DNA from: Pseudomonas quebecensis
Lineage (GTDB): Bacteria; Pseudomonadota; Gammaproteobacteria; Pseudomonadales; Pseudomonadaceae
Length of the DNA stretch: 64,000 bases
Direction of reading: 5' to 3'
NCBI RefSeq assembly: GCF_026410085.1
Contig: NZ_CP112866.1
Location: 682,001 to 746,000, forward strand
This document shows positions 1-64,000 of this stretch, in pieces. Each line of letters begins with the position of its first letter. The stretch's first letter is position 1. The position numbers and the translations under genes were made by a program. The notes under the pieces were generated by a model, which saw nothing but the letters and a program-made list of their open reading frames with translations, did not search any database and was not told where the DNA came from.

Positions 1-45
1 TAGTCCGGTCCGCGCAATCCTGCGCCCGCTCAAGGAGCCCACGCG

Positions 46-903
46 ATGAGCCAATGTCCTTTCTCTGCTGACTACCAACCGCCGGAAGAATGGCATAACG
101 CCGAGCTGAATTTTTCCGAGTCCATGAGCTACGGCGATTATCTGGACCTGGGCAAAGTCCTCAGCGCTCAGCACCCGCTGTCGCCGGACCACAATGAAAT
201 GCTCTTTATCATCCAGCACCAGACCTCCGAGCTGTGGATGAAGCTGATGCTCCACGAGCTCAAGGCCGCCCGCGAACATGTGCGCCTGGGCGAGCTGCCG
301 CCGGCGTTCAAGATGCTCGCGCGGGTGTCGCGGATCTTCGACCAGCTGGTGCATGCCTGGGCGGTACTGGCGACCATGACGCCCTCGGAATACAAGGCCA
401 TTCGCCCGTTCCTGGGACAGTCGTCGGGGTTCCAGTCGTTTCAGTACCGTGAGATCGAATTTATCCTTGGCAACAAGAGCCCGGCATTGTTGCGGCCCCA
501 TGCCCATCGCCCGGAATTGTTGCAGCAACTGCAAGTGGCGATTGCCACGCCGTCGCTGTATGACGAGGCGATCAACCTGATGACCAAGGCCGGCTTGGCG
601 ATTGACCCGCAACGCACCCAACGCGACCCAACGGCAGCGACCGTTCACGATGACTCGGTGGAAGCGGCGTGGCGCGAGGTGTATCGCGATCCGAGCCGTT
701 ACTGGGACTTGTATCAGTTGGCCGAGAAGTTTATCGACCTGGAGGATTCGTTCCGTCAGTGGCGCTTTCGCCATGTGACCACGGTGGAGCGCATCATCGG
801 CTTCCAACCGGGCACCGGCGGCACCGAGGGCGTGGGTTACCTGCGCAAGATGCTCGACACGGTGTTGTTCCCCGAGTTATGGCGAGTGCGTTCCACGCTC
901 TAA
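46..903 (+). CDS. kynA: Tryptophan 2,3-dioxygenase KynA
   Basis: This cytoplasmic haem enzyme opens the indole ring of L-tryptophan to N-formylkynurenine, the first step of the kynurenine route. The 285-residue length fits bacterial TDOs. The active-site His (H58 in [10 protein letters not shown]), the carboxylate-binding Arg (R120, before GQSSGFQS), the haem ligand (H243 in [12 protein letters not shown]) and the substrate-loop GTGGTEG (257-263) are all readable, offset by about three from the Xanthomonas enzyme. AAGGAG lies eight bases upstream of the ATG. It ends in a REP palindrome facing aroP. The sequence before position 46 is outside the window, so an operon partner such as kynB upstream cannot be excluded. 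Identification is secure. Confidence 0.97.
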
Positions 904-906
904 ACA

Positions 907-936
907 CATATGGGAGGGGCTTGCCCCTCCCATATG
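907..936. repeat. REP-type palindrome between kynA and aroP
   Basis: A perfect 13-base inverted repeat around CTTG, with the GGGAGGGG/CCCCTCCC core of the P. fluorescens REP family. It sits between the convergent 3' ends of kynA and aroP, where it may also act as a bidirectional transcription or mRNA-end barrier. Confidence 0.85.
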
Positions 937-940
937 CCTA

Positions 941-2344
941 TCACTGCGTAGCGGCGATTGCTTTCGCCTTACTCATTCGCAACCGGTAGGCCACATAGAT
1001 CACCCCCACCCACACCGGCATCGCATACACCGACTCACGAATCCCCGGAATGGCCAGCATCACGCTGACAATCATCAGCATGAACGCCAGGCACAGGTAG
1101 TTGCTGAAGGGGAACCAAAACGTCTTGAACGACGGCACCACGCCTTGCTCGCCCATGGCCTTGCGAAACTTGATATGGGTGATGCTGATCAGCGCCCAGT
1201 TGATCATCAGCGAGGCAACCACCAGGGCGAACAGCAACTCCAGGGCGCTCTGCGGCGCGACATAGTTGACCACCACGCACAGCATCGTCACCAGCGCCGA
1301 GATCGCCAGGGCCCGCAGCGGCACGCCTTGCTTATTGAGCTTCATCAGCGCTTTGGGCGCATCGCCTTGCTCGGCCAGGCCGAACAGCATGCGGCTGTTG
1401 CAGTACACGCCGCTGTTGTACACCGACAACGCCGCGGTCAGCACCACGAAGTTGAGGATGTGCGCGGCGGTATCGTTGCCGATCAGTGAAAAGATCTGCA
1501 CGAACGGACTGCCGCTGTAGGCATCGCCCGATGCGCCGAGGGTCTGCAGCAGTTGGTCCCACGGATACAGCGACAGCAGCACAGTCAGCGCACCCACGTA
1601 GAAAATCAGGATGCGGTACACCACCTGGTTGATCGCCTTGGGGATCACCTTGCGCGGTTCGCTGGCCTCGGCGGCGGTGATGCCCACCAGCTCCAGGCCA
1701 CCAAACGAGAACATGATGAACGCCATGGACATCAGCAGCCCCATGCCGCCATTGGGGAAGAACCCACCGTGGCTCCACAGGTTGCTGATGGACGCCTGCG
1801 AACCGCCGGTGCCGCTGAACAGCAGGTAGCAACCGAGCACGATCATGCCGACAATCGCCACCACCTTGATGATCGCGAACCAGAACTCGGCCTCACCAAA
1901 GAACTTCACGTTCAGCGTGTTGATCAGGTTCACCGCGACAAAAAACACCAGCGCGCTGACCCAGGTCGGAATCTCCGGCCACCAGAACTGGATGTACTTG
2001 CCCACCGCCGTCAGTTCGGCCATGCCCACCAGTACATACAGCACCCAGTAGTTCCAGCCCGCCAGGAAACCCGCGTAACCGCCCCAGTATTTGTGCGCGA
2101 AGTGGCTGAAAGAACCGGCCACCGGCTCTTCGACGATCATCTCGCCGAGCTGGCGCATGATCAGGAAGGCGATAAAACCGGCGATCGCGTAGCCGAGGAT
2201 CATCGACGGCCCGGCGGACTTGAGCACACCGGCCGAACCGAGGAACAACCCCGTACCGATGGCGCCGCCCAAAGCGATCAGCTGAATATGCCGGTTCTTC
2301 AAGCCGCGCTTGAGGCCCACCGGGTTAACCATGTCATCCGCCAT
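941..2344 (-). CDS. aroP: Aromatic amino-acid permease AroP
   Basis: An APC-superfamily (AAT family) inner-membrane transporter of 467 residues that imports tryptophan, phenylalanine and tyrosine by proton symport. The N-terminus (LKRGLKNRHIQLIALGGAIG, about residues 11-30) and the FGGLELVGITAAEA segment follow E. coli AroP almost word for word, and about twelve hydrophobic segments can be seen. It converges with kynA and lies next to antABC, so it most likely supplies substrate for the tryptophan pathway in this island. A second in-frame ATG four codons in is possible. Substrate is inferred from similarity and context; family assignment is firm. Confidence 0.9.
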   Translation of the reverse strand: MADDMVNPVGLKRGLKNRHIQLIALGGAIGTGLFLGSAGVLKSAGPSMILGYAIAGFIAFLIMRQLGEMIVEEPVAGSFSHFAHKYWGGYAGFLAGWNYWVLYVLVGMAELTAVGKYIQFWWPEIPTWVSALVFFVAVNLINTLNVKFFGEAEFWFAIIKVVAIVGMIVLGCYLLFSGTGGSQASISNLWSHGGFFPNGGMGLLMSMAFIMFSFGGLELVGITAAEASEPRKVIPKAINQVVYRILIFYVGALTVLLSLYPWDQLLQTLGASGDAYSGSPFVQIFSLIGNDTAAHILNFVVLTAALSVYNSGVYCNSRMLFGLAEQGDAPKALMKLNKQGVPLRALAISALVTMLCVVVNYVAPQSALELLFALVVASLMINWALISITHIKFRKAMGEQGVVPSFKTFWFPFSNYLCLAFMLMIVSVMLAIPGIRESVYAMPVWVGVIYVAYRLRMSKAKAIAATQ

Positions 2345-2396
2345 TAACGTTCCCTTCTACTTGTTTTTCTTAAGGGTGAGTGCAGGCCGCATCAGC

Positions 2397-2415
2397 CCCT
2401 CAGAAGTGCTGAGGG
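2397..2415 (-). terminator. Hairpin at the end of antABC
   Basis: A seven-base perfect stem (CCCTCAG/CTGAGGG) with a five-base loop lies immediately beyond the antC stop codon. There is no clear U-tract, so it may be an mRNA 3'-end stabiliser rather than a classic intrinsic terminator. Confidence 0.4.
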
Positions 2416-3423
2416 TCAGATATTACTCTGCGTGAACTTTTCGTAATACAGCTGAACGCCATCAAGTGCCTGATCCAACAGCCATTGTTGGATGGATTCG
2501 ACCATCGGCGGCGGGCCACACACGTACATATCCGCCGAAACATCCCGCCATTGCGCCACCTCGAAATGTTCGGTGAGGTAGCCGCGCTTGCCGGGCCACT
2601 CGGGCGACGGGTTGCTGAGCACTTCGGTGTAGCGAAAACCCGCGAGGCGCCTCGCGTACGCCTTGATACGCTCGGCCTCGCACAAATCCTCTGCACTGCG
2701 CACACCATAGTAAAGATGCACGGGCTGCTCGCAGCCGTTGTCGACCAGCTGATCGAGCATGCCCAGCAGTGCCGATAAGCCCGTGCCACCGGCCACCAGC
2801 ACCAGCGGTTGGCTGACGTGGCGCAGGTAGAACGCCCCCAGCGGCGCTTCCAACTGCAGCCGGTCACCTACCTGGCAACGCTCGCGCAGGTAATTGCTCA
2901 TCACCCCGTCAGGCAGCAGGCGAATCAGAAATTGCAGCTGCTCGCCTGGCCGATTGGCGAACGAATACGAACGCCAGCTATCGGTGCCGGGCACTTGCAG
3001 GCGGGCGTACTGGCCGGGCAGAAAATCCAGCGGTGCGTCCAGTCGCAGGGTGAGCATTGCGGTACTGGCCGACACCTGCTGAACATGGCTCACGCTGGCG
3101 CCGACCAGCACCGGGCCCGGCGCGTTGCACAGGCTGGAGTCGAAATCGAAATAAAACGCCGCATCGGAGTTCACCCGCGTCTGGCAACTGAGCATTTTGC
3201 GTTGCTGCAGGTCGAGGCTGGAGAGTGCTTCGTCGTCGACATAATCCTGGGTGTAATCCCCCGACTCGCAACGGCCCTGACACGTGCCGCACACACCTTC
3301 GCGGCAATCGAGGGGGATCTTGATGCCATTGCGCAGTGCGGCATCCAACAGGATTTCACCCGCGCCCACCGGAAAAAACAGGGTCTTGCCGTCGGCAAAA
3401 CTGAAGGCCACTTTGTGATTCAT
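2416..3423 (-). CDS. antC: Anthranilate 1,2-dioxygenase reductase component AntC
   Basis: This electron-transfer component passes electrons from NADH through FAD and a [2Fe-2S] cluster to the AntAB oxygenase. From the chosen ATG (335 residues) the plant-type ferredoxin cysteines are C40, C45, C48 and C80. The ferredoxin-NADP reductase part follows, with RSYSFANRPG (FAD) and GGTGLSALLGML (NADH). An upstream in-frame start would add ten residues; the ATG at 3423 is preferred because MNHKVAFSF is the family N-terminus. It is the last gene of antABC, 26 bases after antB. It resembles BenC, but its neighbours and AntR point to anthranilate. Confidence 0.93.
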   Translation of the reverse strand: MNHKVAFSFADGKTLFFPVGAGEILLDAALRNGIKIPLDCREGVCGTCQGRCESGDYTQDYVDDEALSSLDLQQRKMLSCQTRVNSDAAFYFDFDSSLCNAPGPVLVGASVSHVQQVSASTAMLTLRLDAPLDFLPGQYARLQVPGTDSWRSYSFANRPGEQLQFLIRLLPDGVMSNYLRERCQVGDRLQLEAPLGAFYLRHVSQPLVLVAGGTGLSALLGMLDQLVDNGCEQPVHLYYGVRSAEDLCEAERIKAYARRLAGFRYTEVLSNPSPEWPGKRGYLTEHFEVAQWRDVSADMYVCGPPPMVESIQQWLLDQALDGVQLYYEKFTQSNI

Positions 3424-3449
3424 TCGCGAAACTCCACAGGTGATGCGCG

Positions 3450-3944
3450 TCACAGGTGATAGAAATCCAACACCGAGTTGATGGTGTCGTTAAGCAGCAG
3501 CGCATGCTTGCGGGTGATCAGCCAACTGTCGCCGTCGGGTTTGAGGCGGTAAGTGGCGTGCCCGTAGAACTGCTCCGAGGTGGCCAGCCGGTAAAACAGC
3601 GTGTGCCAGTTCAGGTGCACTTGCAGGGTGCCGTCGGCCTGTTCGGCAATACGCACGTTGTTGATCAGGTGCAGGGTGCGCGGCATCGGCGTGGCGGAGG
3701 CGGCCTTGCCGGTGCGCAGGCGGAACACGCGGTCTTCAAGCCCCGAACGGTTGGCGTAGTAGATCAGCGACAGTTCGCGCTTGGGATCGCGGGTATAGAC
3801 GTGTTCCGAATCCCACTGCGGCAAGTGGAATTCGCTCTGTGGGTCGAACAGCTGCACATAGGCGTCCCAGTCCTGGGCGTCGCACAGCTCGCACTTGCGG
3901 TAGAAGAACTGTTCGATGCGGTACTGCAGTTGCGCATTCATCAT
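3450..3944 (-). CDS. antB: Anthranilate 1,2-dioxygenase small subunit AntB
   Basis: The beta subunit of the ring-hydroxylating oxygenase (164 residues, the usual length), giving structure to the alpha-beta hexamer without a metal site of its own. The start ATG overlaps the antA stop codon (ATGA), and GGGAGGTG lies just upstream, a sign of translational coupling and equal stoichiometry. A second ATG follows directly, so the protein may begin one codon later. The fold is the NTF2-like ring-hydroxylating beta subunit. Confidence 0.93.
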   Translation of the reverse strand: MMNAQLQYRIEQFFYRKCELCDAQDWDAYVQLFDPQSEFHLPQWDSEHVYTRDPKRELSLIYYANRSGLEDRVFRLRTGKAASATPMPRTLHLINNVRIAEQADGTLQVHLNWHTLFYRLATSEQFYGHATYRLKPDGDSWLITRKHALLLNDTINSVLDFYHL

Positions 3945-5332
3945 TGCACCTCCCGCAGTGTCAGCGCGCGTTGCTCCAGCCCCTTGAGCAGAAATTGCTG
4001 CCAGTTGCGGTGCTGGTTGACGTACAGCCCTTCGTGGGTGAACTCGGTACCGGTCATCGCCGGCTGGATGCCGAGGGCTTCGCTGTTGGGGGTGGCCCCG
4101 GTTTGCCAGCGGTGGCTGCCACGGGAGATATCGCTCCAGCGTTCCAGGCGGCCCTGGAACCCGCGTTGGGCTTCGCGAAATTCCACCAGGTCGTCCGGTG
4201 TGCCCATGCCCGACACGTTGAAGAAATCCTCGAACTGGCGAATGCGATTTTCGCGGTCGGCGTCGGATTCACCCTTCACGCCCAGGCATTGGCTGATGAT
4301 CTCGGTCTTGTTCCATGCCACCGGGCGGATGATGCGCAGCTGCGAGCTGATCTGGTCGAGAAAAAACAGGCTGGGGTATATGTTCAGGTTGCGCAGGCGG
4401 TGCATCATCCATTCGGCTTTTTGCTGGCCGTGTTCGGCGACCAGGCGCGGCATGATCGTGGCATAGCCGGAACGCACGCTCGGGTTGGGCATGTCGCTGA
4501 ACAACACGCTATGGCCATTGTTGAAGGCGAACCAGCCGTCATCGGTATTCGCGTCGCCTGCGCCGAGCTTGCTGTAGTCCAGCGTGCTGCCGGCGGCGCT
4601 GCCGTTTTCGCTGTTCACTTGCTGGCGGTGCTGCACCGTGGCCACGTAGTTGTAGTGCACAGTACTGACGTGATAACCGTCCAGGCCGTTTTCGTTTTGC
4701 AGCTTCCAGTTGCCGTCGTAGGTGTAGGCGGATTTACCCGGCAGCACCTCCAACTCACCGGTAGCCGACTGCGCGACCATCATGTCGAAAAACACTTTTG
4801 CATCGCCGAGAAAATCCTCCAGGCTGTCGCCGCCGCTCACGTCCAGGCTGATGAACACGAAGCCTTTGTAGCTTTCGATGCGCGCCTTTTTCAGGCCGCG
4901 TGTCGCCTTGTCGAAACCCTCCGGGTATTCCCCCGGCGCCTTGACCTTCACCAGTCGGCCATCGCTCTTGTAGCACCAGGCATGGAACGGGCAGGTGAAG
5001 GTGGACTGGTTGCCCTTGCCCACGCGGGTAAGCGTGGTGCCGCGATGCTGGCAGGCATTGACCAGAGCATTGAGGCGGCCTTCGCCGTCGCGGGTGATGA
5101 TCATTGGCTGGCGCCCGGCGCGCATCGTCACGAAGTCATGGAGGTTGGCCAGTTCGCTTTCGTGGCAGGCGTAGATCCAGTTCTTTTCGAAGATCAGTTC
5201 CATCTCCAGATCGAACAGCTGCGGCTCGGTGAACATGTCGCGGGCGATGCGGAACACATCGTCGACGGGGCGAAAATCCAGGCAGCTTTCGATAAAGCTT
5301 TTCCATTGCTCGACGCTTCTTGCACCACTCAT
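3941..5332 (-). CDS. antA: Anthranilate 1,2-dioxygenase large subunit AntA
   Basis: The catalytic alpha subunit converts anthranilate to catechol with release of CO2 and ammonia. Counting from the ATG at 5332 (463 residues), the Rieske ligands are C94, H96, C114 and H117. The mononuclear-iron site is the D218/H221/H226 segment in NGLDGYHVSTVH. An upstream GTG at 5341 is in frame, but AAGGTG sits six bases before the ATG, which is therefore preferred. It is the first gene of antABC, and antR is transcribed divergently about 310 bases away. Confidence 0.95.
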   Translation of the reverse strand: MSGARSVEQWKSFIESCLDFRPVDDVFRIARDMFTEPQLFDLEMELIFEKNWIYACHESELANLHDFVTMRAGRQPMIITRDGEGRLNALVNACQHRGTTLTRVGKGNQSTFTCPFHAWCYKSDGRLVKVKAPGEYPEGFDKATRGLKKARIESYKGFVFISLDVSGGDSLEDFLGDAKVFFDMMVAQSATGELEVLPGKSAYTYDGNWKLQNENGLDGYHVSTVHYNYVATVQHRQQVNSENGSAAGSTLDYSKLGAGDANTDDGWFAFNNGHSVLFSDMPNPSVRSGYATIMPRLVAEHGQQKAEWMMHRLRNLNIYPSLFFLDQISSQLRIIRPVAWNKTEIISQCLGVKGESDADRENRIRQFEDFFNVSGMGTPDDLVEFREAQRGFQGRLERWSDISRGSHRWQTGATPNSEALGIQPAMTGTEFTHEGLYVNQHRNWQQFLLKGLEQRALTLREVQ

Positions 5333-5341
5333 GGGAGGCAC

Positions 5342-5643
5342 CTTTTATTAATGGCTGAACACGTCGGCCATTAAGCGGTTGAGCGTCGGCCGTGGGCTAT
5401 CCGCTTAATGGGGGAAGGTGCGCCGGATAATTGGGCAGCAACTACCCACGTCGGTGCAGCGCGGTGACGTAATGCGCTACTGTCCTGCCGGGCGATGTGC
5501 GCAAAAGCGTGGGACTTATCCACATAGTCGACGCTTGTTATCCAGCCAGTGGCAAACCGGCCGGCGTGGCGCAGAACTTGCCTTCAGCTCAGATGACGCG
5601 CCGCCAGAGCGCGCAAATGCCTAACCGCCGTGGGTGCACCCTG
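5342..5643. other. antA-antR divergent regulatory region
   Basis: This 302-base intergenic region must hold both promoters. It contains the perfect 10-base inverted repeat described separately (5369-5410) and a perfect DnaA-box 9-mer on the + strand at 5516-5524. No additional gene is evident. Frames continuing upstream of antR lack a ribosome-binding site. Confidence 0.6.
5369..5410. promoter_or_regulatory. Perfect inverted repeat upstream of antABC
   Basis: CATTAAGCGG (5369-5378) and CCGCTTAATG (5401-5410) are perfect complements separated by 22 bases. They lie 37-78 bases upstream of the antA start. The position suits an activator site for AntR or a transcript-leader hairpin; which one cannot be told from sequence. 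Confidence 0.5.
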
Positions 5644-6636
5644 ATGAGTAGCCAGACACGCGATATCCGTATTCAACGTTTCGACCTGGAGGGCGCCCGC
5701 AGTTGGATGTCCGGCATCTGCGGGCCGCACCGCCTGGCGACGGCAACGCCCGAGCGCCTGCGCTTCCACCACAGTGCCAATGTGTTCAAGTCCCGCGCTA
5801 CCACCCTCGGCGTGATCGAATACGGCACCGACGTGACTATCGATATCGAAGACGCCGAACACTTCAGCAGCTACAGCCTGAGCCTGCCGCTGGTGGGCGA
5901 GCAGGAGTTGAGCAAGAACGGCGAGCGCTTGAGTTCCAACTGCGATCAAGGCGTGATCATCTCGCCCAACGAGCATCAGGTGCTGGCGATTTCCGGCGAC
6001 TGTCGCAAGCTGCAAGTGGTGATCACCCGCGCCGCCATGAGCGAAACCCTCGAGGGCCTGCTGCAGCGCCCGATCGAAGCACCGTTGTGCTTCGAACCGG
6101 TGATGGACGCCGTGGACGGCGCGCCGGCGTCGTGGTGGCGCATGGCGCGTTATTTCATTGCCGAGCTGGAACACAGCAGCGAGTTGTACGAGCACGCGGC
6201 GTTTACCCGCGACCTGGAGAGTTCGCTGATCAAGGGCCTGATCCTCGCTCAGCCGAATAACTATTCCGAAGAACTGCGCGACGTACTCGGCGTGAAACTG
6301 CCGCACTACCTGATCCGCGCGCGCCAGTACCTCCACGTCAACGCACGCGAAGCCGTGCACCTGGAAGACCTGGAAGCCGCCGCCGGGGTGTCGCGGTTCA
6401 AGCTGTTCGATGCGTTTCGCAAGTACTTCGCCCTGTCGCCCATGGCCTACCTGAAAAAGCATCGCCTGGGCGGTGTACGCCAGGAGATCCTCGAGCACGG
6501 CTCGACCCGCACCATCTCCGAAATCGCCCTGGGCTGGGGCTTTACTCACCTGGGGCGGTTTTCGGCGGAGTACCGAAAACTGTTCGATGAGTCCCCCAGC
6601 CAGACCTTGCAGCGCAAGCGCCTGCGCAATCTCTAA
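5644..6636 (+). CDS. antR: AraC/XylS-family activator AntR
   Basis: A 330-residue AraC/XylS regulator with an N-terminal effector domain and a C-terminal double helix-turn-helix (about residues 225-325, including EDLEAAAGVSRFKLFDAFRK and ISEIALGWGFTHLGRFSAEY). It is divergent from antABC, the arrangement in which AntR activates anthranilate dioxygenase in response to anthranilate. The ATG giving MSSQTRDIRI was chosen over the longer upstream frame because it gives the family length and the upstream residues look non-coding. It is separated from the convergent catR by a short spacer containing a truncated REP (about 6651-6665). Confidence 0.88.
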   Translation: MSSQTRDIRIQRFDLEGARSWMSGICGPHRLATATPERLRFHHSANVFKSRATTLGVIEYGTDVTIDIEDAEHFSSYSLSLPLVGEQELSKNGERLSSNCDQGVIISPNEHQVLAISGDCRKLQVVITRAAMSETLEGLLQRPIEAPLCFEPVMDAVDGAPASWWRMARYFIAELEHSSELYEHAAFTRDLESSLIKGLILAQPNNYSEELRDVLGVKLPHYLIRARQYLHVNAREAVHLEDLEAAAGVSRFKLFDAFRKYFALSPMAYLKKHRLGGVRQEILEHGSTRTISEIALGWGFTHLGRFSAEYRKLFDESPSQTLQRKRLRNL

Positions 6637-6674
6637 AAGCAATGACATCCTATGTGGGAGGGGCGGGGTGGGGA

Positions 6675-7550
6675 TCAGATCAACTCTTCCAGCAGTTGCA
6701 GGCAATGACTCAGCCCCGGCGATTGATCGTTCACCCGTCGGCTCAAGATGATCGGCGAAGTCGCCGTCGCCTCCACAATCGGCGTATAGCCGATGTCCGC
6801 CCGATGCAGCACCTGTACCGACGCCGGCACCAGCGTCATGCCCATCCCGGCACCGACCAGGCCGATGGCGGTCTGCAGCTCGTTGGTCCACTGCGCCACC
6901 TTCAGGCTCAAACCGTGGGCGTCGAAGAGTGCGATTACATGGTCGGCATAACTGGGCCGTGGGTTGCCGGGGTAAAGCACCACCGGCTCGGCGGCCAGTT
7001 GCGCGAGGGTAACGGGTGCGGCCAGCAGCGGATGCCCGGCGGGCAGCACGGCCACCAGGCGATCCTCCACCAGCACGCGCTGCACGATGGCCGGGTCGTC
7101 GATACGAATGCGCCCGAAGCCCACGTCGATACGCCCGGTCTTGAGCGCTTCGACCTGCTGCAAGGTGGTCATCTCCGCCAAGCCCAGCTCCAGTTCCAGC
7201 GTGTCGTGGCTACGCAGGCGCCGGATCAGCTCCGGCAACACGCCATACAACGTCGAGGGCGCGAAGCCGATGCCCAGCCAGGTCTTCTCGCCCTGGCCGA
7301 TGCGGCGGGTGACGTCGCGGATCTTGTCCAACTGCTCGAGCAACAATTGGGCGTGCTCATAGAAAAACCGTCCGGCCTCGGTCAACCGCAATGGGCGGCT
7401 GCGTTCGAGCAGCAGCACCCCCAGTTCATCCTCCAATTGCTGGATCTGCCGGCTCAACGGCGGCTGGGCGATGTGCAGGCGTTCGGCCGCGCGAGTGAAG
7501 TTGAGGGTTTCTCCCAGCACCTGGAAATAGCGCAGATGACGCAGTTCCAT
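6675..7550 (-). CDS. catR: LysR-type regulator CatR
   Basis: A LysR regulator of 291 residues, divergent from catBCA, expected to activate it in response to cis,cis-muconate. The N-terminal winged helix-turn-helix (MELRHLRYF, FTRAAERLHIAQPPLSRQIQ, about residues 1-60) is the CatR/BenM/ClcR signature, followed by the effector-binding domain. GGAG lies five bases before the ATG at 7550; the longer frame adds only five residues. Family is certain. The CatR role comes from the divergent catB. Confidence 0.9.
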   Translation of the reverse strand: MELRHLRYFQVLGETLNFTRAAERLHIAQPPLSRQIQQLEDELGVLLLERSRPLRLTEAGRFFYEHAQLLLEQLDKIRDVTRRIGQGEKTWLGIGFAPSTLYGVLPELIRRLRSHDTLELELGLAEMTTLQQVEALKTGRIDVGFGRIRIDDPAIVQRVLVEDRLVAVLPAGHPLLAAPVTLAQLAAEPVVLYPGNPRPSYADHVIALFDAHGLSLKVAQWTNELQTAIGLVGAGMGMTLVPASVQVLHRADIGYTPIVEATATSPIILSRRVNDQSPGLSHCLQLLEELI

Positions 7551-7563
7551 GACGACTCCTTTC

Positions 7564-7578
7564 ATACTTATGAGGTAT
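7564..7578. promoter_or_regulatory. LysR-type operator in the catR-catB intergenic region
   Basis: ATAC-N7-GTAT, a symmetric T-N11-A box, lies 14 bases upstream of the catR start and about 86 before catB. The position is right for the high-affinity CatR recognition site that also autoregulates catR. Confidence 0.6.
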
Positions 7579-7664
7579 CAAGCCAGACCCATTCTATATT
7601 GGAAGCCTTGAAATCTGGGGTGCAGAATCGATCGAAACTTATACGCAACCCAGCGGGTATTGCC

Positions 7665-8792
7665 ATGCCGATTTGCATCATCACCTCGATCGAGGCCCTT
7701 ATCGTCGATCTGCCAACCATTCGCCCGCACAAGTTGGCCATGCACACCTTGCAGAACCAGACCCTGGTGATCATCCGAGTGCGCAGCAGCGATGGCATCG
7801 AGGGCATCGGTGAGGCCACCACCATCGGCGGCCTGAGTTACGGCAACGAAAGCCCCGACAGCATCAAGGTCAACATTGATCGCCACATCGCGCCGTTGCT
7901 TATCGGCCAGGACGCCAGCAACATCAACGCCGCCATGTTGCGCGTGGCGCGCAGCGTACGCGGCAACACCTTTGCCAAATCCGGCGTGGAGAGCGCGTTG
8001 CTCGACGCCCTTGGCAAGCGCCTGGGCCTGCCCGTCAGCGAGTTGCTCGGCGGGCGCGTGCGCGATGCGCTACCGGTGGCCTGGACATTGGCCAGCGGCA
8101 ATACCGCGCAGGACATCGACGAAGCGCAGAAGATGCTCGACCTGCGCCGCCATCGCCTGTTCAAGCTGAAGATCGGCGCAGGGCAGGTCGACCATGACCT
8201 GGCCCATGTGATCGCGATCAAAAAAGCCCTGGGCGATCGCGCCAGTGTGCGGGTCGACGTCAACCAGGCGTGGGACGAAGCCGTGGCCCTGCGCGCGTGC
8301 CGGGTGCTGGGCGACAACGGCATCGACCTGATCGAGCAGCCGATCTCGCGCAACAACCGTGCCGGCATGGCGCGGCTCAATCTGTCGAGCCCGACGCCGA
8401 TCATGGCCGACGAGTCCATCGAATGTGTCGAGGATGCCTTCAACCTGGCCCGCGAAGGTGCGGCGTCGGTGTTTGCCCTCAAGATCGCCAAGAGCGGCGG
8501 CCCGCGCGCAGTGTTGCGCACGGCGGCTATTGCCGAAGCGGCCGGTATCGGCCTGTACGGCGGCACGATGCTGGAGGGCGGTATCGGCACCCTGGCGTCG
8601 GCCCATGCCTTCCTGACCCTGGACACACTGGCGTGGGGCACCGAACTGTTCGGCCCGCTGTTGCTCACCGAAGACATCCTTGTCGAGCCGCCGCTGTACC
8701 GCGATTTCCAGCTGCATGTCTCCACCGCACCGGGCCTTGGCCTGGTCATCGATGAAGAGCGCCTGGCGTTCTTGCGTCGCGATAAACCCTAA
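7665..8792 (+). CDS. catB: Muconate cycloisomerase CatB
   Basis: This enzyme converts cis,cis-muconate to (+)-muconolactone. It is a 375-residue enolase-superfamily protein. From the ATG at 7665 the catalytic residues match P. putida CatB by number: K167 and K169 (FKLKIG), the metal ligands D198, E224 (DLIEQP) and D249 (MADES). A much longer open frame runs upstream across catR, but it is only a shadow. It is the first gene of catBCA, 12 bases before catC. Confidence 0.95.
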   Translation: MPICIITSIEALIVDLPTIRPHKLAMHTLQNQTLVIIRVRSSDGIEGIGEATTIGGLSYGNESPDSIKVNIDRHIAPLLIGQDASNINAAMLRVARSVRGNTFAKSGVESALLDALGKRLGLPVSELLGGRVRDALPVAWTLASGNTAQDIDEAQKMLDLRRHRLFKLKIGAGQVDHDLAHVIAIKKALGDRASVRVDVNQAWDEAVALRACRVLGDNGIDLIEQPISRNNRAGMARLNLSSPTPIMADESIECVEDAFNLAREGAASVFALKIAKSGGPRAVLRTAAIAEAAGIGLYGGTMLEGGIGTLASAHAFLTLDTLAWGTELFGPLLLTEDILVEPPLYRDFQLHVSTAPGLGLVIDEERLAFLRRDKP

Positions 8793-8804
8793 GAGGCACC
8801 TGCC

Positions 8805-9095
8805 ATGTTGTTCCACGTAAAAATGACCGTGAACCTGCCCGTCGACATGCACCCCGAACGCGCCGCCAGCCTCAAGGCCGAAGAAAAAGCCTTGGCGCAG
8901 CGCCTGCAGGAGTCCGGCCAGTGGCGCCACCTGTGGCGCATCGCCGGGCACTACGCCAACTACAGCGTGTTCGACGTCGACAGCGTGCAGCAACTGCACG
9001 ACCTGCTGATGCAACTGCCGCTGTATCCCTACATGGCCATCGAGGTGAATGCCCTGTGCCGACACCCGTCGTCGATCCATGAAGACGACCGCTGA
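8805..9095 (+). CDS. catC: Muconolactone delta-isomerase CatC
   Basis: A 96-residue protein that isomerises muconolactone to beta-ketoadipate enol-lactone and forms a decamer in relatives. It begins MLFHVKMTVNLPVDM, the family N-terminus, with length as expected. It is the middle gene of catBCA, 12 bases after catB and about 40 before catA. The later steps (PcaD, PcaIJ, PcaF) are not in this window. Confidence 0.95.
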   Translation: MLFHVKMTVNLPVDMHPERAASLKAEEKALAQRLQESGQWRHLWRIAGHYANYSVFDVDSVQQLHDLLMQLPLYPYMAIEVNALCRHPSSIHEDDR

Positions 9096-9136
9096 GTCTG
9101 ATTTGCGCCCGATAATTACAAGATGAGGATTGCACC

Positions 9137-10066
9137 ATGTCCATTCGACTGTCCCAGACCGCCCACGCCCAGCAGTTTCTCGAAGAAGCCAGCGGCAACT
9201 GCAACGCCGGCGGCAACCCGCGCGCCAAAGCGCTGATCTACCGGATTTTGCGCGACACCGTGAACATCATCGAAGACCTGGAGGTGACCCCGGAAGAATT
9301 CTGGAAAGCGGTCAACTACCTCAACGAGTTGGGCAAACAGCAGGAAGCCGGGCTGCTCGCCGCCGGGCTTGGCCTGGAGCATTACTTGGACATGCTGATG
9401 GACGCTGCCGACGAAGAGGCCGGCAAGACCGGCGGCACCCCGCGCACCATCGAAGGCCCGTTGTACGTGGCCGGCGCGCCGCTGTGCCAGTACGAAGCCC
9501 GCCTGGACGACGGCAGCGACGATGCCGTGCCGCTGTTCATGCGCGGCCAGGTACGCGACACCCATGGCAAGCCACTGGCCGGAGCGATTGTGGATGTGTG
9601 GCAGGCCAATACCGGTGGCACCTACTCGTGGTTCGACGCGACGCAGTCGGACTTCAACCTGCGCCGCCGCATCGAGACCGACGCCCAGGGCAACTACCGT
9701 TTTCGCAGCATCGTGCCGTCGGGCTACGGCTGCCCGCCGAGCGGGCCGACCCAGCAGTTGCTCGATCAACTGGGGCGCCACGGGCAGCGCCCGGCGCATA
9801 TCCATTTCTTTATCTCTGCGCCTGGACATCGGCACCTGACCACGCAGATCAACCTGTCGGACGACCCCTATCTGCATGATGACTTCGCCTATGCCACCCG
9901 TGACGAACTGATCGCCCAGATCCGCTTCAGCGACGATCCGCAACTGGCGCGCGAGTTTGGTGTGCAAGGGCGCTTTGCACAGATTGATTTTGACTTTGAG
10001 TTGCAGGCGGCCGACGCGCCGGTAGAACAGAAACGCATGCAGCGGGTGCGCGCCCTCGAAGACTGA
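9137..10066 (+). CDS. catA: Catechol 1,2-dioxygenase CatA
   Basis: An intradiol non-haem Fe(III) dioxygenase (309 residues) cleaving catechol to cis,cis-muconate. The iron ligands are readable: Y163 (GGTYSWF), Y197 (PSGYGCP), H221 and H223 (RPAHIHFF). The N-terminal helical dimerisation and linker domain spans about residues 1-105. It is the last gene of catBCA, preceded by GATGAGGA, and a REP palindrome follows. It receives catechol from AntABC. Confidence 0.96.
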   Translation: MSIRLSQTAHAQQFLEEASGNCNAGGNPRAKALIYRILRDTVNIIEDLEVTPEEFWKAVNYLNELGKQQEAGLLAAGLGLEHYLDMLMDAADEEAGKTGGTPRTIEGPLYVAGAPLCQYEARLDDGSDDAVPLFMRGQVRDTHGKPLAGAIVDVWQANTGGTYSWFDATQSDFNLRRRIETDAQGNYRFRSIVPSGYGCPPSGPTQQLLDQLGRHGQRPAHIHFFISAPGHRHLTTQINLSDDPYLHDDFAYATRDELIAQIRFSDDPQLAREFGVQGRFAQIDFDFELQAADAPVEQKRMQRVRALED

Positions 10067-10079
10067 ATGCGGTCAAACA

Positions 10080-10124
10080 TGTGGGAGGGGGCAAGTCGAA
10101 TGGTCGCACCGCCCCTCCCACATT
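10080..10124. repeat. REP-type palindrome after catA
   Basis: Arms of the GTGGGAGGGG/CCCCTCCCAC type with a loop of about 20 bases. They lie between the 3' ends of catA and the convergent kynR. Confidence 0.8.
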
Positions 10125-10143
10125 TGATCTGTGTCGTGCCTGA

Positions 10144-10617
10144 CTATTTGCGCACGACCAGATCCAGCACTTCATCCCGATCCTTGATCTTCTGCAGCAC
10201 AATCTCCGAACGGATATCCATCACTCCCGCCGTGCGGTTCAGGTGGTTCACGATAAAGTCAGAAAAATGCTTGAGGTTGCGCGCCTGCACCCGCAGCACG
10301 TAGTTGCTCGCGCCGGTGATCACATAGGCGCTGGCCACTTCCGGCCAGCCTTGCACCTTCTTGATGAAGGTCTCGTGCCAATCCTCTACGTCCTGACGCA
10401 AGGACAGGTGGACGATGGCTTCCAGTTCGATCCCCAATTGCTCGGCATTCAGCACCGCACGGTAGCCGCTGATCACACCCTCGCTTTCCAGCAGGCGCAA
10501 ACGGCGCAGGCAGGCGGAGGGCGACAGGGCGACTTTTTCCGCCAGTTCCTGATTACTGATACGGCCGTCCTGTTGCAGGAAATGCAGGAGGCGCAGGTCG
10601 GTGGCGTCAAGAATCAT
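10144..10617 (-). CDS. kynR: Lrp/AsnC-family regulator KynR
   Basis: A 157-residue Lrp/AsnC protein with an N-terminal helix-turn-helix (ISNQELAEKVALSPSACLRRLRLLE, about residues 20-45) and a C-terminal RAM ligand-binding domain. It lies divergent from kynU with 144 bases between them. In P. aeruginosa the corresponding KynR responds to kynurenine and activates the kyn genes, and the same role is inferred here. Assignment to the Lrp family is certain; the specific name rests on context. Confidence 0.85.
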   Translation of the reverse strand: MILDATDLRLLHFLQQDGRISNQELAEKVALSPSACLRRLRLLESEGVISGYRAVLNAEQLGIELEAIVHLSLRQDVEDWHETFIKKVQGWPEVASAYVITGASNYVLRVQARNLKHFSDFIVNHLNRTAGVMDIRSEIVLQKIKDRDEVLDLVVRK

Positions 10618-10761
10618 GCTTAGAATAAATCCGCGTGTTTGAGGGTTTAATTCGAATTTCCTACAGCTTAATTAGCCTGTCGCCCAGCACTTTGCACGAA
10701 AATTCTTTAAAACTTCGTTAATAATTTGGTTCATCTTCTCTTATAAGAATCAGGACCTGCC

Positions 10762-12012
10762 ATGACCTCCCGAAGCCATTGCCAAACCCTGGATGCCCAG
10801 GACCCGCTGGCACCGCTGCGTGCATGCTTTGCCTTGCCCCAAGGCGTGATCTACCTGGACGGCAACTCCCTCGGCGCACGCCCGGTGGCATCGCTGGCGC
10901 GGGCGCAACAGGTGATTGCCCAGGAGTGGGGCGAGGGCTTGATTCGCAGTTGGAACAGCGCGGGCTGGGCAGACCTGTCCCTGCGCCTTGGCAACCGCCT
11001 GGCCCCACTGATCGGCGCACGCGACGGCGAAGTCGCAATCACCGATACCACTTCGATCAACCTGTTCAAAGTGCTCAGCGCCGCACTGAGCGTGCAGCGC
11101 CAGCGGGCGCCGACGCGCAGGATCATCGTCAGCGAGGCCAGCAACTTCCCCACCGACCTGTACATCGCCGAAGGCCTGGCCGAGTTGCTGCAACAGGGCT
11201 ATTCACTGCGCCTGGTGGACGGCCCGGACGAGCTGACCCAGGCCATCGACGCCGACGTGGCGGTGGTGATGCTCACTCATGTCAACTACAAAACCGGCTA
11301 CATGTATGACATGCGGGGCATGACCGCCCTGAGCCATGAGTGCGGTGCGCTGACGATCTGGGACCTGGCGCATTCGGCGGGCGCGGTGCCGCTGGACCTG
11401 CATCAGGCCGGCGCCGATTACGCGATTGGCTGTACCTACAAATACCTCAACGGCGGCCCCGGCTCCCAGGCATTCGTGTGGGTCAACCCGGCGCTGGTGG
11501 ACCTGGTGCGCCAGCCGTTGTCGGGCTGGTTCGGGCATACGCGGCAGTTCGCCATGGAATCCAGCTATGCGCCGAGCGCCGGCATCGCTCGCTACCTGTG
11601 CGGCACCCAGCCGATCACTTCGTTGGCGATGGTGGAATGCGGTCTGGAGATTTTTGAACAGACCGACATGGCCAGCCTGCGCCGCAAATCCCTCGCGTTG
11701 ACCGACCTGTTTATTGCCTTGGTGCAGACCCGCTGCGCCGCCCATGGCCTGCAACTGATTACCCCGCGTGAACACGCCAAGCGCGGCAGTCATGTGAGCT
11801 TCGAGCATCCTGAAGGCTATGCGGTGATCCAAGCGCTGATCGCCCGTGGCGTGATCGGCGACTACCGCGAACCGCGCATCATGCGCTTTGGGTTTACGCC
11901 GCTGTACACGAGCTTTACCGAGGTGTGGGATGCGGTGGAAATCCTTGGTGAGATTCTAGATAACAACACCTGGGACCAACCCCAATTCAAGGTCCGCCAC
12001 AGCGTTACCTGA
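10762..12012 (+). CDS. kynU: Kynureninase KynU
   Basis: A PLP enzyme that hydrolyses L-kynurenine to anthranilate and L-alanine. At 416 residues it matches the P. fluorescens enzyme in length and in the position of the Schiff-base lysine, K227 ([13 protein letters not shown]), and of D201 (WDLAHSAG), which contacts the pyridine nitrogen. CAGGA lies upstream of the ATG. It is divergent from kynR. In P. aeruginosa kynB lies between these two genes; here it is absent. Anthranilate made here is the AntABC substrate. Confidence 0.96.
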
Positions 12013-12027
12013 ATAAACGCCGGAGAA

Positions 12028-12054
12028 TGTGGGAGGGGCCTGCCGCCTCCCACA
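12028..12054. repeat. REP-type palindrome after kynU
   Basis: TGTGGGAGG and CCTCCCACA are perfect nine-base arms around a nine-base loop, in the kynU-permease spacer. Confidence 0.8.
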
Positions 12055-12111
12055 GGGGATCTGTGACAACGGTTAGACAGTACAACCACAATAATAAAGA
12101 GGCACACCACA

Positions 12112-13518
12112 GTGACCACACCAGACAACGGCTTTGCCGAAATCACCCATCGCGAACTGGGCCTGAGGCGCCAGCTCACCTCCGGCCAGATGAGCATGAT
12201 CGCCATCGGTGGCGCCATCGGCACCGGACTGTTCATGGGCAGCGCCTACGCCATCGGCTATGCCGGGCCCAGCGTACTGGTGAGCTACGCCATCGGTGCG
12301 TTGATCACCTTGCTGCTGATGGGCTGCCTGGCGGAGATGACGGTGGCCCATTCCACCTCCGGTTCCTTCGGCGCCTATGCCGAGTTCTATATCAGCCCGC
12401 TGGCCGGGTTCCTGGTGCGCTATGCCTATTGGGCCGCGATTGTGCTGGCGGTGGGCGCCGAGGTTACGGCGGTGGCGATTTACATGAAGTACTGGTTCGC
12501 CAACGTGCCGGAGTGGGTGTGGATCGTGTCGTTTTCCAGCGTGCTGATTGTGCTCAATGCCATCAGCGTGAAAACCTTCGGCAACTTCGAGTACTGGTTT
12601 TCAACGATCAAGATCAGCGCCATCGTCGGCTTCATTCTCCTCGCGGTGTACGTGGTGTTCGGTTCCGCCAACCCGGACTACGGTGTGCAGAACTACACGG
12701 CTCATGGCGGTTTCTTTCCCCACGGTGTGAGCGGTATGTGGATCGCGGTGATCGTGTCGATCTTCAGTTACCTGAGTGTGGAGATGATCGCCGTGGCCGC
12801 CGGTGAAGCGGCCGACCCGGAGCGTGCGGTCAAGCAAGCCTTTCGCGCGACCATCGTGCGCCTGGTGGTGTTCTACCTGCTGACCCTGGCGCTGATGCTC
12901 GCCATCGTGCCGTGGAACCAGGCCGGCCAGGCCCAGAGCCCGTTCGTCACGGTGATGCAGACCCTCGGTATCCCCGGCGCCACCGGGGTGATGAATTTCG
13001 TCATCCTGATCGCGGCGCTGTCGGCGATGAACAGCCAGCTCTACATCACCACGCGCATGATGTTCAGCCTCTCGCGCGCCGGCTTTGCGCCCAAGGCCAT
13101 GGGCACGTTGAGCAAGAGCGGGATACCGCTGAACGCGCTGGTGCTGTCCAGCTCGGGCATCGCCCTGGCGACCTTGCTCAACGTGGTGTACCCGCAAAGC
13201 TCGTTCACCTTGATGATGGCGATCTCGATGTTCGGTGCGATTTTCACCTGGTTCATGATCTTCCTCACCCACCTGTTTTTCCGTCGCTATCGCAAGCGCC
13301 ACGGTGGGCCGAACCTGTCGTTCCAGTTACGCCTGTTTCCCTGCAGCACCCTGCTGGGGTTGGTGCTGATGGGCGCGGTGATGATCACCACCTACTTCAC
13401 CGAGGCGTTCAAGCTGACTCTGGTGTTTGGCGTGCCGTTTCTGCTGATACTGTCGGCGGTGTACTACGGGTTTTTCCGCAAGGGCAGGGCCAGCGCTTCG
13501 AACAAGGCCTTGGCGTAA
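12112..13518 (+). CDS. AAT-family amino-acid permease downstream of kynU
   Basis: A 468-residue APC-superfamily inner-membrane permease with about twelve hydrophobic segments and the family signature LTSGQMSMIAIGGAIGTGLF near residues 22-41. The start is GTG at 12112, with AAAGAGG upstream. It is clearly different from AroP at 941-2344. It follows kynU as the equivalent gene does in P. aeruginosa, so kynurenine, tryptophan or a related intermediate is a reasonable substrate, but nothing in the sequence fixes it. The REP between kynU and this gene may reduce read-through. Its last 55 bases overlap the 3' end of the opposing LysR gene. Confidence 0.85.
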   Translation: MTTPDNGFAEITHRELGLRRQLTSGQMSMIAIGGAIGTGLFMGSAYAIGYAGPSVLVSYAIGALITLLLMGCLAEMTVAHSTSGSFGAYAEFYISPLAGFLVRYAYWAAIVLAVGAEVTAVAIYMKYWFANVPEWVWIVSFSSVLIVLNAISVKTFGNFEYWFSTIKISAIVGFILLAVYVVFGSANPDYGVQNYTAHGGFFPHGVSGMWIAVIVSIFSYLSVEMIAVAAGEAADPERAVKQAFRATIVRLVVFYLLTLALMLAIVPWNQAGQAQSPFVTVMQTLGIPGATGVMNFVILIAALSAMNSQLYITTRMMFSLSRAGFAPKAMGTLSKSGIPLNALVLSSSGIALATLLNVVYPQSSFTLMMAISMFGAIFTWFMIFLTHLFFRRYRKRHGGPNLSFQLRLFPCSTLLGLVLMGAVMITTYFTEAFKLTLVFGVPFLLILSAVYYGFFRKGRASASNKALA

Positions 13519-14360
13519 CCCGGCAGTTGTTCGAACGAGCGCGCACATAGCAGCAATCGCCGAGAGGCCCATTCTTCGCGCAGCGGCTGGGCTTTGAAGC
13601 GGTGTTTTCCTGACCAGCGTTCCAACGCGGCCTGGGGCACGATCCCCAGGCCGGCGCCGCGCGCGACCATGCGCATCAGCCCATCAAAGCTCTCGGCGCG
13701 AATTCGCGTGTGCAAACGAAAGCCGGCGTGCAGCGCCTGTTCTTCCAGGTACACCGCCAGCGCACTGTGGGCCGCCAGGCCGACGAAGTCGTGTTGCAGG
13801 CTATCGATAAAACTGGCCGGTCCTGCCGCCAGTGCATGCGTCGCCGGCATGATCAGCACCAGCGGGTCGTCGCGAAAGGGCAGGGTCTGCAAACCGTGGG
13901 TATCCACCGCGTCGGAGATGATCCCCAGGTCGGCCGTGCCTTGGCGCAGCGCCTGGGTGATGCGCAGGCTGGGCAGCTCCTGCAGGTCGATATCCAGGTA
14001 GGGATTGTCACGCAGCACATCCGCCAGCAGTTCCGGCAGGTATTCGCTCAGCGCCGTGGTGTTGCACAGCAGGCGCACCTGGCCTTTGACGCCATTGGCA
14101 TACGCCGCCAGGTCTTGTTGCAGGTGGTCGGCCTGTTGCAACAGCAGGCGCGCGTGGCGGGCCAGGGCCTTGCCCGCGGGCGTCGGGCTGACACCACGGC
14201 GACCGCGTTGCAGCAACTCGATCCCCAGCGACGCTTCCATGGCCCGGATGCGCGCGCTGGCGGCGGCCAGAGACAAATGGCTGCGGGCTGCGCCAGCGGT
14301 GATATTGCCGGCGTCCAGCGTGTGCAGGTAGAGGCGCAGGTCGATCAGGTCAAAGTGCAT
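13464..14360 (-). CDS. LysR-family transcriptional regulator
   Basis: A 298-residue LysR regulator beginning MHFDLIDLRLYLHTLDAGN, with helix-turn-helix at about residues 15-45 and a substrate-binding domain after about 90. The ATG at 14360 is chosen over a 20-residue longer frame that lacks the family pattern. It is divergent from the TSUP exporter gene (135 bases apart), the classic arrangement for a LysR regulator and its target. It ends inside the 3' end of the permease gene. The effector is unknown. Confidence 0.85.
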   Translation of the reverse strand: MHFDLIDLRLYLHTLDAGNITAGAARSHLSLAAASARIRAMEASLGIELLQRGRRGVSPTPAGKALARHARLLLQQADHLQQDLAAYANGVKGQVRLLCNTTALSEYLPELLADVLRDNPYLDIDLQELPSLRITQALRQGTADLGIISDAVDTHGLQTLPFRDDPLVLIMPATHALAAGPASFIDSLQHDFVGLAAHSALAVYLEEQALHAGFRLHTRIRAESFDGLMRMVARGAGLGIVPQAALERWSGKHRFKAQPLREEWASRRLLLCARSFEQLPGYAKALFEALALPLRKNP

Positions 14361-14495
14361 GGCCGGTTTCTCGGGTGGCTGGACGGGCCTTATCGGGCCT
14401 TGCTCCGGATGAAGCTTCAAGCCTCAAGTAAAACAAGAGGCTGCCTAAGTATATGGCGAATTTTCGCGCTCATCGAAAATCGTCACAATCGGCCC

Positions 14496-15260
14496 ATGAC
14501 GACCTTCCTCACGTTCTATCAAAATATCGGCTTGGCCTTGTCCTTGCTGGTGATCGCCACCTTTATGCTGGCGGGCACCGTCAAAGGGGTGATCGGTTTG
14601 GGCTTGCCCACCGTGGCCATGGGGCTGCTCGGTCTGGCTATGTTGCCGGCGCAGGCTGCGGCGTTGCTGATCATTCCGTCGACCGTCACCAACCTCTGGC
14701 AACTGGCATTCGGCGGCCATCTGAGTGCGCTGGTCAGACGTCTGTGGCCGATGCTGTTGCTGATTTTTCTCGGCACCGGGCTGGGTACGGCGTGGCTGGG
14801 CATCGACGGCGGCGGCTGGGTGGCGCACGCCTTGGGCGCAGCGTTGCTGGCGTACGCCTTGAGCGGGTTGTTTTTGCCCACGTTCAAGGTCGGCTCGGCG
14901 GCGGAGCGCTGGCTGGGCCCGCTATGCGGATTGCTCACCGGCGTCGTCACCGCAGCCACCGGGGTGTTTGTGATTCCCTCCGTGCCATATCTGCAGGCGC
15001 TGGGCTTGCAGCGCGATCAACTGGTGCAGGCGCTGGGGCTGTCGTTCAGCGTGTCCACCCTGGCCTTGGCTGGCGGGCTGGCCTGGCGCGGTGGGCTGGG
15101 CGGCGCTGAACTGAATGCTTCATTGCTGGCGCTGGTGCCGGCGCTGTTGGGCATGTGGCTGGGCCAGTGGGTACGCCAGCGCATCAGTGCCGTGGTGTTC
15201 AAACGGGTATTTTTTGTCGGCATGGCGCTGTTGGGCGGGCATCTGCTGATCAGTGGTTAA
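14496..15260 (+). CDS. TSUP (TauE/SafE) family membrane transporter
   Basis: A 254-residue integral membrane protein with about eight hydrophobic helices and the TauE/SafE-type motif ATFMLAGTVKGVIGLGLPT near residues 20-40. Family members export sulfite, sulfoacetate or other organic anions. It is divergent from a LysR regulator, so induction by an unknown small acid is likely. No RBS is strong, but the ATG is the first sensible start for the family. Substrate is unknown. Confidence 0.85.
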   Translation: MTTFLTFYQNIGLALSLLVIATFMLAGTVKGVIGLGLPTVAMGLLGLAMLPAQAAALLIIPSTVTNLWQLAFGGHLSALVRRLWPMLLLIFLGTGLGTAWLGIDGGGWVAHALGAALLAYALSGLFLPTFKVGSAAERWLGPLCGLLTGVVTAATGVFVIPSVPYLQALGLQRDQLVQALGLSFSVSTLALAGGLAWRGGLGGAELNASLLALVPALLGMWLGQWVRQRISAVVFKRVFFVGMALLGGHLLISG

Positions 15261-15375
15261 TAATGGCCGCCTATTCGTGCTTGCAGATCAAATGTATTTT
15301 GCCGGTTCATGGCTTATTCGAAGGGGTCTGGGCGGATAGTCTGCGTCCAGACCTTTCAACCTTCTGGAATCTCCC

Positions 15376-15966
15376 ATGAAAAAAGTCCTGTTGCTCAACG
15401 GCGGTAAACAATTCGCCCACTCCGATGGCCGCTACAACGTTACCCTGCATGACACCGCAGCGGCGGTGCTGGACCGTGCCGGTATCGACGTCAAGGTCAC
15501 CCATATCGACGCCGGCTACGACGTGGCCGAAGAGGTCGCCAAGTTCCTGTGGGCCGACGTGATCATCTACCAGATGCCCGGCTGGTGGATGGGCGCGCCG
15601 TGGATCGTCAAGAAGTACATCGACGAAGTCTTCACCGAAGGCCACGGCAGCCTGTATGCCAGCGATGGTCGCACCCGGTCCGATGCATCGCAGAAATACG
15701 GCAGCGGCGGCCTGATCCAGGGCAAGCAGTACATGTTGTCGCTGACCTGGAACGCACCGCAGCAAGCCTTCGACGACCCCAGCGATTTCTTCGAAGCCAA
15801 GGGCGTGGACGCGGTGTACTTCCCGTTTCACAAGGCCAATCAATTCCTCGGCATGACCGGCCTGCCGACTTTCCTTTGCGTGGATGTGATGAAACGCCCG
15901 GCCATCGACGCGGATGTGGCGCGCTATGAGCAGCATCTGGCGCAGGTGTTCAACCTCTCGGTGTAA
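15376..15966 (+). CDS. mdaB: NADPH:quinone oxidoreductase MdaB
   Basis: A flavodoxin-fold FAD enzyme of 196 residues that makes two-electron reductions of quinones, limiting redox cycling. The N-terminus MKKVLLLNGGKQF and the MPGWWMGAPWIVKKYIDEVF segment (about 69-88) are typical of MdaB. A LysR regulator follows on the same strand after 30 bases and probably controls it. Confidence 0.92.
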   Translation: MKKVLLLNGGKQFAHSDGRYNVTLHDTAAAVLDRAGIDVKVTHIDAGYDVAEEVAKFLWADVIIYQMPGWWMGAPWIVKKYIDEVFTEGHGSLYASDGRTRSDASQKYGSGGLIQGKQYMLSLTWNAPQQAFDDPSDFFEAKGVDAVYFPFHKANQFLGMTGLPTFLCVDVMKRPAIDADVARYEQHLAQVFNLSV

Positions 15967-15996
15967 GCTGCGCCTCACGATGAGAGAGGAGCGCCC

Positions 15997-16893
15997 GTGA
16001 AAGCCCGATCCGATGAGCTACAGATTTTTGTCAGCGTGATCGAGTGCGGCTCGATTTCCGCAGCGGCGGAGCAGGCCGGGCAGACGCCGTCGGCGGTCAG
16101 CCGGACCTTGTCGCGCCTGGAAGCCAAGCTCGACACCACGCTGATCAACCGCACCACGCGGCGCATGGACCTGACCGAGGAAGGCAAATACTTCTTCGAG
16201 CAGGCCAAGGCGATTCTGGCGCAGATGGATGAGCTGGAAGAACGCCTCAGCTCGCGCCAGCAAACACCGGCCGGGCGCCTGCGCATCAATGCGGCGGTGC
16301 CGTTCATGCTGCACGGGATCATTCCGTACATCGCCGAATTTCGCCGCCTGTATCCGCAGATCCAACTGGAGCTCAACAGCGATGACCTGATCATCGACCT
16401 GCTGGAACAGAGCACCGACATTGCGATTCGCATCGGTGCGTTGGCCGATTCGAGCCTGCATGCGCGGTCCCTGGGCTGCACCCCGCTGCATATCCTTGCC
16501 AGCCCCGACTATCTTGAGCGCCACGGCACGCCACGCACGGTCGCTGACCTGGCGGATCACACCTTGCTGGGTTTCACCCAGACCGAAACCCTCAACCATT
16601 GGCCGCTGCGCCATGCGGCAGGCGACCGCTGGCTGATCCAGCCGAGCATCGGCGCTTCCAGCGGCGAAACCCTGCGTCACCTGGCATTGGAAGGACAGGG
16701 CATTGCTTGCCTGTCGAACTTCATGACCTTCGACGACATCGACGCCGGGCGCCTGGTGCCGCTGCTGGAAACGTTTTACAGCGGCTACCGCCAACCGATC
16801 CACGCGGTGTTCTATCGCAACTCGCAGTTGGCGCTGCGCATCCAGTGCTTCCTGGACTTTATCCAGGCCAAGCTGGCGCGGTATGCCTGCTGA
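15997..16893 (+). CDS. LysR-family regulator next to mdaB
   Basis: A 298-residue LysR protein of the CrgA/AaeR-like subgroup. The N-terminal helix-turn-helix (SISAAAEQAGQTPSAVSRTLSRLE, about 17-40) is followed by the RINAAVPFM start of the effector domain. It begins 30 bases after mdaB on the same strand, so it may be co-transcribed and regulate mdaB. GAGAGGAG precedes the start codon. The effector is not known. Confidence 0.85.
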   Translation: MKARSDELQIFVSVIECGSISAAAEQAGQTPSAVSRTLSRLEAKLDTTLINRTTRRMDLTEEGKYFFEQAKAILAQMDELEERLSSRQQTPAGRLRINAAVPFMLHGIIPYIAEFRRLYPQIQLELNSDDLIIDLLEQSTDIAIRIGALADSSLHARSLGCTPLHILASPDYLERHGTPRTVADLADHTLLGFTQTETLNHWPLRHAAGDRWLIQPSIGASSGETLRHLALEGQGIACLSNFMTFDDIDAGRLVPLLETFYSGYRQPIHAVFYRNSQLALRIQCFLDFIQAKLARYAC

Positions 16894-17016
16894 TTCGACG
16901 GTCATGTGAGAGCGGGCTTGCACCCCGATGGCGCCCACTCGGCCTTCAAGACTAGCCCCGCCCCGCTCAATTCCGTACCATTCCCGGCCTTATTCCCCGC
17001 AATACCCTGGTACCTC

Positions 17017-18462
17017 ATGAACCTCACCCGTCTGCGCGCCGATGCCCTGGCCGGCCTCACCACGTCCTTTGCGTTGCTGCCCGAATGCATCGCCTTCGCC
17101 CTGGTCGCTCACCTCAACCCACTGATGGGCCTGTACGGCGCCTTTATCATCTGTACCCTCACCGCGCTGTTCGGCGGGCGGCCGGGGATGGTGTCCGGGG
17201 CGGCCGGTTCGATGGCGGTGGTGATCGTCGCGCTGGTGGTGCAGCACGGGGTGGAGTATCTGCTCGCCACCGTGCTGCTGGGCGGGTTGATCATGGTTGC
17301 GTTCGGCCTGCTGCGCCTGGGCAAGCTGGTGCGCATGGTGCCGCACCCGGTGATGCTGGGGTTCGTCAACGGCCTGGCGATCATCATTGCCCTGGCGCAG
17401 TTGGAGCATTTCAAGAACGGCGAGGCCTGGCTCAGTGGCACGCCGCTCTACGTAATGAGCGGCCTGGTGCTGGTGACCATGGCGATTGTCTATGGGCTGC
17501 CGCGCATCACGCGCGCAGTGCCGCCTGCGCTGGTGGCGATCCTCGGCGTGGGTCTGGCGGTGTACCTGCTGGGCTTGCCGACGCGCACCCTGGGCGACAT
17601 GGCTCACATCGCCGGTGGCCTGCCCGGCTTTGCGCTGCCGCAGGTTCCATGGACCTTGGAAACCCTCGGCATCATTGCGCCCTACGCGTTCCTGATGGCG
17701 ATGGTCGGCCTGCTGGAGACCCTGCTGACCCTCAACCTCACCGACGAAATCACCGAGACCCGTGGCTACCCCGACCGTGAGAGCGTGGCCCTGGGCGCCG
17801 CGAACATGGTCTCGGGCCTGTTCGGTGGCATGGGCGGTTGCGCGATGATCGGGCAAACCGTGATCAACCTCAGCTCCGGCGGACGCGGGCGTTTCTCCGG
17901 GGTGTTTGCCGGGGTGATGATCCTGTTGTTCATTCTGTTTTTGTCGCCGCTGATCGAGCGGATTCCACTGGCGGCGCTGGTGGGGGTGATGTTCGTGGTG
18001 TCTCAACAGACCTTCGCGTGGGCGTCGTTGCGGGTGATCAACAAGGTGCCGCTCAATGATGTGCTGGTGATTATCGCAGTGACAGCCATCACCGTGTTCA
18101 CCGACCTGGCCACCGCGGTGCTATGCGGGATCGTGATTGCGGCACTGAATTTTGCCTGGCAGCAGGCCCGCGAGCTGTACGCCGATGAACACGTGGAAGC
18201 CGACGGCAGCAAGCTCTATCGCCTGCATGGCACTTTGTTCTTCGCCTCAACCACGCCGTTCCTGAACCAGTTCGATCCGGCCAACGACCCGGCCCAGGTG
18301 ACGCTGGACTGTCGCCACCTCAGCTTCGTCGATTATTCGGCGATTGCCGCGCTGATGACCCTGCGCGAGCGCTACAACAAGGCCGGCAAGCATTTGCGGG
18401 TGCTGCATTTGTCTGAGCGCTGCAAAAAACTGCTCAAACGCGCGCGGGTGCATCACGACTGA
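17017..18462 (+). CDS. SulP-family anion permease with STAS domain
   Basis: A 481-residue SLC26/SulP transporter with about eleven to twelve transmembrane helices and a C-terminal STAS domain (about residues 390-480, with the LDCRHLSFVDYSAIAALMTL strand-helix). Relatives carry sulfate, bicarbonate or dicarboxylates. The ATG giving MNLTRLRADALAGLT was chosen; the frame runs further upstream through a degenerate REP-like stretch (about 16900-16950). Its nearest neighbours do not indicate a substrate. Confidence 0.88.
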   Translation: MNLTRLRADALAGLTTSFALLPECIAFALVAHLNPLMGLYGAFIICTLTALFGGRPGMVSGAAGSMAVVIVALVVQHGVEYLLATVLLGGLIMVAFGLLRLGKLVRMVPHPVMLGFVNGLAIIIALAQLEHFKNGEAWLSGTPLYVMSGLVLVTMAIVYGLPRITRAVPPALVAILGVGLAVYLLGLPTRTLGDMAHIAGGLPGFALPQVPWTLETLGIIAPYAFLMAMVGLLETLLTLNLTDEITETRGYPDRESVALGAANMVSGLFGGMGGCAMIGQTVINLSSGGRGRFSGVFAGVMILLFILFLSPLIERIPLAALVGVMFVVSQQTFAWASLRVINKVPLNDVLVIIAVTAITVFTDLATAVLCGIVIAALNFAWQQARELYADEHVEADGSKLYRLHGTLFFASTTPFLNQFDPANDPAQVTLDCRHLSFVDYSAIAALMTLRERYNKAGKHLRVLHLSERCKKLLKRARVHHD

Positions 18463-18480
18463 CTCCCGCCCTGAGAGGAG

Positions 18481-18864
18481 TTATGGCCCCATCAGGTCTT
18501 CGAGTTCCTGGGCGCGGGTCTGGGTCATGTCCAGCACGCAGCCGGAGCCGTTGACCCGATCGATGGAACCACCGGTCGCCGAGCCGGCAAAGGCGCAATT
18601 GGCGTCGCGATACTTTATCCACAGGCGCTGCACGTCCTGCAGTTGCTGTTTACGTGGGCCTTCCTGGGCGGCGAGGGCGGTTTTGTAGGCGCGGTTCAGG
18701 CGATCGTCCTGAACCTTGGCCTCTTTGGTGTTGCAGGTGACCATGTCGAGCGTGGTGTTGGCGCTGTCCATGCACTTTGTCAGCGCGGCGTTATCGGCGG
18801 CCGTTGCGTGGCCGCACAAGGCCAGAAGCACGGCGGTGGCGGCGAAAGAGCTACGAGTCATCAT
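18481..18864 (-). CDS. LprI-like (DUF1311) periplasmic protein
   Basis: A 127-residue protein with a signal peptide (cleavage after about HATA, residue 22), then a compact domain with four cysteines (LTKCM, VTCN, NCAF, GCVLD) and the LNRAYKTAL...LWIKYRDANC pattern of the lysozyme-inhibitor LprI/DUF1311 family. Some members inhibit lysozyme, but most are uncharacterised. Two adjacent ATG codons start the frame; the longer reading frame upstream has no signal sequence. It converges with the SulP gene. Confidence 0.75.
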   Translation of the reverse strand: MMTRSSFAATAVLLALCGHATAADNAALTKCMDSANTTLDMVTCNTKEAKVQDDRLNRAYKTALAAQEGPRKQQLQDVQRLWIKYRDANCAFAGSATGGSIDRVNGSGCVLDMTQTRAQELEDLMGP

Positions 18865-19109
18865 CGATTTTCCTGAGCGTGAGTGGGTGCGCATTCTAAG
18901 ACCCAGCGGCGCGGTCTGAGTTTCCGCCAGCGTCCGATCCTCATGTAAGAACACCTTCCTGATTTTCATCCGATGGCGCCGAACATGTCCGACGGCGACA
19001 GCGCTTATCCGTGGACGAAAGTTACTTTCATGCAGTTTGAAAATCCCGTGGGGAAATGATTTATGAATTTCACAACCAATTCGACGTGACCCTTTCCGAG
19101 GAGTACCGC

Positions 19110-20459
19110 ATGGCCGCATCACCGGGCTTTGGGCTGTTGGCATACGCTGCCATCGCCATCATTGCATTGATCGTGCTGATTGCACGTTACCGACTCAACC
19201 CGTTTATCGTCATCACCCTGGTGTCTATCGGCCTGGCGCTGATGGCCGGGATGCCGGCCGACACCATCATGGGCTCCTACGAGGCGGGCGTCGGCAAGAC
19301 CCTGGGACACATCGCCCTGGTGGTGGCGCTGGGCACCATGCTCGGCAAAATGATGGCCGAGTCCGGCGGTGCCGAGCAGGTGGCGCGCACCTTGATCCAT
19401 CGCTTCGGCGAGCGCAATGCGCACTGGGCCATGGTGTGCATTGCCTTTCTGGTGGGGCTGCCGCTGTTTTTCGAGGTGGGCTTTGTGTTGCTGGTGCCCA
19501 TCGCGTTTACCGTGGCGCGGCGCGTGGGGGTGTCGATCCTGATGGTTGGTTTACCGATGGTCGCCGGCTTGTCGGTGGTGCATGCGCTGGTGCCGCCGCA
19601 CCCGGCGGCGATGATGGCGGTGCTGGCGTACAACGCGTCGGTGGGGCAGACCGTGCTGTATGCGATTCTGATCGGCATTCCGACGGCAATCATCGCCGGC
19701 CCCGTCTACGCCAAATACATCGTGCCGCGTATTCACCTGCCGGCGGAAAACCCGCTGGAGCGCCAGTTTATCGAGCGCGAGCCGCGTAGCCGTCTCCCGA
19801 GTTTTGCCCTGACCATGGCCACCATTCTGTTGCCAGTGGTGCTGATGATGATCGGCGGCTGGGCCAATGTGTTGTCCACGCCGGGCACGGGGTTCAACCA
19901 GTTCCTGTTATTTATCGGCAACTCGGTGATTGCGCTGCTGGTGGCGACGCTGGTCAGTTTCTGGACCCTGGGCCTGGCTCAAGGCTTCAACCGCGAATCG
20001 ATCCTCAAATTTACCAACGAATGCCTGGCGCCGACTGCCAGCATCACGCTGCTGGTGGGGGCGGGTGGCGGTTTGAATCGCATCCTGGTGGATGCCGGCG
20101 TGACCAACGAGATTCTGGGGCTGGCCCATGCCTTCCACCTGTCGCCGCTGGTGATGGGCTGGTTGTTCGCCGCACTGATGCGCATCGCTACCGGCTCGGC
20201 CACGGTGGCCATGACCACTGCCTCCGGTGTGGTGGCGCCGGTGGCCCTGGGCCTGGGTTATCCACATCCGGAATTGCTGGTGCTGGCCACCGGTGCGGGC
20301 TCGGTGATCTTTTCCCACGTCAACGACGGCGGCTTCTGGCTGATCAAGGAATACTTCAATATGACGGTGATCCAGACCTTCAAGACCTGGACCGTGCTGG
20401 AAACCCTGATTTCCGTGGTTGCCTTCGGTCTGACCTATGGTCTGTCCTGCCTGCTTTGA
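19110..20459 (+). CDS. GntP-family permease
   Basis: A 449-residue inner-membrane permease of the gluconate:proton symporter family with twelve or more hydrophobic segments. GntP motifs are visible (GTMLGKMMAESGGAEQVA near residue 75-92, and the LVGAGGGLNRILVDAGV segment). GAGGAG lies nine bases before the ATG. It is followed after 12 bases by an RpiR regulator and then an N-acyl-D-amino-acid deacylase, so a D-amino-acid or N-acyl-D-amino-acid substrate is more likely here than gluconate. Some GntP proteins elsewhere carry D-serine. Confidence 0.87.
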   Translation: MAASPGFGLLAYAAIAIIALIVLIARYRLNPFIVITLVSIGLALMAGMPADTIMGSYEAGVGKTLGHIALVVALGTMLGKMMAESGGAEQVARTLIHRFGERNAHWAMVCIAFLVGLPLFFEVGFVLLVPIAFTVARRVGVSILMVGLPMVAGLSVVHALVPPHPAAMMAVLAYNASVGQTVLYAILIGIPTAIIAGPVYAKYIVPRIHLPAENPLERQFIEREPRSRLPSFALTMATILLPVVLMMIGGWANVLSTPGTGFNQFLLFIGNSVIALLVATLVSFWTLGLAQGFNRESILKFTNECLAPTASITLLVGAGGGLNRILVDAGVTNEILGLAHAFHLSPLVMGWLFAALMRIATGSATVAMTTASGVVAPVALGLGYPHPELLVLATGAGSVIFSHVNDGGFWLIKEYFNMTVIQTFKTWTVLETLISVVAFGLTYGLSCLL

Positions 20460-20471
20460 CCCGGAGCCCTT

Positions 20472-21332
20472 ATGGACATCCTCTACCAGATCCGCGCCCG
20501 CCAGGCGTCCTTCAGCGCCGGCGAAGGGCGCATCGCCCGGCTGATGCTGGACGACGTAGGCTTTGCCGCGTCGGCCAGTCTGGAGGCACTGTCCCAGCGT
20601 GCCGAGGTCAGCACTGCGACCTTGTCACGTTTTGCCCGCAGTGTCGGTTGCCGCGACTTGCGCGATCTACGCCTGCAGCTGGCCCAGGCCAGCGGCGTCG
20701 GCAGCCGCTTCCTGGACCCGGTGGGCACACCCGAGCAGTCGGCGTTTCACCGGCAGATCCTGGGGGATATCGAAGCCACGCTGCGCCAGCACCTGGCGGG
20801 CTTCGATCAGGCAAGTTTCGCCGACGCGGTCGGCCTGTTGAGCAAGGCGCGCATGGTGCATGCGTTCGGCATGGGCGGCCCGTCCAGTCTGTGCAGCGAT
20901 GAGTTGCAAGTGCGCCTGGTGCGCCTGGGCTATCCGATTGCCGCTTGCCATGACCCACTGATGATGCGCGTCACCGCCGCCACGCTGGGCCCGCAGCACG
21001 TGCTGATCGTCTGCTCGCTGACCGGCCTGACGCCCGAGTTGCTCGACGTGGTGGAACTGGCGCGCAACTACGACGCACGCGTTATCGCCCTCACGCTCGC
21101 CGACTCACCGTTGGCGCGCCTGGCCGACGTGGTGCTACCGCTGCAACCGGCCGAAACCAGTTTTATCTACAAACCCACGGCGGCGCGCTACGGCATGCTG
21201 CTGGCCATCGACCTGCTCGCCACCGAGCTGGCGCTGGCCATGCCGGACGATAATCAGGAACGCCTGCGCCGCATCAAGCTGGCCCTGGACGACTACCGCG
21301 GCGGCCCCGATGCCTTGCCGCTCGGAGATTGA
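20472..21332 (+). CDS. RpiR/MurR-family regulator with SIS domain
   Basis: A 286-residue regulator with an N-terminal RpiR helix-turn-helix (SLEALSQRAEVSTATLSRFARSVG, about 36-59) and a C-terminal SIS domain (about 110-260) that normally binds phosphosugars or amino-sugar derivatives. It sits between the GntP permease and the deacylase, 12 and 1 bases apart, and probably controls this operon. An SIS domain in a D-amino-acid module raises the possibility of a muropeptide-derived effector. Confidence 0.88.
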   Translation: MDILYQIRARQASFSAGEGRIARLMLDDVGFAASASLEALSQRAEVSTATLSRFARSVGCRDLRDLRLQLAQASGVGSRFLDPVGTPEQSAFHRQILGDIEATLRQHLAGFDQASFADAVGLLSKARMVHAFGMGGPSSLCSDELQVRLVRLGYPIAACHDPLMMRVTAATLGPQHVLIVCSLTGLTPELLDVVELARNYDARVIALTLADSPLARLADVVLPLQPAETSFIYKPTAARYGMLLAIDLLATELALAMPDDNQERLRRIKLALDDYRGGPDALPLGD

Positions 21333-21333
21333 A

Positions 21334-22797
21334 ATGAAGTACGACACGTTGATTCGCCAGGCTCTGATTATCGATGGCAGCAACACCCCGGGATATGTCG
21401 CCGATGTAGGCGTGCGTGCGGGGCATATTGAGGCCATCGGCGAGCTGTCGAGCGGCTCGGCCGCGCAAACAATCGAGGCCAGTGGCCGGGTGCTGGCGCC
21501 GGGCTTTATCGACGTGCACACCCACGACGACACAGTGGTGATACGCCAGCCGCAGATGCTGCCCAAACTCAGTCAGGGTGTGACCACGGTGATCGTCGGC
21601 AACTGCGGTATCAGCGCGGCGCCGGTCAGCCTGCGTGGCGATCCGCCGGACCCGATGAACCTGCTGGGGCGGCGTGATGCCTTTGCCTACCCGCGCTTTG
21701 CCGACTACCGCCAAGCGGTGGAAAACGCCCACCCGGCGGTCAACGTTGCTGCGTTGATCGGCCATACGGCGCTGCGCAGCAACCACTTGGACGACCTCTA
21801 CCGCACGGCCACCCAGGCAGAAATAACGGCCATGCGCGCGCAGTTGAAGGAAAGCCTTGAGGCGGGCGCCCTGGGTTTGTCCACCGGTTTGGCCTACGCC
21901 AGTGCGTTCAACGCCGAGACCGATGAAGTGCTGCAACTGAGCGAAGAGCTGACCGCTTTCGGCGCGGTGTACACCACCCATTTGCGCAGCGAATTCGAGC
22001 CGGTGCTGGAGGCCATGGACGAAGCGTTCCTGATCGGCCGGCATGCCCAGGCGCCGGTGATCATTTCCCACCTCAAATGTGCCGGCGCGGGTAACTGGGG
22101 GCGTAGTCCGCAGTTGCTGGCGTCCTTGGAACTGGCCGCGAAAACCCACCCGGTGGGTTGTGATTGCTACCCCTACGCGGCCAGTTCCTCGACGCTGGAC
22201 CTCAAGCAAGTCACCGATGCCTTCCCCATCACCATCACCTGGTCGACGCCGTACCCCTCCATGGGCGGGCGCGACTTGCAGGACATTGCGGCCGAGTGGG
22301 ACGTTTCCCTGCTCGACGCGGCCCGTCGCCTGCAACCGGCGGGGGCGGTGTACTACGGCATGGACGAGGCGGATGTGCGGCGCATCCTTGCGCATCCGTT
22401 GTCGATGGTGGGCTCCGACGGGTTGCCGGAAGACCCGTTCCCGCACCCGCGCCTGTGGGGCGCGTTCCCACGGGTGCTAGGACATTTCAGCCGGGATGTG
22501 GGGTTGTTCCCGCTGCACACGGCGGTGCACAAAATGACCGGCTTGTCGGCGGCGCGGTTTGGCTTGTCGGAGCGCGGTGAAATCCGTGAAGGGCACTGGG
22601 CCGATCTGGTGTTGTTCGACCCCTTGCGAGTGCGTGACGTCGCGGACTTCAAGGCACCGCAGCGGGCGGCGGAAGGCATCGAGGGGGTATGGGTCAACGG
22701 AGTGTTGAGCTACCACAATGGGCACGCCAACGGTGAACGGCCGGGCCGCTTCCTGGCGCGCAGCGGGGATTTGCGCGGTGGGTTTTGGTCTTTATAG
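21334..22797 (+). CDS. N-acyl-D-amino-acid deacylase (D-aminoacylase)
   Basis: An amidohydrolase-superfamily enzyme of 487 residues that removes the acyl group from N-acyl-D-amino acids. The metal-binding DVHTHDD motif (about 62-68), the bridging cysteine in GNCGIS (about 90-95) and HLRSE and ISHLKCAGAGNWG further on are characteristic. The start codon follows the regulator stop by one base, so the two are translationally coupled. With the GntP permease this forms a small uptake and deacylation operon. No racemase or D-amino-acid dehydrogenase is present nearby. Confidence 0.9.
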   Translation: MKYDTLIRQALIIDGSNTPGYVADVGVRAGHIEAIGELSSGSAAQTIEASGRVLAPGFIDVHTHDDTVVIRQPQMLPKLSQGVTTVIVGNCGISAAPVSLRGDPPDPMNLLGRRDAFAYPRFADYRQAVENAHPAVNVAALIGHTALRSNHLDDLYRTATQAEITAMRAQLKESLEAGALGLSTGLAYASAFNAETDEVLQLSEELTAFGAVYTTHLRSEFEPVLEAMDEAFLIGRHAQAPVIISHLKCAGAGNWGRSPQLLASLELAAKTHPVGCDCYPYAASSSTLDLKQVTDAFPITITWSTPYPSMGGRDLQDIAAEWDVSLLDAARRLQPAGAVYYGMDEADVRRILAHPLSMVGSDGLPEDPFPHPRLWGAFPRVLGHFSRDVGLFPLHTAVHKMTGLSAARFGLSERGEIREGHWADLVLFDPLRVRDVADFKAPQRAAEGIEGVWVNGVLSYHNGHANGERPGRFLARSGDLRGGFWSL

Positions 22798-22826
22798 TGG
22801 GCGCCTTCACACACGGAGCGATCGCC

Positions 22827-23195
22827 ATGCACTTAGGAAAAGTCACCCCCATCCTGCGAATTTTCGACGAAGCCAAAACCTTGGAATTCTACGTCGACTT
22901 CCTGGGTTTCAAGGTGGATTGGCAGCACCGTTTCGAGGCCAATTATCCGGTGTACCTGCAGGTGTCTTTGGGCGAGTGCGTGCTGCATTTGTCCGAGCAC
23001 CATGGCGATGCGTCGCCGGGCGCCGCCGTGCGCATTCAGGCGCAAGGCGTGGACGGGTACCAACGGCAATTGCTGGCCAAGGATTATCGTTACGCCAAGC
23101 CGGACGTTGAGGAAACTCCGTGGGGCTCGCGGGAGATGAGCATCAAGGATCCGTTCGGGAATCGGCTGGTGTTTGTGGAGGAGGGCGAGGGCTGA
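22827..23195 (+). CDS. VOC (glyoxalase/bleomycin-resistance) superfamily protein
   Basis: A 122-residue single-domain VOC protein. VTPILRIFDEAKTLEFYVDFLGF at the N-terminus and IKDPFGNRLVFVEEGEG at the C-terminus mark the paired beta-alpha-beta-beta-beta units. It resembles bleomycin-resistance-type members, but no substrate can be assigned. CGGAG precedes the ATG, and a strong intrinsic terminator follows. It lies 29 bases after the deacylase and may be co-transcribed with it. Confidence 0.8.
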   Translation: MHLGKVTPILRIFDEAKTLEFYVDFLGFKVDWQHRFEANYPVYLQVSLGECVLHLSEHHGDASPGAAVRIQAQGVDGYQRQLLAKDYRYAKPDVEETPWGSREMSIKDPFGNRLVFVEEGEG

Positions 23196-23214
23196 GCGGT
23201 AAATCGCGGGCAAT

Positions 23215-23245
23215 AAAAAACCGTCTTGGTTAAGACGGTTTTTTT
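23215..23245 (+). terminator. Intrinsic terminator after the VOC gene
   Basis: CCGTCTT-GGTT-AAGACGG with seven T residues after it and an A-run before it. It is a strong rho-independent terminator, probably active on both strands. Confidence 0.93.
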
Positions 23246-23276
23246 GCGATCCCAGTTAGTGGCTGGGATTGCGAGC

Positions 23277-23295
23277 TCACTGAAAGCGCTGACCC
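23277..23295 (+). repeat. Direct repeat copy 1 in the 23.2-23.8 kb intergenic region
   Basis: A 19-base sequence (TCACTGAAAGCGCTGACCC) recurs at 23585-23603 with one mismatch (A to G), 308 bases apart and in the same orientation. Confidence 0.7.
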
Positions 23296-23502
23296 ACCCT
23301 GCCGATATTAATGGCGACTATCCTTTCGTGCAAGGCCTGACCACGCTCGGCCTGGTTTGTTTATGTACAAAAACGGCGGCAAAATTTTGCAATGAATCGG
23401 TTGGTTTTGACTGCTGATTTATCGTCACCTGTCACACCTTCGGTCAGGATGTTGGTTAGTATCACCCCCGTTCCAAATATGTCGTTTTGTAGGTGGCTGG
23501 GT

Positions 23503-23631
23503 ATGCGCGCGGAATTATGGACCGAACGCCACGGGCTAGTAATCCGTGCCGGATTCATGCGGGAGGAACCAAAGCCCGGCCGCCTCACTGGAAGCGCTGA
23601 CCCGCGTCCGAAGGCTCACATGTTCCGGTAA
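23503..23631 (+). CDS. Possible 42-residue small ORF
   Basis: An ATG-to-TAA frame encoding a basic 42-residue peptide (begins MRAELWTERHGLV, ends KAHMFR). The ribosome-binding site is weak (GGTGGCTGG just upstream) and the frame opens further upstream as well. It may instead be part of the leader of the 32-residue ORF at 23671. No family recognised. Reported only because it lies in an isolated transcription unit. Confidence 0.25.
   Translation: MRAELWTERHGLVIRAGFMREEPKPGRLTGSADPRPKAHMFR
23585..23603 (+). repeat. Direct repeat copy 2
   Basis: The second copy (TCACTGGAAGCGCTGACCC), 18 of 19 bases identical to 23277-23295. It lies upstream of the 32-residue small ORF and inside the possible 42-codon frame. 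Confidence 0.7.
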
Positions 23632-23670
23632 GTGCGCTGGAGGTAAGGCCCAACTCATGGAGGGCCGAGT

Positions 23671-23769
23671 ATGTCTAAGTTTGCACGACGTATGTGGAAC
23701 CTCGTAGTGAACTGCCTGCGTGCTTATCACGTATGGAAGTTCCTGCGAGACAGCTTCGATGACCGCTAA
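23671..23769 (+). CDS. Small protein ORF, 32 residues
   Basis: An ATG-to-TAA frame of 32 codons beginning MSKFARRMWNLVV and ending RDSFDDR. A good ribosome-binding site (GGAGG, seven bases before the ATG) and an intrinsic terminator 15 bases after the stop make it look like a real gene. The peptide has a basic N-terminus, a Trp/Leu/Val-rich amphipathic middle and an acidic tail, suggesting a peripheral membrane or binding peptide. I do not recognise it. It stands alone between the terminator at 23215-23245 and the chemoreceptor on the other strand. Confidence 0.55.
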   Translation: MSKFARRMWNLVVNCLRAYHVWKFLRDSFDDR

Positions 23770-23784
23770 GGTCTGAAAAGCGGA

Positions 23785-23815
23785 GCCGCCTCGGTGTATG
23801 CCGAGGCGGCTTTTT
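23785..23815 (+). terminator. Intrinsic terminator after the 32-residue ORF
   Basis: A perfect ten-base GC-rich stem (GCCGCCTCGG/CCGAGGCGGC) with a six-base loop followed by five T residues, 15 bases after the small ORF stop. It faces the convergent chemoreceptor gene. Confidence 0.92.
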
Positions 23816-23821
23816 GCTTTC

Positions 23822-25741
23822 CTACACCCGGAAGTGGCTTACCATCTGCTGCAACTGGCTGCCCAGTCGGGCCAGTTCCACGCTGGATTTGGCGGTCTCT
23901 TCACTGGCGCTGGCGGTCTGTTCCGACACATCGCGCACGTTGACGATGCTGCGGCTGATCTCTTCGGCCACGGCGCTCTGCTCTTCGGCGGCAGCGGCGA
24001 TCTGCTGGTTCATCGACTGGATGTTGGACACCGTCCGGGTGATGTTCTCCAGCGACACGCCGGCCTTGCGGGTCAGTTCCACGCTGCTGTCGGTGAGGCT
24101 GCGGCTGTTGTTCATCACGTTGGCCACTTGCTGGGTGCCGTTCTGCAAGCCGGCGACCAGGCCTTCGATTTCTTCGGTGGATTTCTGCGTGCGCTGGGCC
24201 AGGCCGCGCACTTCGTCCGCCACGACGGCAAAGCCACGGCCGGCTTCACCTGCACGTGCCGCTTCGATCGCTGCGTTGAGAGCCAGCAGGTTGGTCTGTT
24301 CGGCCACGGCCTTGATCACATCCATCACGCTGCCGATCTTGTTGCTCTCTTGCTGCAGATGCGTCATGGCGTCGGTGGAGCGCGCCACTTCAGCGGCGAG
24401 CCGCTCGATCTGAGCGATGGCCTCGGCCACCACCTTGTCGCCTTCACGGGCCTGGCCATCGGCGTCGGACGCAGCCTGGGAAGCCTGCTCGGCATTGCGC
24501 GCCACTTCCTGCACGGTGGCGGTCATTTCATGCATCGCGGTGGCGACCTGGTCGGTTTCTATTTTCTGGCTGTTCACGCCGGCGCTGGTCTGCTCGGTCA
24601 CGGCCGACAACTCTTCGGCGGCGCTGGCGATTTGAGTCACGCCATCACGAATCCCGCTGATCAGTTCGCGCAAAGTGGTGCCCATGCGCTGGATGCCTTG
24701 TTGCAGCACGCCCAACTCGTCGCGGCGGGTGACCTGAATGTTGTGGCTCAGATCGCCGGAGGCAATGCGCTCCACCACGGCCAGGGTGTCCTGGATCGGA
24801 CGGGTGATCTGGCGGGTAATCACCAGCGCGGCGATGATGCCGACCAGCAGTGCCAGCAAGGTGCTGATCAACTGCAGGCTACGGGCCTGGGCGCTTTCGG
24901 CGTCGCGGCGGTCAAGCTGAATATCGTAGAGCTTGTCGCTGATGGTGACGATATCGGCTCCCTGGGTGGTCATCTCGGCCCGGGCGGCGACGATGTTGGC
25001 GTTGGCAGCCTTATAGTTCTGCACGGCGTTGCGATAGGCATTCAGGGCGGTTTCAAGCGCGGTCAGTGCGCTTTGCTGGCTGCTGCCGAACACGGCGCTC
25101 AAACCTTTCAAGCCGTTGATGGCTTTCTCGATTTGTGCCGCGGCGCGGGCTTCGGTGTCAGGGTTGACGTTGTTGGTGTAGCCACGCACTTCGTAGCGGG
25201 CCAACTGGAATTCCTGCTTGGCATTGGTCAATGCCTGGAACTGTGTGAAGCGTTCCGGGCTGTCCGGCATCTGCTGCACACTGGTGTCCAGGGCCTCGAT
25301 CTGAGCGTTGGCGATGTCAGCCTTGTCGCCCATGACCTGGCGCGACGCGTTGCCGTTACGGTAAGCCTCACGCATTTTGTTCAGGGACTGCTGATAGGCG
25401 GTGATCACGGCCTTCTGGTCGGTCAGCAGCTTGACGTTTTCCGGGCTCTTGAAACTGTCCAGCAGCTTCTGCTGTTGTGCGGCGAACGCATCCAGGCTGG
25501 TCTGTACGTTCTGCGCCACGGCTTCGTCGCCGTTGGCCAGCATGTACTGCAAACGCACGATGCGCAGTTTGGTCAGCGACGCGTTGAGCTGGGTGATATC
25601 GCTCATCCAGTTACTGCGATCGATCAGGCTGCCGAGGCTGGTCCAGCCGGTGAGGGCCAGGATCGAGGTGAGGACCAGCACCAGGCCGAAGCCCAGGCCG
25701 AGTTTGAGGTTGACGCTGATGTTACCGAACCAGCTGTTCAT
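23822..25741 (-). CDS. Methyl-accepting chemotaxis protein, HBM-type (McpS-like)
   Basis: A 639-residue chemoreceptor. TM1 is at about 10-31, then a periplasmic helical ligand domain of about 255 residues, TM2 (about 287-307), HAMP, and the cytoplasmic signalling domain with the hairpin tip [18 protein letters not shown]. The large all-helical periplasmic part and the total length equal those of P. putida McpS, whose helical bimodular (HBM) domain binds TCA-cycle acids. The ligand here is therefore inferred to be organic acids, not proven. No CheR-docking pentapeptide is visible at the C-terminus. It is monocistronic. Confidence 0.9.
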
Positions 25742-26013
25742 CGAATGCTCCGCAAAAGTGATTTGTCTGCTGGACGGTGTTGTTGTTTGAGCCAGCCAAG
25801 GTGAGTAGACCTGTATCGGCAGGCGGACGAGAATCTGAAACGTTTATTCGTAAAACCCCGGCGCACACTCTTGTACAGCGACCTGCGGCGCCATATCGGT
25901 ACTCCGCGAAGGCTCATCGGGGGCACATATTCTGTGCTAGTCTGCGGGCCCTTTTAGTTTTGGGCGGTGCGGGAGACAGTGTTTTCAGTACCGTCCTACA
26001 GCGGAGCCTATTC

Positions 26014-26631
26014 ATGTCCGAAGTTAATCTGTCCACCGACGAAACCCGCGTCAGCTACGGTATCGGCCGTCAGTTGGGCGACCAACTGCGCGACAACCCG
26101 CCGCCGGGCGTGAGCCTGGACGCGATCCTGGCCGGCCTGACCGACGCTTTTGCGGGCAAGCCAAGCCGTGTTGACCAGGAACAAATGGCCGCCAGCTTCA
26201 AGGTGATCCGCGAAGTCATGCAGGCCGAAGCCGCTGCCAAGGCTGAAGCCGCAGCCGGTGCCGGCCTGGCTTTCCTGGCTGAAAACGCCAAGCGCGAGGG
26301 CATCACCACCCTGGCTTCCGGTCTGCAGTTTGAAGTGCTGACTCAGGGCGACGGCGCCAAGCCGACCCGTGAAGACCAGGTGCGTACCCACTACCACGGC
26401 ACCCTGATCGACGGCACTGTGTTCGACAGCTCCTACGAGCGTGGCCAGCCAGCCGAATTCCCGGTAGGTGGTGTGATCGCCGGTTGGACCGAAGCCCTGC
26501 AACTGATGAATGCCGGCAGCAAATGGCGCCTGTACGTGCCGAGCGAGTTGGCTTACGGCGCTCAAGGCGTTGGCAGCATCCCGCCACACAGCGTTCTGGT
26601 GTTCGACGTCGAGCTGCTCGACGTTCTGTAA
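26014..26631 (+). CDS. fklB: FKBP-type peptidyl-prolyl isomerase FklB
   Basis: A 205-residue FKBP22-type prolyl isomerase. The N-terminal helical dimerisation domain (about 1-90; RVSYGIGRQLGDQL) is joined by an Ala-rich helix to the FKBP catalytic domain (about 95-205), with YHGTLIDGTVFDSSYERGQP and the GSKWRLYVPSELAYG strand. There is no signal peptide, so it is cytoplasmic. The ATG at 26014 is preferred over an upstream open frame that does not resemble the family. Confidence 0.92.
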   Translation: MSEVNLSTDETRVSYGIGRQLGDQLRDNPPPGVSLDAILAGLTDAFAGKPSRVDQEQMAASFKVIREVMQAEAAAKAEAAAGAGLAFLAENAKREGITTLASGLQFEVLTQGDGAKPTREDQVRTHYHGTLIDGTVFDSSYERGQPAEFPVGGVIAGWTEALQLMNAGSKWRLYVPSELAYGAQGVGSIPPHSVLVFDVELLDVL

Positions 26632-26647
26632 GACCTGCTGCTGATTA

Positions 26648-26679
26648 CCTGTAGGGGCGAGCCAGCCCGCTCCTACAGG
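26648..26679. repeat. REP-like palindrome after fklB
   Basis: CCTGTAGG...CCTACAGG arms around GGGCGAGCCAGCCCGC, a different subfamily from the GTGGGAGG type. It lies between the convergent fklB and the small Fur-box gene. Confidence 0.7.
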
Positions 26680-26694
26680 GTTCTTCAGCATGGC

Positions 26695-26952
26695 TCATGG
26701 ATGAAACTTGCCATTGATTTCCGTGGCCGGGCGCAACGCTCGGGCATAGCAGAACAGAAACAAATTACGCACCACCTCCTTCAGCACACCGGGTTCGCTC
26801 GAACTCAGGCCATTGACGTCCAGGTCGCCCTGGTCCTGCAGTTCACTCAATGCTTCTTCTTCAAGCACTGCACAGACTTCGCCGGTTTCCCGATGCAGGA
26901 TTCGCAGGTAAGGGTGTGGGCGATCCAGCCAGGCGTCTATCAAATAAGTCAT
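26695..26952 (-). CDS. Small conserved protein behind a Fur box (85 residues)
   Basis: An 85-residue cytoplasmic-looking protein (begins MTYLIDAWLDRP, includes HRETGEVCAVL and a conserved-looking VVRNLFLFCYARALRP near the end). No known domain is recognised. GGAG is eight bases before the ATG; a TTG two codons upstream is less likely. By gene order (fklB nearby, then ispB-rplU-rpmA) it corresponds to the small ORF called PA4570 in P. aeruginosa, from memory. The near-perfect Fur box over its promoter implies expression under iron limitation. Confidence 0.8.
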   Translation of the reverse strand: MTYLIDAWLDRPHPYLRILHRETGEVCAVLEEEALSELQDQGDLDVNGLSSSEPGVLKEVVRNLFLFCYARALRPATEINGKFHP

Positions 26953-26976
26953 GGTCAATTCTCCTTGATGGGTTTC

Positions 26977-26995
26977 AATGAGAATAATTCTTATT
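26977..26995 (-). promoter_or_regulatory. Fur box over the promoter of the 85-residue gene
   Basis: The 19-base sequence AATGAGAATAATTCTTATT is a palindrome with one mismatch (9-1-9) and close to the Fur consensus. On the minus strand, TTGCTA and TATTCT, 16 bases apart, form a plausible sigma-70 promoter whose -10 lies inside the box, so Fur would block RNA polymerase. Confidence 0.85.
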
Positions 26996-27076
26996 CGCTG
27001 AATAGCAAGTGCCTATTGGCGGTTTTTGGTTTTTTCTGAAGGGGTGTTGCGTTCGATCAACGCAGAGGGCGAAACG

Positions 27077-27101
27077 CCATCCCGCGACGGGCGCGGGATG
27101 G
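27077..27101 (-). terminator. Hairpin terminator of the YjdM/PhnA-like gene
   Basis: A perfect ten-base stem (CCATCCCGCG/CGCGGGATGG) with a five-base loop, 12 bases after the stop codon on the minus strand. The T-tract is weak. Confidence 0.6.
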
Positions 27102-27112
27102 AAGCAGCATAT

Positions 27113-27454
27113 TCAGACTTTGCGCACGAACTCTGATTTGAGTTTCATCGGGCCGATACCGTCGATCTTGCAATCGATATCGTGGTCGCCGTCGCACAGG
27201 CGGATGTTTTTCACCTTGGTACCGACTTTCACCACCAGGGAGGTGCCCTTGACCTTGAGGTCTTTGATCACGGTGATGGTGTCGCCGTCCTGCAGCACGT
27301 TACCCACGGAGTCTTTCTTCACGGTTTCATCGCCGGCCGCTTCGGTCTCACCGTTAGCGGACCATTCATGGGCGCATTCCGGGCAGACCAGTTGGGTGCC
27401 GTCTTCATAGGTGTATTCGGAATTGCATTTCGGGCAGGGTGGCAAAGTGCTCAC
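27113..27454 (-). CDS. yjdM: Zinc-ribbon YjdM/PhnA-family protein
   Basis: A 113-residue protein with an N-terminal zinc ribbon (C7, C10, C24, C27: CPKC...CPEC) and a C-terminal beta-barrel domain ([23 protein letters not shown] onwards). The family was once named PhnA but is not a phosphonate hydrolase; its role is still poorly defined. It is monocistronic, between a REP palindrome and the Fur-box region. Confidence 0.9.
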
Positions 27455-27535
27455 TTGCGCTCCTTAAAGGTCAGGATGGCTAAAGTCGCACATTGTATAG
27501 GGATTTACGGTCTTGCAGGTTGAATGAAATCTAAA

Positions 27536-27562
27536 TGTGGGAGGAGGTACGCTCCTCCCGCA
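27536..27562. repeat. REP-type palindrome between ispB and yjdM
   Basis: TGTGGGAGGAG and CTCCTCCCGCA arms around a five-base loop, lying just downstream of the ispB stop and upstream of yjdM (both on the minus strand). Confidence 0.8.
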
Positions 27563-27572
27563 TCAATGTGAT

Positions 27573-28541
27573 TTAGTGCGTGCGTGCCACCGCAAACTCA
27601 CTCAGCTCAACCAGGGCGTCCCTGTATTCGCTGGCCGGGAGGGCTTCCAGGCATTTGATTGCACGGGCCACGTAGTCACGGGCCAGTTGCGCGGTGTAGT
27701 CCAGCGAGCCCGAGGCCTCGACGGCCGCACGGATGCTTTCCAGGTCTTCGATCCCACCTTTCTGAATCGCCTTGCGCACCAGCGCAGCCTGTTCCGGCGT
27801 GCCTTCGCGCATGGTGTAGATCAGCGGCAGGGTCGGCTTGCCTTCGGCCAGGTCGTCGCCGACGTTCTTGCCCAGGGTTTCGGCGTCGCCACGGTAGTCG
27901 AGCAGGTCGTCCACCAATTGGAATGCCACGCCCAGGTGATCACCGAAGGTGCGTAGGGCTTCGGCCTGTTCGGCGGTCGCGCCACACAGCGCGGCGGCAC
28001 TATGGGTGGAGGCTTCGAAGAGCATCGCGGTTTTGCCGCGAATCACTTCCATATAGGTTTCTTCGGTGGTGCTGGCGTCACGTACCTTGGACAACTGCAG
28101 CACTTCGCCTTCGGCGATGATGCGCGTGGCTTGCGACAGGATCTTCATGACCGGCATCGAGCCCAGCTCGACCATCATTTCGAACGAGCGCGAATACAGG
28201 AAATCACCCACCAGCACACTGGGCGCGTTGCCCCACATGGCATTGGCGGTTTCGCGGCCACGGCGCATGCCGGACATGTCGACCACGTCGTCATGCAGCA
28301 GGGTCGCGGTATGCAGGAATTCAATCGTGGCAGCCAGCAGGCGCAGATCGTCGCCTTCGCGGCCCAGGGCCTTGCCGCACAGCAACACTAATAAAGGACG
28401 CAGGCGTTTGCCACCCGCCGACGTAATGTAGTCGCCAATTTTGGAGACCAGCGGCACTTTAGATGTGAGCTGCTGCTTGATGATGCCGTCGACGGCGCTA
28501 AAATCGTCCGCGACCGCGCGGTAGAAAGCTTGGGGTTGCAT
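27573..28541 (-). CDS. ispB: Octaprenyl diphosphate synthase IspB
   Basis: A 322-residue trans-prenyltransferase building the ubiquinone side chain from FPP and IPP. Both aspartate-rich motifs are clear: [14 protein letters not shown] (about 82-95, first DDxxD) and [12 protein letters not shown] (about 211-222, second). GKRLRPLL at about 49 binds IPP. The chain length in Pseudomonas would be nine isoprene units, so solanesyl is as likely as octaprenyl. It is divergent from rplU, the usual arrangement in gamma-proteobacteria. Confidence 0.95.
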
Positions 28542-28780
28542 CAGCGACAGTCGCTCCAGAAGGGTTGCGCGGCATGCTAGGACCCAGGCCCCCGAGTGTC
28601 AAGGCGCGATGGACGGCCACTTGCAACACCTATTTACCTTGCGTACAATCGCGCACCCTGAACTTCCTGGGCAGCACCTGCCTTACGCAATTGCATTCGG
28701 GACGTCCATCCCATGCAGCCATGCCAGCCAATACCTCTTCTTATAAAGCGCTGGGTGAGCAGGATTATCGGAGAAATACC

Positions 28781-29095
28781 ATGTCGTACGCAGTAATTGT
28801 TACTGGTGGCAAGCAATACAAGGTCGCCCCAGGTGAATACCTGAAGATCGAAAAACTGGAAATCGCTACCGGCGAATCCGTTACCTTTGATCGCGTTCTG
28901 TTGGTCGCCAATGGCGATGACGTGAACATTGGCGCTCCAGTTGTTGCTGGCGCTACCGTTGTGGCTGAAGTGATCTCCCAAGGTCGTCACGATAAAGTCC
29001 GCATCATCAAGTTCCGTCGTCGTAAGCACCACATGAAGCGTATGGGCCACCGCCAGTGGTACACCGAGATCAAAATCACCGGTATTCAGGCTTAA
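28781..29095 (+). CDS. rplU: 50S ribosomal protein L21
   Basis: A 104-residue L21 that binds 23S rRNA in the large subunit. [15 protein letters not shown] at the N-terminus and [19 protein letters not shown] at the C-terminus are diagnostic. GGAGAAA precedes the ATG at 28781; the longer open frame upstream is non-coding leader. It is co-transcribed with rpmA, 34 bases downstream. Confidence 0.98.
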
Positions 29096-29129
29096 TTTCA
29101 GCCTAATTCCTCACTAGGAGAATTGACTC

Positions 29130-29387
29130 ATGGCACACAAAAAAGCTGGTGGTAGTACCCGTAACGGTCGCGACTCAGAAGCCAAACGCCTTGGCGTGAA
29201 GATGTATGGCGGCCAGAAAATCATTCCGGGCAACATCATCGTGCGTCAGCGCGGCACCCAATTCCACGCCGGTTACGGTGTTGGCATGGGTAAAGATCAC
29301 ACCCTCTTCGCGAAAATCGAAGGCGTGATCAAGTTTGAAGTAAAAGGCGCGTTCAACCGCCGTTACGTGAGCGTTGTCGCCGCTTAA
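29130..29387 (+). CDS. rpmA: 50S ribosomal protein L27
   Basis: An 85-residue L27 whose N-terminal tail ([17 protein letters not shown]) reaches the peptidyl-transferase centre. CTAGGAG precedes the ATG. It has no N-terminal extension of the Firmicutes type, so it needs no Prp processing. An intrinsic terminator follows. Confidence 0.98.
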
Positions 29388-29402
29388 TTGCGCGATCGCT
29401 GG

Positions 29403-29431
29403 AAAAGCCCTGTCTTGCGACGGGGCTTTTT
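29403..29431 (+). terminator. Intrinsic terminator after rpmA
   Basis: AAAAGCCC and GGGGCTTTTT stem with a T-tract, 15 bases after the L27 stop. Confidence 0.88.
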
Positions 29432-29551
29432 CGTTTGTGGAATGAGTCTCTTGCAAAGCTGTTTGTGATGGGCAAAAGCAGCGGATTTTGCGGATGTTGC
29501 TTGAGGTCGCTGCGCTCATTTTTGCAAGAGTCTTATGTCTTGGTTTCTTAA

Positions 29552-30805
<1,254 letters not shown>

Positions 30806-30825
30806 TTCGTTGCAGTAAACTTAAG

Positions 30826-30849
30826 CGCCGCTCACTCGAGCGGCGTTTT
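30826..30849 (+). terminator. Intrinsic terminator after obg
   Basis: An eight-base stem (CGCCGCTC/GAGCGGCG) with a four-base loop and four T residues, 20 bases after the stop. Confidence 0.85.
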
Positions 30850-30932
30850 GGTATCTGTAGTCTTTAAAGCAGTCACGAATAACGTTATGGGCGGCGCTGG
30901 GTCGCGCGGCCCTCACTCTAAGGTTGAAGATG

Positions 30933-32051
30933 ATGCGGAGCAAAGTGACAGGTGCGCAGCGCTGGGTCGTAAAGATCGGCAGTGCGTTGCTGACGGCCGA
31001 TGGCAAGGGTCTGGATCGCGCAGCCATGAGCGTCTGGGTCGAGCAAATGGTGGCCTTGCATGAAGCGGGCGTGGAGTTGGTGCTGGTGTCGTCCGGAGCG
31101 GTTGCCGCCGGGATGAGCCGCCTCGGCTGGACCGCGCGACCCAGCGCGATGCACGAGCTGCAGGCCGCGGCCGCCATCGGTCAGATGGGCCTGGTGCAGG
31201 CCTGGGAATCGAGCTTTGCCGAGCATGGTCGCCACACCGCGCAGATCCTGCTGACCCACGACGACCTGTCCGACCGCAAGCGCTACCTCAATGCCCGCAG
31301 CACCTTGCGCGCGCTGGTGGAGCTTAAGGTGATCCCGGTGATCAACGAGAACGACACGGTGGTCACCGACGAAATCCGCTTCGGCGACAACGACACCCTG
31401 GCCGCGCTGGTGGCCAACCTGGTGGAAGCCGACCTGCTGGTGATCCTCACCGACCGTGACGGCATGTTCGACGCCGACCCGCGCAACAACCCCGATGCGC
31501 AGCTCATTTATGAAGCGCGTGCCGACGACCCGGCGCTCGATGCCGTGGCCGGCAGCGTCGGCGGCGCCCTGGGCCGCGGTGGCATGCAGACCAAGCTGCG
31601 TGCCGCGCGCCTGGCCGCCCGTTCCGGCGCGCACACGATCATTGTCGGTGGGCGCCTGGAGCGCGTGCTGGACCGTCTCAAGGCCGGCGAACGCATCGGC
31701 ACGCTGCTGTCGCCGGAGCGCGGCATGCTGGCGGCACGCAAGCAGTGGCTGGCGGGGCATCTGCAAACCCGTGGCACCCTGGTGCTGGACGACGGCGCGG
31801 TTTCGGCGTTGTCCCAAGGCAACAAAAGCCTGCTGCCGGTCGGCGTCAAGTTGGTGCAGGGCAGTTTCCGCCGTGGCGAGATGGTGGTGTGCGTGGCGCC
31901 GGATGGTCGCGAGATCGCCCGTGGTCTGGCCAATTACAGTGCCCTGGAAGCGCAGAAGATCATCGGGCAGCCGTCCGACGCGATTGTCGGTCTATTGGGT
32001 TACATGGCGGAACCGGAACTGGTGCACCGCGATAACCTGATCCTGGTTTAA
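30933..32051 (+). CDS. proB: Glutamate 5-kinase ProB
   Basis: A 372-residue kinase making gamma-glutamyl phosphate, the first step of proline synthesis. The amino-acid kinase domain is at about 8-260 ([26 protein letters not shown]), and a C-terminal PUA domain follows (about 275-365). Two ATGs are adjacent: the upstream one at 30930 has slightly better spacing to AAGG, while 30933 gives the length I remember for Pseudomonas ProB. Confidence 0.95.
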
Positions 32052-32066
32052 CCAAAGGAATACACA

Positions 32067-32531
32067 ATGCGCGTACTGAAAGGATTGCTCGGCCTGCTGA
32101 TGGCCATGCCCCTGCTGGCCTCGGCCGAAGAGGTCGGCCAAGTGTCGACGGTGTTCAAGTTCGTCGGCCCCAACGATCGAATCGTGGTCGAAGCGTTCGA
32201 TGACCCCAAGGTCGACGGTGTGACCTGCTACCTCTCGCGCGCCAAGACCGGCGGCGTGAAGGGCGGGCTGGGCCTGGCCGAAGACCGCGCCGAAGCCTCT
32301 ATCGCCTGCCGCCAGGTAGGGCCGATTCGCTTCAAGGGCGAACTCAAGGACGGCGACGAAGTCTTCAAGGAACGCACCTCGCTGGTGTTCAAAACCATGC
32401 AGGTGGTGCGCTTCCTCGACAAGAAGCGCAATACCCTGGTGTACCTGGTCTACAGCGACCGCCTGATCGAAGGCAGCCCGCAGAACGCGGTGACGGCCAT
32501 TCCGATTTTGCCGTGGCCGACCGCTCAGTAA
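32067..32531 (+). CDS. creA: CreA family periplasmic protein
   Basis: A 154-residue exported protein: a signal peptide (about 1-20, ending LLASA) precedes a CreA domain with [17 protein letters not shown] and the conserved [14 protein letters not shown]. CreA lies with creBCD in E. coli, but its function is unknown. AAAGGA lies seven bases before the ATG. It follows proB after 15 bases and may be co-transcribed with it. Confidence 0.9.
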
Positions 32532-32632
32532 CCGGCGGGCGAGTTTTGTCATCGGCGTCTATGATTCCAAGCTTGCGGTCTGTAATCTCGAAACGCCGCA
32601 ATGCAAAGAATATGGGATATCTGGAGTTCGTC

Positions 32633-33115
32633 ATGAGTGTTTTCCACGACCTGAAACTCAAAGCTCTGGACGGGCAAGAGCTGCCGCTGGCGCGTTTCAA
32701 GGGGCAAGTTGTGCTGGTGGTCAACGTCGCATCCAAGTGCGGTTTAACCCCGCAATACGCGGCGTTGGAAAACCTTTATCAGCAATACAAGGCCAAGGGG
32801 TTCACCGTGCTCGGCCTGCCTTGCAACCAGTTTGCGGGCCAGGAGCCGGGCACCGAACGGGAAATCCAGGACTTCTGCAGCCTGAACTATGGGGTGACTT
32901 TCCCACTGGCCAGCAAGATTGAAGCCAATGGCCCGGAGCGTCACCAGCTGTACCGTATCCTCGCGGGGGAGGGCGCTGAGTTTCCGGGCGATATCACCTG
33001 GAACTTCGAGAAATTCCTGTTGGGCAAGGATGGTCGCGTGCTTGCGCGCTTCTCGCCGCGCACGGCACCGGATGATCCCACCGTCGTTCAGGCCATCGAA
33101 AAAGCCTTGGCCTGA
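32633..33115 (+). CDS. Glutathione peroxidase family protein
   Basis: A 160-residue peroxidase of the BtuE/GPx type that reduces peroxides, usually with thioredoxin in bacteria. The catalytic cysteine is C36 (NVASKCGLTPQ), with the LGLPCNQFAGQEPG segment (about 65-78) and WNFEKFLLG near 124. Cys is present instead of selenocysteine. The ATG giving MSVFHDLKL was chosen; the open frame extends upstream without an RBS. Confidence 0.92.
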   Translation: MSVFHDLKLKALDGQELPLARFKGQVVLVVNVASKCGLTPQYAALENLYQQYKAKGFTVLGLPCNQFAGQEPGTEREIQDFCSLNYGVTFPLASKIEANGPERHQLYRILAGEGAEFPGDITWNFEKFLLGKDGRVLARFSPRTAPDDPTVVQAIEKALA

Positions 33116-33122
33116 TTCCCTG

Positions 33123-33152
33123 ACCTGCAGGCGCCAATGCGCTCCTGCAGGT
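33123..33152. repeat. REP-like palindrome after the peroxidase gene
   Basis: ACCTGCAGG...CCTGCAGGT, about ten-base arms around GCGCCAATGCGC. It may end the peroxidase transcript. Confidence 0.65.
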
Positions 33153-33257
33153 GTCCGTCATTTCTAAGCTTTAATCACCCAGATCAATAGTGCTACTCAG
33201 CGCGCAACGCCGCCCATATTATCCACGTCATAATTCAGACCTTCGTGGAGTGCTCCC

Positions 33258-34361
33258 ATGCCTGCCCAAGCCTTGTTCAAACCTTTCCAGCTCGGTGCAC
33301 TGCAACTGTCGACCCGCGTGGTCATGGCGCCAATGACCCGTTCGTTCTCGCCCGGTGGCGTGCCCAATGCCAAGGTCGTCGAGTACTACCGTCGACGCGC
33401 GGCCGCCGGTGTGGGCCTGATCATCACCGAGGGCACAGTGGTCGGGCATCAAGCGTCCAATGGCTACCCCAACGTCCCACACTTCTACGGCGAAGCCGCC
33501 CTGGCCGGCTGGAAGACCGTGGTCGATGCAGTGCACGCCGAGGGCGGCAAGATCGTTCCGCAGTTATGGCATGTGGGCAGCGTGCGTCGCCTTGGCACCG
33601 AACCTGACGCCAGCGTGCCGGCCTACGGGCCGATGGAAAAACTTAAGGATGGCAATGTGGTTGTCCACGGCATGACCGTCCAGGACATCAAGGAGGTGAT
33701 CGGTGCCTTCGCCCAAGCGGCCAAAGATGCCCAGCGCATCGGCATGGACGGCGTGGAAATCCACGGTGCCCACGGCTATTTAGTGGACCAGTTCTTCTGG
33801 GACGGCAGCAACCAGCGCACCGACGAATACGGCGGCAGCTTGGCCAACCGCTCGCGTTTTGCCATCGAACTGATCCAGGCCACCCGCGCAGCCGTCGGCC
33901 CGGACTTTCCGATCATCTTCCGGTTTTCGCAATGGAAGCAGCAGGACTACACCGCGCGGCTGGTGCACACCCCTGAAGCATTGGGTGAATTTATCAAGCC
34001 TTTGTCGGACGCGGGTGTGGATATTTTCCACTGCTCCACTCGGCGTTTCTGGGAGCCGGAGTTTGAAGGTTCAGATCTCAACCTGGCCGGCTGGACCCGT
34101 CAGCTCACCGGTAAACCGACTATCACCGTAGGCAGCGTCGGCCTGGATGGCGAGTTCCTGCAGTTTATGGTCAATACCGATAAGGTCGCTCAACCTGCAA
34201 GCCTGGAAAAATTGCTGGAGCGTCTGAATAACGATGAATTCGACTTGGTCGCCGTGGGTCGCGCACTGTTGGTGGATCCGGACTGGGCGTCGAAAGTGCG
34301 TGAAGGGCGCGAAGGCGACATCCTGCCGTTCAGTCGTGAGGCGTTGACGACACTGGTGTAG
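33258..34361 (+). CDS. Old Yellow Enzyme family NADH:flavin oxidoreductase
   Basis: A 367-residue FMN-dependent TIM-barrel oxidoreductase that reduces activated C=C bonds. The N-terminus (LFKPFQLGALQLSTRVVMAPMTRS) is characteristic, as is the ALVxPDWxxKVREG end. The His/Asn pair of OYEs appears as EIHGAHGYLVDQF (about 170-182). GTGGAG precedes the ATG. The physiological substrate cannot be read from the sequence. Confidence 0.9.
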   Translation: MPAQALFKPFQLGALQLSTRVVMAPMTRSFSPGGVPNAKVVEYYRRRAAAGVGLIITEGTVVGHQASNGYPNVPHFYGEAALAGWKTVVDAVHAEGGKIVPQLWHVGSVRRLGTEPDASVPAYGPMEKLKDGNVVVHGMTVQDIKEVIGAFAQAAKDAQRIGMDGVEIHGAHGYLVDQFFWDGSNQRTDEYGGSLANRSRFAIELIQATRAAVGPDFPIIFRFSQWKQQDYTARLVHTPEALGEFIKPLSDAGVDIFHCSTRRFWEPEFEGSDLNLAGWTRQLTGKPTITVGSVGLDGEFLQFMVNTDKVAQPASLEKLLERLNNDEFDLVAVGRALLVDPDWASKVREGREGDILPFSREALTTLV

Positions 34362-34410
34362 GGACTCAACAGAGCTGCGCTTGAGGATCACGTCAGTGGC
34401 AGTCTTAAAC

Positions 34411-34440
34411 GGGGGGGCGGGTATTGAATATCCGCCCCCC
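34411..34440. terminator. GC-rich hairpin between the OYE gene and the repeat-protein gene
   Basis: GGGGGGCGG...CCGCCCCCC with a nearly complementary centre (one mismatch). It lies between two convergent genes and could end both. The poly-C/G arms lack a T-tract. Confidence 0.5.
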
Positions 34441-34498
34441 GCTTCTCGTCAGGCCGACTGGCCTTGCGGCCTAAGGTCTTGTGTTAAGCCTTTATTGG

Positions 34499-35125
34499 TT
34501 AAGCCCAATAAGTGTCGTCGGGTTGGTTGGAATACGCCCTTTGATAGTAAGGCGTGTGGTCATGCAGTGAAGGTCTGTCAGCTTGCCGCAAGTGATAGCC
34601 ACCGTCGTAGGGTGGGCGTTGTCCGCCGTTATGCTCAGGTTGCCAGGTGTTTTCAGGGCGCACGGCATAGGGGCGATAGCCGCCGTTGTGGGGTGGGCGT
34701 TGCCCGCCGTTGTGCTCTGGTTGCCAGGTGTTTTCAGGGCGTACGGCATAGGGGCGATAGCCACCGTTGTGAGGTGGGCGTTGCCCGCCGTTGTGCTCGG
34801 GCTGCCAGGTGTTTTCAGGGCGCACGGCATAGGGACGATAGCCGCCGTTGTGGGGTGGACGTTGCCCGCCGTTGTGCTCAGGCTGCCAAGTGTTTTCAGG
34901 GCGCACGGTGTAGGGGCGATAGCCACCGTTGTGGGGCGGGCGTTGCCTGTCGTCATGCGCAGTTTGCCAAGCATTGGCGGGGCGTTGCGGTTGCGGGCGG
35001 TTCCAGCCATGGCTTGCGCCGTGGGAAGGGTTCGAGCCGTTCGGGGACGGGCGTATCTGCAACTCCCCTTGAGTGTGGGAGGGCTGAGGATGCAGCGTGA
35101 ATGACCCATTTATCAGTGTCGACAT
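34499..35125 (-). CDS. Protein with four 27-residue tandem repeats
   Basis: A 208-residue low-complexity protein rich in Pro, Gly, Asn, His, Arg and Tyr. Residues 61-168 are four near-identical 27-residue units starting QRPPHNGGYRPY and ending NTWQPEHNGG; a half unit precedes (47-60) and a partial one follows (169-177). There is no signal peptide or transmembrane segment, and no family is recognised. The ATG follows a weak AGAGAG. The unit resembles Pro/Gly-rich elastic or adhesive repeats only in composition. The opposite strand also stays open in long frames, a side effect of the repeat, but repeat conservation at protein level favours the minus strand. Confidence 0.6.
   Translation of the reverse strand: MSTLINGSFTLHPQPSHTQGELQIRPSPNGSNPSHGASHGWNRPQPQRPANAWQTAHDDRQRPPHNGGYRPYTVRPENTWQPEHNGGQRPPHNGGYRPYAVRPENTWQPEHNGGQRPPHNGGYRPYAVRPENTWQPEHNGGQRPPHNGGYRPYAVRPENTWQPEHNGGQRPPYDGGYHLRQADRPSLHDHTPYYQRAYSNQPDDTYWA
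34594..34945 (-). repeat. 81-bp tandem repeat array inside the repeat-protein gene
   Basis: The motif GATAGCCRCCG recurs at 34594, 34675, 34756, 34837 and 34918, an exact period of 81 bases (27 codons). Four full units occupy 34622-34945. Copies differ by only a few substitutions, so the array probably expands and contracts between strains. Confidence 0.93.
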
Positions 35126-35363
35126 AGCGCTCTCTATCAATGTCCAGTATCGATGGCCTGCCTGGTTCGAGCGTGTTCCGCTGGGAAACACCATCGGATG
35201 GCAGGTGTCATCTAGGTGGCGCTGATTCGCACACCGTTCCAGAAATATCCTGTTGTGGTGCGCCGATTCGTGCGGCCTCAAGGCGAGATTCCCCGTGCAG
35301 AGGCCAGAACCCAGGCGCAGCAGAGGCAGGAGGGCGAACGGGCTTACGTCATTTGCGGAGCGT

Positions 35364-36542
35364 TCAACGAACGTAGGGCAGCGTTGGCACCGTCAAATGC
35401 TCCCCGCACACATCGCGTAACTGGTTCTCGAATTGCTCGATGATCGCCGGCCAGCCTTGGCGGCTGGCATGCTGGCGTGCATTCAGACGCGCCCTGCGCA
35501 AGTGTTCGCTTTCTTCAAGCAGCCAGTTGGCCGCGTCGCAAAAGGCATCTTCATCCCCTGGCATCGCCAATGCGCCGCTGTAACCGTGGCGAATGTGCTG
35601 GGTTGCGGCCGCCTGGTCGTATGCCACTACGCCCAAGCCAGAGGCCATGGCCTCCAGCACCACATTGCCGAAGGTTTCGGTCAGGCTGGGAAACAGGAAC
35701 AGGTCGCCGCACGCGTAATGCTGTGCCAGGCTTTCTCCGCGCTGGCTGCCGCAAAAGATCGCGTCGGGAAGATCGCGCTCCAACTGGGCCCGTTGCGGGC
35801 CATCGCCGACGATGATCAATTTCAGTCGGCGCTGTGGATAAGTTGCGCGCAATGACTCAAAACAGCGCTTGAGCAGGCCCAGGTTTTTTTCCTGGGCCAA
35901 CCGACCGACGTGCAGCACCGCCACGTCATCATTGGCCAGCCCCCAGCTTTCCCGCAGGGCATTGTCGCGCTTGGCAGGGTGGAACAGCTGGCTGTCGACC
36001 CCGCGCGACAACATGCCCAGGCGTTCGAAATGCCGGCGCTCCAGCTCCAGGCGTTGGCTGGCACTGGGCACCAGCGTCAAGTCAGAGCGGTTATGAAACC
36101 AGCGCAGGTAGTGCGTGACCATCCGGCTCAACAGGCTCAGACCGTACTGGTTCGAGTACTGCTGGAAATTGGTGTGGAAGCCGCTCACCACACTGATCCC
36201 CAGGCGCCGCGCGGCCCGCAGCGCCGACAGCCCCAGCGGGCCTTCCGTGGCGATGTACAGCACATCAGGGCGTTGGCGCGTCCAGCGTCGCAGCAACTTG
36301 TGCATCGACGACTGACCCCACTGCAAACCCGGATAGCCGGGCAGAGGCCAGCCGCGGCACAGCAGCAATTGGTCGTCGCTGGGACGGCTCTGATCAACGC
36401 CCTGTCGCGGACGCACCAGTTCGATTAGATGGCCGCGGGCGCGCAAGCCATCACACAGGCGGCCAAGGGTATTGGCCACCCCGTTGATCTCTGGCGGGAA
36501 GGTTTCGGTAATCAGGGTGATGTGAAGCGAAGCTGTCGTCAT
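35364..36542 (-). CDS. Glycosyltransferase family 4 protein
   Basis: A 392-residue GT-B glycosyltransferase. The N-terminal acceptor domain begins ITLITETFPPEINGVANTL, and the C-terminal donor domain has GDGPQRAQLER and the E-x7-E motif ETFGNVVLE (about 300-308). Relatives transfer mannose or glucose to lipids or polysaccharides; a dimannosyl-lipid-type role is possible. It lies 54 bases after cysZ on the same strand. The ATG at 36542 is chosen over a longer start. Confidence 0.88.
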   Translation of the reverse strand: MTTASLHITLITETFPPEINGVANTLGRLCDGLRARGHLIELVRPRQGVDQSRPSDDQLLLCRGWPLPGYPGLQWGQSSMHKLLRRWTRQRPDVLYIATEGPLGLSALRAARRLGISVVSGFHTNFQQYSNQYGLSLLSRMVTHYLRWFHNRSDLTLVPSASQRLELERRHFERLGMLSRGVDSQLFHPAKRDNALRESWGLANDDVAVLHVGRLAQEKNLGLLKRCFESLRATYPQRRLKLIIVGDGPQRAQLERDLPDAIFCGSQRGESLAQHYACGDLFLFPSLTETFGNVVLEAMASGLGVVAYDQAAATQHIRHGYSGALAMPGDEDAFCDAANWLLEESEHLRRARLNARQHASRQGWPAIIEQFENQLRDVCGEHLTVPTLPYVR

Positions 36543-36596
36543 GACCCCCAGTCTCGCTGTGGGCCATGTCGTCAATGTGTCATCGGTATGATGGAT

Positions 36597-37364
36597 TTAT
36601 GACCGGGTCACTTTTGCTTGGCGCACCATCGTTTCGGCGCCTTGTTCACGCACCCAGAATAACGTGGCGCCGGCCACCGCCGCCGGCATCATCAGCAAAT
36701 TGACCACCGGCACCAGCAGCACCAGGTAGACGACGCCGCCGAAGCTCAAGCTCTGCCAGCGCTTCTGACGCAGCCAGGCGAGCATTTCGTTCCAGCCCAG
36801 TTTGTGGTTGTCCGCCGGGTAGTCGATGTACTGGATCGCCATCATCCACACGCCGAACAACAGCCACAGCGGCGCGGCAATCAAGTTGACCACCGGGATA
36901 AACGACAGAATAAACAGGCCGATGGCGCGTGGCAGAAAGTAGCCCAGCTTGCGCATTTCACGGGCCAGGGTGCGGGGGATCATGGCGACCAGCTCGCTCC
37001 AGCTGAACGGCGGGAAGTCATCGGTGCCACGCACCACCACTTCGACCTTTTCCGCCAGGAAACCATTGAACGGCGCTGCGATGATGTTGGCGAGCAGGGT
37101 GAAGGTGAAAAACACCATCAGCACAACCAGCACCATAAACAGCGGCCACAGCAGGTAATTAAGAAAACTCAGCCAGCCGGGCAGGGTCGGCATCAACTGG
37201 TCGACCCACAGGCTGAACTGATGGCCGGCAAAATAAATCAGCCCGACGAACAGCACGAGGTTGATCGCCAGCGGCAGCAGCACAAACAGCCGCAGGCCGG
37301 GGCTCAGCACCAGTTTGAGGCCTTCTCGCAGGTATTGCGGGCCGGAAAGAGCAGGGGCGGGCAT
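36597..37364 (-). CDS. cysZ: Sulfate transporter CysZ
   Basis: A 255-residue inner-membrane protein of the CysZ/EI24 family with several long hydrophobic segments and the [21 protein letters not shown] start. In E. coli CysZ brings in sulfate for cysteine synthesis. The ATG giving [10 protein letters not shown] was chosen over one 18 residues upstream. It is divergent from trxB, also the order in other Pseudomonas genomes. Confidence 0.9.
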
Positions 37365-37567
37365 GAGGTACTCCGAGCAGAATGACGAACGCGCCGACCT
37401 TACCGGCTTTGTCGGCATGGCGAAAGCACGGTCAGTGTGACGACATCATAGGTAACAAAGGCGTCGATCAAGGGTGTCGACTGCATAGAGACCGCCTATG
37501 AGCTGGATTGTTATTGCGTATTTCCTTAATCTTGCCCCCCTCTATACGCTGCACCCATTATTTTTCA

Positions 37568-37614
37568 GGATCCGCGAGTTCAAGCCTTCCCCAAGTGCTT
37601 CGCGGTCCTTTTTT
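37568..37614 (+). ncRNA. Candidate small RNA or leader ending in an intrinsic terminator
   Basis: GGATCCGCGA and TCGCGGTCC pair (one bulge) and are followed by seven T residues, forming a rho-independent terminator 44 bases upstream of the trxB start. No gene ends here on the plus strand, so something begins within the 200 bases before it. A small RNA or a trxB attenuator are the two options. The exact 5' end is not visible. Only the terminator is solid. Confidence 0.45.
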
Positions 37615-37648
37615 ATTCCAGCCGTCTTGTTGTCCGGGCGGTCGATAG

Positions 37649-38620
<972 letters not shown>

Positions 38621-38634
38621 ACCGTTGAAATAAG

Positions 38635-38661
38635 AAAACCGGCTGCGAGGCCGGTTTTTTT
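38635..38661 (+). terminator. Intrinsic terminator after trxB
   Basis: AACCGGC and GCCGGTT stem with seven T residues and a preceding A-run, 15 bases after the stop. Confidence 0.92.
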
Positions 38662-38777
38662 ATGGGTGCCATTTAGAGGTGGGAGAGACTTGCCCAATGG
38701 CAGTGGTTCGGTCAATGCATCGGTGACTGACATACCGCTATCGGGGGCAAGCTAACTCATTTTCACCTGCAACTGAC

Positions 38778-39119
38778 TCAGGATTTGCGGGTCAGGGGTT
38801 GTGCGGCAAATTTCACGCCTGCCAACCCATGGGTAATCAACGCGCGAATATTGGCATGGTCACTGCCCTCAGGCGTCGCCAGCACCGAGCGGTAGTGCTC
38901 CCCAAACGCCAGCAGCGCTTGCTGGTCGCTCAAGCCTTCCAGCAATGCCAAACCCAAGGTTTTGCACGAGCCTTCGTTCTGCCCGGCAGCATTTTCTACC
39001 TCGCCATTGGTGAAGGCCTGCGGCTGGTAATCGTAACCGGCCGCGATGAACGCCAGGGTATCGGCAAAAACGTGCTCGCCGCTGTTCAAGCTGGCGCGCA
39101 GGGTATTGAGATCAGTCAT
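38778..39119 (-). CDS. HopJ-family protein
   Basis: A 113-residue protein of the HopJ type III effector family (TLRASLNSGEHVFADTLAFIAAGYDYQPQAFTNG). Despite the name, chromosomal copies are widespread in free-living bacteria without any secretion context, and the role is unknown. Its start overlaps the 3' end of the upstream DUF1244 gene by eight bases, implying translational coupling. The ATG at 39119 gives the family length. Confidence 0.88.
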   Translation of the reverse strand: MTDLNTLRASLNSGEHVFADTLAFIAAGYDYQPQAFTNGEVENAAGQNEGSCKTLGLALLEGLSDQQALLAFGEHYRSVLATPEGSDHANIRALITHGLAGVKFAAQPLTRKS

Positions 39120-39408
39120 GGGAGTTTCCTTTGGCGAACGCCGCCTGTTGTTCGGCGCTGGCTTCTTTCTGGTATTGAGCTTTCCACTCGGCGTACGGCA
39201 TGCCGTACACCACTTCACGGGCGTCATCGAGGCTCAGCTCGATCTGGCGCTCATCGGCCTCGGCCTTGTACCACTTGGACAGGCAGTTGCGGCAGAAGCC
39301 GGCGAGGTTCATCAGGTCGATATTCTGCACATCCTTGCGGCTGTCCAGGTGCGCTACCAAGCGGCGGAAGGCGGCGGCTTCGAGTTCGAGGCGTTGTTGA
39401 TCGTTCAT
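39112..39408 (-). CDS. DUF1244 family protein
   Basis: A 98-residue protein of DUF1244. The conserved segment is LDSRKDVQNIDLMNLAGFCRNCLSKWY, with a paired-cysteine FCRNC, then EVVYGMPYAEWK. The function is unknown. It is coupled to the HopJ gene by overlapping frames. A degenerate repeat region lies upstream toward folX. Confidence 0.9.
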   Translation of the reverse strand: MNDQQRLELEAAAFRRLVAHLDSRKDVQNIDLMNLAGFCRNCLSKWYKAEADERQIELSLDDAREVVYGMPYAEWKAQYQKEASAEQQAAFAKGNSHD

Positions 39409-39426
39409 AGGGGGCTCTTCGAGGCA

Positions 39427-39512
39427 GCTTCAAGCGGGTAAGCTTCAAGCTGCAAGTTGGAATAGGGTTGGCCTTTAGCCTGCAGCTTGTAGCTAGCGGC
39501 TTGCAGCTAATG
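39427..39512. repeat. AGCTTCAAGC/GCTTGCAGCT repeat cluster
   Basis: Several partly complementary copies of GCAGCTT(CA)AG and CTTGCAGCT lie in the spacer between folX and the DUF1244 gene. They form an imperfect stem-loop. The class is unlike the GTGGGAGG-type REPs in this window. Confidence 0.5.
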
Positions 39513-39864
39513 TTATCGACACCGATTCGGCAAAGCGCAGCGCATGGGGCTTGTCCACTTCGACCTCGGCGTACAACACCGATTCGTTGCTCATCACCAG
39601 GTCCAGCAGTTCCTGGGTCAGGCGCTCGAGCAGGGCAAAGCGGTTGCCCTCGACGTGGGCAATGATTGCCTTGGTGATGGTGCGGTAGTTCAAGGCATGG
39701 TCGATGTCATTGTCGCGCACCGCTTCCTGGGCCGCATACAGGATGGTCAGGTTGATCAGCACGTCCTGCTTGTTGAGGATTTCGTCCTCATTGATGCCGA
39801 TATAGGTGCGCAGGCACAGGTCCTTGACCCGGATGCGCGCCATGCCTGGTTGAAGTTGTGGCAT
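39493..39864 (-). CDS. folX: Dihydroneopterin triphosphate 2'-epimerase FolX
   Basis: A 123-residue FolB/FolX-fold protein that epimerises dihydroneopterin triphosphate to dihydromonapterin triphosphate. [21 protein letters not shown] and the C-terminal [15 protein letters not shown] are family features. FolX over FolB is inferred from its place with folE and folM; the three make tetrahydromonapterin, the cofactor of phenylalanine hydroxylase in Pseudomonas. The ATG at 39864 is two bases after the folE stop. Confidence 0.88.
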
Positions 39865-39866
39865 TG

Positions 39867-40427
39867 CTACTTGCTCCGTCCAATCAGTTGCAGGAACTCC
39901 GTGCGCGTGGTGTTCGACTCGCGGAACGCGCCGAGCATCACCGAGGTGTTCATGGTTGAATTCTGTTTTTCCACGCCGCGCATCATCATGCACATATGCT
40001 TGGCCTCGATCACCACGGCCACGCCGGCGGCCTGGGTTACCTCCTGGATCGCATCGGCGATTTGCCGCGTGAGGTTTTCCTGGATCTGCAGGCGCCGGGC
40101 GAACATGTCGACGATGCGCGCCAGCTTTGACAGGCCCAGCACCCGGCCGGTCGGGATATACGCCACATGGGCCTTACCGATAAAGGGCAGCAGGTGATGC
40201 TCGCACAGCGAATACAATTCGATGTCCTTGAGGATCACCATTTCGTCGTTGTCGGAGGCGAAGAGCGCGCCGTTGACGATTTCTTCCAGGTTCTGCTCGT
40301 AGCCATGACACAGGTATTGCATGGCTTTGGCGGCGCGCTTGGGGGTGTCGAGCAAGCCTTCGCGCTCCGGGTCTTCGCCCAGGCCCTTGAGGATCTCGCG
40401 GTAATGGTGGGGCAGGGAAAAGGTCAT
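39867..40427 (-). CDS. folE: GTP cyclohydrolase I FolE
   Basis: A 186-residue enzyme that converts GTP to 7,8-dihydroneopterin triphosphate. Zinc ligands C75, H78 and C146 are visible (LCEHHLLPF and KHMCMMMRG). It is the middle gene of folM-folE-folX. Pseudomonas genomes usually carry more than one folE, and this copy belongs to the monapterin operon. Confidence 0.95.
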
Positions 40428-40446
40428 ACAACATCCTCAAAACGGC

Positions 40447-41157
40447 TTACTTGATATGCCGCCCGCCGTTGACGGTCAGGGTGGTACCGGTGACATAAGG
40501 GTTATCCAGCAGGTAACGCACGCTCTGGTAGATCACGTCGGGGCCGGGTTCGATGCCCAGCGCCGACTTGGCGAGCACCCTGGCACGGTAGGCCGCATCG
40601 TCACCTTCGTTGAACATGACCATCGCCGGCGCAATGCCGTTGACCTTGATCAGCGGCGCGAGCTGCGCGGCGAACGACAGCGTGAGGCTGTCGAGCCCGG
40701 CCTTGGTGGCGCAATAGGCAATATGCTGGCGGCTGCCCTTGCGCACCACATCATCGCTGATATGCACGATATCGGCCGGTGAAGAACGTTGCAGCAAAGG
40801 TGAACAATGCAGGTTGATCAAGTACGGCGCAAGCATGTGCACGTTGAACATGTCGATAAACGCGCGGCTCTCGTCACCCGGCGTCTCGGCGACCCAGGCC
40901 GAGGCGTTGTGAATGATCGCGCGCAGGCTTTGGGTGTGGGTGTTCACCTGCGCGATAAACGCCAGCACCCCGGCCTCGCTGGAGAAATCAGCGAACAGGC
41001 CGATCGCACCGCGGTCACGAAGGGCTTGAACGCCGGGGCGTTCGCTGCGGTAACTGAATATCACTGGCTGGCCCTCGTCCAGCAGGCGATGGGCACAATG
41101 CAGGCCGACACGCTGGCCGGCACCGGTGATCAGGATCGGGGCGTTCGTTGCAGACAT
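40447..41157 (-). CDS. folM: Dihydromonapterin reductase FolM
   Basis: A 236-residue short-chain dehydrogenase that reduces dihydromonapterin to tetrahydromonapterin with NADPH. It has the TGAGQRVGLHCAHRLL nucleotide motif (arginine variant typical of pteridine reductases), NASAW, and the YCATKAG active site (about 150). It is the first gene of the operon, 19 bases before folE. Confidence 0.9.
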   Translation of the reverse strand: MSATNAPILITGAGQRVGLHCAHRLLDEGQPVIFSYRSERPGVQALRDRGAIGLFADFSSEAGVLAFIAQVNTHTQSLRAIIHNASAWVAETPGDESRAFIDMFNVHMLAPYLINLHCSPLLQRSSPADIVHISDDVVRKGSRQHIAYCATKAGLDSLTLSFAAQLAPLIKVNGIAPAMVMFNEGDDAAYRARVLAKSALGIEPGPDVIYQSVRYLLDNPYVTGTTLTVNGGRHIK

Positions 41158-41214
41158 GGGAGGCTCGCGTCGCTGGCAGGCTCGAATCATACCAGCGACG
41201 CGGCGCCCCTGTAC

Positions 41215-41775
41215 CTACGCCGCCGCTTCGGTAGGCTTGCCCGGCGGTGGGCTGGGGTGCAGCCAGTTCGCCAGCATGTGGGTCGACAAGGGAATGAACA
41301 GGTAAACCATCAAGGGCGTGAGTGCCAGGGTACTGACCAGCACGCGCGGCACCAGGGCCAGCTCGTTGAGCAGCGGCCCCAGGACAAAGTTGAACAACAG
41401 CGACACCGGAAAAAACGCCAGCCAGATAGCCACTGCCTGCTTCCAGCGCGGTGGGCGCGCACCTGCTGCGCCGAACCAGCCGTCGATGCCGCGCACGCGA
41501 TGCTCCGACGGGTCGGCAAACAGCTCGCTGCCGCGGCCCAGCCAGGCACTGCGCGAGGCGGAAAACTCCCAGGCGTGCAGGGTTTGCTCATCGGCAAAGC
41601 GGAAAATGATCTGGAACTCATCGTCATTGGGCGGCGGCGCCAGTACGCCGGAGCCCAGGTAACCGGGAAAATCGGTGGCCAATTGCTCGCCTTCGCGCAG
41701 CCAGGCCATCAGTTCTTCATAGCGTCCCTTGGCCACGCGGCGCGCAACCATCAGGGTAACGGGGGAGGTAGACAT
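41215..41775 (-). CDS. ABM-domain protein with C-terminal membrane segments
   Basis: A 186-residue protein: an N-terminal antibiotic-biosynthesis-monooxygenase-like (dimeric alpha-beta barrel) domain (about 5-95; VTLMVARRVAKGRYEELMAW) and a C-terminal part with two hydrophobic segments (about 115-165; AIWLAFFPVSLLFNFVLGPL and LVSTLALTPLMVYLFI). The barrel probably faces the cytoplasm. Members are described only as uncharacterised. It is divergent from the MerR gene, sharing a promoter region with a perfect inverted repeat, so it may be a target of that regulator. Confidence 0.75.
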   Translation of the reverse strand: MSTSPVTLMVARRVAKGRYEELMAWLREGEQLATDFPGYLGSGVLAPPPNDDEFQIIFRFADEQTLHAWEFSASRSAWLGRGSELFADPSEHRVRGIDGWFGAAGARPPRWKQAVAIWLAFFPVSLLFNFVLGPLLNELALVPRVLVSTLALTPLMVYLFIPLSTHMLANWLHPSPPPGKPTEAAA

Positions 41776-41906
41776 TGTGTATCTCCAAATGAACGGGCGC
41801 GGTTGGCCGGGTAGGCGGCGCGCAGACGAGGCTGCGGGGTGAGGCAGCGACGTAGAAAAAACAGGCAAGGATTATTCCCGAATCCACCGAATACACCAGC
41901 GGCGTT

Positions 41907-41925
41907 GGTCCGAAAATCGCGGACC
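41907..41925. promoter_or_regulatory. GGTCCG-N7-CGGACC inverted repeat in the ABM-merR intergenic region
   Basis: Perfect six-base arms separated by seven bases, 29 bases upstream of the merR start and about 130 from the ABM gene. The size and symmetry fit a dimeric regulator site, possibly MerR itself. Confidence 0.5.
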
Positions 41926-41953
41926 TTGAAAAGGACAGCTTTAAAGGCGTTAA

Positions 41954-42949
41954 ATGCGCGTTCAATTACCGTTGGTTTTATGGTCGTCAATGCCCGTGAT
42001 CCATGCTCCCGTTGATAGTGTTTCGCAACCAGACTCGATAGATTTCAACGAGCTGTTTCCGATCCGTGAAGTGTCCAGAATGACAGGTATCAACCCGGTC
42101 ACCCTGCGTGCCTGGGAGCGACGCTACGGCTTGATCGAGCCCAAGCGCACCGAAAGTGGGCATCGGCTGTACACCCGCGACGATATCCAGACGGTCAGTC
42201 GCATCCTCGAGTGGATCGAGCGCGGGGTGGCCGTCAGCAAAGTGGGCAGGATCCTCGCCCGCGAACAGCAGCAGGCCGATGCAGTGCGTGCCGAGGGCGA
42301 TGCGCTGCAGGCCTTTGAGTGGTCACAATTGCAGGCGCGCCTGAGGCAAGCGGTCAGTGCCTTCGATGATCGGCAACTGGAAAGCCTGTACGGCCAGGTG
42401 CTAGCCACCTATCCGATCAGTGTGGCGTTCCAGGACATCTTCATGCCGCTGTGGAACGAACTGTTGCGCCATCAGGGCCGCTTCGGCCAGGCCAGCGAAT
42501 GGCTGTTCTTCGATGTATTCCTTAGGACCCATGTGCTGCAGCGCCTGCAGTTGGCAAGCCTTGGCGCGGCTCCCCGTGTCTTGATGGCGGCGTTGCCGGG
42601 CGAGTGCCGTAAGTTGGAGCTGCTGGTGGCGGCCGCCCTGTTGGCGCGCGATGACCTGGTCGTAAAGGTGCTGGGCATGGGCCAGCCGTTCGATGAGTTG
42701 ACGCTGGTGTGCCAGAAGACCCGTCCCCAGGCGCTGGTGCTGTTCTCCAACCACTCACATAACCAAGACCTGGCGGTGCGTTTGAATCGCCTCGCGCAGA
42801 CCCTGGACTGCCCGTTGTTCATCGCCGGCGCTGCGTCGGACCTGGCCGAGCACGACCTGGCAGGCTCCTCCATCGGTTGCCTGGGCAATGACGGGCCCGT
42901 GATGCAACGCCGCTTGCAGCAGTATCTGAGCGGCACGCTCGATACCTGA
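41954..42949 (+). CDS. MerR-family regulator, LitR/CarH-like without cobalamin ligands
   Basis: A 331-residue regulator: MerR DNA-binding domain at about 36-105 (FPIREVSRMTGINPVTLRAWERRYGL) and a C-terminal helical plus Rossmann-like sensor part of the LitR/CarH type (about 125-325). In B12-binding relatives an E-H pair caps the helical bundle and GExH holds cobalt. Here those places read E182-W183 and GECR (216-219), so adenosyl-B12 binding is unlikely. This is the class II LitR (PplR) pattern of P. putida, which works with a LOV photosensor. AAGG is six bases before the ATG; MPVIHAP at 41990 is an alternative start. A PilZ-like and a LOV gene converge on it. Confidence 0.85.
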   Translation: MRVQLPLVLWSSMPVIHAPVDSVSQPDSIDFNELFPIREVSRMTGINPVTLRAWERRYGLIEPKRTESGHRLYTRDDIQTVSRILEWIERGVAVSKVGRILAREQQQADAVRAEGDALQAFEWSQLQARLRQAVSAFDDRQLESLYGQVLATYPISVAFQDIFMPLWNELLRHQGRFGQASEWLFFDVFLRTHVLQRLQLASLGAAPRVLMAALPGECRKLELLVAAALLARDDLVVKVLGMGQPFDELTLVCQKTRPQALVLFSNHSHNQDLAVRLNRLAQTLDCPLFIAGAASDLAEHDLAGSSIGCLGNDGPVMQRRLQQYLSGTLDT

Positions 42950-42951
42950 CC

Positions 42952-43557
42952 TCAAGCGTGAACGTGCGGATGCGCCAGGCGGTGCTGATGCAGGATGAAA
43001 TGGCGCAGTCGCTCGGTTTCGTCCGCATCGCTCTGGCTCAAGCGATACGCAAACAGGCCACGCGCCGTTACCCGCTGCAACGTGCCACGCAAGGCGATGC
43101 GTTCGTAGCCCGAAGGGCTGAACCACAGCGCGAAGGTTTTCGGCGGCTTGAAGCGGCCACGACCCTCGACCAGCACACCCTTGAACGACACTTCATGCAC
43201 CCACAGCGCGCCGGGGTTGCCTCGGATATTTTCCAAGGCCACCAGCGTCTCCAGCACCAGGCGCCACGGGCGGATCATAGGGCCGTCTTCGAAAATGCTC
43301 GGCACCCCCAGGCGCAGATGCACCGCGTTGAACTCGTCCTCCACCAAGTGCAGGGGAAACGTCAGTTGCTGGTTGTCGAACTGGGCCTGGATGGTGACAT
43401 GGTCGTGGGCGGCGAGTCGGGTGAGCAAGTCGCGGATCTGCGCACCGCCGTTGACCGTCAGGCTCGACGAAGCGTCCCGCAGGTTCAACTGCGGGTTATG
43501 CTGCATGTTCTGAATGAAGTCCAGTTCATCCTGGGTCAGAAGCGCGTTGCGTGGCAT
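42952..43557 (-). CDS. PilZ-like (YcgR-type) protein with degenerate c-di-GMP motif
   Basis: A 201-residue protein. An N-terminal YcgR-N-like region (about 5-85) is followed by a PilZ-like beta-barrel (about 95-190). The canonical RxxxR and D/NxSxxG loop reads RPWR (96-99) and EVSFKG (122-127), so c-di-GMP binding looks weakened or lost. The stop lies two bases after the convergent merR stop. It lies 58 bases downstream of the LOV gene on the same strand and is probably co-transcribed with it. The PilZ assignment rests on pattern, not on a search. Confidence 0.65.
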   Translation of the reverse strand: MPRNALLTQDELDFIQNMQHNPQLNLRDASSSLTVNGGAQIRDLLTRLAAHDHVTIQAQFDNQQLTFPLHLVEDEFNAVHLRLGVPSIFEDGPMIRPWRLVLETLVALENIRGNPGALWVHEVSFKGVLVEGRGRFKPPKTFALWFSPSGYERIALRGTLQRVTARGLFAYRLSQSDADETERLRHFILHQHRLAHPHVHA

Positions 43558-43615
43558 CGCCGTTTGCTCAGTAGAAGTGCTAAAAGGCCATTATCCCCCT
43601 TAGTGACCGATGTTT

Positions 43616-44083
43616 CTAAATTTTGTTTGAGCCACTTGTCGCGCGAAGCGTCGCAAGTTCGGCCTTGACCTCAGCCAGTTCGGCCTCCAGTTGGGCCACG
43701 CGCTGCTGGGCCTTGACCTGCAGGGTCACATCTTTTTGCACGCCGACAAAATAGGTCTGCCGGTCAGCCTCGTTGTACACCGTCGACAGCGATAATTCAT
43801 TCCAGAAATGGCTGCCGTCCTTGCGGTAATTGCGCAGGATCTCACGGCACACCCCGCCGCTTTCCAGAGCGTCGCGAATGGCCATCAGCGCCGGCTGGTC
43901 GCGGTCGCCGGATTGCAGGAAACGGCAGTCCTGATAGAGGATTTCATCCAGCGTGTAGCCGGTCAGCCGTTCGAACGCCGGGTTGACGTAGATCAGCGGC
44001 TTGTCCTTGCCTTCGCGTTCGGCGACGACGATGCCGTCGTTGGAAGCGTTGATCACCAGTTGCATCAGCTTGGCATTAATCAT
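43616..44083 (-). CDS. Short LOV blue-light photoreceptor (PpSB1-LOV type)
   Basis: A 155-residue protein made of a single LOV/PAS domain (about 10-118) and a short C-terminal coiled coil (about 118-148). The photoactive cysteine is C53 in YQDCRFLQSGDRDQ, the same number and the same QDCRFLQ variant of NCRFLQ as P. putida PpSB1-LOV. NDGIVVAE, NYRKDGSHFWNEL and GVQKDVT complete the FMN pocket. No output domain is attached, so it must signal through a partner. An upstream ATG four codons earlier is possible. It is divergent from mioC. Confidence 0.93.
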   Translation of the reverse strand: MINAKLMQLVINASNDGIVVAEREGKDKPLIYVNPAFERLTGYTLDEILYQDCRFLQSGDRDQPALMAIRDALESGGVCREILRNYRKDGSHFWNELSLSTVYNEADRQTYFVGVQKDVTLQVKAQQRVAQLEAELAEVKAELATLRATSGSNKI

Positions 44084-44212
44084 TGAGCGGTCCATGGCTT
44101 GTGGTGGGAAAGAGAAGTGTATGGCACCCGTTGAATCTTGCACCAGGCGCCGCGAAATAGTTGCGTCAGCTGTTAATATCCCACGCTTTCGCTCAACTAC
44201 AGGATCAGATTG

Positions 44213-44668
44213 ATGAAAGTCGCCATCCTTTCCGGCTCGGTGTACGGCACCGCAGAAGAAGTGGCTCGCCACGCTGTCGTCATCCTCGAGGCCGCAGGTT
44301 TACAAGCCTGGCACAACCCTCGCGCCACAATGGCGGACGTGCAGGCTTATGCACCTGACGCACTGGTGGCGGTAACGTCCACCACCGGCATGGGAGAACT
44401 GCCCGACAACCTCCAGCCCCTGTATTGCGCGCTGCGCGAGCAACTGCCCGGCGCCTTGCGCGGTTTGCCCGGCGCGGTCATCGCCCTGGGCGACGCCAGC
44501 TACGGCGATACCTTCTGCGCCGGTGGCGAGCAGATGCGTGAGTTGTTCGTCGAGCTGGGCGTGCGCGAAGTGCTGCCGATGCTGCCCCTGGACGCCAGCG
44601 AAAGCGTGACGCCCGAAAGCGACGCCGAACCCTGGCTGGCCGAGTTGGTCGCTGCCCTGCGCGGTTGA
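44213..44668 (+). CDS. mioC: Flavodoxin-like protein MioC
   Basis: A 151-residue FMN-binding flavodoxin-fold protein. MKVAILSGSVYGTAEEVARH forms the phosphate-binding loop, and TSTTGMGELPDN and GDASYGDTFCAGG are flavin contacts. E. coli MioC takes part in biotin synthase electron transfer. It is divergent from the LOV gene by about 130 bases. The FMN carrier next to an FMN photoreceptor may be chance. Confidence 0.88.
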   Translation: MKVAILSGSVYGTAEEVARHAVVILEAAGLQAWHNPRATMADVQAYAPDALVAVTSTTGMGELPDNLQPLYCALREQLPGALRGLPGAVIALGDASYGDTFCAGGEQMRELFVELGVREVLPMLPLDASESVTPESDAEPWLAELVAALRG

Positions 44669-44848
44669 TCGGGTCGACACCCAAGCGCCCATCGTTCCGG
44701 GGGCGCTTGTATGGATTTCTACTATTCTCAGTACGTGACTCGTACAGTCATCAAGCTGGCTGCCAAGGCGACTCCGCCGGCCAGGGTGTCTGACTAGACT
44801 GGCCCAACCCTTAGAACAATAAGAACGTGCGTCCAGGAGGTCATCACC

Positions 44849-45631
44849 GTGAGCCTAGCCCCGGTTGTATCCCCACAGAATGTCCAGGCCCAGGTCAGCA
44901 CTGCCGAGTGGCAGGCACGCGTCGACCTCGCCGCGTGCTATCGCCTGGTGGCGATGCATGGATGGGACGATCTGATCTTCACCCATATCTCAGCCAAAGT
45001 GCCCGGCACCGACGATTTCCTGATCAACCCCTACGGCCTGATGTTCCATGAGATCACCGCGTCGAGCCTGGTCAAGGTCGACCAGGCCGGCAACAAACTG
45101 ATGGACAGCCCCCATGAGATCAACCCGGCCGGCTACACCATCCACAGCGCCATCCATGAAGTGCGCCATGATGTGACCTGCGTGCTGCACACTCACACTG
45201 CCGCCGGGGTCGCGGTGGCCGCGCAGAAGCAGGGTGTGCTGCCCATCAGCCAGCAATCGATCTTTGTGCTCTCCAGCCTGGCCTGCCACGCTTACGAGGG
45301 CGTCGCGCTGAACCACGAGGAAAAGGCCCGCCTGCAGGCCGACCTGGGCGACAACCAGTTCCTCCTGCTGCACAACCATGGCCTGCTCACCTGCGGTGCC
45401 AGCATCGCCGACACTTTTCTGATGATGTTTATCTTCCAGCGCGCCTGTGAAATCCAGGTGCTGGCGCAAACCGGCGGTGCCGAGTTGATCAGCATCGAGC
45501 CGCAGATTCTCGCCGGAGCCAAGGCCATGGGCGCGGCTGTTACCAAAAGTGCCCAAGGCATGGGCGGCGCGCTGGCCTGGCCGGCGTTGCTGCGTAAGTT
45601 GGACCACCAAAACCCTGGGTATGAAACCTGA
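44849..45631 (+). CDS. Class II aldolase/adducin-family protein
   Basis: A 260-residue class II aldolase/adducin-fold protein, probably a zinc-dependent aldolase or decarboxylase. The metal histidines are in VLHTHTAAG (about 112-120) and LLHNHGLL (about 172-179). The start is GTG, with CAGGAGG about nine bases upstream. The stop overlaps the hydrolase ATG by one base (TGATG). It is the first gene of a catabolic cluster that continues with hydrolase, SDR, DUF1302 and DUF1329. The substrate is unknown. Confidence 0.85.
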   Translation: MSLAPVVSPQNVQAQVSTAEWQARVDLAACYRLVAMHGWDDLIFTHISAKVPGTDDFLINPYGLMFHEITASSLVKVDQAGNKLMDSPHEINPAGYTIHSAIHEVRHDVTCVLHTHTAAGVAVAAQKQGVLPISQQSIFVLSSLACHAYEGVALNHEEKARLQADLGDNQFLLLHNHGLLTCGASIADTFLMMFIFQRACEIQVLAQTGGAELISIEPQILAGAKAMGAAVTKSAQGMGGALAWPALLRKLDHQNPGYET

Positions 45632-46533
45632 TGCCAATCGCCGAGATCCCGCTTCGAGCCTGGCGCAAGCGTGGCCAGGATTTCGACTTTCATGGCCACA
45701 CCATCCGTTACTGGGTAGCGGGCCAGGGTGAACCGCTGTTGCTGCTCCACGGTTTCCCCACGGCCAGCTGGGACTGGCATTACCTGTGGCAAGCCCTGAC
45801 CCAGCGCTATCTGGTGATTGCCTGCGACATGCTCGGTTTCGGCGATTCGGCCAAGCCCCTGGACCATGGCTACTGCCTGCTGGAACAGGCGGACTTGCAG
45901 CAGGCCCTGCTTGAACACCTGCGTGTGCAGCCGCCGGTGCATGTGTTGGCCCACGACTATGGCGACAGCGTCGCTCAGGAATTGTTGGCGCGGCACTATG
46001 AAGGCCGGTTCCAGATGGCCAGCTGTGTGTTTCTCAACGGCGGCCTGTTCCCGGAAACCCATCGCCCGGCGCTGGTGCAAAAACTGTTGCTCAGCCCCCT
46101 GGGCTGGATGATCGGGCGGGCCTTCGGGCGCAATGCCTTGTCCAAAAGCTTCAGCCAGATTTTCGGGCCTGCCACCCGCCCCAGCGAAAGCGCCCTGGAT
46201 GACTTCTGGAGCCTGATCAGTTGCAACGACGGCCCGCGCATCCTGCACAAGTTGATTTCCTACATCCCCCAGCGCCGACGCCTGCGCGAGCGCTGGGTGC
46301 AGGCCATGCAGCGCGGTGACGTGCCGCTGCGGGTGATCGATGGCGAGATCGACCCGATTTCCGGGGCCCATATGGTGGCGCGCTACCAGCAGTTGGTGCC
46401 GAATGCCGACACGGTGCTGCTGGCCAATATCGGCCATTACCCGCAGATCGAAGCGCCGGTGCAGGTGCTCAAGCACTACCTGGCGTTTCGCGATCGAATC
46501 GGGCGGCCGGCGTCGCAGGTGGCTTATTCCTGA
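45631..46533 (+). CDS. Alpha/beta hydrolase with Asp nucleophile
   Basis: A 300-residue alpha/beta hydrolase. The nucleophile motif is HDYGD (D109), not Ser, as in epoxide hydrolases and haloalkane dehalogenases. The oxyanion motif is LHGFPTASWDW, and the His comes near the C-terminus (NIGHYPQIEAP). An epoxide hydrolase-type role is the best reading. Translation is coupled to the aldolase gene. The SDR follows after 142 bases. Confidence 0.85.
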   Translation: MPIAEIPLRAWRKRGQDFDFHGHTIRYWVAGQGEPLLLLHGFPTASWDWHYLWQALTQRYLVIACDMLGFGDSAKPLDHGYCLLEQADLQQALLEHLRVQPPVHVLAHDYGDSVAQELLARHYEGRFQMASCVFLNGGLFPETHRPALVQKLLLSPLGWMIGRAFGRNALSKSFSQIFGPATRPSESALDDFWSLISCNDGPRILHKLISYIPQRRRLRERWVQAMQRGDVPLRVIDGEIDPISGAHMVARYQQLVPNADTVLLANIGHYPQIEAPVQVLKHYLAFRDRIGRPASQVAYS

Positions 46534-46675
46534 GCGGCATCGCTTGTTGCCGCAGGCGCGCGGCGATTATCCCCGTGCCTTATCGCGCACCATTCAGCCG
46601 CGACCGTAGTTATTGTGACCAAAGGCGCTGTGCCTGACACTCCAGCCATCCCCATTGTCGCCCTAGGAGTTCGGT

Positions 46676-47587
46676 ATGAGTGAGTCAGTGCAGTTCCAGG
46701 ATAAGGTCGTGATCGTCACCGGTGCCGGCGGCGGCTTGGGCCGTGCCCATGCGCTGTTATTCGCCCGGCATGGCGCCAAGGTACTGGTCAACGATCTCGG
46801 CGGCTCCACCCAGGGCGAGGGCGCCAGCGCGTCGGCCGCTGACCGCGTAGTGGCCGAGATCCGGGCGGCCGGCGGAATCGCCGAGGCCAACCATGATTCT
46901 GTCACCGACGGTGACAAGATCGTGCACAACGCTCTCGATGCGTTCGGCCGTATCGACGTGGTGGTCAACAACGCCGGCATCCTGCGGGACAAGACCTTTC
47001 ATAAAATGGACGACAGCGACTGGGACATGGTTTACCGGGTGCATGTCGAAGGTGCCTACAAAGTCACCCGCGCCGCCTGGCCTCATCTGCGTGAGCAAAG
47101 TTATGGCCGGGTGATCTTCACCGCGTCCACCTCGGGCATCTACGGCAATTTCGGCCAGTCCAACTACGGCATGGCCAAGCTTGGCCTCTACGGCCTGACC
47201 CGCACCCTGGCGCTGGAAGGCCGCAAGAACAACATCCTGGTCAACGCCATCGCCCCCACCGGCGCCACACGCATGACCGAAGGCCTGATTCCGCCGCAAG
47301 TATTCGAGCGCCTCAAGCCGGAGCTGGTCAGTCCGCTGGTGGTGTACCTGGGCAGTGAAGCCTGCCAGGAAACCTCGGGGCTGTTCGAAGTCGGCGGCGG
47401 CTGGATCGGCAAGACCCGCTGGGAGCGCAGCCTGGGCGTGGGCTTCGACCCCGAGGTCGGGTTTTCGCCGGACGACGTGGCGGCGCATTGGGCGCAGATC
47501 TGCGACTTCGAAGGCGCCGCCCACCCCAAGGACACTATCGAGGCGTTGAAGGAGATGATGGCTAACTTGCAGAAATACAGCCTGTGA
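46676..47587 (+). CDS. SDR-family dehydrogenase (multifunctional beta-oxidation type)
   Basis: A 303-residue short-chain dehydrogenase resembling the (3R)-hydroxyacyl-CoA dehydrogenase part of peroxisomal multifunctional enzyme type 2. The cofactor motif is VTGAGGGLGRAHALLFA (about 13-29), the NNAGILRDK motif is present, and the active site is S/Y-x3-K in STSGIYGNFGQSNYGMAK. TAGGAG lies eight bases before the ATG. It is the third gene of the cluster and is followed by terminators. Confidence 0.87.
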   Translation: MSESVQFQDKVVIVTGAGGGLGRAHALLFARHGAKVLVNDLGGSTQGEGASASAADRVVAEIRAAGGIAEANHDSVTDGDKIVHNALDAFGRIDVVVNNAGILRDKTFHKMDDSDWDMVYRVHVEGAYKVTRAAWPHLREQSYGRVIFTASTSGIYGNFGQSNYGMAKLGLYGLTRTLALEGRKNNILVNAIAPTGATRMTEGLIPPQVFERLKPELVSPLVVYLGSEACQETSGLFEVGGGWIGKTRWERSLGVGFDPEVGFSPDDVAAHWAQICDFEGAAHPKDTIEALKEMMANLQKYSL

Positions 47588-47615
47588 TCGTTGTCTGAAC
47601 GCGGGTCAATCCTAC

Positions 47616-47640
47616 GGGGCGCTGATGGCGCCCCGTTTTA
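47616..47640 (+). terminator. Intrinsic terminator after the SDR gene
   Basis: GGGGCGC and GCGCCCC stem with a T-rich tail, 29 bases after the SDR stop on the plus strand. Confidence 0.8.
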
Positions 47641-47656
47641 TTTCAGGCATAAAAAA

Positions 47657-47678
47657 GGCCGCTGCAAAGGCAGCGGCC
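47657..47678 (-). terminator. Minus-strand intrinsic terminator
   Basis: GGCCGCTG and CAGCGGCC (eight-base perfect stem, six-base loop) are preceded on the plus strand by six A residues. These become a U-tract on the minus strand. No minus-strand gene ends here, which suggests an unannotated transcript from the region to the right. Confidence 0.65.
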
Positions 47679-48067
47679 GAAGTAAGACGTTTGATCAAGG
47701 AGCAACAAATCAACGTCAGTGAACACCGGTAACGGATTGAAAAAACACATCAATCCATTGAAGCTCAGCTTGTCTTCCAAACTTGGAAGCGGGCGGTTTG
47801 CCCTGAAAGCCCGACAAGAATAGCTGGTTGTAACAAGATGAGTAATAGCGCTTCAGGACAAGGACTGTTACCGATCCGGCAACAGTCCATGGCGCCATCC
47901 ATGCTCCTGATAACCCTCCATCCACCCTGCGCATGCCCCCGCCCGCACCCCAGCCAGAGCGGCCTGTCATCCTTTCGAGCGACAGCACGAATCCCTCCTT
48001 GGTGCGCTTATCGCTCCTGACGCGCGGCAGTAGGGTGGGGCCTTCTGTCACTCACCGGGGAAGACGC
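47679..48067. other. Intergenic region upstream of the DUF1302 gene
   Basis: A 389-base stretch with no gene I can support. It contains the inverted repeat at 47862-47888 and a sigma-54-like sequence at 47890-47905 (described separately). The minus-strand terminator at 47657 could be the end of a small antisense RNA within this stretch. The minus-strand open frame here (111 codons) has no RBS and no recognisable content. Confidence 0.5.
47862..47905 (+). promoter_or_regulatory. Inverted repeat and sigma-54-like sequence upstream of DUF1302
   Basis: GGACTGTT (47862-47869) and AACAGTCC (47881-47888) are perfect eight-base arms. Immediately after them, TGGCGCCATCCATGCT (47890-47905) has GG and GC in the -24/-12 spacing of a sigma-54 promoter, differing from consensus at two positions. 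The two together could be a promoter with its activator site. The cluster's LuxR-type regulator would not normally use sigma-54, so this is only a candidate. Confidence 0.35.
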
Positions 48068-49858
48068 ATGACAAAAACAACAATGCGCGCCATCTTCACG
48101 CCACAGGCGCTGGCCGCTGCGGTTGCGTTGGGTTGCTGTGCCCACGCGCAGGCTGTTTCGTTCAACATTGGCGAGATCGAAGGGCAATTCGATTCGTCGT
48201 TGTCGGTGGGGTCGAGCTGGGGTATGCGCGACGCCGACAAGAAACTGGTCGGCACCGTCAACGGCGGTACGGGCCAGGCTTCCACGGGGGATGACGGACG
48301 CCTCAATTTCAAGAAGGGCGAGACCTTCTCCAAAATCTTCAAAGGGCTGCACGACCTCGAACTGAAGTACGGCGATACCGGCGTGTTCGTGCGCGGCAAG
48401 TACTGGTATGACTTCGAGCTCAAGGACGAAGACCGCGAATTCAAGCCAATCAGCGACCACAACCGTAAGGAAGGCGCCAAATCCAGCGGCGCAGAGATCC
48501 TCGACGCGTTCGTCTACCACAACTATTCCCTGGGCGACCTGCCGGGCACCGTGCGCGCCGGCAAGCAGGTGGTCAGCTGGGGCGAAAGCACTTTCATCGG
48601 CAACTCCATCAACAGCATCAACCCGATCGACGTCTCGGCATTCCGTCGGCCGGGCGCCGAGATCAAGGAAGGCCTGATCCCGGTGAATATGCTGTTCGCT
48701 TCCCAGAGCCTGACCAATCAACTCACGGTGGAAGGCTTCTATCAGCTGGAATGGGACCAGACCGTGCTGGATAACTGCGGCACCTTCTTCGGCGGCGACG
48801 TGGCGGCGGACGGTTGCACCAATAATTACACCGTCGGCAACCCCGCCATTCGCCCGTTGCAACCTGTTGCGGCGGCGTTCGGGCAAGGCTTTGGCGTGGT
48901 CAACGAAGGCGTGATCGTGCGGCGTGCCGGCGACCGCGATGCGCGGGATTCCGGCCAGTTCGGCGCCGCGTTGCGCTGGCTGGGCGACGACACCGAGTAC
49001 GGCCTGTACTTCATGAACTACCACAGTCGTACGCCGACCGTGGGCACTATCACCAACAACACCAGCCTGGCCACCCTCGGCGCCATCGCCGGCGCCGCCA
49101 ATCGCCTGGCCCCCGGCTCAGGCGCAGGCCTGGTGCAGAGCGTGATGCTCGGTCGTGGCCAGTACTACCTCGACTACCCGGAAGACATCCGCCTGTTCGG
49201 TGCCAGTTTCTCCACGACCTTGCCCACCGGCACGGCCTGGACCGGGGAAATCAGCTACCGACCGAATGCGCCGGTGCAACTGAACACCACCGATCTGACC
49301 CTGGCCTTGATCAATCCGGTCGCCGGGCAAGCGGCCTCGCCGATACGCAGCAACTTCGGGGATGACAATACCGGCTACCGTCGCAAGGAAATCACCCAGA
49401 TCCAGAGCTCCATGACTCAGTTCTTCGACCAGGTGCTGGGCGCCGAACGGTTGACCGTAGTGGGCGAAGCCGCTGTCGTCCACGTGGCTGGCCTGGAAGA
49501 TAAATCCAAGCTGCGTTACGGCCGCGACTCGGTGTACGGCGCTTACGGATTCCAGGGCGATACCGACGGTTTCGTTACATCCACGTCCTGGGGTTATCGC
49601 GCGCGGGCAATCCTGGACTACAACAACGCGATCGCCGGGGTGAACCTCAAGCCCAACCTGTCCTGGTCCCATGACGTTGCCGGCTACGGCCCCAACGGGC
49701 TGTTCAACAAAGGCGCCAAGGCCATCAGCGTGGGCGTCGATGCCGACTACCGCAGCACCTACACCGCCAGCCTCAGTTACACCGACTTCTTCGGCGGCGA
49801 CTACAACACCCTGACCGACCGTGACTTCCTCGCCCTCAGCTTCGGCGTGAACTTCTGA
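48068..49858 (+). CDS. DUF1302 outer-membrane protein
   Basis: A 596-residue DUF1302 protein with a signal peptide (ending CAHAQA, about 29) and a long series of amphipathic beta-strands ending in the C-terminal phenylalanine (LSFGVNF), as in outer-membrane barrels. It is followed by the DUF1329 gene, the usual pair. Such pairs occur with catabolic genes for hydrophobic compounds; an uptake or envelope function is inferred. The ATG giving MTKTTMRAIF is used. Confidence 0.88.
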   Translation: MTKTTMRAIFTPQALAAAVALGCCAHAQAVSFNIGEIEGQFDSSLSVGSSWGMRDADKKLVGTVNGGTGQASTGDDGRLNFKKGETFSKIFKGLHDLELKYGDTGVFVRGKYWYDFELKDEDREFKPISDHNRKEGAKSSGAEILDAFVYHNYSLGDLPGTVRAGKQVVSWGESTFIGNSINSINPIDVSAFRRPGAEIKEGLIPVNMLFASQSLTNQLTVEGFYQLEWDQTVLDNCGTFFGGDVAADGCTNNYTVGNPAIRPLQPVAAAFGQGFGVVNEGVIVRRAGDRDARDSGQFGAALRWLGDDTEYGLYFMNYHSRTPTVGTITNNTSLATLGAIAGAANRLAPGSGAGLVQSVMLGRGQYYLDYPEDIRLFGASFSTTLPTGTAWTGEISYRPNAPVQLNTTDLTLALINPVAGQAASPIRSNFGDDNTGYRRKEITQIQSSMTQFFDQVLGAERLTVVGEAAVVHVAGLEDKSKLRYGRDSVYGAYGFQGDTDGFVTSTSWGYRARAILDYNNAIAGVNLKPNLSWSHDVAGYGPNGLFNKGAKAISVGVDADYRSTYTASLSYTDFFGGDYNTLTDRDFLALSFGVNF

Positions 49859-49884
49859 TTTGGCTTAAAGAAGGACAAGAACGT

Positions 49885-51243
49885 ATGCGTAAGACAATTG
49901 CAGTGTTGGCCCTCAGCCTGTTGGCCGCCAACGTATGGGCAGCGGTTTCCCCGGAAGAGGCCGCCAAGCTTGGTACCACCCTCACCCCGGTGGGTGCCGA
50001 GAAGGCCGGTAACGCCGATGGCTCTATCCCCGCCTGGACCGGCGGCATCCCTAAAAACGCCGGCGCGGTGGACAGCAAAGGCTTCCTCGCCGACCCATTC
50101 GCCAGTGAAAAACCGCTGTTCGTGATCACCGCCGCCACGGTGGACAAGTACAAGGACAAACTCTCCGACGGCCAGGTGGCGATGTTCAAGCGCTACCCCG
50201 AGACCTACAAGATCCCGGTCTACCCCAGCCACCGTACGGTCAACCTGCCGCCGGATATCTACGAGTCAATCAAGCGCAGCGCGCTGAACGTCAAGGCGAT
50301 CAACGACGGCAATGGCCTGGAGAACTTCACCGGCAATCGCTACTACGCATTCCCGATTCCCAAGAACGGCGTGGAAGTGCTGTGGAACCACATCACCCGC
50401 TACCACGGCGGCAACCTGCGCCGCATCATCACCCAGGCCACCCCACAGACCAACGGCAGCTACACGCCGATCCGCTTCGAGGAAGAAGTGGCGGTGCCCC
50501 AGGCCATCCCGGATATCGACCCGGCCAAGGCGGCCAACGTGTTGAGTTACTTCAAGCAATCGGTCACCGCGCCGGCGCGCCTGGCGGGCAACGTGCTGCT
50601 GGTGCACGAAACCCTCGACCAGGTGAAGGAGCCGCGCCTGGCATGGATCTACAACGCCGGTCAGCGCCGCGTACGGCGTGCCCCGCAGGTGTCCTATGAC
50701 GGGCCGGGCACCGCGTCGGACGGCCTGCGCACCACCGACAACTTCGACATGTTCTCCGGTGCGCCCGACCGTTATGACTGGAAGCTGGTGGGCAAGAAAG
50801 AGATGTACATCCCCTATAACAGCTACAAGCTCGACTCGCCGTCGCTCAAGTACGACGACATCATCAAGGCCGGCCACATTAATCAGGATTTGACCCGCTA
50901 CGAGCTGCACCGCGTGTGGGAAGTGGTCGGCACGGTCAAACCGAGCGAGCGGCACATCTATGCCAAGCGCCACATGTACATCGACGAGGACAGCTGGCAA
51001 GTCGCGCTGGTGGATCACTATGACGGTCGTGGCCAACTGTGGCGGGTCGCCGAAGGCCATTCACAGTTCTACTACGACCATCAGGTGCCGGCGTACACCG
51101 TGGAGACCCTGTATGACTTGATCGCCGGGCGTTATATCGCGCTGGGGATGAAAAACGAGGAGAAGAGCAGCTTCGTGTTCGGGTTTGCGGCCAAGGCGGC
51201 GGACTACACGCCGGCGGCGTTGCGGGCGGAAGGCGTGCGCTGA
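49885..51243 (+). CDS. DUF1329 periplasmic protein
   Basis: A 452-residue DUF1329 protein. The signal peptide is at about 1-20 (LAANVWA), then VSPEEAAKLGTTLTPVGAEKAGN, the usual start of the mature protein. The fold in related proteins is LolA/LppX-like with a lipid-binding groove. It is co-transcribed with DUF1302, 26 bases downstream. It may carry a lipid or hydrophobic substrate across the periplasm. The family is certain, the role is inferred. Confidence 0.88.
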   Translation: MRKTIAVLALSLLAANVWAAVSPEEAAKLGTTLTPVGAEKAGNADGSIPAWTGGIPKNAGAVDSKGFLADPFASEKPLFVITAATVDKYKDKLSDGQVAMFKRYPETYKIPVYPSHRTVNLPPDIYESIKRSALNVKAINDGNGLENFTGNRYYAFPIPKNGVEVLWNHITRYHGGNLRRIITQATPQTNGSYTPIRFEEEVAVPQAIPDIDPAKAANVLSYFKQSVTAPARLAGNVLLVHETLDQVKEPRLAWIYNAGQRRVRRAPQVSYDGPGTASDGLRTTDNFDMFSGAPDRYDWKLVGKKEMYIPYNSYKLDSPSLKYDDIIKAGHINQDLTRYELHRVWEVVGTVKPSERHIYAKRHMYIDEDSWQVALVDHYDGRGQLWRVAEGHSQFYYDHQVPAYTVETLYDLIAGRYIALGMKNEEKSSFVFGFAAKAADYTPAALRAEGVR

Positions 51244-51256
51244 TCCCGGATCGAAG

Positions 51257-51282
51257 GTGGGAGGAGGCTAGCCCCCTCCCAC
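51257..51282. repeat. REP-type palindrome after DUF1329
   Basis: GTGGGAGGAGGCTAGCCCCCTCCCAC, a core of the common P. fluorescens REP family, 13 bases after the stop. Confidence 0.85.
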
Positions 51283-51397
51283 ATTGGGTTTTGTGCATGG
51301 CCTTCAATCACCCTGCTGAATACTTCTTCAACTATCGCCCGTCACAGGTCTAGGGTAAGCGTCAGGTTGCATAACAATAAAAACGCAGGATGCAGCA

Positions 51398-53899
51398 ATG
51401 ACCGCCATGACTCGCTGCCTGGACCGTCCTGGATTCATGCCTCGGCTGTCCGCCCATCATCTGCTGCGCCCACGCCTGGCCGAGCCGTTGCTGGCGTCTG
51501 TGGCGCGGGTCAGGTTGTTGTGTGCGCCTGGCGGCAGCGGCAAGAGCGCGTTGCTCGCCGAATGTGCGTTGCAGGCGCCCGTGGGGTATCAGGTGTACTG
51601 GCTGCCCCTCAATGGCGTGGCCCTCAGCCCCTTCCAATTGTGCCAGCGCCTGGCGCATACCCTTGGCATGCCCTTTACCGATGAAGCCACACTGCTGCAG
51701 GACTTGAGCCGCTGGCAAGCTCCGGCGTGGTTGTTCCTTGATGATTTCTGCCGCTGGCCCATGCCCGAGACCGATGCCTTGCTCGACCGCCTGCTCACCG
51801 CCGGCAGCCCGGCGCTGACCTGGTGGCTGGGCGCGCGGCGGCGGCCGGCGTGCAACTGGCCGCGGTTGCTGCTCGACGATGAATTGCTCGAATGCGGTGC
51901 GGAACTGGCGTTGCGCGCCGGGGAAATCCAGGCGCTGCTCTGCCATGCGCCAGGGCAGTCCGTCGAGGACGTGCTGCAGTTCAGCGCCGGCTGGTGCGCC
52001 GGTGTACGCATCGCGCTGCTGGGCGACGGGCACCCCGACAAAACCCTGCTCGACTACCTGCAACACGAACTGTTCAGCGTGCTGCCGCCCGAACTGGCCG
52101 ACGCCTGGCGCGTGCTGGCCCATCTGCCGCGCTTCAATACAGGGCTGTGCGAACACCTGTTCGGGGCCGGCGACGGTGATCAGTACCTGCGCGATCTGCT
52201 GGCCCTTGGCGCCTTTATCCAGCCGTGGGAAGACACCGACTGGCTGCAGGTTTTTCCGCCCCTGGCGCGTCTGATGCGCGACGAACCCTGGCCGACCAAG
52301 CGCTCGTGGCACCGTCGCGCCTGCCAATGGTTCACCGCCGAGCAGGACTGGCAAGCCGCCTTCGAACAGGCGCTGTTGGCCGAAGAATATGAGGTGGCGG
52401 TCAGCCTGTTGCAGCACTTCAGCTTCGAAGATCTGTTCCGCCAGCAGAACGCGTTGCTGCTGTTGCGCCTGCACGCGGAGCATGGCGATGACCTGATGCT
52501 CGGTTCGGCCCAGTTGGTGGGGCTGGTGACGGCGGCCCTGCTGTTTGCCGGGCGCTTCGAGCAGGCCGCCGTGTGCATCGACCAACTCGCACGCTTCGCT
52601 CCGCAACCGACGGCGGCCCGGCAGCGGCACTTGTTGGCACGCTGGCAGGCCCAGTGGGGCTGGTTGCTGCACTTGGGAGGGGACGCCGAGCGTTCGCGCG
52701 CGCATTTCCTCGAAGCGTTACAAGCCTTGCCCGACAGTGCCTGGACTTCGCGCCTGATGTGCCTGTCAGGGCTCACCCAGCAAGCCCTGTTGCGTGGTGA
52801 GCTGAACGTGGCGCAAACCCTGAACCGCGAAGCATTGTGCCTGGCGCGTGCCCATGGCTCATTGCTGCTGGAGGCGCTGCTGGAACTGGATCACGCCCAA
52901 TTGCTCGAACAGCGCGGCGCGCCGCACCGGGCCCAGAGCCTGCTCGAACATATGCAGGCGATGCTGCTCAAGCAGCGGCTCAAGGCCGGCCCGCTGGTCG
53001 GGCGCATTGCCCTGCGGCGCGGGCACCTGGCGCTGCGGCAGGGGCAGGACGCGCTGGCCGCCGAGTGTTTCGAGACAGGCTTGCCGATGTGCCTGCACAG
53101 TCAGGACAAGCGCGTGCTTTATGGGTTTCTGGGCCTGGCGCTGCTGGCGGCCAACCGTGGCGATTACGCCCAGGCGTTCATTCAACTGCGCGAGGCCGAA
53201 CGGCTGATGCAGCAACGCCAGGTGCCGGACACCGTGTACCGCGCGGTGTTGCTGCTGGTCAGCGGGCATTTCTGGTTGCAGCAGGGGCGTGCCGAGTTGA
53301 CCGTCGAAGCGCTGCGCCGCGTGTTGCGTCACTTTCGCGGGCCCCAGGCCAAACAAGCGCCGCCGGCCACCCTGGAACTGATCCCGCGTCTTGAATATCT
53401 GTTGGTGTTGGCCGAGGTGAAACTGGGTTGCGCCGAACAGCCGCTGGCGCGCCTGCAAGCGCTGCTGGAGGCCACCCATCAGCGCGGCATGCTGTGCCTG
53501 GAAACCGAGTTGCACTTGGTGCTGGGTGAAGTCGCCTGGCAACTGGGCGACGCCGGGCTGGCGCGTCGTTCACTGCAGACCGGATTGGAACTGGCCGCGC
53601 GCTGCCAGGTGCAGCAAGCCATTCGCGAACTGCGCCTGCGTTCGCCGGGGCTGCTGAGCGAGTTGGGGTTGGAGCCGCAGGCGTCGACGCCGGGCACGGT
53701 GCAAAACCCACTCAGCCAGCGCGAGTTGGAAGTGCTGCAGTTGATAGCCCTGGGCAATTCCAACCTGGAAATCGCCGATCGCCTGTTTATCTCCCTGCAC
53801 ACCGTCAAAACCCACGCGCGACGCATCCACAGCAAGCTCGGGGTGGAGCGGCGCACCCAGGCCGTGGCCAAGGCCAAAACCCTGGGGTTGATGACTTAG
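51398..53899 (+). CDS. Large MalT-like LuxR-family ATPase regulator
   Basis: An 833-residue LAL-type regulator. The N-terminal STAND/AAA-like ATPase has Walker A APGGSGKSALL (43-53) and the DDFCRW Walker B. A TPR-like helical region rich in Leu/Ala/Gln runs from about 330 to 750, and a LuxR helix-turn-helix is at the C-terminus (about 770-830; SQRELEVLQLIALGNSNLEIADRL). It sits directly downstream of DUF1302-DUF1329, so it likely activates that cluster in response to an inducer. Its last bases overlap the AraC gene by four. Confidence 0.9.
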   Translation: MTAMTRCLDRPGFMPRLSAHHLLRPRLAEPLLASVARVRLLCAPGGSGKSALLAECALQAPVGYQVYWLPLNGVALSPFQLCQRLAHTLGMPFTDEATLLQDLSRWQAPAWLFLDDFCRWPMPETDALLDRLLTAGSPALTWWLGARRRPACNWPRLLLDDELLECGAELALRAGEIQALLCHAPGQSVEDVLQFSAGWCAGVRIALLGDGHPDKTLLDYLQHELFSVLPPELADAWRVLAHLPRFNTGLCEHLFGAGDGDQYLRDLLALGAFIQPWEDTDWLQVFPPLARLMRDEPWPTKRSWHRRACQWFTAEQDWQAAFEQALLAEEYEVAVSLLQHFSFEDLFRQQNALLLLRLHAEHGDDLMLGSAQLVGLVTAALLFAGRFEQAAVCIDQLARFAPQPTAARQRHLLARWQAQWGWLLHLGGDAERSRAHFLEALQALPDSAWTSRLMCLSGLTQQALLRGELNVAQTLNREALCLARAHGSLLLEALLELDHAQLLEQRGAPHRAQSLLEHMQAMLLKQRLKAGPLVGRIALRRGHLALRQGQDALAAECFETGLPMCLHSQDKRVLYGFLGLALLAANRGDYAQAFIQLREAERLMQQRQVPDTVYRAVLLLVSGHFWLQQGRAELTVEALRRVLRHFRGPQAKQAPPATLELIPRLEYLLVLAEVKLGCAEQPLARLQALLEATHQRGMLCLETELHLVLGEVAWQLGDAGLARRSLQTGLELAARCQVQQAIRELRLRSPGLLSELGLEPQASTPGTVQNPLSQRELEVLQLIALGNSNLEIADRLFISLHTVKTHARRIHSKLGVERRTQAVAKAKTLGLMT

Positions 53900-54771
53900 G
53901 TGCGGAAGGCCTGGCGATACTCTCCAGGCGTGGCGCCCATGGCCTGGCCGAAGCGGCGGGTAAAATGGCTGGCGCTGCAGAAACCGCACATCAGCGCAAT
54001 CTCGCCGAGGGGCAGGGTGCCGCCACGCAACAGGCTTTGCGCTCGGGCCAGGCGGCGCGCCAGCAGGTATTGATGGGGCGGCAGACCGAAGCTTTGGCGG
54101 AACATTCGCGCGAAGTGGTATTCCGACAGTGCACACAGCCCGGCCAATTGCCCCAGGCTCAGCGGCGCCTCCAGGTGGTAGTCGATGTAGTCCACCAACA
54201 AGCGGCGCTGATGCGGCGCCAGCCCACCTTTCAAGCGCAGACCGTCGCGCAGGCCCACTTGGTTGAGCAAAGTGTGGCTGAGCAGCTCATGGGCCAGGCT
54301 GCTGGTCAGCAGACGCTCGGCGGGCTCCTGCCAATCGAGAGCGATCAACTGGTGGAAGCGGCGCGCCTGGCTGGGGTCCTCCAGGAACGTACCCTCCTGC
54401 AACTGCAAGGTGCGCGGTTCGCGGTCGAGCAGGGTCACGCAGCCGAGGGCGAATTGTTCCGGGCTGAAGTACACATGGGCCAGGCGGATCTCGCCGTTGA
54501 TCACCCACCCGGACTGATGCTCGGCGGGCAGGATGCACAGCTTGTCGGGGCCGCCCTTGGTGTCGGGTCGGTCGCGCCGAAACGTGCCGGTGCCGCCGCC
54601 CACATAGCACGACAGGGTGTGATGGCCTGGCGCCTGGTAATCCTGGGAATCGTGGTGGTTGCTCCACAAGGCCGCGGCAAGGCCGTCACCCAGCTCGGCG
54701 CAGGCCTCCAGGCGCGCGTGGGGCGAACGGTGAAGGGCTTGGAAGACTTGCAGCGATTGCAGATCCGGCAT
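53896..54771 (-). CDS. AraC-family transcriptional regulator
   Basis: A 291-residue AraC regulator with an N-terminal cupin-like sensor (about 1-180) and a C-terminal double helix-turn-helix (about 190-288; LSLGQLAGLCALSEYHFARMFRQSFG, LGEIALMCGFCSASHFTRRFGQAMG). The ATG giving MPDLQSLQVF is used instead of an upstream start. It converges with the LuxR gene, with overlapping stops, and is divergent from the EamA exporter gene, which it likely regulates. Confidence 0.87.
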   Translation of the reverse strand: MPDLQSLQVFQALHRSPHARLEACAELGDGLAAALWSNHHDSQDYQAPGHHTLSCYVGGGTGTFRRDRPDTKGGPDKLCILPAEHQSGWVINGEIRLAHVYFSPEQFALGCVTLLDREPRTLQLQEGTFLEDPSQARRFHQLIALDWQEPAERLLTSSLAHELLSHTLLNQVGLRDGLRLKGGLAPHQRRLLVDYIDYHLEAPLSLGQLAGLCALSEYHFARMFRQSFGLPPHQYLLARRLARAQSLLRGGTLPLGEIALMCGFCSASHFTRRFGQAMGATPGEYRQAFRT

Positions 54772-54909
54772 GGCGTGTACTCTCCGACGCCCTGCATCGT
54801 ACTCCGCGATGCCGGTGCTGTGCGCGGCTCGCCCGACAAAAGCGCAAGAATGTGCAAGAGCGCAGCGTGGTTTGGGGAGGACACTGGGGCTCAATCGATG
54901 GAGCCTGTT

Positions 54910-55812
54910 ATGAACCTTTTTCTGTATTTACTCACCGTGCTGATCTGGGGTACCACCTGGATCGCCCTCAAATGGCAACTGGGCGTGGTAGCGATTCCCG
55001 TGTCCATCGTTTATCGCTTCGGCCTGGCGGCGTTGGTGTTGTTTGCGTTGCTGCTGCTCAGCCGCAAGCTGCAGGTGATGAACCGGCGCGGGCACTTGAT
55101 CTGCCTGGCCCAGGGGCTGTGCCTGTTTTGCGTCAACTTCATGTGCTTTCTCACGGCCAGCCAATGGATCCCCAGCGGGCTGGTGGCGGTGGTGTTTTCC
55201 ACGGCGACGCTGTGGAACGCGTTGAACGCGCGGGTATTTTTCGGCCAGCGCGTGGCGCGCAATGTGCTGATGGGCGGTGGCCTTGGGTTGGCGGGTTTGG
55301 GGTTATTGTTCTGGCCGGAGCTGGTGGGGCACACCGCCAGCCCGCAGACCCTGCTGGGCTTGGGGTTGGCCTTGCTGGGGACGATGTGTTTCTCGGCCGG
55401 CAATCTGTTGTCGAGCCTGCAGCAGAAGGCCGGGCTCAGGCCGCTGACGACTAACGCCTGGGGCATGGCGTATGGCGCGGCGATGCTGGCGACCTGGTGC
55501 GTAGTCCGAGGGGTTCCGTTCGAGATGGATTGGAGTGCGCGATATATCGGTGCCTTGGCTTACCTGGTGATTCCGGGGTCGGTGATTGGGTTTACGGCGT
55601 ATTTGACGTTGGTCGGGCGTATGGGGCCGGAGCGCGCGGCGTATTGCACGGTGCTGTTTCCGGTGGTGGCGTTGAATGTGTCGGCGTTTGCCGAGGGCTA
55701 TCAGTGGACCGCGCCGGCGTTGGTGGGGTTGGGCTTGGTGATGGCGGGGAATGTGTTGGTGTTTCGTAAGCCTAAGGGTGTAAGCCCGGTATTGAAGGCG
55801 AGAACAGTCTGA
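54910..55812 (+). CDS. EamA/DMT-family transporter
   Basis: A 300-residue drug/metabolite exporter with ten hydrophobic segments arranged as two EamA repeats. The N-terminus is MNLFLYLLTVLIWGTTWIAL, and GGAG is six bases before the ATG. It is divergent from the AraC regulator and probably under its control. Relatives export amino acids or metabolites. The substrate cannot be read from the sequence. Confidence 0.88.
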   Translation: MNLFLYLLTVLIWGTTWIALKWQLGVVAIPVSIVYRFGLAALVLFALLLLSRKLQVMNRRGHLICLAQGLCLFCVNFMCFLTASQWIPSGLVAVVFSTATLWNALNARVFFGQRVARNVLMGGGLGLAGLGLLFWPELVGHTASPQTLLGLGLALLGTMCFSAGNLLSSLQQKAGLRPLTTNAWGMAYGAAMLATWCVVRGVPFEMDWSARYIGALAYLVIPGSVIGFTAYLTLVGRMGPERAAYCTVLFPVVALNVSAFAEGYQWTAPALVGLGLVMAGNVLVFRKPKGVSPVLKARTV

Positions 55813-55885
55813 CCAGGTGGCAGGCGGCAAGTCCTAATGCCCGTCAGTGAAGGAATCAGTGAGTGAATTTCTGCCCTGGACCGGA

Positions 55886-55920
55886 CCAAAATGTGGGAGG
55901 GGGCTTGCCCCCTCCCACTT
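55886..55920. repeat. REP palindrome between the EamA and norR genes
   Basis: A near-ideal REP of the most common type: GTGGGAGGGGGCTTGCCCCCTCCCAC flanked by AAAAT and TTTT. It lies between the convergent EamA and norR genes. Confidence 0.92.
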
Positions 55921-55983
55921 TTGATAGTCATTGCCTGGGGTGGATCTGACTGGCATCAAGACTTGCCCCCTCATTTCACCGAG

Positions 55984-57525
55984 TTATTTTATTCCAAGGC
56001 GCTTGGCCAGGCGGGCGAGGTTGGCGCGGTTGAGGCCCAGTTCGCGGGCGGTGCTGGCCCAGTTGTGCTGGTGGCGTTCCAGGCAGGCGCTGATGAGGTG
56101 GCGCTGATAGTCTTCGGTGGCGTGGCGCAGGTCGCCGGTCAGGGGCGCCAGTGCGGGCGGGGTTTCAATCGGTGGTGCGCTGACGGTGGGCAGGTCGAGG
56201 TCGGTGGCGCTCAGGCTGAGAATTTTCGGACGCTCGCGACAGTTTCCAAGCGCTTTCAGTGCGCTGCGTCCGATCAAATGTTCCAGCTCCCGTACGTTGC
56301 CTGGCCAGTTATAGGCCAGCAGGGCCGCCTGGGCATCGCTGGTCAGGCGCAGGCTGCCCAGGCCCATGCGTGACCGGTTCTGTTCAAGGAAGAAACCGGC
56401 CAGCAGCAGTACATCGCGGCCGCGCTCGCGTAACGCCGGCACTTGCAGCGGGTAAACGCTCAGGCGATGGTAGAAGTCGGCGCGGTAGCGGCCGTTGCGC
56501 ACCTCATCGGCGAGGTCGCGGTTAGTAGCGGCGATCAGGCGCACATCCACTTGGTGTTCCTTGTCCGACCCCAGGCGCTGCAACTGGCCGCTTTGCAGCA
56601 CGCGCAGCAGTTTGGCCTGCACCGTCAGCGACAGTTCGCCCACTTCATCGAGAAACAAGGTGCCGCCGTCGGCCAGCTCGAACTTGCCCCGGCGCTCGTT
56701 CAGCGCGCCGGTGAAGGCGCCGCGTATGTGGCCGAACAGCTCGCTTTCCACCAGCGTTTCCGGCAGGGCCGCGCAGTTGAGGCTGATCAGCGGTTTGTCG
56801 GCGCGCGGCGAGGCGGCGTGAATCGCCTGGGCCACCAATTCCTTGCCCACCCCGGTTTCGCCGGTGATCAGCACCGTCAGGTCGCTGCCGCCCACCAGCT
56901 TGATTTCTTCCACCAGACGCTTGTGGCTTTTGCTCTGGCCGATCATTTCCTTGTGCTGCTGGCCGCTGGCCTGGCGATAGATTTCGGCGCGCTGGTGTGC
57001 GTCTTCGGCGCGCAGGGCCAGGCGTTCGATACGTTCGGCCACGTTGACCGTGGCGGCGGCCAGGCTGGCGAAGGCTTGCAGAGCGTCCAGTTCGACGCGT
57101 TCGAAGCGCTCGGTGTCCAGCGCGTCAAGGGTCAACAGGCCCCAGGGGCGGTCGTCGACAAACAACGGGCAGCCCATGCAGTCATGCACCTGCAGGTGCC
57201 CGTGCAGACCTTCCACCAGGCCGTCGTAAGGGTCGGGCAACTCGCTGTCACTGTCGAAGCGGGTCGGGCCGGGGCTGGCGAGCAGCGCCGCGAAACGCGG
57301 GTGTTCGCTGACCTTGAAACGTCGGCCCAGGGTGTCGGTGCTCAGGCCGTCCACCGCCAGCGGCACCAGCGCTTCACCGTCCAGGCGCAATAAGGCGGCG
57401 GCGTCGCAGGGCAGCAGGGCGCGCATGGCTTGCAGCAGGCGCCGGTAGCGCTCGCCCTCGGGCAGATCGCGGGACAGATCGGCCACCAGGGGCAGGAGGG
57501 TGGTGAGCAGCGAGTGTGCAGTCAT
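55984..57525 (-). CDS. norR: NO-responsive sigma-54 activator NorR/FhpR
   Basis: A 513-residue enhancer-binding protein. The N-terminal GAF domain (about 20-170) would hold a mononuclear iron for NO sensing; C116 and D134 match the E. coli NorR ligands by position. The AAA+ domain has Walker A GETGVGKE (222-229), GAFTGA (269-274) and DEVGEL (293-298). The C-terminal Fis-like HTH is NWASTARELGLNRANLARLAKRLG. It is divergent from hmp, as with FhpR and fhp in P. aeruginosa, so Hmp is its target. Confidence 0.93.
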   Translation of the reverse strand: MTAHSLLTTLLPLVADLSRDLPEGERYRRLLQAMRALLPCDAAALLRLDGEALVPLAVDGLSTDTLGRRFKVSEHPRFAALLASPGPTRFDSDSELPDPYDGLVEGLHGHLQVHDCMGCPLFVDDRPWGLLTLDALDTERFERVELDALQAFASLAAATVNVAERIERLALRAEDAHQRAEIYRQASGQQHKEMIGQSKSHKRLVEEIKLVGGSDLTVLITGETGVGKELVAQAIHAASPRADKPLISLNCAALPETLVESELFGHIRGAFTGALNERRGKFELADGGTLFLDEVGELSLTVQAKLLRVLQSGQLQRLGSDKEHQVDVRLIAATNRDLADEVRNGRYRADFYHRLSVYPLQVPALRERGRDVLLLAGFFLEQNRSRMGLGSLRLTSDAQAALLAYNWPGNVRELEHLIGRSALKALGNCRERPKILSLSATDLDLPTVSAPPIETPPALAPLTGDLRHATEDYQRHLISACLERHQHNWASTARELGLNRANLARLAKRLGIK

Positions 57526-57539
57526 AATGACTCCTTGTA

Positions 57540-57601
57540 GTCCTTATAACTTTATCCTGTAAGAAGTCATACTGACTACTTGAGTTCTAAGTCATTGAAA
57601 A
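57540..57601 (+). promoter_or_regulatory. Three NorR-like sites in the norR-hmp intergenic region
   Basis: GT-N7-AC sites lie at 57540-57550 and 57566-57576, and a third imperfect one (GTC at 57591, ending AA) follows, spaced 26 and 25 bases apart. E. coli NorR uses three such sites. The nearest sigma-54-like sequence is TTGGCAT near 57617, but its -12 element is poor. Confidence 0.6.
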
Positions 57602-57671
57602 TTAACGATTTTAAAGTTGGCATGAATGCTGACTGTCTAAGGCTAACTTTAAAGAAGCCCTGGAGGCTCTC

Positions 57672-58853
57672 ATGCTTAGCGCCCAAGACCGTGCCATCGT
57701 CAAATCCACCGTGCCCCTGCTGGAAAGTGGCGGTGAAGCGCTGATCACCCATTTCTACCGCATGATGCTGTCCGAATACCCGGAAGTTCGCCCGTTGTTC
57801 AACCAGGCCCACCAGGCCAGCGGCGATCAGCCACGTGCCCTGGCCAATGGGGTATTGATGTACGCGCGGCATATCGACCAGTTGGATCAACTGGGCGATC
57901 TGGTGGCCAGGATCATCAATAAACACGTGGCCTTGCAGATCCTGCCGGAGCATTACCCGATCGTAGGCGCCTGCCTGTTGCGGGCGATTTCCGAAGTGCT
58001 GGGCAGTGAGATCGCCACGCCACAGGTGATGAATGCCTGGGGCGCGGCCTACGGCCAACTGGCGGATATCCTGATCGGCGCCGAAGCGGCCATCTATGAC
58101 GAGAAAGCCCAGGCCCCTGGCGGCTGGCGCGGTGCGCGGCCGTTCACGCTGGTCAAGCGGGCGGAGGAGAGCGCCGAGATCACGTCCTTTTATTTCGCCC
58201 CGGTGGATAACGGCCCGATCCTGGCGGCGGCGCCCGGCCAATACATCGGTATGACGCTGGTGCTGGACGGCGAAGAGGTACGCCGCAACTATTCCCTTTC
58301 GGCACTGAGCGATGGCGGCCAGTACCGCATCAGTGTCAAGCGCGAAGCCGGCGGCCGGGTGTCCAATTACCTGCACGATCAATTGCAGGTGGGTGCCACC
58401 ATCGACCTGTTCCCGCCGGCGGGCGAGTTCACCCTGGCCGCCAGCGCCAAGCCGCTGGTGCTGATCAGCGGCGGCGTCGGTATCACGCCGACCTTGCCGA
58501 TGCTCGAAGCGGCCCTGGCCACCGAGCGCCCGGTGCACTTCATTCACTGCGCGCGCAACGGCGGCGTGCACGCGTTTCGCGAGTGGGTGGATGCCCTGGC
58601 GGCCAGGCACCCGCAGCTCAAGCGCTTCTATTGCTATGCCGAAGACGACGGCGTGAGCCCGGCAGCGGACAACGTTGGTCTGCTCAGTCAGGACCAACTG
58701 GCGGCGTGGTTGCCCGAGCAACGTGATATCGACGCCTACTTCCTCGGCCCGAAAGGCTTCATGGCCGCGATCAAGCGTCACCTCAAGGCCCTGGGTGTGC
58801 CCGAAAAACAAAGCCGCTACGAATTCTTCGGCCCGGCCGCTGCCTTGGAATAG
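57672..58853 (+). CDS. hmp: Flavohaemoprotein Hmp (nitric oxide dioxygenase)
   Basis: A 393-residue enzyme that converts NO and O2 to nitrate. The N-terminal globin (about 1-140) has the proximal His in INKHVALQI and a distal Tyr/Gln pocket. The FAD domain begins near 150 with RRNYSLSAL at about 206, and the NAD domain has GGVGITPTLPMLEAAL. GGAGG is six bases before the ATG. It is divergent from norR. It protects against nitrosative stress. Confidence 0.95.
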   Translation: MLSAQDRAIVKSTVPLLESGGEALITHFYRMMLSEYPEVRPLFNQAHQASGDQPRALANGVLMYARHIDQLDQLGDLVARIINKHVALQILPEHYPIVGACLLRAISEVLGSEIATPQVMNAWGAAYGQLADILIGAEAAIYDEKAQAPGGWRGARPFTLVKRAEESAEITSFYFAPVDNGPILAAAPGQYIGMTLVLDGEEVRRNYSLSALSDGGQYRISVKREAGGRVSNYLHDQLQVGATIDLFPPAGEFTLAASAKPLVLISGGVGITPTLPMLEAALATERPVHFIHCARNGGVHAFREWVDALAARHPQLKRFYCYAEDDGVSPAADNVGLLSQDQLAAWLPEQRDIDAYFLGPKGFMAAIKRHLKALGVPEKQSRYEFFGPAAALE

Positions 58854-59251
58854 GACCTAAAGGTCAACAGTGTGGGAGGGGCCTGCCGTGGTGAGCGGGC
58901 TTGCCCCGCGCTGGGCTGCGAAGCGGCCCCAAACCCAGGCACCTCGGTGTGTCAGGTGAAATTACATCGCCTGGAGTGGGGCCGCTTCGCGCCCCAGCGC
59001 GGGGCAAGCCCGCTCACTACAAGAACGTCACTTTCTGTTTACAGCGAAGATGTGAAGATATCTCTGCCGATACCTCTGCGCCCGATAGCGGTGCATCAGC
59101 CAGCTGACACACCCTCATCGGGGCCAGCCCCCTTCCCACATTTGGTTTTCCATTTCTCGCGATTAATCCGCCGTTAACCCGTCTCTGTTTAAACCACTCC
59201 CTGTGTGTAAACTTGCGGCCAGAGCCACAACCAAACAAAGGGAAAACCGGG
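58854..59251. other. Repeat-filled gap between hmp and dsbB
   Basis: A 398-base stretch without a gene. Almost all of it is REP material: a truncated GTGGGAGG element (58871-58887), a complete REPIN (58891-59017) and a reverse-oriented partial REP (59120-59143). The last 100 bases hold the dsbB promoter. Confidence 0.75.
58891..59017. repeat. REPIN (paired inverted REPs)
   Basis: Two 41-base arms (58891-58931 and 58977-59017), each beginning with the GTGAGCGGGCTTGCCC REP core, face each other and match at 39 of 41 positions. A 45-base loop separates them. This is the doublet structure of REPINs mobilised by a RAYT transposase elsewhere in the genome. Confidence 0.9.
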
Positions 59252-59758
59252 ATGAGTGACGAATTGCGTTTAGGCAGGGAGCGGCGCTTTCTGGTGTTGC
59301 TGGGCATCATCTGCCTGGCGTTGATCGGCGGGGCGCTGTACATGCAGGTGGTGCTCGGCGAGGCGCCGTGCCCGCTGTGCATTCTGCAGCGCTACGCTTT
59401 GCTGTTGATCGCGATCTTTGCCTTTATCGGCGCCGCCATGCGCACCAAGGGCGCCATCACGTTTTTCGAAGGCCTGGTGGTCCTCAGCGCCTTGGGTGGG
59501 GTGGCCGCCGCCGGGCATCATGTGTACACCCAGTTCTTCCCGCAGGTCAGTTGCGGCGTCGATGTGCTGCAACCGATTGTCGACGATCTGCCGCTGGCCA
59601 AGGTTTTCCCCTTGGGCTTCCAGGTCGATGGCTTCTGCAGCACGCCTTACCCGCCGATCCTGGGTCTGTCCCTGGCCCAATGGGCGCTGGTGGCATTTGT
59701 GCTGACCGTGATCCTGGTGCCGCTGGGCATCTATCGCAATCGTCGACGCAACGCCTGA
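59252..59758 (+). CDS. dsbB: Disulfide bond protein DsbB
   Basis: A 168-residue inner-membrane protein with four hydrophobic helices that reoxidises DsbA with ubiquinone. The two cysteine pairs are C40-C43 (APCPLCILQ) and C101-C129 (VSCGVD and GFCSTPYP). The spacing fits quinone-coupled DsbB. The ATG at 59252 is preferred over an upstream frame. It lies upstream of the cyo operon, which shares the quinone pool, although transcription ends at the terminator. Confidence 0.94.
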   Translation: MSDELRLGRERRFLVLLGIICLALIGGALYMQVVLGEAPCPLCILQRYALLLIAIFAFIGAAMRTKGAITFFEGLVVLSALGGVAAAGHHVYTQFFPQVSCGVDVLQPIVDDLPLAKVFPLGFQVDGFCSTPYPPILGLSLAQWALVAFVLTVILVPLGIYRNRRRNA

Positions 59759-59769
59759 ACCGATGGTTG

Positions 59770-59811
59770 AAAACGCCCCGTTCTTCTTCACCGAAGGCCG
59801 GGGCTTTTTTT
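59770..59811 (+). terminator. Intrinsic terminator after dsbB
   Basis: GCCCCG and CGGGGC stem with a run of seven T residues, 12 bases after the stop. Confidence 0.85.
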
Positions 59812-60549
59812 GCAGCTGGCCTTTTGTGAAGACGACGTGACGTCGGACAATTTTAGGTGCGCACAGTGTGCGACATGTTGTCACACGGAAGTCGCCGCAG
59901 GACGTTTCTGACCCGCCACAGCCTCGCTTAAATTTGCACCAAACCGCCAAAATGTGCTGTCACTTCATCGTTTGGCCGACGCCAAGAATCACGCGCGGCG
60001 CGCAGCATTGGGTGATGTCCGAATGCCTTGTTTTATGGGGACTTGCAACGGTTTACCAAACCCTTGCACAGGGTAAGGGCTGTGGCGGTTTGCCCTATAA
60101 CACGGCAATTTTTGTGGTTTTTGTGGCGAATTGAACGCGATAAGATCCCCGACCTTTGCAATTTTGGTGAAGGATTATTGCTGCTTTCGATAAAAATTAT
60201 TTCTTTATAAGACATGGTTTATACATCGCTAGCTAACTACAATCGCCCGCACTGAATGTCCGGTGCTGTTCAATATTTGAGCATTGGAGCGGTCGAGGGG
60301 CAGATGGATGGCTCTGTGCGACCCCAGGTTCCGGCAGCCTTTCAACTATCCGCACCAAATGGAATTGGTCTGTAACAAGGCCTTTAGCCACGAAATCGAA
60401 TAAGAACTCACCGCAGGTTCGCAAATCGTCCAGTGATGGCGTGCGAGCAGGCTCTTATTCAATCGAAGAGAAATGCCAACCCTTGGCAGGGTGAAGTGTT
60501 GGCGATCAAAACCCAACTGCATTGCGCAAGCTGCTTTAGAGGTCGTGAG
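59812..60549 (+). promoter_or_regulatory. Long leader/promoter region of the cyo operon
   Basis: 738 bases between the dsbB terminator and cyoA. It is AT-richer than its surroundings (about 60100-60240). No gene was recognised, and the upstream in-frame extension of cyoA lacks an RBS. No clear Anr box was found. It must hold the cyo promoter; its exact position was not determined. Confidence 0.5.
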
Positions 60550-61491
60550 ATGAGTAAAAACAGGTACCCCCGATTACTAGGCTTTTTGCCGCTGCTTGGC
60601 ATGATGTTAATGCTGGGAGGCTGCAAGTGGACCTTGCTCGACCCAAAAGGACAGGTCGGTCTGGATGAACGAAACCTGATCATCACCGCCACCCTGCTGA
60701 TGCTGCTGGTCGTGGTCCCTGTGATCATCATGACCTTCGCCTTCGCCTGGAAATACCGCGCGTCGAACACCAGCGCCACCTACGCGCCGAAGTGGTCGCA
60801 CTCCACCAAGATCGAAATCGCGGTGTGGCTGGTTCCGATCCTCATCATCATTGCCCTGGGTTATGTGACCTACAAGTCCACCCACGCGCTGGACCCGTAC
60901 CGTCCGCTGGAATCGGATGCCAAGCCGATCAATATCGAAGTGGTCGCGCTGGACTGGAAGTGGCTGTTCATCTACCCGGACCTGGGTATCGCCACGGTTA
61001 ACCAGATCCGCTTCCCGGAGCACACTCCGCTGAACTTCAAGATCACCTCCGACGCCGTGATGAACTCGTTCTTCATCCCAGCCCTGGGCGGCCAGATCTA
61101 CGCGATGGCAGGCATGCAGACCAAGCTGCACCTGATCGCCAACCAGAAAGCTGAAATGGAAGGCATCTCCGCCAACTACAGCGGCGCTGGCTTTACCGGC
61201 ATGAAATTCAAAGCGATCTCGACGAGCCAGGAAGACTTCAACGCCTGGGTAGCCGAAGTCAAGGCCGCACCTAAACAGCTTGATCAAGCTGAATACGACG
61301 CCCTGGCCAAACCAAGCCAGAACAACCCTGTCGCGCTGTACTCCTCGTACGAGCCGAACCTGTTTCAGAAAATCGTCGACAAGTACGAAGGTATGAAGCC
61401 AGGCAAGCCGGTCAAGCACGAGAAGAAAGAAGTGGCCGTGGTTGAAGGTTCTGAGACGGGCGCGCATTCAACTGCTGGGGCAGAGGAGTAA
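60550..61491 (+). CDS. cyoA: Cytochrome bo3 ubiquinol oxidase subunit II CyoA
   Basis: A 313-residue subunit of the proton-pumping quinol oxidase. The lipobox LGGC has its cysteine at residue 25, followed by two transmembrane helices and a periplasmic cupredoxin domain without the CuA ligands, as in quinol oxidases. GAGG is seven bases before the ATG. The C-terminus is rich in charged residues. It is the first gene of cyoABCDE. Confidence 0.95.
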   Translation: MSKNRYPRLLGFLPLLGMMLMLGGCKWTLLDPKGQVGLDERNLIITATLLMLLVVVPVIIMTFAFAWKYRASNTSATYAPKWSHSTKIEIAVWLVPILIIIALGYVTYKSTHALDPYRPLESDAKPINIEVVALDWKWLFIYPDLGIATVNQIRFPEHTPLNFKITSDAVMNSFFIPALGGQIYAMAGMQTKLHLIANQKAEMEGISANYSGAGFTGMKFKAISTSQEDFNAWVAEVKAAPKQLDQAEYDALAKPSQNNPVALYSSYEPNLFQKIVDKYEGMKPGKPVKHEKKEVAVVEGSETGAHSTAGAEE

Positions 61492-61494
61492 ACG

Positions 61495-63513
61495 ATGTTT
61501 GGTAAATTAAGTTGGGATGCGGTCCCGTTCCACGAGCCGATCGTAATGGTGACCATCGCCATGATCGCGTTGGGTGGTCTGGCACTGTTCGCGGGTATCA
61601 CTTACTTCAAGAAGTGGACCTACCTGTGGACCGAGTGGTTGACCTCGGTCGACCACAAGAAAATCGGCGTGATGTACATCATCGTCGCCATGGTCATGCT
61701 GCTGCGCGGTTTTGCCGACGCCATTATGATGCGTACCCAGTTGGCCATGGCCACCGAGGGTTCGCCTGGCTACCTGCCACCTGAACACTATGACCAGATC
61801 TTCACCGCCCACGGTGTGATCATGATCATCTTCATGGCGATGCCATTCTTCACCGGCCTGATGAACCTGGCAGTGCCGCTGCAGATCGGCGCGCGTGACG
61901 TGGCCTACCCGTTCCTGAACTCCCTGAGCTTCTGGCTGCTGGTTTCCGGCGTGGTGCTGATCAACGTGTCCCTGGGCGTCGGCGAATTCGCCAAGACCGG
62001 TTGGGTTGCTTATCCGCCGCTGTCGGGCATTCAGTACAGCCCTGGCGTGGGGGTGGACTACTACATCTGGGCTCTACAGTTATCAGGGCTCGGGACGACG
62101 CTTACGGGGGTCAACTTCCTGGCCACCGTCCTGAAAATGCGCGCCCCTGGCATGAAACTGATGGACATGCCGATCTTCACCTGGACCTGCACCTGGGCCA
62201 ACGTCCTGATCGTGGCTTCGTTCCCGATCCTGGCCGCTACCATGGCGCTGCTGTCGCTTGACCGTTACCTGGATTTCCACATTTTCACCAATGAACTTGG
62301 TGGCAATCCAATGATGTACGTGAACCTGTTCTGGGCATGGGGTCACCCTGAGGTGTACATCCTGATCCTGCCAGCGTTCGGTATCTTCTCCGAAGTGATC
62401 TCGACCTTTACCGGCAAGCGCCTGTTCGGTCACCACTCGATGGTCTACGCATCGGGCGCAATTTCGGTACTGGGCTTCATGGTGTGGCTGCACCACTTCT
62501 TCACCATGGGTTCGGGGGCCAGCGTCAACGCCTTCTTCGGCCTGGCGACGATGCTGATTTCCATCCCGACGGGGGTGAAGCTATTCAACTGGCTGTTCAC
62601 CATCTACCACGGTCGTCTGCGCATGACCAGCCAGGTTCTGTGGACCCTGGGCTTTATGGTGACCTTCGCCATCGGCGGCATGACCGGCGTACTGCTGGCC
62701 ATCCCGGGTGCTGACTTCGTGCTGCACAACAGCCTGTTCGTGATCGCGCACTTCCACAACGTGATCATCGGTGGTGCGGTATTCGGTTACATCGCCGGTT
62801 TCAGCTTCTACTTCCCGAAAGCGTTCGGCTTCAAGCTGCACGAAGGTTGGGGCAAGGCTGCATTCTGGTTCTGGATCTCGGGCTTCTTCGTCGCGTTCAT
62901 GCCGCTCTATGCACTGGGCTTCATGGGCATGACCCGTCGTCTGAACGCCACCACCAACCCTGAGTGGGTGCCGTACCTGTACGTCGCCATGTTCGGTGCG
63001 GTGATGATTGCGGTGGGTATCGCCTGCCAGCTGATCCAGCTGTATGTCAGCGTGCGTGATCGCAAGCAGAACATGTGCGAATCCGGCGACCCATGGAACG
63101 GCCACACCCTGGAATGGTCGACCTCGTCGCCACCACCGTTCTACAACTTCGCCGTGATCCCGACTGCGAACACCATCGATGCGTTCACCGAAGCCAAGGA
63201 AGACGGTACTGCGTACCAGAAGCCTAAGCACTACGAACCGATCCACATGCCAAGCAACACCGCCACTGGCGTGGTGATGGGTGGGCTGTTGACCGTATTC
63301 GGTTTCGCGATGATCTGGCACATCTGGTGGCTGGCGATCGTGAGCCTGGTGGGTACCATCGGTTACTTCATCGTCCACGCCGCACGTGATGATCAAGGCT
63401 ACATGGTGCCGGTCGAAACGATCGAACGCATCGAAGCCGAGCAGCACGCTCGCCTGGTCGCCGAGAAGAAAATCCCGGCCAACCGTGTAGAAACCTCGTT
63501 GGAACAGGCTTAA
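61495..63513 (+). CDS. cyoB: Cytochrome bo3 ubiquinol oxidase subunit I CyoB
   Basis: A 672-residue catalytic subunit with about fifteen helices, which binds haem b, haem o3 and CuB. The conserved HGVIMI (haem b His), [10 protein letters not shown] (CuB-His with Tyr cross-link), HHFFTMG and [11 protein letters not shown] segments are present. It starts three bases after the cyoA stop and is translationally coupled. Confidence 0.97.
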
Positions 63514-63516
63514 ACC

Positions 63517-64000
63517 ATGTCGAACTTAGTGACCAATGCTGGACACGCCCATGTCGATGACCATGGGCACGATGACCATCACCACGACTCGGGGCCAATG
63601 ACCGTCTTCGGTTTCTGGCTCTACCTGATGACCGACTGCATCTTGTTTGCGTCGATCTTCGCGGTGTACGCGGTACTGGTAAACAACGTAGCGGGTGGCC
63701 CGTCGGGCCACGACATCTTCGAACTGCCTTACGTGCTCGGCGAAACCGCCTTGCTGTTGTTCAGTTCGATCACCTACGGCTTCGCCATGTTGGCCTTCTA
63801 CAAGGGCAACAAGAAAGGCGTACTGAGCTGGTTGGCCCTGACCTTCCTGTTCGGCCTGGGCTTTATCGGCATGGAGATCAACGAGTTCCACCTGCTGATC
63901 TCCGAAGGCTACGGTCCGCACCGCAGCGGTTTCCTGTCGGCGTTCTTCACGCTGGTCGGCACCCACGGTCTGCACGTCTCGGCCGGTCTGCTGTGGATGG
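63517..64000 (+). CDS. cyoC: Cytochrome bo3 ubiquinol oxidase subunit III CyoC (partial)
   Basis: The first 161 codons of CyoC; the window ends before the stop. The N-terminus is His/Asp-rich ([13 protein letters not shown]), then several transmembrane helices ([27 protein letters not shown]-type, [14 protein letters not shown]). It begins three bases after cyoB. It is truncated only by the window edge. Confidence 0.95.

Follow-up and report, generated by a model that had tools for sequence, protein, structure and literature searches.

A PilZ-fold protein beside a LOV-MerR blue-light switch in Pseudomonas quebecensis is most likely an independent neighbour

Three adjacent genes of the soil bacterium Pseudomonas quebecensis encode a MerR-type repressor, a PilZ-like protein and a short LOV blue-light receptor, which raises the question whether the protein in the middle carries the light signal from the receptor to the repressor. 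A sequence-only reading of this DNA had taken the three genes as one light-sensing unit and had suggested that the PilZ-like protein could link receptor and regulator or read a different ligand. Here we analyze the locus within a window of 64,000 nucleotides, meaning the whole stretch of DNA under study (682001-746000 of a single-contig genome of 5.63 Mb). We consider it probable that LOV and MerR form the published blue-light switch, and that the PilZ-like protein is encoded by an independent side-by-side gene and is an unlikely relay.

The locus and its light pair

The genes run in the order folX, folE, folM and an ABM-domain gene (all minus strand), merR (plus), the pilZ-like gene and lov (both minus) and a flavodoxin gene (plus). 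The fol genes encode dihydroneopterin triphosphate 2'-epimerase (folX, 39493..39861; NCBIfam, 194.6 bits at a cut-off of 152), GTP cyclohydrolase I (folE, 39867..40427; TIGR00063, 260 bits at 181.6) and dihydromonapterin reductase (folM, 40447..41190; NCBIfam, 353.4 bits at 249). The flavodoxin is MioC-like (44213..44668; NCBIfam PRK05723, 280.7 bits at 204). Between folM and merR lies the ABM-domain gene (41215..41775; Pfam ABM, 25 bits at 23.1), which is found at the same place in many of the surveyed loci, including loci without LOV.

The merR gene (41954..42949, plus strand; an alternative later ATG is possible at 41990) and the pilZ-like gene (42952..43557, minus strand) are convergent, with stop codons 2 bp apart, and lov (43616..44083, minus strand) is codirectional with pilZ at a gap of 58 bp. 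The adjacency of the three genes is therefore as first described, but they cannot form a single operon since merR lies on the opposite strand. Within the lov-pilZ gap a motif scan returned TAGAAA-17-GATAAT (43590..43618, minus strand), which hints at a candidate promoter of pilZ itself; a sigma-70-like site with GATAAT is matched once in the region against 1.1 times expected from shuffles, which is chance level. GATAAT is retained in 11 of the 28 loci listed in a comparison of this gap, all of them close relatives, and ACTACAATCACC is common to four other loci.

The LOV protein (155 aa) has above cut-off matches to LOV/PAS models only (YtvA_fam and PAS) and no effector domain. It aligns with PDB 7yx0 (E = 3.4e-93) and with PpSB1-LOV (PDB 3sw1, E = 4e-52). 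The initial description as a short LOV with C53 within QDCRFLQ agrees with the open reading frame, and C53 is present in all 133 aligned LOV proteins of the locus. Position 66 holds Leu in the window protein, whereas the slow PpSB1-LOV has Arg66, and in the available text of PMC6047819 the exchange R66I makes dark recovery of PpSB1-LOV approximately 100-fold faster. Given this effect, the window LOV should, by analogy, recover in the dark faster than PpSB1-LOV. Leu66 is shared by 106 of the 133 locus LOVs (Arg in 24), which predicts a quicker dark recovery than that of PpSB1-LOV for most species.

The MerR protein (331 aa) carries an N-terminal HTH (Pfam MerR_1, E = 1.1e-16). When aligned with Thermus CarH, its E182-W183 falls on the E-H pair and its GECR (216-219) on GERH of the GExH motif, and both B12 domains stay under their Pfam cut-offs (B12-binding_2: 16.1 bits against 23; B12-binding: 12.3 bits against 32.1). 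Alignment and domain scores thus bear out the claim of a LitR/CarH-type MerR that lacks both cobalamin-holding motifs. With a MerR HTH, missing cobalamin-holding residues and an adjoining short LOV gene, the protein has the features of a class II LitR (PmlR2/PplR3-like). The available text of PMC11417400 calls class II LitR B12-dependent, contrary to PMC9758184. Among 128 MerRs of the surveyed loci, Trp occupies the position of the EH-His in 125. Even so, the His at the lower-ligand position of CarH is kept in 22 of the 128 (L119 and 21 genus loci), and cobalamin loss among class II MerR may consequently be graded.

A two-protein switch and its target operon

Pairing of a class II LitR with a LOV photosensor, as reported for P. 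putida, is backed by a direct mechanism published for P. mendocina (PMC9758184). The PmlR2/PmSB-LOV genes of this species are arranged in the same way next to fol genes; the LitR belongs to class II and lacks the B12 residues, and the short LOV has Cys53. Illuminated PmSB-LOV binds the HTH domain of PmlR2, for which Cys53 is required, inhibits DNA binding (Biacore) and lifts repression (run-off transcription). In vitro, light-dependent binding as well as anti-repression needed only the two purified proteins and were seen without addition of a third. The boxes have the form TGTACA-N12-TGTACA, and light induces the pmlR1 operon as well as folM and folE (2-3-fold). Some results of this study conflict: gels show a supershift where Biacore shows loss of DNA binding, and the two-hybrid interaction appears in the dark as well as in light. 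The cluster pmlR2-PME15565-pmSB-LOV is named as conserved in the same paper, with PME15565 given no function; likened by position alone, PME15565 should be the PilZ gene.

On the basis of orthology, gene order and a conserved target operon we infer the same mechanism for P. quebecensis. Without light, the class II LitR would repress light-inducible promoters through TGTACA-N12-TGTACA boxes, and in blue light a Cys53-FMN adduct would lead LOV to bind the HTH domain of MerR, so that the DNA is released.

P. putida KT2440 reportedly has three class II LitR proteins (PplR1-3) with the cognate short LOVs PpSB1-LOV and PpSB2-LOV, in work attributed to Sumi in 2020 and cited in PMC9758184. The likeness to our strain concerns the class II LitR, its cognate short LOV and the box consensus, whereas the numbers differ: the P. 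quebecensis genome holds two MerR matches of PplR type and one short LOV, and KT2440 has three PplR proteins and two LOV proteins.

A search of the P. quebecensis genome for the box consensus at no more than one mismatch gave 22 places, compared with 11 for the reversed pattern. Five boxes are perfect, and two of these, at 4427202 and 4427252, stand in tandem a short way before rudS. The operon that follows (L293 10703-18651, own genome 4427202 onwards) consists of rudS (TudS+DUF1722), a class II merR, phrB, an SDR gene, a FAD oxidoreductase gene and a CMAS-type gene, an arrangement that matches the published pmlR1 operon of P. mendocina. The published light regulon is therefore intact in this genome as judged from its sequence, with binding to the boxes predicted. 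The MerR of the rudS operon, unlike the window MerR, scores above the B12-binding_2 cut-off (32.6 bits against 23).

Within the 64-kb window itself no PplR box was found at one mismatch or less. At two mismatches or less there are 6 PplR-like sites against 1.4 expected, none of which falls in the intergenic gap preceding merR, lov or the fol genes; these degenerate boxes exceed the shuffles and lie mostly inside genes. Control of the adjoining fol genes by the switch is accordingly no more than a possibility in this strain. With a variant half-site and up to three mismatches, the window holds 52 PplR-like boxes against 22.9 in shuffles.

Linkage of pilZ to the light pair across genomes

We surveyed 149 Pseudomonas genomes. 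Counted by genome, the PilZ-like protein is present in 142, LOV (E <= 1e-35) in 133 and MerR (E <= 1e-25, distant paralogues included) in 147. Counted by locus, MerR, PilZ, LOV and flavodoxin occur together in 119 of the 149, and the gap between LOV and PilZ has a median of 66 bases. Conversely, 18 loci carry PilZ without LOV and MerR, five carry LOV and MerR without PilZ, and two genomes have none of the three. In another five loci PilZ and LOV are found and MerR is not; a close MerR lies elsewhere in three of these genomes (G069, G118 and G148) and a distant one only in the other two (G091 and G142). Among the 18 PilZ-only loci, four genomes (G024, G025, G065 and G102) encode a divergent pair of LOV and MerR at another place, where PilZ is missing. 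The expected gene order across Pseudomonas was thus recovered in most loci, but PilZ's constant neighbour is the flavodoxin gene, which accompanies it in 142 of 142 genus loci (opposite strands, same fetched stretch). The linkage of PilZ to the light pair is frequent and not obligatory.

The other fourteen of these 18 PilZ-bearing genomes (G013, G018, G020, G026, G027, G028, G054, G056, G094, G104, G110, G117, G120 and G127) lack any LOV match at E <= 1e-35 across the genome and have, going by homology scores, one distant class II-like MerR each (E = 8.5e-33 to 2.6e-45).

Presence of LOV at the locus is associated with that of MerR (Fisher p = 1.7e-20), whereas no association is seen between LOV and PilZ (p = 0.24), both over 149 genomes that are not independent. 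In a tree built from 164 MioC rows, fewest-changes counts amount to 15 for LOV, 16 for MerR and 2 for PilZ; the tree is weakly supported (its starred branches hold two independent pairs, which is not enough for a sign test), and loss of PilZ comprises five loci and the two tree changes only. Given that LOV is tied to MerR and not to PilZ, and given these tree changes, PilZ appears to be retained for a reason unconnected with the light pair. On a wider scale the PilZ-like protein is found in 34 of 119 genomes (8 of 19 genera) in an even draw of the family, and in 5 of 194 genomes (2 of 96 genera, both within the family) in an even draw of the order. Twenty loci from other genera of the family show a flavodoxin match in 18 cases, LOV with MerR in four and PilZ without either in 16. 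In those without LOV, the pilZ gene comes after folX-folM and has the same orientation (for instance L115, L117, L122 and L126).

These results bear on the idea that PilZ modulates the light switch by binding LOV or MerR and adding a c-di-GMP input, being dispensable in some species. The very common MerR-PilZ-LOV order (119/149) and the close, codirectional LOV and PilZ genes, for which co-transcription is possible, speak for such a role and count against independence of PilZ. A precedent exists as well: in the available text of PMC10912698, the PilZ protein TssZ of P. aeruginosa binds the transcription regulator HinK in a c-di-GMP-modulated manner. TssZ, however, has the canonical RxxxR, which the window protein does not, and HinK lies outside the MerR family. 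Given the 18 PilZ-bearing loci without the pair, the five pairs without PilZ and the sufficiency of purified LOV and MerR, we regard modulation as quite improbable. For the same reasons a PilZ connector between LOV and MerR, for which TssZ-HinK would be the model, is unlikely, and the idea that PilZ is a necessary part is not supported. Independence of PilZ is more likely than its coupling to light.

Alternatively, PilZ might serve the adjoining pterin and flavodoxin genes, for example as regulator or partner of FolM or flavodoxin. The constant flavodoxin neighbour and the position after folX-folM in LOV-less loci of other genera fit this view, and pterins feed c-di-GMP control in Agrobacterium according to the available text of PMC13259868. 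Yet the argument rests on gene order, the divergent flavodoxin gene may be merely an old neighbour, and the fol genes do not adjoin PilZ in some loci (L036, L041 and L042), which makes such a role possible though rather doubtful. Our preferred reading is that pilZ would be an older, separately maintained gene, whose product most likely belongs with the fol-flavodoxin neighbourhood and is independent of the light pair.

The PilZ-fold protein and its pocket

The PilZ-like protein has 201 residues, with the PilZ domain at approximately residues 93-199 and an N-terminal part to which no domain is assigned, and is 100% identical to that of Pseudomonas lurida. Pfam PF07238 gives it 12.5 bits, under the cut-off of 22.5, and it is absent among the six PF07238 places of its own genome. 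Nevertheless, a PilZ match at E <= 0.1 is obtained for 29 of 56 relatives (the best with E = 1.5e-7) and the fold of the window protein agrees with PilZ, so that the original assignment as PilZ-like stands. Being under the cut-off in this P. quebecensis strain, the protein is readily overlooked in a census of PilZ proteins. The closest PilZ receptors by comparison are YcgR, MrkH, Alg44 and MapZ (PDB 5y6f, 5kgo, 4rt1 and 5y4r).

Both canonical motifs are altered. In place of RxxxR all 162 aligned proteins have RxWR, position 95 not being Arg; the register relative to Alg44 comes from structural ranges and from an hhalign alignment that is itself weak (E = 0.077, probability 0.7%). In place of [DN]xSxxG the window protein and 126 of 162 have ExSxxG, with DxSxxG in 19. 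Nonetheless the pocket positions rank among the more conserved PilZ columns: R96, W98 and R99 occur in 162 of 162, S124 in 158 and G127 in 155.

It might be argued from the RxWR variant and from Glu in place of Asp or Asn at position 122 of the window protein that this is a type II-like PilZ which has lost ligand binding and acts as a protein-interaction domain only. The near-invariant pocket columns, and D122 in 19 of the 162 proteins, argue against such a loss; we treat it as a serious possibility that falls somewhat short of even. The altered, strongly conserved pocket rather suggests, at the level of sequence, a nucleotide-like ligand, perhaps c-di-GMP, with the protein acting on some partner outside the LOV-MerR relay. 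A more specific version, in which PilZ senses c-di-GMP or a pterin through a new RxWR-ExSxxG pocket and tunes the LOV-MerR switch or the light-induced pterin pathway, seems to us a long shot. If true, light and second-messenger control would be joined at one locus via PilZ.

Summarizing, the light switch of this locus has been described before and is usual in the genus, and the analysis separates it from a neighbour that resembles its missing piece, which spares an experiment based on a mistaken premise. The PilZ-fold protein itself is widely retained in the Pseudomonadaceae, with an altered but strongly conserved pocket. The subfamily is real, conserved and off-canonical, and is uncharacterised in the literature searched. 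It looks like a relative of second-messenger sensors and as such a modest lead.
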